Of a stretch of DNA of 34,716 nucleotides, positions 1 to 34,716 are shown piece by piece (positions within the stretch are counted from its first letter, which is position 1; every line of letters begins with the position of its first letter). The translations under genes and the position numbers were made by a program. The stretch is taken from the NCBI GenBank assembly GCA_019242175.1, contig JAFAVZ010000183.1:1-34716 (forward strand). The letters run 5' to 3'. This DNA comes from Acidobacteriota bacterium (lineage in GTDB: Bacteria; Acidobacteriota; Thermoanaerobaculia; Gp7-AA8). The notes beneath the pieces are model-generated. The model ran no database searches, was not told the origin of the DNA, and worked only from the letters and a program-made list of their open reading frames with translations.

Positions 1-213
1 CTGAACGAAGCGAAGAAGCCCGTGCTGGTGATGCACGGCAAGCGCGACGCCGTGATCCCCTTCGACCTCGGCATGCGCTTGTACGACGGCTTGACCGTGC
101 CGAAGAAGCTCTTGGTGAGCGAGACGGCGGGGCACTGCGAGATCCCCGCCGTCGAGCCGCAGCGTTACTACGACGCCGTCATGGACATGTGTCGAACGTC
201 GCCTGGTCGGTGA
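1..213 (+). CDS. alpha/beta hydrolase, C-terminal fragment
   Basis: Only the last 70 codons lie in the window; the frame is open from base 1. The fragment reads VLVMHGKRDAVIPFD followed later by ETAGHCE, which matches the end of the alpha/beta-hydrolase fold: a strand leading to HG..D..IP, where the Asp of the catalytic triad lies, then the GH motif carrying the catalytic His. The nucleophile elbow and oxyanion hole lie upstream and cannot be seen. The closest general type is a serine aminopeptidase S33 or acyl-hydrolase-like protein; the substrate cannot be told. Its last 35 bases overlap the 3' end of the convergent metalloprotease gene. Confidence 0.8.
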   Translation: MNEAKKPVLVMHGKRDAVIPFDLGMRLYDGLTVPKKLLVSETAGHCEIPAVEPQRYYDAVMDMCRTSPGR

Positions 214-1585
214 TCGCGCCGGCCGGCGTTCCCGCCGCGTGCGAGTAAGTCTTCACCTTGCCGCTCTTCGTATCCGTCACGGTCAGATCGAACTGCAAAT
301 CGGTCGCGGCCGCGCCGTAAACCCAGTAGTGGCTGTTCAGGCCGCACGCATTGAGCACCTTCACGACCATCTCGATGTTGTCCGGGCCGCTGAACCAGTA
401 CAGCGCGGAGTTCTCCGTGTACTTGATCGCCGTCGCGCTGTTCTGCGCGCCGTCCGGCGTGCGGTACTTCAGCTCGACCGCATAGCGATTGCTGTTGAGG
501 CAGACGCGGTTCGCGGTCGGCGTGCAGACCGCAGACGGCGAGCCGCCTACGGTCAGCTTCGTCGGCAGATACCACGAGTTGTTGTACGTGATGCCGTCCA
601 GCGCGAGGTTGTCGCCGGAGCCGACGATGGCGCCGAGGTAGTACTGGCCGGCGGGAGTGCCGGCGGGAATCTGGAAGGCCGTGCCGTCCGGATCGTCGGA
701 CCACGATGTCAGCGGCTCCCACTTGAAGCCGCCGATGTAGATGTCGCTCGTCGTGATGTTCGCATCCGTCGAGAGGAAGAAGCGCAGACGCGCCGACGTG
801 ACGGCGGCGGTGCCGAGGTTCTCGATCGTCCAGTTCTTGATCGTGATGCTGCCGCCGGCCGAGACCTGCGTCGGGCTGAACGTCGCCGGCTTCAGCGCGT
901 TGTTGCCGAACGATCCGGTCTGCACCGTCTCGTCATAACGGAACGGATACGTCGCCAGGTCGGAGACGCTTTTCGCCCGGCTGGGGAACTGCCGGCGCAG
1001 CGCCAGAACGTCCGCGCGGGACACGAACTGTCCGGCGTAGTCCTGGTAGTAATTCATCGTCGAGAGGTTCTTGAAGTTGTGATGCATCCCCAGCGTGTGC
1101 CCGATCTCGTGGATCGCCGTGGAGTAGTAGTACGCGGCGTCGCGCGGATCGTCGACGTTGGGCCGCGTCACATGCCAGTCGATGTCGGCGCTCAGCCAGA
1201 CGTCTGCCTCGCTGAACACGCCGCAGCTCGTGCCGAACGGCACCGGGCACTGATTGAAGTTGCCGAACGCGCCGTTCGGGAGCGAAGGCGCGAAGCCGAC
1301 CGTGCTCGGGTCGAGGCCCGGAACGGTGGAGAAGTCGCGGAAGAGGATCTCGTTGTGGCCGTTGCCGAGGTCGTAGGTGACCGAAGATCCGACCTGGGGC
1401 GCCAGGATGTCGGCGTAGAGATTCCAGGTGTTGAACGCATTGACCGCCGCCTGTTGCGCGACCGGATCGACGTGGCGGATTTCCCACGGCGTCGGCACCT
1501 GGCCCGGAATGCCGCACGTGCAGCTCTCGGTGCGTTGCGCGAACGCGGAGCCGGCGATCAGAAGAACGAAGAGGAGTTTTTTCAT
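179..1585 (-). CDS. secreted matrixin-like zinc metalloprotease with C-terminal accessory domains
   Basis: 468 aa. It starts with a Sec signal peptide (residues 1-16, ending SAFA|Q). The catalytic part carries HEIGHTLGMHH at residues 159-169, a complete HExxHxxGxxH metzincin zinc site with Glu160 as general base, followed by Met177 in STMNY as the Met-turn. This points to an M10/M12-like extracellular endopeptidase. Around residues 230-345 is a CARDB-like beta-sandwich (VSAGGSITIKNWTIENLG). The last ~100 residues form a module with YWFSGPDNIEMVVKVLNAC that I associate with secreted Acidobacteria proteins; its role is unknown. The start ATG overlaps the stop of the upstream secreted-protein gene (ATGA), so the two are probably co-translated. 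Pro-peptide and substrate are not evident. Confidence 0.88.
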   Translation of the reverse strand: MKKLLFVLLIAGSAFAQRTESCTCGIPGQVPTPWEIRHVDPVAQQAAVNAFNTWNLYADILAPQVGSSVTYDLGNGHNEILFRDFSTVPGLDPSTVGFAPSLPNGAFGNFNQCPVPFGTSCGVFSEADVWLSADIDWHVTRPNVDDPRDAAYYYSTAIHEIGHTLGMHHNFKNLSTMNYYQDYAGQFVSRADVLALRRQFPSRAKSVSDLATYPFRYDETVQTGSFGNNALKPATFSPTQVSAGGSITIKNWTIENLGTAAVTSARLRFFLSTDANITTSDIYIGGFKWEPLTSWSDDPDGTAFQIPAGTPAGQYYLGAIVGSGDNLALDGITYNNSWYLPTKLTVGGSPSAVCTPTANRVCLNSNRYAVELKYRTPDGAQNSATAIKYTENSALYWFSGPDNIEMVVKVLNACGLNSHYWVYGAAATDLQFDLTVTDTKSGKVKTYSHAAGTPAGAITDQATFDTCP

Positions 1586-2262
1586 TGGCGGCTCCGGACG
1601 AAGATGCGGACGTCTTCCAGCGTCGCCGCCGTTCCCGGCGCCTCCGCCGCAACGGCCGTAGCCGGCCCCACGCGGCGCGCCGGCGTGCCGTCAGCATTGA
1701 ACGCGACGCCATTCGTGTCGCGGGCATCGCCGGCTTGCGAGTCGCTGCTCGCGATCTTCACGAGCGCGCCGTCGCGAACCGTCACGGCCTCACCGCGCAC
1801 CAGCGTCCCGTGCGACATCCGCAAAAGCTCGCCGTCGCCGGAGATCAGCACCGTCTGTTCGGCGCCGGCCGTCTTCACCTTCTCGATGCGGTAGAGGCCC
1901 TGGCCCCAGCCGACGGTCGTGTTGTTCGGCTGTTTCGTGCGGAAGAAGAGATAGCTGCGGCCCGCCTCGAGCGCCGGCGAGCCGGGGATGGCGACGTCGT
2001 AGTGCGCGTCTTTGCCGCCGAGGAAGGTGACGGTGGTGATGGCCGGGACTTCGCCGGAGAGAACGTCGCTGACTTCGATCGAGTAGTCGGTGGCGACGAG
2101 CTGGCCGTTCATGACCGGCCGCACCGTCGAAGAGACGACCTTTCCGACGAACACCGCCTCGGCGTGGTCGCGCACTTCCTCGAGCGAGTAGCGGCGCATG
2201 GTGGTAGCCGACGCGGTCGCGGCGATCGCGACGACGGCGGCCAGGGAAAGGAAACGTCTCAT
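1582..2262 (-). CDS. secreted protein of unknown function, partner of the metalloprotease
   Basis: 226 aa. I chose the ATG at 2262 over the one at 2271 because the GGAGG ribosome site directly abuts the first ATG but lies at normal distance from the second. The protein begins MRRFLSLAAVVAIAATASA, a clear signal peptide. The mature part begins with a predicted helix (YSLEEVRDHAEAVFVGKV) and continues as a beta-rich domain to about residue 160, then a low-complexity tail. I do not recognise a named family. The stop overlaps the start of the metalloprotease, so it could be its inhibitor, chaperone or co-secreted partner; that is inference from coupling alone. Confidence 0.8.
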   Translation of the reverse strand: MRRFLSLAAVVAIAATASATTMRRYSLEEVRDHAEAVFVGKVVSSTVRPVMNGQLVATDYSIEVSDVLSGEVPAITTVTFLGGKDAHYDVAIPGSPALEAGRSYLFFRTKQPNNTTVGWGQGLYRIEKVKTAGAEQTVLISGDGELLRMSHGTLVRGEAVTVRDGALVKIASSDSQAGDARDTNGVAFNADGTPARRVGPATAVAAEAPGTAATLEDVRIFVRSRQ

Positions 2263-2288
2263 CGGGGGCATCCTCCAGGTTGTACGCG

Positions 2289-2294
2289 TATCAT
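2289..2294 (+). promoter_or_regulatory. possible -10 element of the kinase gene
   Basis: TATCAT lies 12 bp before the kinase ATG in the 44-bp divergent gap. No good -35 is visible, so this is a weak call based on composition and position only. Confidence 0.25.
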
Positions 2295-2306
2295 GTACGG
2301 AACCGA

Positions 2307-4385
2307 ATGGCCTTTCATTGTGTCCGCTGTCACGCGGAGATCGAGAAAAGCTTCAAGGCTTGTCCCAACTGCGGGGAGCCGGTCACAGATTTCCTCCGCC
2401 GCTACACCGAAGAGCCGGTCGATGGGAAATACGAGATCCTGGAGCGCCTCGGCGCGGGCGGGATGGGCGAGGTTTACAAGGTCCGGCACAAGTATCTCGG
2501 CTCGCTCCGCGTGATCAAAGTGATCCGAGCCCAGATCTCGGACAGCCGCGAGGCCCACGACCGCTTCCTGCGCGAGGCCCGCGTGGCGACACGCGTGCAG
2601 CACCCGAACGTCGCCACCCTCCACGACTTCTCCGCGCTCCCCGACGGCTCGATGTACATGGTGTGGGAGTTCATCGACGGCGAGAACGTCGCGCAGCGGC
2701 AACGCGCGCACGGGACGCTGCCTCCGCGCGAGGCGGTGCGCATCACCATCGAGGCGCTCTACGGACTCGACGCGATCCATCGCGCCGGCATCGTCCACCG
2801 CGACATCAGCCCCGAGAACATCATGGTGACGCGCGACGAGCAAGGCGGCGAGCACGTCAAGATCATCGACCTCGGCGTCGCCAAGTCGGACGAGCCGAAC
2901 GAAGAGGCAACGCGTACCGGCATGTTCCTCGGCAAGTTCCGCTACTCGTCGCCGGAGCATGTGGGATTTCTGGAACAGGGCGAGAAGATCGACGGCCGGG
3001 CCGACCTCTATTCGCTGGCGATCGTGCTTTACGAGATGCTCGCCGGACGGCCGCCGTTCGAGGCGACATCGCCGCACGAGTACATCATCCTGCACGCGCG
3101 GGAGACGCAGTTCAAACCGATCGATCTCGCGCCCGACCTTCCCGGCGGCCAGGCGTTGCAAGACGTGCTGAAACGGGCGCTGGAACGCGATCGCAACAAA
3201 CGGTTTGCGACGGCGCGAGAGTTCGCGGCGGCGTTGGTCGAGGTGGAGAAGTCGCTCGCGAATGCGACGCCGTCCGCGGCGTTCCTGGACGAGACGATCC
3301 GCCTGAAGCCCGGCGCGCGCGGGACGCTGTTCCGCACGACCGACCGCGACGATCTGCCGCCCGCGGAACCGACCGTGCGCACGCCGCTGCCGGCCGACGT
3401 GCCGCCGCCGATCTCGGACACGAAGGCCTTCGAGTACACGATCCCGCCGGCATGGCAGAAACGCCGCGAGGAAGCCGCGGGAGCGCAGCCGTTGTATACG
3501 CCGCCGCCCGCGCCGCTGCCGCCACCCGCGCAGCCTCCTCCCCCGCCGCCGCCCGCCCCGACGCCGCAGCCCGCGCCGATTCTCGGTCAGCAGACGGTGA
3601 TCGATCCTTACGCGCGGCCGCAGAAACGCAGTTCGGCGCTGCCCGTGCTTGCGGCGATCTTCGTGGTCTTCGCCATCGCCGGCGTGCTCGCGTTCTTCTG
3701 GTGGCGAAACTCGCAGCCGACGCAGCAGGTCGCGTCGAACGCGACGACCACCGCACCGACGACGGCCGCGGTGACGACGCAGTCCTCGCAGCCCCCGTCT
3801 CAGACTGCGATCGACGTCGTGACCGACACGACTCCGACCATCACCCCCACGTCCTCCGACCCGACGCTCTCCACGACGGCCGTCGGCGCCGTGCGCCAGA
3901 ATCCCCCGCCCGTCACGGCGACTGTCGCGCCTCCACCTCCGCGCGTGGTGCAGCAGCCGCGCACGGAAACGGTCGAGGAGACTGCCGACGAACCCGAAGC
4001 CGAGCCCGAGGAGCCCGCGCGGATCCGCGCTTACGTGGAAGGCGGCGACTCGGACGACAACGAGACGCTCCTCGCCCAGGCGCAGTCCGCCCTCCGCGGA
4101 ACTTCCCGGATCGCCGTACGCGGCCGCGGAAACCCGATGCTGACCGCCCGCCTCGAGAACCTGCTCCGCGAGCACGTCACGATCGACGACTCCGCCGACG
4201 TCCGCATCGACTTCTTCGCCAAGCTCGAGCACCTCGGCCGCGGCCGCAAACGCCGCATCGCAAACGCGATCGTGACGAAGAACGGCCGCCCTGTTTTCCA
4301 CTACCAACTCGCCGGCGAGTACCGCGTGGGCGACGACCCCGCGGAAGCCTTCGCGCGGGTGATGGCAGAGGCGCTGGGGCGGTAG
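2307..4385 (+). CDS. membrane-anchored Ser/Thr protein kinase with N-terminal zinc ribbon
   Basis: 692 aa. The ATG at 2307 puts the zinc ribbon at the N-terminus: Cys5-x2-Cys8 and Cys19-x2-Cys22. A Hanks-type kinase domain follows at about residues 41-310: glycine loop GAGGMGEVYKV, Lys71, catalytic loop HRDISPEN (164-171), DLG (188-190) and SPE (215-217). HRD-Asp, Asn and metal-binding Asp are present, so activity is likely, although the usual Lys of HRDLKPEN is Ser. A Pro-rich linker (about 355-425) leads to one membrane helix (about 444-466), a Thr/Ser/Pro-rich stretch and a C-terminal globular domain of unknown type, presumably periplasmic. It probably phosphorylates cytoplasmic targets in response to an envelope signal. 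It is divergent from the 2262 gene with a 44-bp gap. No phosphatase or FHA partner is adjacent. Confidence 0.92.
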   Translation: MAFHCVRCHAEIEKSFKACPNCGEPVTDFLRRYTEEPVDGKYEILERLGAGGMGEVYKVRHKYLGSLRVIKVIRAQISDSREAHDRFLREARVATRVQHPNVATLHDFSALPDGSMYMVWEFIDGENVAQRQRAHGTLPPREAVRITIEALYGLDAIHRAGIVHRDISPENIMVTRDEQGGEHVKIIDLGVAKSDEPNEEATRTGMFLGKFRYSSPEHVGFLEQGEKIDGRADLYSLAIVLYEMLAGRPPFEATSPHEYIILHARETQFKPIDLAPDLPGGQALQDVLKRALERDRNKRFATAREFAAALVEVEKSLANATPSAAFLDETIRLKPGARGTLFRTTDRDDLPPAEPTVRTPLPADVPPPISDTKAFEYTIPPAWQKRREEAAGAQPLYTPPPAPLPPPAQPPPPPPPAPTPQPAPILGQQTVIDPYARPQKRSSALPVLAAIFVVFAIAGVLAFFWWRNSQPTQQVASNATTTAPTTAAVTTQSSQPPSQTAIDVVTDTTPTITPTSSDPTLSTTAVGAVRQNPPPVTATVAPPPPRVVQQPRTETVEETADEPEAEPEEPARIRAYVEGGDSDDNETLLAQAQSALRGTSRIAVRGRGNPMLTARLENLLREHVTIDDSADVRIDFFAKLEHLGRGRKRRIANAIVTKNGRPVFHYQLAGEYRVGDDPAEAFARVMAEALGR

Positions 4386-4424
4386 GTTAGAAAGCGCGGG
4401 ATTTCGAACAGCGCGGCTCGATCC

Positions 4425-4622
4425 CTAGCGATGCCCGCCAGGACGCCCTGACCGTCCGCAATGATGACGTCGACTCGAAAAATCTCTGCAGTTCGCGCAG
4501 GTTCCTCTGTCGTTGCGAATGTCCACCTCTACGCATGTGCAGCTCCACTCGGTGAATTTCGCCGTGGTTGGACAGCCACTGTGGCACCGCTCAACGTAAC
4601 TACGAATGACGTAAGCACTCAC
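4425..4622 (-). CDS. small Cys-rich protein, unknown
   Basis: 65 aa from a GTG that sits 5 bases after a perfect AGGAGG. Six cysteines fall in pairs, CHSGC, CTC and CANC, followed by a His/Arg/Gly-rich tail (SSRRHHCGRSGRPGGHR) that adds a seventh. The pattern suggests a small metal-binding fold, probably zinc, but I recognise no family. Its composition is not that of an accidental frame in GC-rich DNA, and it lies in the lower-GC stretch. A short frame ending at 4664 precedes it and may be co-transcribed. It could also be the truncated end of a longer gene. Confidence 0.4.
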   Translation of the reverse strand: MSAYVIRSYVERCHSGCPTTAKFTEWSCTCVEVDIRNDRGTCANCRDFSSRRHHCGRSGRPGGHR

Positions 4623-4663
4623 TAGCGCCTCCTCGCGATCGTTTACGCGCTCGAGCTTTGCGT

Positions 4664-4807
4664 TCAACGTCGGCTGCTTGTTAGGACTTCACCAGTCATC
4701 CTGATGACCTCTTCATTTGTCAAAGGCACGAAATCCAGTCCTTCGTCCTTACACGTTCGATAGTCCGCTCCTGTCACGAGACGACAAGCATCAGCACGAT
4801 AAAGCAA
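4664..4807 (-). CDS. possible small ORF or gene remnant
   Basis: An open minus-strand frame of about 47 codons from a TTG, with coding-like composition including LTNEEVIRMTGEVL near its end. No ribosome site is visible before the TTG and an in-frame stop lies four codons upstream of it, so it may be the 3' end of a gene broken upstream. It stops 41 bases before the GTG of the Cys-rich ORF. No family is recognised. Confidence 0.22.
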   Translation of the reverse strand: MLYRADACRLVTGADYRTCKDEGLDFVPLTNEEVIRMTGEVLTSSRR

Positions 4808-4912
4808 GAGACTGGCGCCCGTTCAATGCGTTCAAGAAATGTCTTGATCTTTTCGTGTTGCTGACCCGGCCCCGCCCTTCCTTGCGGCGCTCATCGCCAC
4901 GAAGCATCCCTG

Positions 4913-4940
4913 CTGACGCGCCTCCCCCTTCCCGTACAAT
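4913..4940 (+). promoter_or_regulatory. sigma-70-like promoter of the VWFA gene, probably leaderless
   Basis: CTGACG (4913-4918), a 16-bp spacer and TACAAT (4935-4940) resemble a housekeeping promoter. The expected start of transcription falls at or one base before the ATG at 4948. No ribosome site precedes that ATG, which fits a leaderless message. Confidence 0.5.
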
Positions 4941-4947
4941 CTCTCTC

Positions 4948-6633
4948 ATGCGCCGCATCCTGCTCCCCCTGGTCCTCGCCGTCGGCCTTGCCGCGCAGGA
5001 GCGGCCGTCCGACCCCTTCTTCTCCGAAACCATCGAGGTGCGCATCATCAACGTCGACGCCATCGTCACGGATGGCAGCGGGCGGCCGGCGCGGGGGCTC
5101 ACGAAAGACGACTTCGAGGTCTTCGAGAACGGCAACCGGCAGGAAATCACCAACTTCGCGGAGATGACGGGCGGAGCGAAGGCGGGGGACGCGCAGGCGC
5201 CGAAAAGCGAGCCGCAACCGCAAAACCAGCAACAGCAGCAGGACGTGCGGCCGCGCAAGATCGTCGTCTTTCTCGACAACGCCTCGCTGCGCATCTTCAC
5301 GCGCAACAAAGTCTTCGAGGCGATGAAGACCTTCATCCGCCAGACGGTCCGGCCGGGCGACGAAGTCATGATCGTCGCCTGGAATCCGCCACTGGACATC
5401 GGCGTCCCGTTCACGGGCGACGTCGAGGCCATCCTCGCCACGATCGAGGCGATGAAGAACGAGCGGGCGAACGGCACGCTCTACGTCCAGGACCGCAAGC
5501 TCGCCGAGCGCGCGATCTCGGACATGGTCCTCGACTACAGCATGCTCGGCCAGACGCCGCCCATCGAAGTCGCCATCGAACAAGCCCGCCTCTACGCCGC
5601 GAAAGTCATGCACGAGCAGCGGGGCAAAGTCGCGGCGATGAAGAGCGTCATGAGCTCCATGCGCGGCCTGGAAGGGCGCAAGGTGTTCGTCGTCGTCACC
5701 GAATCGCTCTCCGATCGCGCCGCGCAGCCCATCTTCGACTTCATCGACGGCGTCAAAGAGCGCTTCACGAACGGCGGCAACTACAACGCCATGCGCGAGG
5801 GCAGCGCCTACGCCGAGCCGTCGTTGACGAACATCATGTCCGAGACGGCGAACAGCACCGGCGTCACGTTCTATCCGATCGACGCCGCCGGCCTCTCCGG
5901 CGACATGGAAACCATCTCCGCCGAAAACCTCGGGCTCGAGTACAACAACCCGTCGCGTCCGATGACGAGCCGCGACGAGCACCTCCAGACGCTGCGCACC
6001 ATCGCCGCGCAGACCGGCGGCGCCGCGCTCGTCGCCTCGAACAACTTCGCGCTCGCCTTCGACACGATCGGCAACGACCTCTCTTCCTACTACTCCATCG
6101 GCTACCGCGCGACGGGCGCGAAGCAGGACACCATCCGTTCCGTGCAGGTCCGCCTCAAGAACAAACGCGGATTGCAGGTGCGCACGCGCCAGGCATTCGT
6201 CGAACGCTCGACAACCTCGGAGATGAAGGACGCGGTCGCGGCGAACCTCTTCTACCCGATCGCGCGCAACGACCTGAACATCCACATCAAGACCGGCGGC
6301 GAGGCGAAGGTGGCGCCCGAAGAACATCTCGTCGTGCCGGTCGAAGTACGGATCCCGACGAGCGCCCTCACGCTTCTCCCGGATGGCACCGATCTCCGCG
6401 GCCGCTTCCAGAGCTACACCGCGTTCCTGCGCAGCGACGGCGCGGTTTCCGAGGTGAAGACGAACGTGCACGAGCTGCGGTTTCCGGCGGCGTCGCTGGA
6501 GAGGCGCAAGGAGATCACGCTCAAGCTCGACGTCACCGTCGACGCAAAGACCGAGGGCGTTTCGGTGGGCGTGATGGATGACGTTTCGCACGCGACGGGA
6601 TTCGCCGCGTTGCGATTGGAACCGTCGCTCTGA
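4948..6633 (+). CDS. secreted VWFA-related (Acidobacterial-type) protein
   Basis: 561 aa. I chose the ATG at 4948 because it gives a signal peptide (MRRILLPLVLAVGLAAQ) and follows a promoter directly. The N-terminal part (about 20-80) contains RIINVDAIVTDGSGRP and LTKDDFEVFENGNRQEI, the hallmark of the VWFA-related Acidobacterial domain family. A Gln-rich linker follows, then a VWA-like fold from KIVVFLDNASL (about residue 105) to about residue 390. The metal site is degenerate: DNASL in place of DxSxS. A C-terminal beta-sandwich completes the protein. The family is abundant in Acidobacteriota with no firm function; adhesion or protein interaction outside the membrane is inferred. Its last 52 codons are duplicated downstream at 6771-6927. 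Confidence 0.9.
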   Translation: MRRILLPLVLAVGLAAQERPSDPFFSETIEVRIINVDAIVTDGSGRPARGLTKDDFEVFENGNRQEITNFAEMTGGAKAGDAQAPKSEPQPQNQQQQQDVRPRKIVVFLDNASLRIFTRNKVFEAMKTFIRQTVRPGDEVMIVAWNPPLDIGVPFTGDVEAILATIEAMKNERANGTLYVQDRKLAERAISDMVLDYSMLGQTPPIEVAIEQARLYAAKVMHEQRGKVAAMKSVMSSMRGLEGRKVFVVVTESLSDRAAQPIFDFIDGVKERFTNGGNYNAMREGSAYAEPSLTNIMSETANSTGVTFYPIDAAGLSGDMETISAENLGLEYNNPSRPMTSRDEHLQTLRTIAAQTGGAALVASNNFALAFDTIGNDLSSYYSIGYRATGAKQDTIRSVQVRLKNKRGLQVRTRQAFVERSTTSEMKDAVAANLFYPIARNDLNIHIKTGGEAKVAPEEHLVVPVEVRIPTSALTLLPDGTDLRGRFQSYTAFLRSDGAVSEVKTNVHELRFPAASLERRKEITLKLDVTVDAKTEGVSVGVMDDVSHATGFAALRLEPSL

Positions 6634-6770
6634 GAGCTCGTGTCATCCTGAGCCCCGAAGAGGGCGAAGGATCTCCCAGCTCGGACGCTGATCGCCCGCA
6701 TCAGCAGATCCTTCGCCGTCTTCGCGGCTCAGGATGACAGGCCGCAGGTCGCTTCTTTCATGACACGCTA
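6477..6770. repeat. tandem duplication, copy 1 (VWFA gene 3' end plus palindromic element)
   Basis: This is a direct repeat of about 294 bp. Copy 1 holds the last codons of the VWFA gene, its TGA stop, and a type-1 palindromic element. The same order recurs at 6771-7064. The two copies differ by scattered substitutions and a 2-base indel just after the stop, so the event is not recent. Confidence 0.9.
6642..6738. repeat. type-1 palindromic repeat, copy A
   Basis: The element begins GTCATCCTGAGC and ends GCTCAGGATGAC. The inner parts GCGAAGGATCT and AGATCCTTCGC also pair, so it can form one long imperfect hairpin of about 97 nt. It lies 8 bases after the VWFA stop. Related copies lie at 6938, 17039 and 27458. 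No transposase is nearby. Confidence 0.85.
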
Positions 6771-6927
6771 GCGGTTTCCGGCGGCGTCGCTGGAGAGGCG
6801 CAAAGAGATCACGCTCAAGCTCGACGTCACCGTCGACGCAAAGACCGAGGGCGTTTCGGTGGGCGTGATGGATGACGTTTCGCACGCGACGGGCTTCGCT
6901 GCGTTGCAGTTGGGACCGTCGCTCTAG
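6771..6927 (+). pseudogene. orphan 3' end of the VWFA gene
   Basis: This reproduces the C-terminal part of the VWFA protein, including a reading of SVGVMDDVSHATGFAALQ, and ends in TAG rather than TGA. There is no start codon, ribosome site or upstream coding part. Several changes are third-position, such as AAG to AAA, and a few alter residues near the end (RLE to QLG). It is a by-product of the tandem duplication and is unlikely to be translated. Confidence 0.75.
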
Positions 6928-6937
6928 GAGAGCCCGT

Positions 6938-7034
6938 GTCATCCTGAGCCCCGAAGAGGGCGAAGGATCTCCCGGCTCGGACGCTGATCGCCCGCATCAG
7001 GAGATCCTTCGCCGTCTTCGCGGCTCAGGATGAC
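6938..7034. repeat. type-1 palindromic repeat, copy B
   Basis: Nearly identical to copy A because it was carried along in the tandem duplication. It has the same outer GTCATCCTGAGC / GCTCAGGATGAC arms and inner GAAGGATCT / AGATCCTTC arms. It lies between the orphan VWFA end and the convergent PhnD-like gene, where its hairpin could stop transcription in both directions. Confidence 0.85.
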
Positions 7035-7063
7035 AGGCCGCAGGTCGCTTCTTTCATGACAGG

Positions 7064-7798
7064 TTAGAGGTAGCTCTCTTCGCTCCCTACGGCAAAGCCC
7101 GCGAAGCCGAGCTCCGCGAGCGCCGCGCCATCCGTCTCGTGCATCGCCAGCAACGCATCGGCGATTTGCTCCTTCATCGCAACGTCCTTGCGGACGATCA
7201 CAGGCTGGATAGGGAACGGTCCCCACGTCTCGACCACGCGCAGTTGCTCGCGGAGAGACGGGTCGAGACGTTGGCGCAGCAGCAGAGCGTTCGAGTCGAT
7301 CGCCGCGGCGTCGATCACGCCGCTGAGGACCAGCTCGAGGGACCCGAGGTGGGAGCCGGAGTGGAGGAGACGGGCGAAGAAGTCTTCGCTGCCGGCGCGT
7401 TCGAGCATCGAGAACCAGCCGCTCTTCGAATTGCGGTCGTTGAAGCCCCACCGCTTGCCGCGCAGATCGTCGAACGTGCGGAACGGAGATGCGGCGCGCA
7501 CGACGACGTCCGCGAAATAGACCGGCCGTCCCTCGGCGCGCGCGTCGAGCGGGACGGGCAGCGGCAGCAGTTCGATCAACGAATGGCGACGCAGCACGGG
7601 GAACGATGGCGAGCAGATGAAGCCGATGTCGGCGCGGCCGTCGGCGAACGGATCGTCGTCGCCTTCGAGCGGGCCGGAGATGCGCGTCTCGAACGCGACC
7701 ACGGTCGGGACGCCGGTCGCGGCTTCGATGCGGTGCGCGACGAGGGAGAAGAAGTCGTTGGGAATCGAGGGAGCGAGGTAGCTGATGAGTTTCAGCAC
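7064..7798 (-). CDS. orphan PhnD-like (phosphate/phosphonate type) substrate-binding protein
   Basis: 244 aa from the GTG at 7798, beginning MLKLISYLAPSIPNDFF. The fold follows the periplasmic-binding class of ABC phosphonate-binding proteins: a middle part reading DDLRGKRWGFNDRNSKSGW and later LELVLSGVIDAAAIDSN. These correspond to the conserved 'DLkGKr.af.d..S.SG' ligand loop and the 'v..G..DaaaiDs' hinge of that family. No signal peptide is visible and no permease or ATPase gene is adjacent. It may therefore be a cytoplasmic sensor-type member, or the true start may lie elsewhere. The ligand is unknown. It is divergent from the DUF2723 gene with only a 33-bp gap. Confidence 0.75.
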   Translation of the reverse strand: MLKLISYLAPSIPNDFFSLVAHRIEAATGVPTVVAFETRISGPLEGDDDPFADGRADIGFICSPSFPVLRRHSLIELLPLPVPLDARAEGRPVYFADVVVRAASPFRTFDDLRGKRWGFNDRNSKSGWFSMLERAGSEDFFARLLHSGSHLGSLELVLSGVIDAAAIDSNALLLRQRLDPSLREQLRVVETWGPFPIQPVIVRKDVAMKEQIADALLAMHETDGAALAELGFAGFAVGSEESYL

Positions 7799-7831
7799 GC
7801 CACGGCATCGTATGCTAATTTCCGCCCGCCG

Positions 7832-9625
7832 ATGCGCACCCTCCTCGTCGCCGCCGTTGCCGTTTTCGTCGTCGCGTTCGGCGTGTACATCGCGACGCTC
7901 GCGCCGACGGTCGGCCTCACCGACAGCGGCGAGCTCACCGTCGCCGCGTGGTCCCTCGGCAACGCCCATCCGCCCGGCTTTCCGCTGTACGTCCTCGTGA
8001 CGCATCTCTTCACGCTCCTGCCGATCGGCAACGTCGCCTGGCGCGTGAACCTCGGCTCGGCGTTCTTCGCCGCGCTCGCCGCCGGCGCGATGGTCTTCGC
8101 TGCGGGCGCGCTGCTGCGCGGCTCGCGCGTCGCCGTCGCGGTCTTCGCCGGCTTGCTCCTCGCGTTCTCGCGGACGCTCTGGAACTACGCCACGGTGGCC
8201 GAGGTTTATGCGCTGAATACGTTCCTGCTCGTGAGCGTGTTCGCGCTCGTCATCCAGTGGTTCCACACGCGGCGCGATCGGTTGCTGTACATCGCCGCCT
8301 TCGTGTTCGGCCTCGGCCTGTGCGTGCATCACGTCACCGTCGGGCTCTGCATCGTCGGCATCGCCGCGATTGCGTGGCGTGCGGAGAAAAAGACGGTGCT
8401 GATTTGCGCGCTGCTCGCGATCGGAGCGCTCGCGGTGTACGCGTATCTGCCGCTCGCAGCGTCGCACAATCCGCCGCTGAACTGGGGTGATCCCGACTCG
8501 CTCGCGCGCTTCGTCGATCACGTCACCGGCAAGCAGTATCGCGGCTATCTGAAGTCCACCTCCGGCCAGTTCGACACCATCCTCACCACCCTGGGCCGCG
8601 ATCTGGGACCGGGCTGGGCGCCGCTCGCGTTGATCCTCGCCGCGTGGGGACTCATCGCCCTGTGGCGCGCGGAGAAGCCGCTGTTCTTCTTCGTCGTACT
8701 GATCGCCGCGGCGAACTTCGCCTGGTCTTCGTTCTATCCGATCGTCAACGATCGCGACGCGTACCTCTTGCCGGCCATCCTCGTGCTGATCCTCGCCGCC
8801 GCTCATGGCGCCGCGTCGCTCGTGCCGGCGCGGTACGCGTGGGGCCTGCTGATCGTGCCGGCGCTGGGGTTGATCGTCGCGTATCCGCAACGCAACCGCA
8901 GCGGCTTCGTCGTGCCGAAGCTGTACGCCGAAAACGCGCTGCGGCAGATGCGTCCGAATGCGCTGCTGCTCACCGGCGACTGGCAGCTGTACGCGCCGCT
9001 GATGTACTTCCAGGAAGTCGAGCACCTGCGGCCGGACGCGATCGTCGTCGAGAGCGGGATGCTCAATCGGCCGTGGTACGTCGCGCAGCTCGAACGGCGG
9101 CATCCCGACTTCATGCGCGCCGTGAAGCCGCAGCTCGACGCGTACCGCCCGGTGCTGGAGAAGTGGGAATCGGACGAGACGCTGAAGCCGCAGATGTTCG
9201 CGCTCGTCGCAAGCCTCGTGCAGGCGATGATCGAGACGCGGCTCGCGTCCGGCGCGCCGGTCTACGCCTCGACGGAGCTCGTCGCCGGGAAAGAAAAGGT
9301 CTACGTCCCGGTGCTGCGTGCGGTCGGGATGAAGTACCCGATCGTTCCGCACGGATTGCTCGTCGAGTGGGGCGGCGCGGATCCGGGACCGTTGAACGTC
9401 GACCTGCACGGCATCGCCGACGGAACCGACGCATACGAGGACGATGATCCCGCGCTGACCGAGGTGCTGCCGGCTTACCGGGGTGCGCTGCTGATGCGCG
9501 GGCGCTATCTCGCGCTGCGCCGCCGTTGGGACGATGCCGCGGCGGCGTACAAGCTCGCGCAGTCGTTGGATCCGGAGAACTCGACGATCCAGCGCGAGTT
9601 GGCGGGCGTGGAAGCGATGCGGTGA
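7832..9625 (+). CDS. DUF2723-type polytopic membrane protein (glycosyltransferase-like)
   Basis: 597 aa from the ATG at 7832. After a first membrane helix (about residues 4-22) comes APTVGLTDSGELTVAAWSLG, then NAHPPGFPLYVLV. These are the acidic loop and HPPG(F/Y)PLY motif of DUF2723 proteins, which resemble GT-C protein O-mannosyltransferases. About nine further hydrophobic segments extend to roughly residue 360. The C-terminal third is soluble and ends in a TPR-like helix pair (ALRRRWDDAAAAYKLAQSL). The expected role is transfer of sugars from a lipid carrier to proteins outside the membrane; donor and target are unknown. A perfect 31-bp inverted repeat follows the stop and may act as its terminator. 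Confidence 0.85.
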   Translation: MRTLLVAAVAVFVVAFGVYIATLAPTVGLTDSGELTVAAWSLGNAHPPGFPLYVLVTHLFTLLPIGNVAWRVNLGSAFFAALAAGAMVFAAGALLRGSRVAVAVFAGLLLAFSRTLWNYATVAEVYALNTFLLVSVFALVIQWFHTRRDRLLYIAAFVFGLGLCVHHVTVGLCIVGIAAIAWRAEKKTVLICALLAIGALAVYAYLPLAASHNPPLNWGDPDSLARFVDHVTGKQYRGYLKSTSGQFDTILTTLGRDLGPGWAPLALILAAWGLIALWRAEKPLFFFVVLIAAANFAWSSFYPIVNDRDAYLLPAILVLILAAAHGAASLVPARYAWGLLIVPALGLIVAYPQRNRSGFVVPKLYAENALRQMRPNALLLTGDWQLYAPLMYFQEVEHLRPDAIVVESGMLNRPWYVAQLERRHPDFMRAVKPQLDAYRPVLEKWESDETLKPQMFALVASLVQAMIETRLASGAPVYASTELVAGKEKVYVPVLRAVGMKYPIVPHGLLVEWGGADPGPLNVDLHGIADGTDAYEDDDPALTEVLPAYRGALLMRGRYLALRRRWDDAAAAYKLAQSLDPENSTIQRELAGVEAMR

Positions 9626-9633
9626 GGAACGTA

Positions 9634-9705
9634 AAAATGTAGGGCCGGCTCTCCAGCCGGCCCAATATCAACGCTGGGCCGGCTGGAGAGCCGGCCCTAC
9701 ATTTT
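9634..9705. repeat. type-2 palindromic repeat, simple form (perfect 31-bp arms)
   Basis: The left arm (9634-9664) and right arm (9675-9705) are perfect reverse complements of 31 bases around a 10-base loop. Each arm is itself a dyad (GGGCCGGCT, four bases, AGCCGGCCC), so the DNA can fold as one long hairpin or as two adjacent short ones. The outer ends are AAAATGTA and TACATTTT, giving an A/T edge on both sides like a bidirectional terminator. Related copies lie at 20532, 24115 and 31077. Confidence 0.9.
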
Positions 9706-9741
9706 CAGTTTCGCGAGTGCGAACCGTGGTGTCTCACCCTC

Positions 9742-10116
9742 ATGCAAGCCGAAATCAACGTCACGCCGCTGGTTGATGTCTGCCTCGTGCTTCTCATCAT
9801 CTTCATGGTCACCTTGCCGGCGATGGTCAACGGCCCGGTCGATCTGCCGAAGACGCAGACCGGCGAGCCGGTCGACGACGCGAAGTCGACCATGATGGTG
9901 ACGGTGAAAGACGACGGCTCGGTCTACATCGAGACGCTCGCCGTGCGCGGCGAGCAGGTCGCCACCGAGATGCGCCGCCTCCACGAGCTCTATCCGAAGC
10001 GCTCGATCTCCGTCCGCGGCGACAAGAAGGTTCCGTACGGCTCGGTCGTAGATGTGCTCGACGCCTGCCGCGCCGCCGGCTACGACAACGTGGGATTGAT
10101 CTCGCAGCGCGGGTGA
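9742..10116 (+). CDS. ExbD/TolR-family biopolymer transport protein
   Basis: 124 aa. The N-terminus reads MQAEINVTPLVDVCLVLLIIFM, the ExbD/TolR signature. Asp12, at the start of the single membrane helix (about 10-28), is the conserved proton-relay residue. A periplasmic domain of about 95 residues follows and ends with the usual VPYGSVVDVLDACRAAGYDNVGLIS. The partner motor protein (ExbB/TolQ) and TonB are not in the window, which is unusual because they are normally adjacent. The cytoplasmic tail before INVTPLVDV is shorter than typical. It would energise TonB-dependent transport or a Tol-like system together with ExbB encoded elsewhere. The stop TGA lies at the edge of a type-3 repeat. Confidence 0.9.
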   Translation: MQAEINVTPLVDVCLVLLIIFMVTLPAMVNGPVDLPKTQTGEPVDDAKSTMMVTVKDDGSVYIETLAVRGEQVATEMRRLHELYPKRSISVRGDKKVPYGSVVDVLDACRAAGYDNVGLISQRG

Positions 10117-10160
10117 GCGGGCGTCCCGCCCGCGAGCCGACGGGCGTCCTCGCCCGGCGG
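10114..10160. repeat. type-3 hairpin repeat
   Basis: It begins GGTGAGCGGGC. There are two consecutive hairpins: GCGGGC / GCCCGC (10117-10133) and CGGGCG / CGCCCG (10141-10156). The same pair in the same order, with compensating changes, opens the array at 23051. The TGA stop of the ExbD gene is part of the repeat's first bases. Confidence 0.7.
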
Positions 10161-10199
10161 CCATGCTTCCGGCGACGCGGAGCAGCGGCACGGGGCCCG

Positions 10200-10205
10200 C
10201 ATAAT
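10200..10205 (+). promoter_or_regulatory. possible -10 element of the FAD oxidoreductase gene
   Basis: CATAAT ends 6 bases before the ATG at 10212, and no ribosome site is visible, which would fit a leaderless transcript. No convincing -35 was seen. Confidence 0.3.
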
Positions 10206-10211
10206 GCCCGC

Positions 10212-11471
10212 ATGCGATACGACGTCGTGGTCATCGGGGCGGGAGCGGCGGGGCTGGCGGCCGCGCGGGACCTTTCGGGCGCGGGCAAACGCGTCTGCCT
10301 GATCGAAGCCCGCTCCCGCGTCGGCGGGCGCGCCCACACCCTCCACCTCCCCACCCTCCCCGTCCCCATCGAGCTCGGCGCGGAGTTCATCCACGGCGAG
10401 CCGGACGAAACGTTCGCGATCGTCGACGCCGCCGGCCTCCTCGTCTATCGCCTGCCGGACGATCACTGGTGGGCCCGCGACGGCGAGCTCCAGCCGTTGC
10501 GCAACTTCTGGGACCAGCTCGACGGCATCCTCAAACGCATCAACAAGCGGCGCGACGTCTCTTTCGCCCACTTCCTCCGTTCCCGGCGCAATCTCACCGA
10601 GCGGCAGCGGGAGATGGCGATCAACTTCGTCGAGGGCTATCACGCCGCGCACGCGGACCGGATGAGCGCGCTCGCCGTCGCGGGTGAAGCCGACGAAGAG
10701 CAGGAAGCGCCGAAGCAATTCCGCCTCGGCCGCGGCTACACCGGCGTCTTCGACTGGCTCCGCGCCGGCCTCGATCCGGAGCGCGTCGACCTCCGCCTCG
10801 GCGAAGCCGTGCGCACGATTCGCTGGAAGGAAGGCGACGTCACGGCGACCACGACGAAGGAGACGATCCGGGCCAAGGCGGCGGTGATCACCATCCCGAT
10901 CGGCGTCTGGAAAGCGCCGCGCGATCAGGAAGGGGCGATCGCGTTCGAGCCGGCGTTGCCCGAGAAAGAGGCGGCGGTCGCGAAGCTCGAGATCGGCCAC
11001 GTCGTGAAGATCGTCTATCACTTCCGCGAACGCTTCTGGAGAGACGATCAGAACTTCATCCACACCACGAACCGCTTCGTGCCGACGTGGTGGACCGCGG
11101 CGCCGGCGCGCGCGCCGATCCTCACCGCGTGGGCCGGCGGTCACGCCGCCGACTCGCTGCTCGCGGAACGGAGCGACACCCGCGTCGACCGCGGCCTCGA
11201 CGCGATGAGCGAGACGTTCGACGTCCCGCGAAAGAAGCTCGACGCGTTGCTCGTCGCCGCGCACGGCCACGACTGGCAGGCCGATCCTTACAGCCGCGGC
11301 GCGTATTCGTACGCGGGCGTAGGCGGCATCGGCGCGCACGACGCGTTGGCGAAGCCGATCCGCAACACGCTCTTCTTCGCCGGCGAGGCGACGAGCAGCG
11401 AGCAGACCGGCACCGTCGCCGGAGCGTTGGCCAGCGGCAAACGAGCCGCCCGCGCTTTGTTACGGCGGTGA
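10212..11471 (+). CDS. FAD-dependent amine-oxidase-family oxidoreductase
   Basis: 419 aa. I chose the ATG at 10212 because it places the dinucleotide fold at the very N-terminus: VVVIGAGAAGLAAARDL with GxGxxG at residues 9-14, then the ribose-binding Glu in LIEAR and the GG motif RVGGRAHT. The C-terminal FAD motif LFFAGEATSSEQTGTVAGAL is intact. This is the flavin monoamine oxidase / polyamine oxidase architecture. It lacks a signal peptide, so it is probably cytoplasmic. The substrate cannot be told; amines and other reduced substrates are all known in the family. The next gene follows after 50 bp with its own promoter. Confidence 0.88.
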   Translation: MRYDVVVIGAGAAGLAAARDLSGAGKRVCLIEARSRVGGRAHTLHLPTLPVPIELGAEFIHGEPDETFAIVDAAGLLVYRLPDDHWWARDGELQPLRNFWDQLDGILKRINKRRDVSFAHFLRSRRNLTERQREMAINFVEGYHAAHADRMSALAVAGEADEEQEAPKQFRLGRGYTGVFDWLRAGLDPERVDLRLGEAVRTIRWKEGDVTATTTKETIRAKAAVITIPIGVWKAPRDQEGAIAFEPALPEKEAAVAKLEIGHVVKIVYHFRERFWRDDQNFIHTTNRFVPTWWTAAPARAPILTAWAGGHAADSLLAERSDTRVDRGLDAMSETFDVPRKKLDALLVAAHGHDWQADPYSRGAYSYAGVGGIGAHDALAKPIRNTLFFAGEATSSEQTGTVAGALASGKRAARALLRR

Positions 11472-11496
11472 AACATCCGCCGCGGCCGGCAAAAAT

Positions 11497-11502
11497 ACAA
11501 TC
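11497..11502 (+). promoter_or_regulatory. -10 element of the DUF2911 gene
   Basis: TACAAT lies 20 bases before the ATG at 11522, and a GGAGG ribosome site at 11511-11515 lies between them at normal spacing. The -35 region is not obvious. Confidence 0.4.
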
Positions 11503-11521
11503 CGCGATCGGAGGAAAAACC

Positions 11522-12556
11522 ATGATGAGGAAAATCCTGCTGCTCGCATCGCTCGCCGCGGCGACGGCGGCCTTCGGCCAGATCCCATTGACGCTGCCGG
11601 AAGTCAGCCCCGCCGCCTCGGTCTCCCAGACCATCGGCCTCACCGACATGAAGATCGACTATCACCGCCCGGCCGTGAACGGCCGCAAGGTGTGGGGCGA
11701 TCTCGTCCCCCTGAACGAAGTCTGGCGCGCGGGCGCGAACGAGAACACGACCATCACGTTCTCCGACGCGGTCTCCGTCGAAGGCCAGCCGCTGCCGGCC
11801 GGCACCTACGGCCTGCACATGCTCCCGACGGCGACGTCGTGGACGGTGATCTTCAGCAAACAGAGCCACGCATGGGGCAGCTACAGCTACGACCAGAAGG
11901 AAGACGCGTTGCGCGTGACGGTCACGCCCCAGACGACGAACGACGCCACCGAGCGCCTCACCTTCACGTTCGACGACCCTACCGATCGCTCGACCGTCGC
12001 TGCGCTGCGTTGGGAGAAGCTACGCGTGCCGTTCAAGATCGACGTCGACGTCGCAAAAACGGTCTCGGCGAACCTGCGCGACCAGCTGCGCGGACGTCCG
12101 CGTTTCAGCTGGCAAGGCTGGAACTCCGCCGCCGCCTGGTCGCTGCGCAGCGGCGGCGATCTGAACGAAGCGCTCGGCTGGGCCAACGAGTCGATCCGCA
12201 TGCAGCCGACTTTCCAGAACCTCCGCACGAAGGCGGCCATCGTCGAGAAACAGGGCGATGCGAAACAGGCCGAAGCTCTCCGCGCTCAGGCGCTCGGCAT
12301 TGCCAACGAAGGTGATCTCAACTCCTACGGCACGAGCCTCCTCGGACAGAAGAAAGTGGACGAAGCGCTCGACATCGCGAAGCGCAACACGTCGCAGAAC
12401 CCGCGCTCGATGAACGCCTGGGACAACCTCGGCGACGCTTACGCGGCGAAGGGCGACAAGAAGGCGGCGCTGGAGGCCTACAACAAGGCGCTCGCGCTCG
12501 CCACGACGGACGAGCAGAAGAAGACCATCTCGGACGCGATGGCCAAAGTGAAGTAG
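11522..12556 (+). CDS. secreted DUF2911 protein with C-terminal TPR
   Basis: 344 aa. It starts with a signal peptide (MMRKILLLASLAAATAAFGQ). The mature N-terminal domain contains MKIDYHRPAVNGRKVWGDLV and VWRAGANENTTITF, the signature of DUF2911, a beta-sandwich domain common in Bacteroidota and Acidobacteriota secreted proteins of unknown function. From about residue 195 the protein turns helical, and the end (AWDNLGDAYAAKGDKKAALE) is a clear tetratricopeptide repeat. It probably takes part in protein interactions in the periplasm. A strong rho-independent terminator follows 13 bases after the stop, so it is the last gene of its transcript. Confidence 0.88.
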   Translation: MMRKILLLASLAAATAAFGQIPLTLPEVSPAASVSQTIGLTDMKIDYHRPAVNGRKVWGDLVPLNEVWRAGANENTTITFSDAVSVEGQPLPAGTYGLHMLPTATSWTVIFSKQSHAWGSYSYDQKEDALRVTVTPQTTNDATERLTFTFDDPTDRSTVAALRWEKLRVPFKIDVDVAKTVSANLRDQLRGRPRFSWQGWNSAAAWSLRSGGDLNEALGWANESIRMQPTFQNLRTKAAIVEKQGDAKQAEALRAQALGIANEGDLNSYGTSLLGQKKVDEALDIAKRNTSQNPRSMNAWDNLGDAYAAKGDKKAALEAYNKALALATTDEQKKTISDAMAKVK

Positions 12557-12569
12557 CTACAACGCACGG

Positions 12570-12603
12570 CGTGGGGGCGGATGCGATGCGCCCCCACGTT
12601 TTT
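12570..12603 (+). terminator. rho-independent terminator
   Basis: A 10-bp perfect stem, CGTGGGGGCG (12570-12579) with CGCCCCCACG (12589-12598), encloses a 9-base loop and is followed directly by TTTTT. It ends the DUF2911 transcript. Confidence 0.9.
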
Positions 12604-12642
12604 CGCGCGCCCTCCGTACCAAGGCACAACGGAGGAAGAATC

Positions 12643-15432
12643 ATGTTCGCGAAGTGCCGTTTTCTCGCGGCGTGCGCGGTAGTCGCCGGCCTGGCGGCGA
12701 CGGCGAGCGCGCGCGTCCTGTCCTACTCGCCGTACAGCGACCGCGCGTCGTTTCCCGCCCAGCAGGCCCGCCTCAACCGCCACTTCGTGCTCATCGAAGG
12801 GCAGACCATCGGCGGCTTCATCCCCATCATCTCTCCGCCGCTCCCCTACGGCTCGCTGGCCGGCCAGGTCGTCGTCTATGACTCGCGCGGCCTCGAAGAG
12901 CCGAAGGTCGTCTTCCCTCCGAACGATCAGCAGGCGGGCTTCACCATCGCCGCGGCGCGGGAGACCAGCGGCTCGCTCTCGATCCTCATCCGCACGAACT
13001 TCAACTTCGAGGGAAAGAACCCGCAGAACCAGTGGCTCTTTCTCCTCTCGATGGACGGCGGCTCGACGTGGAAGCGCGTGCTCCTGCCGGACATCAGCCC
13101 CCAATGGTTCGACCTCATCAGCCCGACGGAAGACGTCGGCGGGCCGATCGCGCGCGGGCGCTACACGAGCGTGCGCATCGGCAACAACGCAAATCCGTTC
13201 GTCGTGAACCTCGGCTCCGAGGGGATTTGGGCGGTGGAGGCGGATGCTTCGGCGAAGGTGCTGATCGCGAAGAACGACGTCGCCAACGCGAACGTCGTCC
13301 GCCTCCTCGGCACCGACTCCACCGGCAGCCGCATGCTGTACCGCATCGGCGGCGCGTACGGCATCGTCGACATGGCCGGCAACCGCATCTCGCTCGGCAA
13401 CGCCGACACGAACGGCATCCAGGAAGGCTGGATCACGAACGCCGGCGATGTCTATCTCGAGAACCGCTCGAACGGCCAGGTCACGATCAGCTTCGTGCAC
13501 GCCGGTGTGACGACCGAGCTCGCGCGCGCGGCTTACAACAACGACGAGCTGGGCGCGTTCGCCATCCCGACCTCCGACTACAACGGCGCGTGGATCCTCA
13601 CGCGCGGCACGTCGAAGCCGACCGTGCTTTCGAAGCACACCTCGAGCGCGGGCCTCGTGAAGCAGTGGGAAGACATCACGGCGCCGCAAGTCGAGGCGCT
13701 GCACGCGGCGGCTTCCGGCGAGAGCCTGCTCATCCAGGTGCATCGCCCGCGCCTCCAGCCCGATCAACGTTTGTTCAAGGATCCGGCGCTCGCCGTTTGG
13801 CGTCCGGGCCAGCCGCCGCCGAACGCGTACGACGAACTGTTCATGAATGAGCAGGCCAACAAAGGCTTCGTGCACCTCGACGTCGATCGCATCGAGAGCG
13901 GCGACCCGTTCGTGTTCGACTCCGGTGCGACCTTCAACGGCGGGGGCGGTGTCATCATCTCGCCGTCCGTGCCGGTCGGCGGCGGCGGTGACGTCATCCA
14001 GGAATGGGGCGTCGTCCGCGGCTCGCTGCGCCAGCAGCTCATCCTCCCCGGCATCGGCCGCACGCCCGGCGCGTACGGCAGCAACTGGATGAGCGACGTC
14101 ATCGTCTACAACCCGCTCGACACGCAACAGGGCGTGCTCGTGCGCTACATCGCGAACGGCGAAGAGGCGCTGACGCAGGAGTCGCGGCAGCAGGTGCTCG
14201 TGCTCGCGCCGCATGAGATCCGGGTGATTCCTGATGCGCTCAAAACGCTGTTCGGCGTGGAGCAGGGCGGCGGCGCGTTCCAGTTCCAGCCCGACGCCGG
14301 CATCAACGTCACGAGCCGCACGTACAACAAGACCGCGAACGGCTCGTACGGCTTCGGCATGAACGGCATCGATCTCTACTCCGCCGCGAGCCCGCGTTTC
14401 CCCGTCTCGTTCGCGGGCGCTTTCCTCGGCACCAACTTCCGCACGAATCTCATCCTCACCGACACGTCGTTCCGTGGCACGACGGCCGTAGCTACGGCGG
14501 CCGGCCAGTCCGGCGCGATGGGCTCCGCCGGCGTCGTGTTCCGCGCGCCGGTCGGCGGGCAGGACCAGCGCAACAGCATCGCCACCGACCTCGGTCTCTT
14601 TCCCAACGACACCGGCGCGTTGCTCATCAAGCCGGAGCGCGGCGAGACGATCGCCACGGTCATCGCCATCGACAATCGGACGAACGATCCGACCGCGTTC
14701 TCGCCCGACCTTCCGTCGCCCGTCGTGCGCACGATTCCCGTGATCGGACACATCGACGGCGCGAACAACTCGCGTTTCCGTAGCGATCTCTATCTCTACA
14801 ACCCCGCCACCCAGCCGCGTTCCGTGACGCTGCAGGCGAAGATATGGGATACGACCGAGGTGATGACGCTGACGCTGACGCTGCTGCCGAACGAGGCGCG
14901 CGTCATCCGCGACGTGCTCTCCACCGCGTTCGGCCGTACCGGAACCGCGCGCCTGCGTTACCAGTCGCAAAGCGATCAAGGCAGCGTGCGCGTGACGTCG
15001 CGGACGTACACGATCGGCGCGGACGGCGGTACGTACGGCTTCCTCATGCCGCCGCTGAACAACTTCCAAACGGCCGGCGCAGGCGACACGCTGGAAATCC
15101 TCGGCGTCGTCGGCGGGCCCGGCTTCCGCACGAACATCGGCATCGTGGAGCTCGCGGCATTCCCGGTGACGACGGTGACGACGAATGTGCGCATCGAGAT
15201 CATCGACAACGGCGGCAAGACGATCGATACGTTCAGCGTGACGATCCCGACCGCCGGCGGCATGCAGCTCAACGACATCTTCCACGCCCGCGGCCTCGGC
15301 GACGGCCCAACCGCCGCGCTGATCCGCATCACGCCGACGAACGGCGGGATCATCGGCGCGTACGCGACGCTGAACGACAACGGCACGAACGACCCGACTT
15401 ACCTCGCCGCCAACCTCGGCGCGAAGCAGTAA
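12643..15432 (+). CDS. giant secreted repeat protein, unknown
   Basis: 929 aa. The ATG at 12643 has GGAGGAAG at good spacing and gives a signal peptide cleaved near ATASA|R. The first ~400 residues look like a repeat-rich beta structure (TDSTGSRMLYRIGGAYGIVD), perhaps a propeller. The rest consists of repeated units of roughly 100-130 residues. Each has a surface-strand motif (SDLYLYNPATQPRSVTL; SDVIVYNPLDTQQGVLV), a LPNEARVIRDVLSTAFG-type turn, and a VTSRTYTI...GTYGF ending. These resemble immunoglobulin-like modules. The role is probably at the cell surface or outside the cell. It is flanked by a terminator on each side and forms its own transcript. Confidence 0.82.
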   Translation: MFAKCRFLAACAVVAGLAATASARVLSYSPYSDRASFPAQQARLNRHFVLIEGQTIGGFIPIISPPLPYGSLAGQVVVYDSRGLEEPKVVFPPNDQQAGFTIAAARETSGSLSILIRTNFNFEGKNPQNQWLFLLSMDGGSTWKRVLLPDISPQWFDLISPTEDVGGPIARGRYTSVRIGNNANPFVVNLGSEGIWAVEADASAKVLIAKNDVANANVVRLLGTDSTGSRMLYRIGGAYGIVDMAGNRISLGNADTNGIQEGWITNAGDVYLENRSNGQVTISFVHAGVTTELARAAYNNDELGAFAIPTSDYNGAWILTRGTSKPTVLSKHTSSAGLVKQWEDITAPQVEALHAAASGESLLIQVHRPRLQPDQRLFKDPALAVWRPGQPPPNAYDELFMNEQANKGFVHLDVDRIESGDPFVFDSGATFNGGGGVIISPSVPVGGGGDVIQEWGVVRGSLRQQLILPGIGRTPGAYGSNWMSDVIVYNPLDTQQGVLVRYIANGEEALTQESRQQVLVLAPHEIRVIPDALKTLFGVEQGGGAFQFQPDAGINVTSRTYNKTANGSYGFGMNGIDLYSAASPRFPVSFAGAFLGTNFRTNLILTDTSFRGTTAVATAAGQSGAMGSAGVVFRAPVGGQDQRNSIATDLGLFPNDTGALLIKPERGETIATVIAIDNRTNDPTAFSPDLPSPVVRTIPVIGHIDGANNSRFRSDLYLYNPATQPRSVTLQAKIWDTTEVMTLTLTLLPNEARVIRDVLSTAFGRTGTARLRYQSQSDQGSVRVTSRTYTIGADGGTYGFLMPPLNNFQTAGAGDTLEILGVVGGPGFRTNIGIVELAAFPVTTVTTNVRIEIIDNGGKTIDTFSVTIPTAGGMQLNDIFHARGLGDGPTAALIRITPTNGGIIGAYATLNDNGTNDPTYLAANLGAKQ

Positions 15433-15447
15433 ATCCTCGCTAGAATG

Positions 15448-15477
15448 CTGGCGCTACGCCTCAGTGCGTAGCGCCAG
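15448..15477. terminator. bidirectional hairpin between convergent genes
   Basis: A perfect 12-bp stem, CTGGCGCTACGC with GCGTAGCGCCAG, encloses a 6-base loop (CTCAGT). It lies 15 bases after the 929-aa gene and includes the last codons and stop of the convergent DUF5946 gene. No T-tract follows, so it may stop transcription only weakly or mainly protect mRNA ends. Confidence 0.6.
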
Positions 15478-15975
15478 CTCGGCGATCGCCGCATGCCGAG
15501 GCGCCCACGCCTGCCACACCGCCGCACTCCACTCACGCACTTTCGCCGCGTGATCCTCGGCCAGCGCGACATCAGACACGTTGATCGTCCAGTCGACATT
15601 CGGCGGTTCGAAGTGCGGCCATGCCTCGGTGCGCTCGACCATGCGCTGCAATCGCGGCGGCACATCTGTGGGCTTCACGTTCTTCTCGATCACCAGATAC
15701 AGGCCGACGAGGTGGACGTCGACCGACTTGTCCGGATGCGGCCCGCCCGCATGCTGCGCCGCGTACGCGTCGACGGTGAGCTGATGCACCTGCCCGAAGA
15801 GCGCCGCGTTTCCGTACTCGTTCGCCAGCACCTCGGTGTACACGCTCCAGCACTCGCGCGATATGTTGTAGTAGCCGCCCGGCGGCAGGTTCTCGCGGCG
15901 CGGCATCACGAGGCCGCAGCCGGGGCAACGCGCGTCAGACGCCGGCGTGGACAAGATGGCCGCCCTCGCCCACAT
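15454..15975 (-). CDS. DUF5946 family protein
   Basis: 173 aa from the ATG at 15975. A TTG at 15954, preceded by GAGGG, is an equally good start and would begin just before the conserved part. The N-terminus has a Cys pair (ARCPGCGLVMP), followed by ISRECWSVYTEVLANEYGNA and VDVHLVGLYLVIEK, matching the DUF5946 pattern. The function is unknown; the CPGC pair suggests a metal site. Its start overlaps the stop of the upstream methyltransferase, so the two are probably translated together. Its last codons are part of a perfect hairpin. Confidence 0.8.
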   Translation of the reverse strand: MWARAAILSTPASDARCPGCGLVMPRRENLPPGGYYNISRECWSVYTEVLANEYGNAALFGQVHQLTVDAYAAQHAGGPHPDKSVDVHLVGLYLVIEKNVKPTDVPPRLQRMVERTEAWPHFEPPNVDWTINVSDVALAEDHAAKVREWSAAVWQAWAPRHAAIAELALRTEA

Positions 15976-16783
15976 GGAGACCGTCCGCGCGCTTCGCGAA
16001 GTAGCGCTCGTTGATGTCGTCGCCACTCAGGTCTTCGATGTGATGGAAGCCGACGTCGAGCAGCAGCTCCTGCAGCTCGGCCGGATGGAAGAACGTCTTC
16101 CACGGCTCGCCTGCCGCCGCGACGCGTTGCGCGATCATGTCGAAGGCGAGGCGACCGAGGAAGGAGAGCTCGCTGCGCGGGATGCCGTAGTCGAAGGCGA
16201 CTGAAGTGCCGGTCGGCAGCGACGCGATCGCGCGCAGAGTCGCCTCGACCGCCGTCAATTCGAGGTACGGCACGACGCCGAGCCACGCGAACACCGCGCG
16301 CGCCGTGAAATCGAAGCTGCTCTCCGCGAGCGCCTCGCGAATCGACACTTCGCCGAGATCCGCGGCGATGTACGTGACGTTCGACGGAACGGGGATGCCA
16401 CGAGCTTCGACGCGCCGCCGCTTCTCGGCCTGGGTCGCGGGATGGTCGATTTCGAAGACATGCACGGCATCGAAGGGATTGCGATAAGCGAAGGTGTCGA
16501 AGCCGGCGCCGAGGAGGACGTATTGCGTGACGCCCTGGCTCGCGGCGGTGGCGAGAACGTCTTCCGCGAACCGGCTGCGCACGGAGAGAAACGCACGCAG
16601 GAAGCCTCCCGCGCGAACACGATCGAGCATACCCGGCTCGGTCGTGATGCGCTCCGCGTCCTCCGGCTCGAGGATGCGAAACGCCAACGGATCGACGAAG
16701 ACCGGCGGGACGTCCAGCAACTGATGCGCCGCCCGCCGCTGCGCCACCCGATCCGCCGTGCGGCTCGCGATTCCCCGTTGCAT
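15935..16783 (-). CDS. class I SAM-dependent methyltransferase, leucine-carboxyl-methyltransferase-like
   Basis: 282 aa from the ATG at 16783. Motif I reads QYVLLGAGFDTFAYR, and a second motif, VHVFEIDHPATQAEKRRR, contains the acidic ribose-binding residue. FDFTARAVFAWLGVVPYL corresponds to the active-site stretch of the bacterial LCMT/TIGR00027 family. Bacterial members methylate small-molecule or polyketide-type carboxylates or remain uncharacterised; the substrate here is unknown. The gene ends inside the start of the DUF5946 gene, implying linked function. It is divergent from a decayed methyltransferase of a different type, 13 bp away. Confidence 0.88.
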   Translation of the reverse strand: MQRGIASRTADRVAQRRAAHQLLDVPPVFVDPLAFRILEPEDAERITTEPGMLDRVRAGGFLRAFLSVRSRFAEDVLATAASQGVTQYVLLGAGFDTFAYRNPFDAVHVFEIDHPATQAEKRRRVEARGIPVPSNVTYIAADLGEVSIREALAESSFDFTARAVFAWLGVVPYLELTAVEATLRAIASLPTGTSVAFDYGIPRSELSFLGRLAFDMIAQRVAAAGEPWKTFFHPAELQELLLDVGFHHIEDLSGDDINERYFAKRADGLHVGEGGHLVHAGV

Positions 16784-16796
16784 GGGGCTGAGTCTA

Positions 16797-17048
16797 TGGC
16801 AGACGGAGATAAAGTCGCGCAAATGCACTGGAGCGAGATCCCCGGCTGGTTCCAATGGCGATCCGCACAGGAAGAGGCCGTCCGCCACTTCGGGGCAGTC
16901 GCTTCGTCGAAGTCGGCAAGTACCGCTGCCGCCGCCTCTGCTCCCTCGGCGAAATCGTGCAGCAGAGCGGCAAGACACTCACGGCCGACGAGCGCGAAGA
17001 GTGCGCGAGATCGCTCAGGCGGCGTTCATCCGCAAAGTGTCATCCTGA
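16797..17048 (+). pseudogene. decayed, internally deleted class I methyltransferase
   Basis: Three pieces lie in different frames. The first is MADGDKVAQMHWSEIPGWF continuing to EEAVRHF. The second, from about 16890, is RGSRFVEVGKYRCRRLCSLG, a methyltransferase motif I (FVEVG) with a corrupted glycine loop. The third is VREIAQAAFIRK, which reads into VSS and a stop. The whole is about a third of a normal length, so the middle has been lost as well as frame. The last codons, GTGTCATCCTGA, belong to the type-1 palindromic repeat. I see no way for it to make a working enzyme. Confidence 0.7.
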
Positions 17049-17134
17049 GGCGCGAAGACGCCGAAGGATCCCCGGCCTGGACGCGTCACGCCCGCACCAG
17101 GAGATCCTTCGCCGTCTTCGCGGCTCAGGATGAC
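17039..17134. repeat. type-1 palindromic repeat, copy C
   Basis: Outer arms are GTCATCCTGAG and CTCAGGATGAC; inner arms are CGAAGGATC and GATCCTTCG. It forms the 3' border of the methyltransferase remnant, supplying that remnant's in-frame stop. The unit is related to the copies at 6642, 6938 and 27458 but diverged in the loop. Confidence 0.85.
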
Positions 17135-17300
17135 ACGCGGCTTCGCAGTGCGGCGCGCGTCGCACCGCGTCCTCATTGATGTAAAGCCCGAAACGCTTCA
17201 TCAGCTGAGCGAACATCATCAGCTAGGCCGGCGTCGACTCGATCACATAGGGCTTTCTCCTGCACCGCCGCAGCTCGGGGAACGTGTCCGGCGAAATCAT
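17135..17300 (-). pseudogene. possible gene remnant downstream of the GGDEF-EAL gene
   Basis: From an ATG that overlaps the GGDEF-EAL stop (ATGA), the minus strand reads 25 codons ending RKPYVIESTPA and TAG. Beyond the stop, in the same frame, it continues with MMFAQLMKRFGLYINEDAVR until the type-1 repeat begins. Both halves have coding-like composition. This looks like an old gene with an in-frame stop whose 3' part was replaced by the repeat. The family is not recognised. Confidence 0.3.
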
Positions 17301-19072
17301 GACTCCAGCAGCGTCGTGAACTCGCTTGCGGGGAGCGGGATCGAGAAATAGTGGCCCTGCATTTCGCGGCAATCGTGCCCCTTCAGGAAATCGAGCTGCG
17401 CCTTCGTCTCCACGCCCTCCGCCACCACCCGCAGGTTCAATCCGTGCGCGAGTTGGATGACCGACCGCACGATCGCGGCATCTTCCACGCGGTCGGGGAG
17501 GTCCTCGACGAATGCGCGGTCGATTTTGAGCGCGTCGATCGGGAAGCGTTTCAGGTAGCTGAGCGACGAGTGGCCGGTGCCGAAGTCGTCGATCGCCACG
17601 GAGATGCCGGTCTTGCGCAGCGTCGTCAGGATCTGCAGCGTCAGCTCCACGTTCTCCATCGCCACGCTTTCGGTGATCTCCAGCTCGAGGCAACTCGGAT
17701 GCACGCCCGATTCGGCGAGCGCGGTCTCGATCGTCTGCACGAGCGACTGGTCGCGGAACTGGCGCGCGGAGATGTTCACCGCCACGCGGAAATTCGGCAT
17801 CCCGCGGTCGCGGAAGAGGCGCGCCTGGCGACACGCCGTCCGCAGCACCCAATCGCCGATCACCACGATGAATCCCCGTTCCTCGGCCACGCCGATGAAA
17901 TCCGCGGGCAGGATCAGGCCGCGTTCGGGATGGTGCCAGCGCAGCAGCGCTTCCATGCCGATGATGCGCATCGTCCGGACGTCGATCTGCGGCTGGTAGA
18001 ACAGCTCGAACTCGCCGCGTTCGATGGCGACGTGCAGGCCGCTCTCGAGCGTCATCCGGTCCTGCGTCGACCGGTTCAGCTCCTGCGTCGCCATCTGGTA
18101 CATGTTCCGCCCCTCGGCCTTCGCGCGGTACATGGCGTTGTCGGCGTTCTTCAGCAGCGTCTCGGCGTCATCGCCATCGTCGGGATAGAGCGTGATGCCG
18201 ATGCTCGTCGTGACGTACAACCGATGGCCGGTGACGTCGACCGGCTCGGAGATCATGCGCAGCACTTTCTGCGCGACCACCGCCGCATCTTCGCGTTTCG
18301 CGAGCTCCTGAAGCACGATCGTGAACTCGTCGCCGCCGACGCGCGCCACGGTGTCGCCTTCGCGCACCGAAGCCTTCAGCCGGTTCGCCACCTGACGCAG
18401 GAGCGCGTCGCCGATGGAGTGGCCGAGGGAGTCGTTGACGAGCTTGAAGTGATCGAGGTCGAGGAAGAGCACCGCGACCAAACGCGACCGGCGTTGGGCG
18501 AGCGCGAGGGCGAGCGTCAGATGTTCCTGAAACAGGCGGCGATTCGCGAGGCCGGTGAGCGCGTCGTGATACGCCTGATATTCGATCTGCTGTTCGGCGG
18601 CCTTGCGCTCCGTGATGTCGCGGATGAGGCCGATGACACCGGCGATCTTGCCGCGCGAGTCGAAGTGGGGGCGATAGATCGCCGAGACCCAGCCGCTGCG
18701 GTCGGTGCCCGGCACCCAATAGTGCACATCGGGTGAGGAAACCATCTCGCCTGCGAGCGCGCGGCGGAGGAGCTCGTCGACGTGCTGCTCGCGGATGTGG
18801 GGAAAGATCTCCGGCGCGAAGCGGCCCATGACCTCATCGGCGGCGCGGCCGGTGAGCTCTTCCATGAAACGATTCCACACCCGATAGCGGAGATTGCGGT
18901 CGTAGACGACGATTCCTTCGCCGGCGTTCTGGATGATTTCCGTGGCGAACTGATTCGTTTCGCGCAGCTCTTGCTCGGCGCGGATCGCCTTCACCTGGCG
19001 GACGATGATGTAGATCGCCACGACGAAGAGGGCGATCGATGCCAGGAGCTCGGCCGATTGCATCGGGGCCAT
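17297..19072 (-). CDS. membrane PAS-GGDEF-EAL protein (c-di-GMP turnover)
   Basis: 591 aa from the ATG at 19072. One N-terminal membrane helix (about 8-27) is followed by a PAS domain (about 43-155, ending GLIRDITERK). A GGDEF domain (about 165-325) has an intact GGDEF (246-250) and an RxxD inhibitory site, REGD at 237-240. An EAL domain (about 345-590) has EALLRW (EAL at 374-376), NISARQF, ELEITES, DDFGTGHSSL, KIDRAFV and AEGVET. All main metal and catalytic residues of both halves are present, so it could make and degrade c-di-GMP, with direction set by PAS input or product inhibition. The PAS ligand is unknown. It is divergent from the 19215 gene with a 142-bp gap that should hold both promoters. 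Confidence 0.93.
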   Translation of the reverse strand: MAPMQSAELLASIALFVVAIYIIVRQVKAIRAEQELRETNQFATEIIQNAGEGIVVYDRNLRYRVWNRFMEELTGRAADEVMGRFAPEIFPHIREQHVDELLRRALAGEMVSSPDVHYWVPGTDRSGWVSAIYRPHFDSRGKIAGVIGLIRDITERKAAEQQIEYQAYHDALTGLANRRLFQEHLTLALALAQRRSRLVAVLFLDLDHFKLVNDSLGHSIGDALLRQVANRLKASVREGDTVARVGGDEFTIVLQELAKREDAAVVAQKVLRMISEPVDVTGHRLYVTTSIGITLYPDDGDDAETLLKNADNAMYRAKAEGRNMYQMATQELNRSTQDRMTLESGLHVAIERGEFELFYQPQIDVRTMRIIGMEALLRWHHPERGLILPADFIGVAEERGFIVVIGDWVLRTACRQARLFRDRGMPNFRVAVNISARQFRDQSLVQTIETALAESGVHPSCLELEITESVAMENVELTLQILTTLRKTGISVAIDDFGTGHSSLSYLKRFPIDALKIDRAFVEDLPDRVEDAAIVRSVIQLAHGLNLRVVAEGVETKAQLDFLKGHDCREMQGHYFSIPLPASEFTTLLES

Positions 19073-19214
19073 CAGTTTCCATGACAGCGAAGGCCGGAGC
19101 AACAGAAACTTTGGGAAATTCGCGCGTCTTAGAAAAAACGGAGCCGGCGGTATTGATTGGCCAAGCCGCTGCGACACTTGCTGTCCTCTCGCACGTCCCG
19201 AAGGAGGGAAGGAA

Positions 19215-19763
19215 ATGAAGACCGCCGTATTCGCCGCCTTGCTGCTCGCTGCGCCCACGCTTTTCGCTCAATATCCCGATCAGGCCCGCGACCTCCGCGA
19301 CGCCCAGCGCCTCCTTGGCAACCTCTTCCAGCAGCTCAAGCCCGCGTTGGATGACGCGCAGCAAACCGCCGACACGCTCGCGTTGATCGCGTCCGTCCAC
19401 AAGACGCTCGTGGAAGACCCGCCGCTCATGGCCGTCGACAAAGCGCTGGAGCGGATGGCGGACTTCATCGAAAGGGCGGAGAAGGCGGGCAAGCCGCTGT
19501 CGCGCGAGAACTTCCACGCGATCAAGCTCGTGCAACAACTCCTCAGCGACACGAAGCTCGGCCCGCAGCCGCCGGACCTGCTGCCCATCCGGGAGAAGAT
19601 CCATCACGAGAACCTCTCGGAGCTGCAACGCCGCGTCGTCAATAATCAGGGAACGCTGCAGAGTCTGAAGGAAAGCCTGCAGCGGCTGGACTACGTGTTG
19701 AACGAAACCATCACCGGTTCCACGCGCGCGGTCGGCGCATCGGTCACAATCTCCAAACCATGA
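19215..19763 (+). CDS. secreted helical protein, unknown
   Basis: 182 aa, preceded by AAGGAGGGAAGGAA. It has a signal peptide (MKTAVFAALLLAAPTLFAQ). The rest is almost entirely helix-forming, with heptad-like leucines (RDAQRLLGNLFQQLKPALDD; LQSLKESLQRLDYVLNETI), suggesting a coiled-coil or helical bundle in the periplasm. I recognise no family. Its stop overlaps the start of the DNA glycosylase (ATGA), an odd pairing of an exported protein with a DNA repair enzyme. Confidence 0.8.
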   Translation: MKTAVFAALLLAAPTLFAQYPDQARDLRDAQRLLGNLFQQLKPALDDAQQTADTLALIASVHKTLVEDPPLMAVDKALERMADFIERAEKAGKPLSRENFHAIKLVQQLLSDTKLGPQPPDLLPIREKIHHENLSELQRRVVNNQGTLQSLKESLQRLDYVLNETITGSTRAVGASVTISKP

Positions 19764-20275
19764 CGTCTTACTGCGACATCGCCATCGACCATCCGTTTCA
19801 CGGTCCTTATCACGACAAGGAGTACGGCTTCCCCGTTCTCGACGACAACGCGCTCTTCGAACGGCTCGTGCTGGAGATCAACCAGGCCGGCCTCTCCTGG
19901 CTCACCATCCTCAAGAAGCGCGACGCGTTTCGCGAGGCATATGCCGGCTTCGACATCGCGAAAGTCGCGCGCCTCTCGCCGGAGAAATTGCTGCAGCACG
20001 ACGGCATCATCCGCAATCGATTGAAGGTGAACGCGGCGATCGAGAACGCGAAGCGGTTGAAGAAAATGGGCTCGTTCGCGCAGTGGCTGGAAGAGCATCA
20101 CCCGTTGACGAAGGACGAGTGGGTGAAGCTGTTCAAGAAGACGTTCGTATTCACCGGCGGCGAGATCACCGGCTCGTTCCTGATGTCGATCGGCTATCTG
20201 CCCGGCGCGCACGACGAGCATTGCCCCGTGTATCGCAAGGCGCTGCGGGCGGGGGCGCGGTGGAAGTCCGCGTAG
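19760..20275 (+). CDS. tag: DNA-3-methyladenine glycosylase I
   Basis: 171 aa. It removes 3-methyladenine from alkylated DNA in base excision repair. The helix-hairpin core has LEINQAGLSWLTILKKRDAF, the family's most conserved stretch, with the Glu that recognises the base. A zinc snap is formed from Cys5 and a nearby His (HGPYHDKEYG) together with the C-terminal His/Cys in AHDEHCPVY. The length is close to the E. coli enzyme. It is translationally coupled to the secreted protein upstream and overlaps the DUF192 gene downstream by 16 bases, so all three form one unit. I see no DNA-damage operator. Confidence 0.92.
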   Translation: MTSYCDIAIDHPFHGPYHDKEYGFPVLDDNALFERLVLEINQAGLSWLTILKKRDAFREAYAGFDIAKVARLSPEKLLQHDGIIRNRLKVNAAIENAKRLKKMGSFAQWLEEHHPLTKDEWVKLFKKTFVFTGGEITGSFLMSIGYLPGAHDEHCPVYRKALRAGARWKSA

Positions 20276-20508
20276 CGAACACGTGGTGGTCGCGTTTCCG
20301 TGGATTGATCGGCGATCGGGATCCGCGTCCGCTGCTCATTCCGCGCTGCGCGTCGGTGCATACGTTCTTCATGCACGCGCGGATCGAGATCCGTTTCCTC
20401 GACGCGGAGGAACGGGTGCTGCGCGTAGTGGAGCGCGCCAAGCCGTGGCGGTTCTATTTCGGGCCGAGAGGAACGGTCTCGGTCTTGGAAGTGCCGCTGG
20501 TGCGGTGA
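20260..20508 (+). CDS. DUF192 family protein, short form
   Basis: 82 aa from a GTG inside the end of the glycosylase gene. It begins MEVRVANTWWSRFRGLIGDRD and continues with CASVHTFFMHARIEIRFLD and EVPLVR, the three conserved strands of DUF192. Many members carry a signal peptide or are longer; this one lacks both and is a minimal form. The function is unknown. Overlap with tag implies linked translation. Its TGA is followed directly by GCGGGC, the start of a degenerate type-3-like sequence. Confidence 0.8.
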   Translation: MEVRVANTWWSRFRGLIGDRDPRPLLIPRCASVHTFFMHARIEIRFLDAEERVLRVVERAKPWRFYFGPRGTVSVLEVPLVR

Positions 20509-20531
20509 GCGGGCACGACTCGCTGCGTTGC

Positions 20532-20633
20532 ACGTAGGGCCGGCTCTCAGCCGGCCGCAGTCAAGAATGATGCGGCGGGCCTCGCCCGCCGCGACCGTGC
20601 TTCCCGGGGCCGGCTAGAGAGCCGGCCCTACGT
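20532..20633. repeat. type-2 palindromic repeat, composite form
   Basis: Outer arms are ACGTAGGGCCGGCTC and its complement, ending GCCGGCCCTACGT. An extra inner hairpin, GCGGCGGGC / GCCCGCCGC, lies between them. The right arm holds the last codons and TAG stop of the Rieske oxygenase on the minus strand. A near twin is at 31077-31180. It sits between convergent genes and may act as a two-way terminator. Confidence 0.88.
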
Positions 20634-21684
20634 TTCCGGTGTTGGAGTTGCTGAGGAACTCCTGATACAGCGAGTGAAAGTGATGCACGCCGTTCTCCCG
20701 CGCGGGTGAATAGCGGCCGCGGTCGTAAGTCTGCGACTGCAGTCCGCGTTGCACGGCCTCGCAGATCTCGATGTCTTCGATCTGGATCTCGTCGCTGAAC
20801 GAAACGGTCTCCGCGACCGGCGCCGACTCGGGATCCTTGAAGTACCACTCGAAGATCGTCAGCGTGCGGTGCGGGCCGAGCGGCAGGATGAGATTCGTCG
20901 AGAAGTTGTCGGGATAGACGTTCAGCATCAGGTTCGGGAAGACCCAGAAATAGCGAACGTCGTCCTCCCCTTCCGTCAGCCGGATGCGTTCCGCGCGTTT
21001 CACCGGCGCGTCCTGCAGCGAGTGGAAGCGCCGCGTGTACGTGCGGTAGCGCGGATAGTCGAGCTCGCGGAACAGGCCGGGATGCACGATCGGGATGTGA
21101 TAGCCCTCGAGGTAATTGTCGACGTACACCTTCCAGTTGCAGTCGAGCTCCCAATCCTTGCGCGCGGCGAGGCGGAAGCCGGTGTAGTCGTGGCGGGCCA
21201 TGTCCGGGATGATCTCCCCGAAGTAGTCGCGCAGCGACGGCCCGTTCGGCTCGAGGTTGACGAAGATCAACTCGTTCCAAACCTCGACCCGGAACTTCGG
21301 CAGCGCGAACTCGGCGCGGTCGAAGCATTGGATGCCGTCCAGCTCCGGGGTGCCGAGAAGGCGGCCGTCGAGGCTGTAGGTCCAGCCGTGATAGCCGCAT
21401 TGCAGCACGGGCCGCCTCCCCTCGCCTTTCGCGATCGGTCCGGCGCGATGGCGACAAACGTTCGACATCGCCCGCACCTCGCCGTCCTGCCCGCGCACGA
21501 TCAGCAGCGGCTCGTCAGCCACGGTCGTCGTGAAGAACTGTCCCGGCTCGCGCACTTTGTCCGCGTGGCCGACGAGCTGCCACGTCTTGCCGAAGACGGA
21601 CCGGTTTTCCTCCGCGAGCACGGCCGGGTCGAAGTAGTAGCGCGACGGAATCGTCGAGGCGTATTCGAGGCGTGGATCGATCAT
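20614..21684 (-). CDS. Rieske non-heme iron oxygenase, alpha subunit
   Basis: 356 aa. The N-terminal Rieske domain has CRHRAGPIAKGEG ... LQCGYHGW, a complete C-x-H ... C-x2-H [2Fe-2S] site at about residues 76-98. The catalytic domain has DNYLEGYHIPIVHPGL, giving the two iron-binding His and the bridging Asp. The general type is the ring-hydroxylating oxygenase alpha family, which also includes choline/betaine/carnitine-type monooxygenases; the substrate is not evident. No reductase or ferredoxin gene is adjacent. Its start overlaps the permease stop (ATGA), so permease and enzyme are one operon and the permease may import the substrate. The C-terminal residues NVGPAL and the stop are encoded by a type-2 repeat. 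Confidence 0.9.
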   Translation of the reverse strand: MIDPRLEYASTIPSRYYFDPAVLAEENRSVFGKTWQLVGHADKVREPGQFFTTTVADEPLLIVRGQDGEVRAMSNVCRHRAGPIAKGEGRRPVLQCGYHGWTYSLDGRLLGTPELDGIQCFDRAEFALPKFRVEVWNELIFVNLEPNGPSLRDYFGEIIPDMARHDYTGFRLAARKDWELDCNWKVYVDNYLEGYHIPIVHPGLFRELDYPRYRTYTRRFHSLQDAPVKRAERIRLTEGEDDVRYFWVFPNLMLNVYPDNFSTNLILPLGPHRTLTIFEWYFKDPESAPVAETVSFSDEIQIEDIEICEAVQRGLQSQTYDRGRYSPARENGVHHFHSLYQEFLSNSNTGNVGPAL

Positions 21685-23003
21685 GATGCTTTGCGGGAGC
21701 GCACGAGCAGATAGACAGGGTAACTGACGCAGAGGATGCCGAGCGACCACAAGCTGTTCGTTCGGTCGCCGATCACCGCTCCGATCAGGAACGCGACGCT
21801 CGCGAGCAGCGCGATGCCCGTCGTGAACGGATGTCCCCACGCGCGATAAGGACGCACCGCATCCGGCTCGCGCCGGCGTAGAACGAACAGCGTCGCAAAC
21901 GACAGCGTGTAATTCGCGACGAAGAAGAAGGCGAGCTTCGCGATCACGTTCTCGAACGTGCCGGTGACGATGAACGCAGCACCGAGCACGCTGCTGATCA
22001 GCAACGCGATGTCCGGCGTCCCGCCTTTGTTCACCTCGCGCGCACCGCGCCAGAACAGCCCGTCGTTCGCCATCGCGAACAACACGCGGGGTGCCATGAG
22101 CACGTTCGAGCTGACGGCGCTCAACAGCGCGACGATCATCACCACGCGGATGATCAGATCGCCGCTCGGCCCGAACAGATGTTGGGCTACGACGCCCGCC
22201 GCGAGCTTCTCGCCGGCGATCGTCCCGAGCGGCACGACGCGCAGGAATCCGACATTGATGAGGAGGTAGATCGCGATCACGGAGACGATCCCGCCGGCCA
22301 TCGCCTTCGGGATGTTCCGACCGGCCTCCTTCACCTCTTCGGAGAAGTAGATCACCGCGCTCCAGCCGTCGTACGTATAGATCACGGCTTGCAGCGAGAT
22401 GATGAACGCGAGGAGCAGCGAGCCTTCGCGCTCCGGCTCGAACGACGTCTCCATCGGATTCCGCGCGCCGAGCCAGAAGCACGCGCCGATGAGGAGCAGC
22501 AACACGAACGCCTTCATCGCGCTCGTCACGTTCTGCGCCGCGCTCCCCCACTTCGTGCCCATCCACTGGATGACCGTCAGCACGGCGACGCAACCGAGCG
22601 CGATCGCTTCGATCGAGCGGAGTTGGGGGAAGAGGACGATCGCGTACTCGCCGACCACGATCGATACCGCGGCCGTGGTGCCGCACGTCGAGATCCAGTC
22701 GCTCCAGCCGACGATGAAACCCATGTAGTCGCCGAGGCCGTGGCGGACGAAGACGTATTGGCCGCCGGAGCGCGGCACCATCGTGCCGAGCTCGGCCAGC
22801 GCGTTTGCGCCGAGGAGGGCGTAGAGGCCGCCGATGATCCAGACGGCGAGGAAGAGCCAGAAGGTGGGAAGCTCGGAGGCGATGATGCCCGGCGTGCGCA
22901 GGATGCCGCCGCCGATGGTGTTCCCGATGGTGACCGCCAAACCGAACGTGACGCCGAGAACGGCGAAGAGTCGGTGTCGCTCGGAAGCGGACGGGACCGG
23001 CAC
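21681..23003 (-). CDS. APC-family amino acid/amine permease
   Basis: 440 aa from a GTG at 23003. The first membrane segment reads FGLAVTIGNTIGGGILRTPG, the conserved unwound TM1 motif (GxGIxxxPG-like) of the APC superfamily. About twelve hydrophobic helices follow. The expected role is proton-coupled or exchange transport of an amino acid or amine. It is the first gene of an operon with the Rieske oxygenase (ATGA overlap), which suggests the imported amine or amino acid is the oxygenase's substrate; that is inference. TACACT ends 11 bases before the GTG and could be its -10 element. Confidence 0.9.
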   Translation of the reverse strand: MPVPSASERHRLFAVLGVTFGLAVTIGNTIGGGILRTPGIIASELPTFWLFLAVWIIGGLYALLGANALAELGTMVPRSGGQYVFVRHGLGDYMGFIVGWSDWISTCGTTAAVSIVVGEYAIVLFPQLRSIEAIALGCVAVLTVIQWMGTKWGSAAQNVTSAMKAFVLLLLIGACFWLGARNPMETSFEPEREGSLLLAFIISLQAVIYTYDGWSAVIYFSEEVKEAGRNIPKAMAGGIVSVIAIYLLINVGFLRVVPLGTIAGEKLAAGVVAQHLFGPSGDLIIRVVMIVALLSAVSSNVLMAPRVLFAMANDGLFWRGAREVNKGGTPDIALLISSVLGAAFIVTGTFENVIAKLAFFFVANYTLSFATLFVLRRREPDAVRPYRAWGHPFTTGIALLASVAFLIGAVIGDRTNSLWSLGILCVSYPVYLLVRSRKAS

Positions 23004-23019
23004 GGAGAGAGTGTAAAAC

Positions 23020-23040
23020 GGGCCGGCGCTTGGCCGGCCC
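23020..23040. terminator. perfect 8-bp hairpin upstream of the permease
   Basis: GGGCCGGC and GCCGGCCC enclose a 5-base loop. It lies 17 bases upstream of the permease start codon on the minus strand. Its position could overlap the -35 region or end transcription from the adhesin-like gene before it. Confidence 0.4.
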
Positions 23041-23050
23041 GAATTTTCTG

Positions 23051-23162
23051 GTGAGCGGGCGTCTCGCCCGCGACCGGCGGACGTCTTCGTCCGGCGGCGG
23101 GTGCACCTGTACACGTACCGCGACACGAGACGTGTCGCGGCTGCGGGCGGGACGCCCGCGCT
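23051..23162. repeat. type-3 hairpin array
   Basis: Four consecutive hairpins lie within 112 bp: GCGGGC/GCCCGC (23055-23071), GGACG/CGTCC (23079-23092), CCGCGACAC/GTGTCGCGG (23118-23140) and GCGGGCG/CGCCCGC (23143-23159). The first two match the element at 10114 in order and shape. It fills the gap between two minus-strand genes. Confidence 0.7.
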
Positions 23163-23166
23163 CCGG

Positions 23167-24069
23167 TTACGAGCCTTCCTTCACCGAGATCGGGCCGTTC
23201 GTCGTCGACATCCGCACCAGTTGCGCGCCGCTTCCGAGCTCGATGCGTCGGAAGTCGTCGTCATCGTCGTCGCCCCAGGTGCGGCGCGCCTGGCGGCAAG
23301 CCTCCGCGCGGCACTGGATCGGGCCGTGGCCGTCGGACTGCACGAGCACGCCGGAGCGGTAGTCGCGCGGGATCTTGAGCGACAGCGGGCCGTTCTGCGT
23401 CGTCGCGTCGAGCGAGCCGTTCCAGCTGTTGCCCTGCAGCTTCACGTCGATCGGGCCGTTCTCCGCTTCGAGCCGGATCTTGCCCGAGTCGCCGCTGTAG
23501 TCGATCGGTCCATTCTGTGCCTCGGCATCCACGCTGCCGGCGACCTGCTTCAGCGAGATCGGGCCGTTCTGCGTGCGGGCGGTGAGCATCCCGCGGACGC
23601 CTTCCACGCCGACCGCGCCGTTCATCGCCGTGAGGTCGAGCGTCGCGTTGCGCGGCGCGCGGACGAGGAAGTAGATGACCGCCTGGTTGCGCTCCTCATC
23701 GCCTTCGACGCCCAGCTCTTCGCCGCGCAGATACGGCCGCACGCTGTCGTCGCTGACGCCGAGCGCGGCCGCGCGACAAGCTCGCACCGACCAGTCGGGG
23801 CGATCCCAGCCCGTGACGCGGATCCCGCCGTTCACCGCCGCTTTCGCGCGCAGCGATCGCAGGTTTCCGGAGGCGAGGAGCACGTGCTCGCGCATCTGCG
23901 CCGGCTCGTCGTCGAACCGTACGCGGATCTGGTCGCAGCTCGTGATGTCTTCATCATCCTCGGTCGAAATGGTGACCGAGGTGCGGTTGCCGTGGCGGGA
24001 GCGGGCGAGGACGGCGAAGGCGGAGGTGACCATCAGGACGGCGAGAAGGGCGAGAAGTGCTTTTCTCAT
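23167..24069 (-). CDS. secreted adhesin-like protein with NGP repeats (DUF4097-like)
   Basis: 300 aa with a signal peptide (MRKALLALLAVLMVTSAFA). The C-terminal half is a series of short strands, each built around NG(P/A)(I/L/V): NGAVGVEG, QNGPISLKQ, QNGPIDYSG, ENGPIDVKL, QNGPLSLKI, HGPIQC and TNGPISVKE. This is the pattern of DUF4097-type putative adhesins that fold as a beta-solenoid. A stretch of Asp (DDDDDD at about residue 270) interrupts the last turns. The role is probably in the envelope or periplasm; the ligand is unknown. It lies downstream of the OmpA-like gene on the same strand, separated by a type-2 repeat. Confidence 0.82.
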   Translation of the reverse strand: MRKALLALLAVLMVTSAFAVLARSRHGNRTSVTISTEDDEDITSCDQIRVRFDDEPAQMREHVLLASGNLRSLRAKAAVNGGIRVTGWDRPDWSVRACRAAALGVSDDSVRPYLRGEELGVEGDEERNQAVIYFLVRAPRNATLDLTAMNGAVGVEGVRGMLTARTQNGPISLKQVAGSVDAEAQNGPIDYSGDSGKIRLEAENGPIDVKLQGNSWNGSLDATTQNGPLSLKIPRDYRSGVLVQSDGHGPIQCRAEACRQARRTWGDDDDDDFRRIELGSGAQLVRMSTTNGPISVKEGS

Positions 24070-24114
24070 GTCCGCTTCGACGCAGGGGAAGCGCCGCGGT
24101 TAGTCGCGAGCAGA

Positions 24115-24184
24115 AATGTAGGGCCGGCTCTCCAGCCGGCCCAGCATCGAGATTGGGCCGGCTCGAGAGCCGGCCTCTACGTTT
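24115..24184. repeat. type-2 palindromic repeat, simple form, diverged
   Basis: Same layout as the element at 9634 but with several mismatches between the arms, for example GGCTCGAG against CTCCAGCC and an inserted T near the right end. It lies 12 bases past the OmpA-like stop, where it may serve as terminator between that gene and the adhesin-like gene. Confidence 0.85.
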
Positions 24185-24196
24185 TGTTCCTGGACG

Positions 24197-26092
24197 TTAG
24201 TGCGTGATCACCAGCTCCACCCGGCGGTTCTGCTGGCGACCGGCGGCCGTTTTGTTCGTTGCGATCGGCTCGCCTTCGCCCTGGCCGTCGGACGAGATGC
24301 GGTCGCCCGGCACGCCGGCGTTGACGAGGAAGTCGCGCACCGCGGCGGCGCGCTTCTCCGAAAGCTGCTGGTTCATCTCTTCGCTGCCAACGCTGTCCGT
24401 GTGACCTTCGACCGAGATGCGGATCGAGTCATCGGACCGCAGCTGGTTCGCGATCTTCGTCAGCGTCGACTTCGCGCCCGGCTTGAGCATGCTCTTGCCG
24501 GTGTCGAACAGGAGGCCGCCCGACAGCGCGACGATGAAGCGGCCTTCGTCATTGCGCGTGTTGCCGTACTTCGCCAGCTCCGTCTCCAGCTGCGCACGCC
24601 GCGCGTCGGAATCCCGCTGCGCGAGCTGCTGGCGCGTCCGTTCCAGCTCCTCGGTCGCGCTCTGCAGCGCCGCGGAGCTCGTCTGGGCCTGCTGCTGGGC
24701 AGCCTGCGCCTGCTGCTGCGCCACCTGCGCCGCGGCGTTGGCCTGCTGCGCGGCGTTGTTCGCCTGCTCGATCTGCTCGCGCATGGCCTGAGCCTGCGCT
24801 TCGAGCTCGGTGCGGCGCGCCGTCGCGTCCGCGATGGCCTGATCGCGCTGGCGATCGAGGTCCGTGCGGCGCTGCATGTCGGCCTGCCGTTCCTGACGCA
24901 GCTGGTCGAGCTCCTGCTGGCGGCGCGTGATGTCGGCCTGGCGGTCGGCCAGCGCCTGCGCATTCAGCGAGCCCTGCGTCTGCGCGTCCTTCAACTGATT
25001 CTGCAGCGCAGCGATCTGCTCGGCGCGCTGCTGCTGATTCGATTCCTCACGCGACTGGATGCCGCGGAGCGTCATCTGCTGGTCTTCGAGCTGACGGCGA
25101 AGCGTCTCGATGTCCGACGACGTGCCCTCCGCCACCGCGCTCGCATACTTCTGGAACGCCGCGTCCAACGACGCTTCGGCGTTCGCACGCGCGGCGCGAT
25201 CGGCCGCGAGCTGATCGTTCAGCGCGCGCTGGCTGTCGGCGAGCTGCGAGCGCAGCTTCTCGAGGTCGGCCGCCTGCGCCATGCGATTGGCCGCTTCGGC
25301 GTCGAGCTGGCGCTGCAATTCCGCAGCGCGCGCCTCGGCCATCTCGCGCGACTGGCGCTCGGCCAGTGCGATGCGATCCGCCTCGGCCTGCGCGAGACGC
25401 GTGCGCGTCGCCTGCAGGTCCGGCATGTAGCGGGTCGACTCGTTGTAACGAACCATGTAGAGCGCGCGGCGAGCCATCATCTCGGCGTCATACGCGAGGT
25501 GATCGGCCGACTCGACCGTCGAGTCGTTCTTCGTCAGCTTGCGCGCCGTATTGAGGTTTTCCTGCGCCGGCTTGAGGTCGTTGCCGGTGAGCATTTCCGC
25601 GCCGGCGGCCTTCGCGCTGTCGATCACGGCCTGCGCATACTCGATGCGCTCGCGCGAGTTCGCGCCGCGGCTCACCACCACGCTGCCCGGCTCATCCATC
25701 CAGGTGAGATTCGAGGAGCCGCCGAGGCGGACGACGTCGGCCTGGAGGCCGCGGAGGGCGGCGTTCGTGCCGATCCAACGCGACTTCGCCAGCGCCGCAC
25801 GGGCGCCCCAAAGCGCTTCCTCGGCGCGCATTTTCGCCATCTCACGCGTCGCCCGCTTGTCGGCGTTCCAGTTCGACTGGGCGAAGGTGAGGCGCATCTG
25901 CGCGTCGTCATACAAGGATTTCGCGTACTGCTGCGCGCCGGCCTGGTCGGCGGCCATGAGCGCGTTCTGGGCCTCGATCAGCCCATTCAGCTGTCCCTGC
26001 GCAAGAGCTTGCTTCGGCGTCTGATCCGCCGCCATCGCAGGCACCGCGAGAGCCAGCGACAACACCATGATGAGTGTCGGTTTTCGTAGCAT
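24197..26092 (-). CDS. OmpA-family protein with long coiled coil
   Basis: 631 aa, preceded by GGAGG at 6 bases. A signal peptide (1-21, AMA|AD) is followed by a helical DUF4398-like region (about 22-215). A long coiled coil rich in Gln, Ala and Arg runs from about 220 to 490. An OmpA-type peptidoglycan-binding domain occupies about 510-631, with ISVEGHTDSVGSEEMNQQLS and GRQQNRRVELVI carrying the Asp and Arg that bind diaminopimelate. It likely tethers the outer envelope to peptidoglycan, the coiled coil acting as a spacer. No beta-barrel is present. It is divergent from the serine-hydrolase gene with a 107-bp gap holding both promoters. Confidence 0.92.
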   Translation of the reverse strand: MLRKPTLIMVLSLALAVPAMAADQTPKQALAQGQLNGLIEAQNALMAADQAGAQQYAKSLYDDAQMRLTFAQSNWNADKRATREMAKMRAEEALWGARAALAKSRWIGTNAALRGLQADVVRLGGSSNLTWMDEPGSVVVSRGANSRERIEYAQAVIDSAKAAGAEMLTGNDLKPAQENLNTARKLTKNDSTVESADHLAYDAEMMARRALYMVRYNESTRYMPDLQATRTRLAQAEADRIALAERQSREMAEARAAELQRQLDAEAANRMAQAADLEKLRSQLADSQRALNDQLAADRAARANAEASLDAAFQKYASAVAEGTSSDIETLRRQLEDQQMTLRGIQSREESNQQQRAEQIAALQNQLKDAQTQGSLNAQALADRQADITRRQQELDQLRQERQADMQRRTDLDRQRDQAIADATARRTELEAQAQAMREQIEQANNAAQQANAAAQVAQQQAQAAQQQAQTSSAALQSATEELERTRQQLAQRDSDARRAQLETELAKYGNTRNDEGRFIVALSGGLLFDTGKSMLKPGAKSTLTKIANQLRSDDSIRISVEGHTDSVGSEEMNQQLSEKRAAAVRDFLVNAGVPGDRISSDGQGEGEPIATNKTAAGRQQNRRVELVITH

Positions 26093-26199
26093 TTCAGTCC
26101 TCCATGGCGGCCCGCAATGCGCCGCCGGTCATGGCTGGCTGTAGTGCAAGAAGCGGGACAGTCCTATCGGTCTCGACCGTTTGCAATTACGCTTCGGGG

Positions 26200-27060
26200 A
26201 TGATGACCGCCGCGCGCATCGGAGCCCTCTCGCTTCTCCTCACCAGCGCCTGCGCCACGACCGCGACGCGCACGCTCGACTACGAAACGCCGGTCGATCC
26301 CGCGCTGCAGGCGCGCATCGAATCGATCGATGCCGAGCTCCGCGCGAAGTACGAGATGCCCGCAGATGCGACGGACGTAGGCGTGCTCGATCTGCGCCGC
26401 CCGCGGGTGGCGATGATCCATCCGGACAAGATCGAGTACGCGGCGAGCGTGGCGAAGATCGGCATCCTGCTAGCGTACTTTCAGAGGCACCCCGAGGCGG
26501 CGAAGGATCTCGATCCGACGACGCGGCACGAGCTGGGGCTGATGATCAAGGCGTCGAGCAACGAGATGGCGGCAAAGTACTCGCGCGAGCTCGGCCTCCG
26601 CGAGATCCAGGAAGTGCTGAATTCGTACGGCTGCTACGATGCGGCGCATGGCGGCGGCATCTGGGTCGGCAAGCACTACGGCCCGAACAGCGAACGCATC
26701 GGCGATCCGGTCGCGAATCACTCCCACGCGGCGACGGTGCGCCAGCTGCTGCGCTACTACCTGATGCTCGAACAGGGCAAGCTCGTGTCGCCCGCGGCGT
26801 CGAAGACGATGAAGGAGATCTTCGCCTCGCCCGACGTGCCGCACGACGATCACAAATTCGTGCATGGCCTCGCCGGCCGCGACGTGCAGCTCCTGCGCAA
26901 GTGGGGCTCGTGGGAGGACTGGCTGCACGACTCCGCGATCGTCAGCGGACCGCACCGCCACTACGCGCTCGTGGCGCTGACGCATCATCCGAAAGGTGAC
27001 GAGTACCTGGTCGAGCTGGCGCAGAAGGTCGACGATCTGATGATTGCAACATCGCGGTGA
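26200..27060 (+). CDS. class-A beta-lactamase-like serine hydrolase lipoprotein
   Basis: 286 aa. The N-terminus MMTAARIGALSLLLTSACA has a lipobox-like end (LTSAC), so Cys18 may be lipidated. The penicillin-binding fold shows SVAK at 83-86 as the SxxK nucleophile motif and SSN at 119-121 as a possible SxN. The usual KTG is not found; RKWGSW occupies a similar place. Missing KTG argues against a true beta-lactamase and suggests a transpeptidase-, carboxypeptidase- or esterase-type relative, possibly acting on peptidoglycan. It is divergent from the OmpA-like gene. Confidence 0.82.
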   Translation: MMTAARIGALSLLLTSACATTATRTLDYETPVDPALQARIESIDAELRAKYEMPADATDVGVLDLRRPRVAMIHPDKIEYAASVAKIGILLAYFQRHPEAAKDLDPTTRHELGLMIKASSNEMAAKYSRELGLREIQEVLNSYGCYDAAHGGGIWVGKHYGPNSERIGDPVANHSHAATVRQLLRYYLMLEQGKLVSPAASKTMKEIFASPDVPHDDHKFVHGLAGRDVQLLRKWGSWEDWLHDSAIVSGPHRHYALVALTHHPKGDEYLVELAQKVDDLMIATSR

Positions 27061-27144
27061 CGTCGCGTACCGAATCGTTGTCCGATCTGAAAGGACTCTC
27101 CGCCCCGGCCGGCCTACCTTGAGTCGGGAAAGGAGATGTTCGCA

Positions 27145-27447
27145 ATGAAGAGACTGGCAATGTTCCTGGTGGTGCTGTTCGCCGCGGCGACGATGTTCGC
27201 CGGCGGCAAGGAGTGCAACGTGAAGACGGCGGGGAAAGCCGTGGAGCTGAACGGGACACTCCGCGCCGACGCGGGCAAGACGTTCTTCCACGTGGCGAGC
27301 TCGAACACCGACTACGCGGTGTGCGAGAAGACGAAACAGGCCGTGCTCAACGTCGGCACCGACGGCAAGCCCGTGCACGTGAAGGGCAAGGTCGTCAGCT
27401 GCGGCGAGAACACGGAGCTGCTGATCGAGAGCGCGAACAAGATCTAG
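27145..27447 (+). CDS. small secreted protein, unknown
   Basis: 100 aa. The ATG at 27145 is preferred over the one at 27136 because GGAAAGGAG directly touches the earlier ATG but is correctly spaced for the later one. It has a signal peptide (MKRLAMFLVVLFAAATMFA). Three cysteines (KECNV, YAVCEK, VSCGE) lie in the mature part, so one disulfide is possible. Short strands such as KPVHVKGKVVSC suggest a small OB-like beta fold. I recognise no family. A type-1 repeat follows 10 bases after the stop. Confidence 0.78.
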   Translation: MKRLAMFLVVLFAAATMFAGGKECNVKTAGKAVELNGTLRADAGKTFFHVASSNTDYAVCEKTKQAVLNVGTDGKPVHVKGKVVSCGENTELLIESANKI

Positions 27448-27457
27448 TGAACGCGCT

Positions 27458-27547
27458 GTCATCCTGAGCCGCGCAGACGGCGAAGGATCTCCTGGCGCGG
27501 GCGACGAGCGCACATGCCGGGAGATCCTTCGCTGCGCTCAGGATGAC
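27458..27547. repeat. type-1 palindromic repeat, copy D
   Basis: Outer arms are GTCATCCTGAGC and GCTCAGGATGAC; inner arms are CGAAGGATCTCC and GGAGATCCTTCG. It lies between convergent genes, with the sigma-factor stop codon inside its right arm. Confidence 0.87.
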
Positions 27548-28074
27548 ACGTTGCAACTGCACTCCACGCACCCGTGGGTCGCGCACGAGCCGCACGCAGC
27601 GCGCACTTCTTTGCGCAGCGCCTCGCGTGCGCGGAACACGCGTACGGCGGCGTTGTTCGCGCTGATGCCCGCCTCCTCCGCGAACGCCTTCACCGGCACG
27701 TCCTCGATCTCCACGCGTTGAATCGCCGCCGCGTACTCCGGCTTCAGATTCTCCGCGAGCGGGCCGACGCAAGCGCAGATCGCGTCGTGCAACTCGGGCG
27801 GCGGCGCGACGGCGCCCCCCATCTCCTTCGCCAACATCTCGAGCGCGCGGCTGCGGACGTCGCGGCGGCGGTAGTGATCGATCACCGCATTGCGCAGCAG
27901 CCGATAGAACCAGGCGATCGCCGACTCTTCGTCGCGCAGCTCCCCTTCCCGCTCGATCGTCTTCACGAAAGCGTCCTGCAGAACATCCTCGGCCAGTCCG
28001 CGGTCGCCGAGGCGGCGCTCGAGGAAGAGGAGGAAGTCGCGATGGCTGGCGACGAGCCGCTCAGCGACCGCCAA
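27538..28074 (-). CDS. ECF-type RNA polymerase sigma factor with Cys-rich tail
   Basis: 178 aa from a TTG at 28074 that overlaps the end of the DUF1028 gene by 14 bases. Region 2 (about 8-75) has LAEDVLQDAFVKTIER and AWFYRLLRNAVIDHYRR, the core-binding and -10 recognition helices. Region 4 (about 110-160) has a helix-turn-helix around VPVKAFAEEAGISANNAAVR. The C-terminus CGSCATHGCVECSC holds five cysteines and one His, likely a zinc or redox switch, a tail seen in some ECF proteins. No separate anti-sigma gene is adjacent. The final VSS and TGA come from the type-1 repeat. It is probably produced only when the DUF1028 message is translated. Confidence 0.88.
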   Translation of the reverse strand: MAVAERLVASHRDFLLFLERRLGDRGLAEDVLQDAFVKTIEREGELRDEESAIAWFYRLLRNAVIDHYRRRDVRSRALEMLAKEMGGAVAPPPELHDAICACVGPLAENLKPEYAAAIQRVEIEDVPVKAFAEEAGISANNAAVRVFRAREALRKEVRAACGSCATHGCVECSCNVSS

Positions 28075-29110
28075 CGATGCGCTCCAGCAGCTTCGCGTCG
28101 TCCGGCAGCAGGCCGACGCGCGCGAGGCGCGGCGTCAGCTCCTTCCAACCGGCCTCCATGGCGAAGGCGCGTTGGAAGAGCGGGAGCGACTCGTCGACGC
28201 GGCCCATGTTCACGAGCGCGACGGCGTGCCAGTAGATCATCTCCGCGTGCCGGCTCGCCGGGATTCCCGCCGTCGTCGCCGCAATCCCCTCGGCCGCCGA
28301 GTATTCGCGCAACGCGGTCTCGTTGTCCTTCTGCTCGACGGCGAGGTCGCCCGCGTTCATGTGGTTGTACGCGCGCTGCAACGCCACCAGACGGCGCAGC
28401 TCGACGAGCGGCGTCGGATTGTCGTCGACGCGCAGATCGAACACGCGGTCCTGCCACGCGCGCCCGGTCGACTTCGCGTTGACGATGATGATCGCCGCCG
28501 ACTGCTTGCCGCGAATGTCGCCGCCCGCGGCTTGCGCGGCGTCGAGCGCGGCGAGCATCCGATCCGCGAGATCGCCCTTCGCCGCCGCATAAGCCTCGGC
28601 CATCGCGGGCCAGATCCTGTCGTTGGACATCAGATTCGCCTGCACCGCGAAGTCGCGTCCCACGGACATCGATCCGCCGTGCGCACCGCACGGAACGTCG
28701 GACTTGCCTTCTTTCACGTTGCCGGCGATCGAACCGGCGGAAGGGATGTCGCGACTGCCGGTGAACGTCGCCACGTCGCCCGACGCGTCGAGGATCGCGA
28801 CCTGGCGGACTTCGCACGAAGCGTCGCCGCTCAACAACGCGCGCAAGGCGGCCGGCGCGCTGCGTCCGGCGCGGAGCAGCTCGAGTCCGACCTTGCCGTA
28901 CGTCGGATCGACGAAGCTCTGCGTCGCGATCGCGCCGACGCCCGCCTCCGCCCACGGCACCATCTGCCCGACGGCGAACCAGTGCGACTGCACCGCCACG
29001 CCCATCTGCCCCGTCGCCGGATCGCGGGCGACGATCGAAAACGTGTTCACCGGCCGGAGCTGGCCGAGCGCGGCCGGGGCGAGCAGGAGGAGAGTTAGCA
29101 GCGTTTTCAT
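28061..29110 (-). CDS. secreted DUF1028 (Ntn-hydrolase-like) protein with helical C-terminus
   Basis: 349 aa with a signal peptide (MKTLLTLLLLAPAALGQ). The mature N-terminus reads NTFSIVARDPATGQMGVAVQS and continues ANLMSNDRIWPAMAEAY, matching DUF1028, a family with an Ntn-hydrolase-like fold and unknown reaction. The last ~110 residues are TPR-like helices (LVALQRAYNHMNAGDLAVEQ; ALVNMGRVDESLPLFQRAF). It is the first gene of a unit with the ECF sigma factor, whose start lies in its final codons. It is divergent from the cyclophilin gene with a 25-bp gap, so the two promoters must overlap each other's 5' ends. Confidence 0.85.
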   Translation of the reverse strand: MKTLLTLLLLAPAALGQLRPVNTFSIVARDPATGQMGVAVQSHWFAVGQMVPWAEAGVGAIATQSFVDPTYGKVGLELLRAGRSAPAALRALLSGDASCEVRQVAILDASGDVATFTGSRDIPSAGSIAGNVKEGKSDVPCGAHGGSMSVGRDFAVQANLMSNDRIWPAMAEAYAAAKGDLADRMLAALDAAQAAGGDIRGKQSAAIIIVNAKSTGRAWQDRVFDLRVDDNPTPLVELRRLVALQRAYNHMNAGDLAVEQKDNETALREYSAAEGIAATTAGIPASRHAEMIYWHAVALVNMGRVDESLPLFQRAFAMEAGWKELTPRLARVGLLPDDAKLLERIVGGR

Positions 29111-29135
29111 GCCGGGAATGCTACTGTTCGCGGCC

Positions 29136-29936
29136 ATGAAAAGGATGACCGCAGTTACGGCAGCAGTGATGTTGATGATGGCGGCGGGCGGCGCGCAGTC
29201 GGCCGAAACGTCGAAGACCACCACCACGAAAAAGACCACCACCGCCTCGTCCACGACGAAGAAGACGTCGACGTCGGCGAAGCCTGCGTCCACGAAGTCC
29301 GCGACGACGAAGTCCGCGACGGTGAAGCCGGCTCCGCCGAAGACGATCGACAGGAGCAAGCTCCTCACGCCGGCGAAGCTCACGGCGAAGGCGCCGGAGC
29401 TCTTCCGCGTCAAGTTCGACACGACCAAGGGCGCGTTCGTGATGGAGGTCCACCGCGACTGGGCTCCGAACGGCGCCGACCGTTTCTACAACCTGGTGAC
29501 GAACGGCTACTTCGATGACGTCCGCTTCTTCCGCGTCGTCTCCGGCTTCATGGCCCAGTTCGGAATCAACGGCTCGCCGAAAGTGAACGAGGCCTGGAGC
29601 GAGGCGTCGATCTCCGACGATCCGGTGAAACAGTCGAACACGACCGGCATGGTCAGCTACGCGATGCGCGGCCCGGGCACGCGCACGACGCAGCTCTTCA
29701 TCAACTACGCCGACCGCAACGCCGGCCTCGACGGCCAGGGCTTCTCGCCTTTCGCGAAGGTCGTCGAAGGAATGGACGTCGTCCAGGCCTTGTACAGCGG
29801 CTACGGAGACGGCGCGCCGTACGGCAGCGGCCCCGACCAGGGACGCATCCAGAAGGAAGGGAACGAGTACCTGAAGAAGGACTTCCCTCAGCTCGACTAC
29901 ATCAAAACCGCGCGCGTTCTGCCTGCTACCAAGTAG
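29136..29936 (+). CDS. secreted cyclophilin-type peptidyl-prolyl isomerase
   Basis: 266 aa. A signal peptide (about 1-22) is followed by a Lys/Thr/Ser-rich low-complexity linker (about 23-85) and a cyclophilin domain (about 95-255). The domain has VRFFRVVSGFMAQFGI with the catalytic Arg/Phe motif, then TTQLFINYADRNAGLDGQGF and PFAKVVEGMDVV, all standard in bacterial cyclophilins. It should speed proline isomerisation in exported proteins. The linker may span peptidoglycan or the periplasm. Phosphatidylserine decarboxylase follows 29 bases downstream and may be on the same transcript. Confidence 0.93.
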   Translation: MKRMTAVTAAVMLMMAAGGAQSAETSKTTTTKKTTTASSTTKKTSTSAKPASTKSATTKSATVKPAPPKTIDRSKLLTPAKLTAKAPELFRVKFDTTKGAFVMEVHRDWAPNGADRFYNLVTNGYFDDVRFFRVVSGFMAQFGINGSPKVNEAWSEASISDDPVKQSNTTGMVSYAMRGPGTRTTQLFINYADRNAGLDGQGFSPFAKVVEGMDVVQALYSGYGDGAPYGSGPDQGRIQKEGNEYLKKDFPQLDYIKTARVLPATK

Positions 29937-29965
29937 CGGGCACGACTCTCGCCTCACCGCTCGGC

Positions 29966-30787
29966 GTGTACCGCTTCCTTCGATACGTTCCGAAGAACCA
30001 CCTGAGCCGGGCGGTGGGGCGCCTCGTGCACGCGCGCTGGCCGCGCCCCATCGCACGCCGCCTCGTGCGCTGGTTCGCGAGCTCGTACGAGATCGACGTC
30101 GACGCCGCGAATCAGCCGATCGAGGAGTACCCGTCGATCGGGCACTTCTTCACCCGCGATCTCCGCGAAGGCCTGCGCCCCATCGAGAGCGATCTCGTGA
30201 GCCCCGTGGACGGGACGCTGCGCAGCTTCGGCATCATCCGCGACGGCCGCCTGGAGCAGATCAAAGGCAAGGACTACACCGTCGCCCGTTTCCTCGGCGA
30301 CGCCGAGGAGGCGCGGCGGTACGAGAACGGCGTCTTCTTCAATCTGTACCTCTCGCCGCAGGACTATCACCACGTGCATTCGGCCGTCACCGGCGCGATC
30401 GCGCACAGCCTGCACATCCCCGGCAAGCTCTGGCCCGTGAACGACTGGTCGATGGCGAACGTCGACGAGCTTTTCTCGATCAACGAGCGCGTGGTGACGT
30501 GGATCGACAGCGCGCACGGCCGCGTGGCCGAGGTGATGATCGGCGCGACGAACGTCGGGAAGATCTCCGTGACGTACGACTCGTTCATCTCCAACACGCC
30601 ACGCACCGAACGGAAGACGCGGACTTACGACCCGCCCATCCCGATCGCCGCCGGCGCCCGCCTCGGCACGTTCCACATGGGCTCGAGCGTGGTGCTGCTC
30701 TTCGAGCCCGGCCGCATCGACGTGGCGCGCGTGCGTCTGGAGCCGGGGAAAAAGGTGCGGTACGGATCGGCGATTCTGCATTCGTAG
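29966..30787 (+). CDS. psd: phosphatidylserine decarboxylase proenzyme
   Basis: 273 aa from a GTG. It converts phosphatidylserine to phosphatidylethanolamine at the inner membrane. Conserved parts include YPSIGHFFTRDLREGLRP, SPVDG with Asp82, and YLSPQDYHHVHS with the His pair. The self-cleavage motif is MGSS (238-241) in place of the common LGST, with Ser240 expected to become the pyruvoyl group. The Thr-to-Ser change is conservative. Length fits the full-length bacterial type rather than the short archaeal type. No phosphatidylserine synthase gene is adjacent. Confidence 0.93.
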   Translation: MYRFLRYVPKNHLSRAVGRLVHARWPRPIARRLVRWFASSYEIDVDAANQPIEEYPSIGHFFTRDLREGLRPIESDLVSPVDGTLRSFGIIRDGRLEQIKGKDYTVARFLGDAEEARRYENGVFFNLYLSPQDYHHVHSAVTGAIAHSLHIPGKLWPVNDWSMANVDELFSINERVVTWIDSAHGRVAEVMIGATNVGKISVTYDSFISNTPRTERKTRTYDPPIPIAAGARLGTFHMGSSVVLLFEPGRIDVARVRLEPGKKVRYGSAILHS

Positions 30788-30806
30788 GGCTGCTATCCTC
30801 AGATCG

Positions 30807-31077
30807 ATGGATTTCACGTCGCTGCCCGGGGGAGAGCTGATGCAGGCCGGCTTCGCCGATGCCGCCGCCGGACGCGAGACGCTTCCGCGCTGCTCGTGGC
30901 GATCGGCGCGCCGCGCCTCCGCCGCGCCGGCCTCCCCGTTCCCGAACAAACGGTCGAGTATCCCGAATGCGCCTCTACGAACTGCTCGCGGCGGAGTACA
31001 GCGACGCCGCGCACTCGCGCTATAACGCGCTGATCCGCCAGCTGGTGAGCTTCGAACAGGCGGTGGAAACGCTTTGA
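30807..31077 (+). pseudogene. small gene broken by two frameshifts
   Basis: Three consecutive segments in three frames together form one sensible protein of about 90 residues. The first is MDFTSLPGGELMQAGFADAA (from 30807), the second ALLVAIGAPRLRRAGLPVPE (from about 30887), and the third RLYELLAAEYSDAAHSRYNA through VSFEQAVETL to the stop at 31075-31077. Every segment has coding-like composition, and the pieces join without missing sequence. I recall short uncharacterised proteins of this kind in related genomes but cannot name a family. Either the gene is recently inactivated or the assembly has two indels. A type-2 repeat starts at its stop codon. Confidence 0.65.
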
Positions 31078-31180
31078 CGTAGGGCCGGCTCTCCAGCCGG
31101 CCGCAGTCGAGAAATGATGCGGCGGGCAACGCCCGCCGCAACCGTGTTTCATCGGGCCGGCTGGAGAGCCGGCCCTACGT
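31077..31180. repeat. type-2 palindromic repeat, composite form
   Basis: Outer arms ACGTAGGGCCGGCTCTCC and the complement ending CCGGCCCTACGT enclose an inner hairpin GCGGCGGGC / GCCCGCCGC, as in the copy at 20532. It starts on the final A of the broken gene's stop codon and ends 10 bases before the TonB receptor stop, so it separates convergent genes. Confidence 0.9.
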
Positions 31181-31190
31181 TCAAAGACGT

Positions 31191-33530
31191 TCAAAACGTT
31201 GTGCGTAGCGCGACGCGGAACGAGCGTTTCTCCAGCGGGTGAAAGTGCACGTCGTCGACGCCGCCTGCCGGCTCGCCGGGGAGGCGCGACGTGTAGAAGT
31301 AGTCGATGTCGCTGACCTTCGCGTCGAAGAGGTTGAATACGTCGAGGGCGACGCGAATCCGCGGGGTCACCTCGTAGGCGAGGCGGGCGTTGATCGTGTT
31401 CGAGGCGTCGGAGCGCACGCTGTCGTCTTCGAGCAGCGGGCGGGGGCCGAAGTAGCGGTCGCGGATCTCGCCCGAAAAGCGGCCGACGCCGTTGAACGAC
31501 AGGCCGACGGACGCGACGCCTTCGACCGCGCCGGGGATGCGATCGCCGACGGGGTCGAAGTCGCGAAAACGCGCGCGGGAGTACGCGTAGTCGCCATCGA
31601 GCACGAGCGCGGACGAGAGGTTGTAGTACGTCGCGAGCTCCAGGCCGGTGCGGCGGCTGGGGCGGCTGGCCTCGGTCACGCCGGCGTCGCCGATGAACAC
31701 CAGCTCCGACGCGATGTCGAGTCCCCACAAAGCGGCGGTGATGTGGACGCGCGGCACGGGCGTCGTGCGCAAGCCGATCTCCGCCCCTTTCGACCGCACG
31801 AGCGGATCGACGGGGCTCAGCGGCTCGCCGCTCGACGGATCGACGCGGATCGTCGCGCCGCGGCCGTCGTTGCTGTGGAAACCGTAGCCGGCGTCGACGT
31901 AGACCTCCGTCTGCCGCCATGGCCCGAGGATGACGCTGAGCTTCGGGCTGACGAGGGAGGCGGTGCGCGTGCCGCCGTTGAGCGGATTGTCGGAGTCGTC
32001 GCGGAAGCGATAGCGGTCCGCGCGCAGGCCGGCGACGGTGCGCAGATGCGGCGACCACTGCATCGACGAATCGGCGTAGACGCCGCCGCTGACTTCCAGC
32101 ACGCTGTCCTGCCGGATCGTGTTCAGCCGTTCGCGCGCGGCGGTGTGATACAGACCGACGGTGCCGATGTCGTCCGCGCGCGCCTGCAAACCTACGACGT
32201 TCTCCACCTTCACGCCTCCCCACTGCGCGAGCCAGCGACGACTCGCGCGCACGCCGTAGACGTGACGCCGGTCGGCCTGTTCGAACTGATCGCCGCGCAC
32301 CGGGTCGTCGAGAAAGTACGTGAAGTCGGAGAAGAGATTCAGGCTGTAATCGATCGCATACGCGGAGACCTGGGTGAGCGCGTTGGAATCGTTGCGTTGC
32401 CAATCGGCGGAGAGCGAGTAGCGATGCGTGCGTCCGCCGTCGGTCGGGTCGATGAGACCGAAGCGCGGGATGAGCCCTTCGCTCACCGCGCGCTCCGGGA
32501 TCTGATCGGTCGAGCTCCACTTCGCGTCGTAGCCCATCAACGTGATGGAAAATCCGCCGCGTTGCCCGCCGCTCGAGTAGCGAAGGATCGTGTTGAGCTT
32601 GCGGAAATCATCCGGGCGCTCCCACGGCCCGCCGTTGCGTCCGGCCTCGACGGCGTACAACAGGTAGCCATCGCCGACCTTCGGCGATCCGGCGAGCAGC
32701 GCGCGGCCGTAGTCGTACGCGCCGCCTTCGAGCAGCACGATGGGGCGATCGAGGATGCTCAGGTAATTCACGTTCACCGCGCCGGCGCTCGCGAAGTCGC
32801 CCTCCTCCGCGTAATACGGCCCCTTCTTGTACTGCACGCCGCTCACGAGCTCGGGGATGAGGAAATTCGCATCGGCGTAGCCCTGGCCGTGCGCGTGCGT
32901 CGGCATGTTGACCGGGACGCCGGCGACGGTGACGGCGATGTCGGTGCCGTGGTCGAGATTGAAGCCGCGCAGGTAGTACTGATTCGCCTTCCCTTCGCCG
33001 CTGTGCTGACTGACGACGACGCCGGGCACGGTCTCCATGATCTCGCCCGCGCGCGAAAACGGCCGGCGGTCGATCTCCTTCGCCGTGACGACGCCGACCG
33101 TCGCGGCGTCGGCGATCCCGATGAGGTCATTCACCGGCTCGTCGATGTCCGCGAGATTGCGAAACGTCTGCTTGGCCGTGACGACGACTTCCGCATTCGT
33201 CGAGAGAAAGAGCGTGGCATCGAGGGTCGTCGGCGACGCGGAAACGGCCGTGCCGCGGCGGATGGTCGTCGCAAAGTTGATGAGTTGGAAAGAGACGTCG
33301 TAAGTGCCGGGGGTGAGCGTCAGGGCGTAGGAGCCATTGGCGTCGGTCACGCCGACGATGGCCTTTCCGCCGCCGGCCGGCTGCGCTTCGACGGTGACGC
33401 CGGGCAACGGCGCCTTCGTCGAGTCGACGACTCGGCCTCGCAGGTTCGCGTCGCCCTGGGCGAACGCCGCCGTTGCCAGCGTCGCCGTCAAAAGACAGGC
33501 GACCGCCAGCCATCGGCTGATGGTTTTCAT
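31191..33530 (-). CDS. TonB-dependent outer-membrane receptor
   Basis: 779 aa. A signal peptide (1-24) is followed by a carboxypeptidase-regulatory-like domain (about 28-110, VTDANGSYALTLTPGTYDV). The plug (about 130-250) includes NQYYLRGFNLDHGTDIAVTV and the His-containing NMPTHAHGQGYADANFLIPE. A 22-strand-type barrel runs to the C-terminal Phe, the usual outer-membrane signature. It imports a ligand using TonB-ExbB-ExbD energy. The His-rich protein lies just upstream on the same strand, which points to a metal or metal complex as cargo; this is inference. No typical TonB box was identified with confidence. Confidence 0.92.
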   Translation of the reverse strand: MKTISRWLAVACLLTATLATAAFAQGDANLRGRVVDSTKAPLPGVTVEAQPAGGGKAIVGVTDANGSYALTLTPGTYDVSFQLINFATTIRRGTAVSASPTTLDATLFLSTNAEVVVTAKQTFRNLADIDEPVNDLIGIADAATVGVVTAKEIDRRPFSRAGEIMETVPGVVVSQHSGEGKANQYYLRGFNLDHGTDIAVTVAGVPVNMPTHAHGQGYADANFLIPELVSGVQYKKGPYYAEEGDFASAGAVNVNYLSILDRPIVLLEGGAYDYGRALLAGSPKVGDGYLLYAVEAGRNGGPWERPDDFRKLNTILRYSSGGQRGGFSITLMGYDAKWSSTDQIPERAVSEGLIPRFGLIDPTDGGRTHRYSLSADWQRNDSNALTQVSAYAIDYSLNLFSDFTYFLDDPVRGDQFEQADRRHVYGVRASRRWLAQWGGVKVENVVGLQARADDIGTVGLYHTAARERLNTIRQDSVLEVSGGVYADSSMQWSPHLRTVAGLRADRYRFRDDSDNPLNGGTRTASLVSPKLSVILGPWRQTEVYVDAGYGFHSNDGRGATIRVDPSSGEPLSPVDPLVRSKGAEIGLRTTPVPRVHITAALWGLDIASELVFIGDAGVTEASRPSRRTGLELATYYNLSSALVLDGDYAYSRARFRDFDPVGDRIPGAVEGVASVGLSFNGVGRFSGEIRDRYFGPRPLLEDDSVRSDASNTINARLAYEVTPRIRVALDVFNLFDAKVSDIDYFYTSRLPGEPAGGVDDVHFHPLEKRSFRVALRTTF

Positions 33531-33545
33531 GAGGGATCTCGCTTT

Positions 33546-33986
33546 CTATGCGTTGCTGATGGCAGCAGACGAAGCGAGCGTCGCGGGCGGCCCGCGCACG
33601 CTCACGGTCGCGACGAAGCGGCTTTCCGCTTCGACGACCCGCGGCGGTGTGAAACGCTCGAAGATGGCGAGCGCGGCGAGGAGAACCGGCGCCGACTGGG
33701 CCGCCGTCAGCGCGGCAGAGAAGTGCGCGAGGCTGCCGTCGCCGTGATGCGGATCGAACGGCTCGTGATGATGATCGTGATCGTGATCGTCGTCATGATC
33801 GTGATCGTCATGATCGTGATCGTGGTCGTCGTGATCGTGGTCGTCATCCTCTTCACCCCAGTGCGAGGCTTCGCCCTCGTGCTCGTGAGGGATGAGGTCG
33901 TGAAACGCGAGATGGAGCGTCGGCACGACGACCGAGCCGCAGAGGAACGCGGCAAGGATCCATGCGGACGGGGAGCGCAGTTTCAC
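33546..33986 (-). CDS. His/Asp-rich membrane protein, probable metal binding
   Basis: 146 aa from the GTG at 33986. A GTG at 34040 would add an 18-residue arginine-rich extension. A hydrophobic segment (about 7-24) may be a signal anchor. Residues 34-82 are dominated by alternating His and Asp (DHDHDDHDHDHDDHDHDD and similar), able to bind several Zn, Ni, Co or Cu ions. A second hydrophobic helix lies at about 89-110, before FTPPRV and a short tail. Many small proteins near metal-responsive transporters have this make-up. It precedes the TonB receptor by 15 bp on the same strand, so they are probably one operon. Confidence 0.78.
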   Translation of the reverse strand: MKLRSPSAWILAAFLCGSVVVPTLHLAFHDLIPHEHEGEASHWGEEDDDHDHDDHDHDHDDHDHDDDHDHDHHHEPFDPHHGDGSLAHFSAALTAAQSAPVLLAALAIFERFTPPRVVEAESRFVATVSVRGPPATLASSAAISNA

Positions 33987-34026
33987 GTTGAGCTTACGCG
34001 GTGCGACGATTTCCGGATTGGCCCGC

Positions 34027-34071
34027 AAGGAGCGAGCCACGAACCGCTCCTTCGCAGTAGGAAATCTTTCC
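34027..34071. promoter_or_regulatory. two inverted repeats in the divergent promoter region
   Basis: AAGGAGCG (34027-34034) and CGCTCCTT (34045-34052) form an 8-bp dyad. GGAAA-TC-TTTCC (34060-34071) is a second, 12-bp dyad. Both lie in the gap between the His-rich protein/TonB receptor operon and the 34093 gene, where an operator would be expected. The factor is unknown. Confidence 0.35.
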
Positions 34072-34092
34072 GAAGTGGTACGCTCGGCGGCG

Positions 34093-34680
34093 ATGTCGTC
34101 CCCGCTCCCGCCCTACCTCGCCGTCGACACCGTTTCCATGAACTACCGCTACGCCGGCGCGTGGCACGAGGTGAACGCGCGCATTGCGCAGCGGCAGAAC
34201 GCGCTCAACATCTACGTCTCCCTCGCCAGCGGCATCGTCGGCATCCTCTTCGCCTCGAGCCGCGTGGGCCAGGCCGCGGCGATGAACATCCTGGGCTTCG
34301 TCTGGCTGCTGCCGATCATCTCCGTCGCCTTCGCCTTCCTCAATTACAAGCACGACCGGACGATCGCGCTGCTGCGCCACTTCATGGCCGAATGCGAGCG
34401 TCTCAACGTCGAAGACCGCGAAGGCCTCCAGGTCATCGGCTACAACAGCTCGGCTTTCTACATGAACGCCGCGGATGGCGCGCGCCGCTTCCACGACCTC
34501 TCCTCCGCCGCGCTCGTCCTCCTGTTCAACGCCATCGGCCTCGTGGTCGCTTACAACGCGCACCCCGACACGTTCGGCCATCCCGCCTGGCCGATCGTTC
34601 TGTACTTCGTCGTGGCGATCTTCGCGATGTGGCTCGTGACGCGCGCGAGCTGGCAGCCGCACACGTTCGAGGCGCGCTGA
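34093..34680 (+). CDS. multi-pass membrane protein, unknown
   Basis: 195 aa from the ATG at 34093. About four membrane helices are predicted: around residues 37-54, 62-80, 135-155 and 165-185. A soluble, mostly helical stretch sits between the second and third (HFMAECERLNVEDREGL). I recognise no family. It is divergent from the His-rich protein. Its stop lies 36 bases from the window end. Function and topology remain open. Confidence 0.75.
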   Translation: MSSPLPPYLAVDTVSMNYRYAGAWHEVNARIAQRQNALNIYVSLASGIVGILFASSRVGQAAAMNILGFVWLLPIISVAFAFLNYKHDRTIALLRHFMAECERLNVEDREGLQVIGYNSSAFYMNAADGARRFHDLSSAALVLLFNAIGLVVAYNAHPDTFGHPAWPIVLYFVVAIFAMWLVTRASWQPHTFEAR

Positions 34681-34716
34681 CGGTGCTCGCCATCCGCCCG
34701 GCACAGATGGCCGCCC

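Follow-up and report, generated by a model that had tools for sequence, protein, structure and literature searches.

The inverted repeat at positions 9,634–9,705 of the window, the whole 34,716-nucleotide stretch of acidobacterial DNA analysed here, is very probably a REPIN, that is, a non-autonomous miniature element composed of two inverted, GTAG-tagged REP hairpins with a 12-nt spacer and a cognate RAYT. We regard its identity as a REPIN with a RAYT as firm; its movement and any part in ending transcription we infer. An earlier note on this DNA had described an inverted repeat here whose 31-bp arms match perfectly around a 10-base loop and can each fold on their own, and folding reproduces both features. 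The stem of 31 bp with its 10-nt loop is more stable than any of 200 shuffles, both as single-stranded DNA (−43.5 kcal/mol, z −13.6) and as RNA (−68.4 kcal/mol, z −12.7; likewise 0 of 200). By itself, the left-arm REP forms a 9-bp hairpin of −12.7 kcal/mol, and the right-arm REP is its exact inverse copy. Each arm's own hairpin runs GTAG, GGCCGGCT (8-bp stem), a CTCC loop and AGCCGGCC, with the first three bases of the GTAG unpaired in the folded unit. An Rfam search of the window gave nothing above gathering scores and a tRNA search of the window gave no tRNA. The repeat lies between a TMEM260-like reading frame, whose start is placed at 7832 by a simple gene caller, and an ExbD/TolR gene (Table 1).

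Table 1 The REPIN at 9,634–9,705, its parts and neighbours, and further REPINs in the window
Feature	Position	Strand	Evidence
REPIN, two head-to-head REPs, A-rich/T-rich ends (AAAAT...ATTTT)	9634..9705	.	stem/loop fold; 65 similar perfect doublets genome-wide
Left REP unit GTAGGGCCGGCTCTCCAGCCGGCCC	9639..9663	+	exact copy of 25-nt unit; self-folding
12-nt spacer AATATCAACGCT	9664..9675	.	12 nt in 31/66 sampled doublets; ~9x more variable per base than arms
Right REP unit, inverted	9676..9700	-	exact minus-strand copy
Upstream ORF, TMEM260-like domain (PF11028)	7139..9625	+	stop ends 13 nt before left GTAG
Downstream gene ExbD/TolR (PF02472)	9742..10116	+	start 41 nt past right CTAC
Composite REPIN, long spacer with inner GCGGCGGGC/GCCCGCCGC hairpin, left arm 1 base short	20534..20631	.	
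Second REPIN, 12-nt-spacer class, right arm diverged (indel + substitution)	24113..24184	.	long stem: one mismatch, one bulge
Composite REPIN, 50-nt spacer, inner GCGGCGGGC/GCCCGCCGC hairpin as in 20534-20631	31079..31178	.	

The repeat belongs to a large family. Within the window, the core GCCGGCTCTCCAGCCGGC has nine matches at ≤3 mismatches, two of which are one palindromic site matched on each strand, whereas shuffles average 0.27 and never exceed 2, and the diverged copy that the earlier note had placed near 24,115 does exist, at 24,113–24,184. The host draft genome (5,607,540 bases in 686 contigs, 86% completeness, 5.3% contamination) holds 537 REP units at ≤3 mismatches, 271 forward and 266 reverse, where a control pattern finds none, which refutes a repeat of few copies. 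It also holds 65 doublets in which both arms are perfect and a spacer of 10–16 nt separates them, each counted once because the search pattern is its own reverse complement. This abundance, together with the RAYT gene described below, bears out the earlier suggestion of a REP- or MITE-like element whose Y1 transposase is encoded at another site. The same REP occurs in only 4 of 39 other genomes searched, all from the family of the host, at 8, 10, 30 and 56 units (≤3 mismatches). With its unpaired tag 5′ of a palindrome, high copy number and mostly extragenic position, the unit fits a GTAG REP.

Architecture was examined in 61 regions of the host genome (726,192 bases or 12.95%, window included), which are no random sample because most were chosen for copies of the GTAG REP or of a second palindromic family. 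At ≤6 mismatches these regions yield 155 REP units, where the reversed pattern yields 4, and 92 of the 155 are exact. The units form 66 head-to-head doublets; among neighbouring units within 120 bases, 66 of 71 pairs are head to head and 5 head to tail. Spacers measure 12 nt in 31 doublets, 13–15 nt in 12, 29 nt in 1 and 46–50 nt in 22, the last class enclosing the inner GCGGCGGGC/GCCCGCCGC hairpin. Four of the six 14-nt spacers (GCAGTCGAGNNTGATG), three of these four from one tandem array, resemble the long spacer without its inner hairpin, and a nested insertion or a deletion is a possible reading of the two forms. Across 36 non-redundant 12-nt doublets, 25 of 1,800 arm bases depart from the consensus versus 54 of 432 spacer bases (p 4e-22). 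Conservation continues as AAAAY before GTAG and RTTTT after CTAC for about 5 bases past the tags and then fades, so the element is about 72 bases long and coincides with the repeat as first delimited. Inverted REPs, conserved ends and a less conserved spacer fit a REPIN. Singlets carry on average 0.90 mismatches (n = 20) versus 0.59 in doublets (n = 128), a difference with p 0.29.

Profile searches of the host genome recovered three RAYT genes, here called C210, C12 and C281 after their contigs, all of them with the NCBIfam model REP_Tyr_transpos and the first two also with Pfam Y1_Tnp. The C210 protein scores 91.2 bits with the former (cut-off 80) and 24.5 with the latter, barely above the cut-off of 23; C281 scores 88.5 and, below the cut-off, 19.2; C12 scores 72.8, below the cut-off, and 46.5. 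In alignment, the C210 RAYT carries DHVH (the HUH motif), WQ and YVAQNP with the catalytic Tyr, and its best solved relative is 4er8, 'TnpArep' (E 0.00016). Its gene is flanked by one perfect-arm REPIN on each side, and its stop codon is the TAG of the downstream REP's GTAG. This is the Y1-Tnp gene that the earlier note had proposed to look for, and it probably spreads the hairpin family of 9,634–9,705, by analogy with characterized enzymes of its kind. The other two RAYTs stand beside different palindromes: C281 (58% identical to C210) beside GTAGGGGCGGGCTTC... and GTAGGGACCGGCTTC... units, with one GTAG REP unit of the 9,634–9,705 family downstream, and C12 (36% identical to C210 over 102 residues) beside a pair of GAGCGGGCGTCCCGCCCGC-like units on one side. 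Among 18 genomes of the host family, its own included, 17 have a RAYT match, above the cut-off in 13. The nearest RAYTs in a collection of named genomes are from Acidobacteria gp7 AA10 (63%), Centralia_MAG_134 (61%) and Thermoanaerobaculia (60%), followed by Stahlbacteria and Phycisphaerales at 51–55%, and since RAYTs of these other phyla reach such identity, the gene may have been transferred between phyla.

By analogy with related TnpA-REP enzymes, as described in the accessible text of PMC8266576, the RAYT, a single-strand HUH endonuclease, would recognise the folded single strand of each REP by its GTAG, stem and loop, cut beside the REP and move or copy the doublet. The match between the two arms would then follow from their being copies of a single REP that has to be recognised, and selection would act on each small hairpin. 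Copies would persist just 3′ of stop codons, the positions at which they are least harmful or at which a hairpin with a T-run may end transcription in both directions. A search for empty sites with joined flanks returned 62 spanning hits, with no clean empty site in the two arrays inspected (L159 and L167), and no insertion polymorphism was found in the loci examined. The same tandem arrays contain apparent internal-deletion remnants of REPINs at L159:12580–12595 (GTAGGGCCGGCCCTAC) and L167:9724–9742, which look like products of hairpin slippage. For the site at 9,634–9,705, ExbD relatives are present in 19 of 20 genomes (own included), and no TMEM260-like neighbour of ExbD was seen in loci from 11 relatives.

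The alternative that fares best, though we consider it improbable, is that the repeats are no longer mobile and are kept mainly as two-way terminators, their uniformity coming from selection for termination. Gene context from a simple self-trained gene caller, rather than a published annotation, places 61 of 62 REPIN doublets (4 of the 66 were dropped before counting) between genes, where 10.8% would be expected. Twenty of the 62 lie at contig edges, and the other 41 comprise 21 in convergent, 17 in tandem and 3 in divergent gaps, an excess of convergent (27% of intergenic bases, p 0.001) and a deficit of divergent positions (29%, p 0.0015). A facing stop codon lies within 17 bases in 39 of the 50 REPINs that have one, three of the 39 overlapping it, and 16 of 17 REPINs in tandem gaps are closer to the stop than to the next start. 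At least four T within the 7 bases after CTAC are found on both sides in 17 of 49 REPINs and on one side in 20, with a background of 0.02 per site, and 9,634–9,705 itself gives four terminator-like matches, on both strands, versus 0.4 in shuffles. All of this favours termination, and, given T-rich ends and a position after stops, it is plausible that REPINs act as two-way terminators, the role that the earlier note had suggested. Termination by itself, however, would not preserve tag, loop and near-identity across hundreds of copies, it leaves the RAYT gene between two REPINs unexplained, and 12 of the 49 REPINs lack a T-run on either side. Comparable placement at 3′ ends is known for REPs of other phyla, according to the available portions of PMC3733652, and placement after stop codons may merely mark harmless sites. 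Three lone REP units (L153:16453, L155:12034 and L160:12753) are followed directly by runs such as TTTTGTTTT, in the manner of intrinsic terminators; these are perhaps REPs taken over as terminators.

Selection for pairing between the arms, as a long hairpin or a cruciform, is an alternative to which we give still less weight. The perfect 31-bp arms at 9,634–9,705 and the 65 doublets with both arms perfect are what this idea would lead one to expect, and the two deletion remnants do resemble hairpin slippage. The earlier note had read exact pairing as a sign of recent origin or of selection for pairing and had proposed compensatory changes as the check; such changes appear inside the arms and not between them. 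Counted over 148 units at ≤5 mismatches (7 of the 155 exceeded this and were dropped), the eight stem pairs of the small hairpin include 4 compensated double changes against 0.2 expected, along with 9 G-T pairs, 18 broken pairs and no unpaired double change; that broken pairs outnumber both compensated and G-T pairs counts against our preferred explanation. Other points on that side are the lack of a clean empty site in the arrays inspected, singlets not significantly more diverged than doublets, the RAYT loci that show no recurring GTAG unit and the small share of other genomes with this REP. Between arms, the 37 sampled doublets with a change contain 27 changed stem bases, and for none of these does the opposite arm carry the matching change; a few of these changed doublets and units are copies inside one tandem array. 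A relative (G014) whose units were picked by similarity alone has an outermost stem pair of G-C in 4, C-G in 46 and A-T in 6 units by hand tally, so that all 56 are paired, and a second relative (G006) has 7 of 8 paired. In three further RAYT loci (L035, L038 and L042) neighbouring inverted REPs have mutually different stems, the units having been picked for internal pairing and not for a difference between arms. The perfect 31-bp match is thus accounted for by both arms being copies of one REP, with compensation within rather than between arms; judged from these comparisons, the small hairpin plus its loop is what is kept.

A third alternative is that the element is a MITE belonging to a classical DDE insertion sequence bounded by terminal inverted repeats. 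This would account for a short, inverted, many-copy repeat, but the GTAG tag, the self-palindromic arms and a Y1 HUH transposase gene with such a repeat on each side leave it next to no probability. The conserved ends of the element mirror each other (AAAAY/RTTTT).

The REPs flanking RAYT genes at related loci vary in stem while keeping features of the loop. We analysed 108 RAYT loci, leaving out the duplicates L115, L122, L132 and L133, although several organisms still contribute two loci. Three of these duplicates, from genomes of the host family, are identical over the stretches compared (2,800–3,000 bases; 400 for L115) to loci of named records: L132 to L037 (Acidobacteria bacterium Centralia_MAG_134), L133 to L036 (Thermoanaerobaculia bacterium) and L115 to L074 (Acidobacteria bacterium gp7 AA9). 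Membership of this family points to Acidobacteriota as the phylum of the window. A recurring GTAG plus 18-mer, picked by tag and recurrence only, is present in 51 loci and absent in 57, including a near relative (L036, 60% identity). A perfect stem of at least 7 follows the GTAG directly in 33 of the 51 (shuffled expectation 0.04), and 36 of the 51 form 7 or all 8 stem pairs around a loop of 3 or 4 bases. The fifteen loci whose loop has 4 bases, selected for pairing, show 12 distinct 5′ stems, and every stem position takes at least two Watson-Crick pairs; when stem halves are swapped between these loci, on average 3.9 of 8 positions pair, and all 15 have C as the third loop base. Control tags gave such stems in 17 of 35 (GTGG), 2 of 31 (GGAG), 1 of 22 (GCAG), 0 of 4 (CTAG) and 0 of 11 (GATC) cases; from the count for GTGG, the tag itself varies. 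A first RAYT tree of 34 of the 36 well-paired loci left 16 of 31 inner branches open, and branch support is weak in both of the quick trees made. On a second tree of 32 rows, from which L091 and L121 were dropped for very long branches (a misread frame is suspected) and in which L035 and L089 have no plain HUH match, loop length requires 5 changes against a shuffled mean of 10.8 and a minimum of 7 in 300; the closing base is less clear, with 10 changes against a mean of 15.1 and 1 of 300 shuffles as low. Such label shuffles do not remove shared ancestry.

The window contains further repeats. A second palindromic family, without a tag, has the form TGTCATCCTGAG-NNN-CGNAGA-NNN-CGAAGGATC and lies at 6641–6739, 6937–7035, 17037–17136 and 27457–27548. 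The host genome has 403 + 400 units at ≤2 mismatches (control 0), and a search of 118 other genomes of the phylum found only 2 units, in one genome. The two NNN triplets covary: they pair fully in 54 of the 57 exact units, against a shuffle mean of 13.9 and a maximum of 24. As a candidate REP of RAYTs without GTAG flanks, this repeat gave just scattered matches (≤2 mismatches) in 112 loci (L031, L032 and L035–L144), with the exception of an inverted pair about 870 bases past the C281 RAYT in L135. Units of the GAGCGGGCGTCCCGCCCGC palindrome lie at 10115–10133, 23053–23071 and 23143–23161, and 118 + 137 units (≤2 mismatches) occur in the host genome. Two tandem copies of about 295 bases, 95–96% identical and including the TGTCATCCTGAG hairpin, occupy 6477–7071, from the 3′ end of the ORF at 4717–6633 onwards, and short ATGATCGTG/ATCGTC-like repeats stand in a run at 33753–33869.

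Taken more broadly, and only as a tentative proposal that we think more likely wrong than right, Acidobacteriota would have a multi-RAYT GTAG-REP system in which three RAYTs each stand beside their own palindromes, REPINs have come to serve commonly as two-way terminators where gene pairs converge, and the single REP hairpin, not the doublet, is the unit of selection and recognition. The findings add Acidobacteriota to the phyla in which GTAG REPs stand beside a RAYT gene, and the arm comparison speaks to the question of whether selection acts on the REP or on the REPIN. Pairs of RAYT and REP in which the stem has changed yet still pairs and the loop is conserved should be useful for testing how a RAYT chooses its REP. 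The literature searched, which covered few subscription papers, yielded no earlier account of GTAG REPs beside a RAYT gene in Acidobacteriota; Nunvar 2010 (PMC2817692) does not contain the string 'Acidobacteri', and RepRanger (2025), in its accessible part, counts palindromes in three Acidobacteriota genomes.

Among known systems, and as far as the accessible text of each source goes, the enzyme and its repeat resemble TnpA-REP group 3, equivalent to subclass 2.5 (Corneloup 2021, PMC8266576; motifs in PMC6006769), in the short perfect palindrome, the informative loop base and the DHxH, WQ and YxxxNP motifs. Compared by motif rather than by tree, DHVH and YVAQNP of the C210 RAYT are intermediate between subclasses 2.5 (DH[LF]H, YI[VI]ANP) and 2.7 ([ND]HVH, YI[LR][NQ]NP). 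Nor do they match class 3 (W[TA], Y....Q), whose transposases, with atypical flanking structures, are those that PMC6006769 lists in Acidobacteria. The REPINs of Pseudomonas fluorescens SBW25 (Bertels and Rainey 2011, PMC3116915), in the portions of that paper available, likewise consist of two inverted REPs with conserved ends and a spacer that is less conserved, lie outside genes and are linked to a RAYT. The elements described here differ from them in REP sequence, host phylum and spacers of 12 or 46–50 nt, and also in that doublets are not significantly more conserved than singlets and no compensation between arms is seen. A further parallel is with the GTAG REP super-family (Di Nocera 2013, PMC3733652), whose accessible sections describe the same GTAG tag, 8-bp stem, short loop and head-to-head dimers, convergent and tandem gaps near gene ends, tags that supply a TAG stop, and REP-flanked RAYT genes. 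In those sections GTAG repeats are attributed to Proteobacteria, Cyanobacteria, Chloroflexi and the PVC group, and all that is named from Acidobacteria is transposases with unrelated terminal inverted repeats on either side, whereas here the GTAG REPs are those of an acidobacterial genome.
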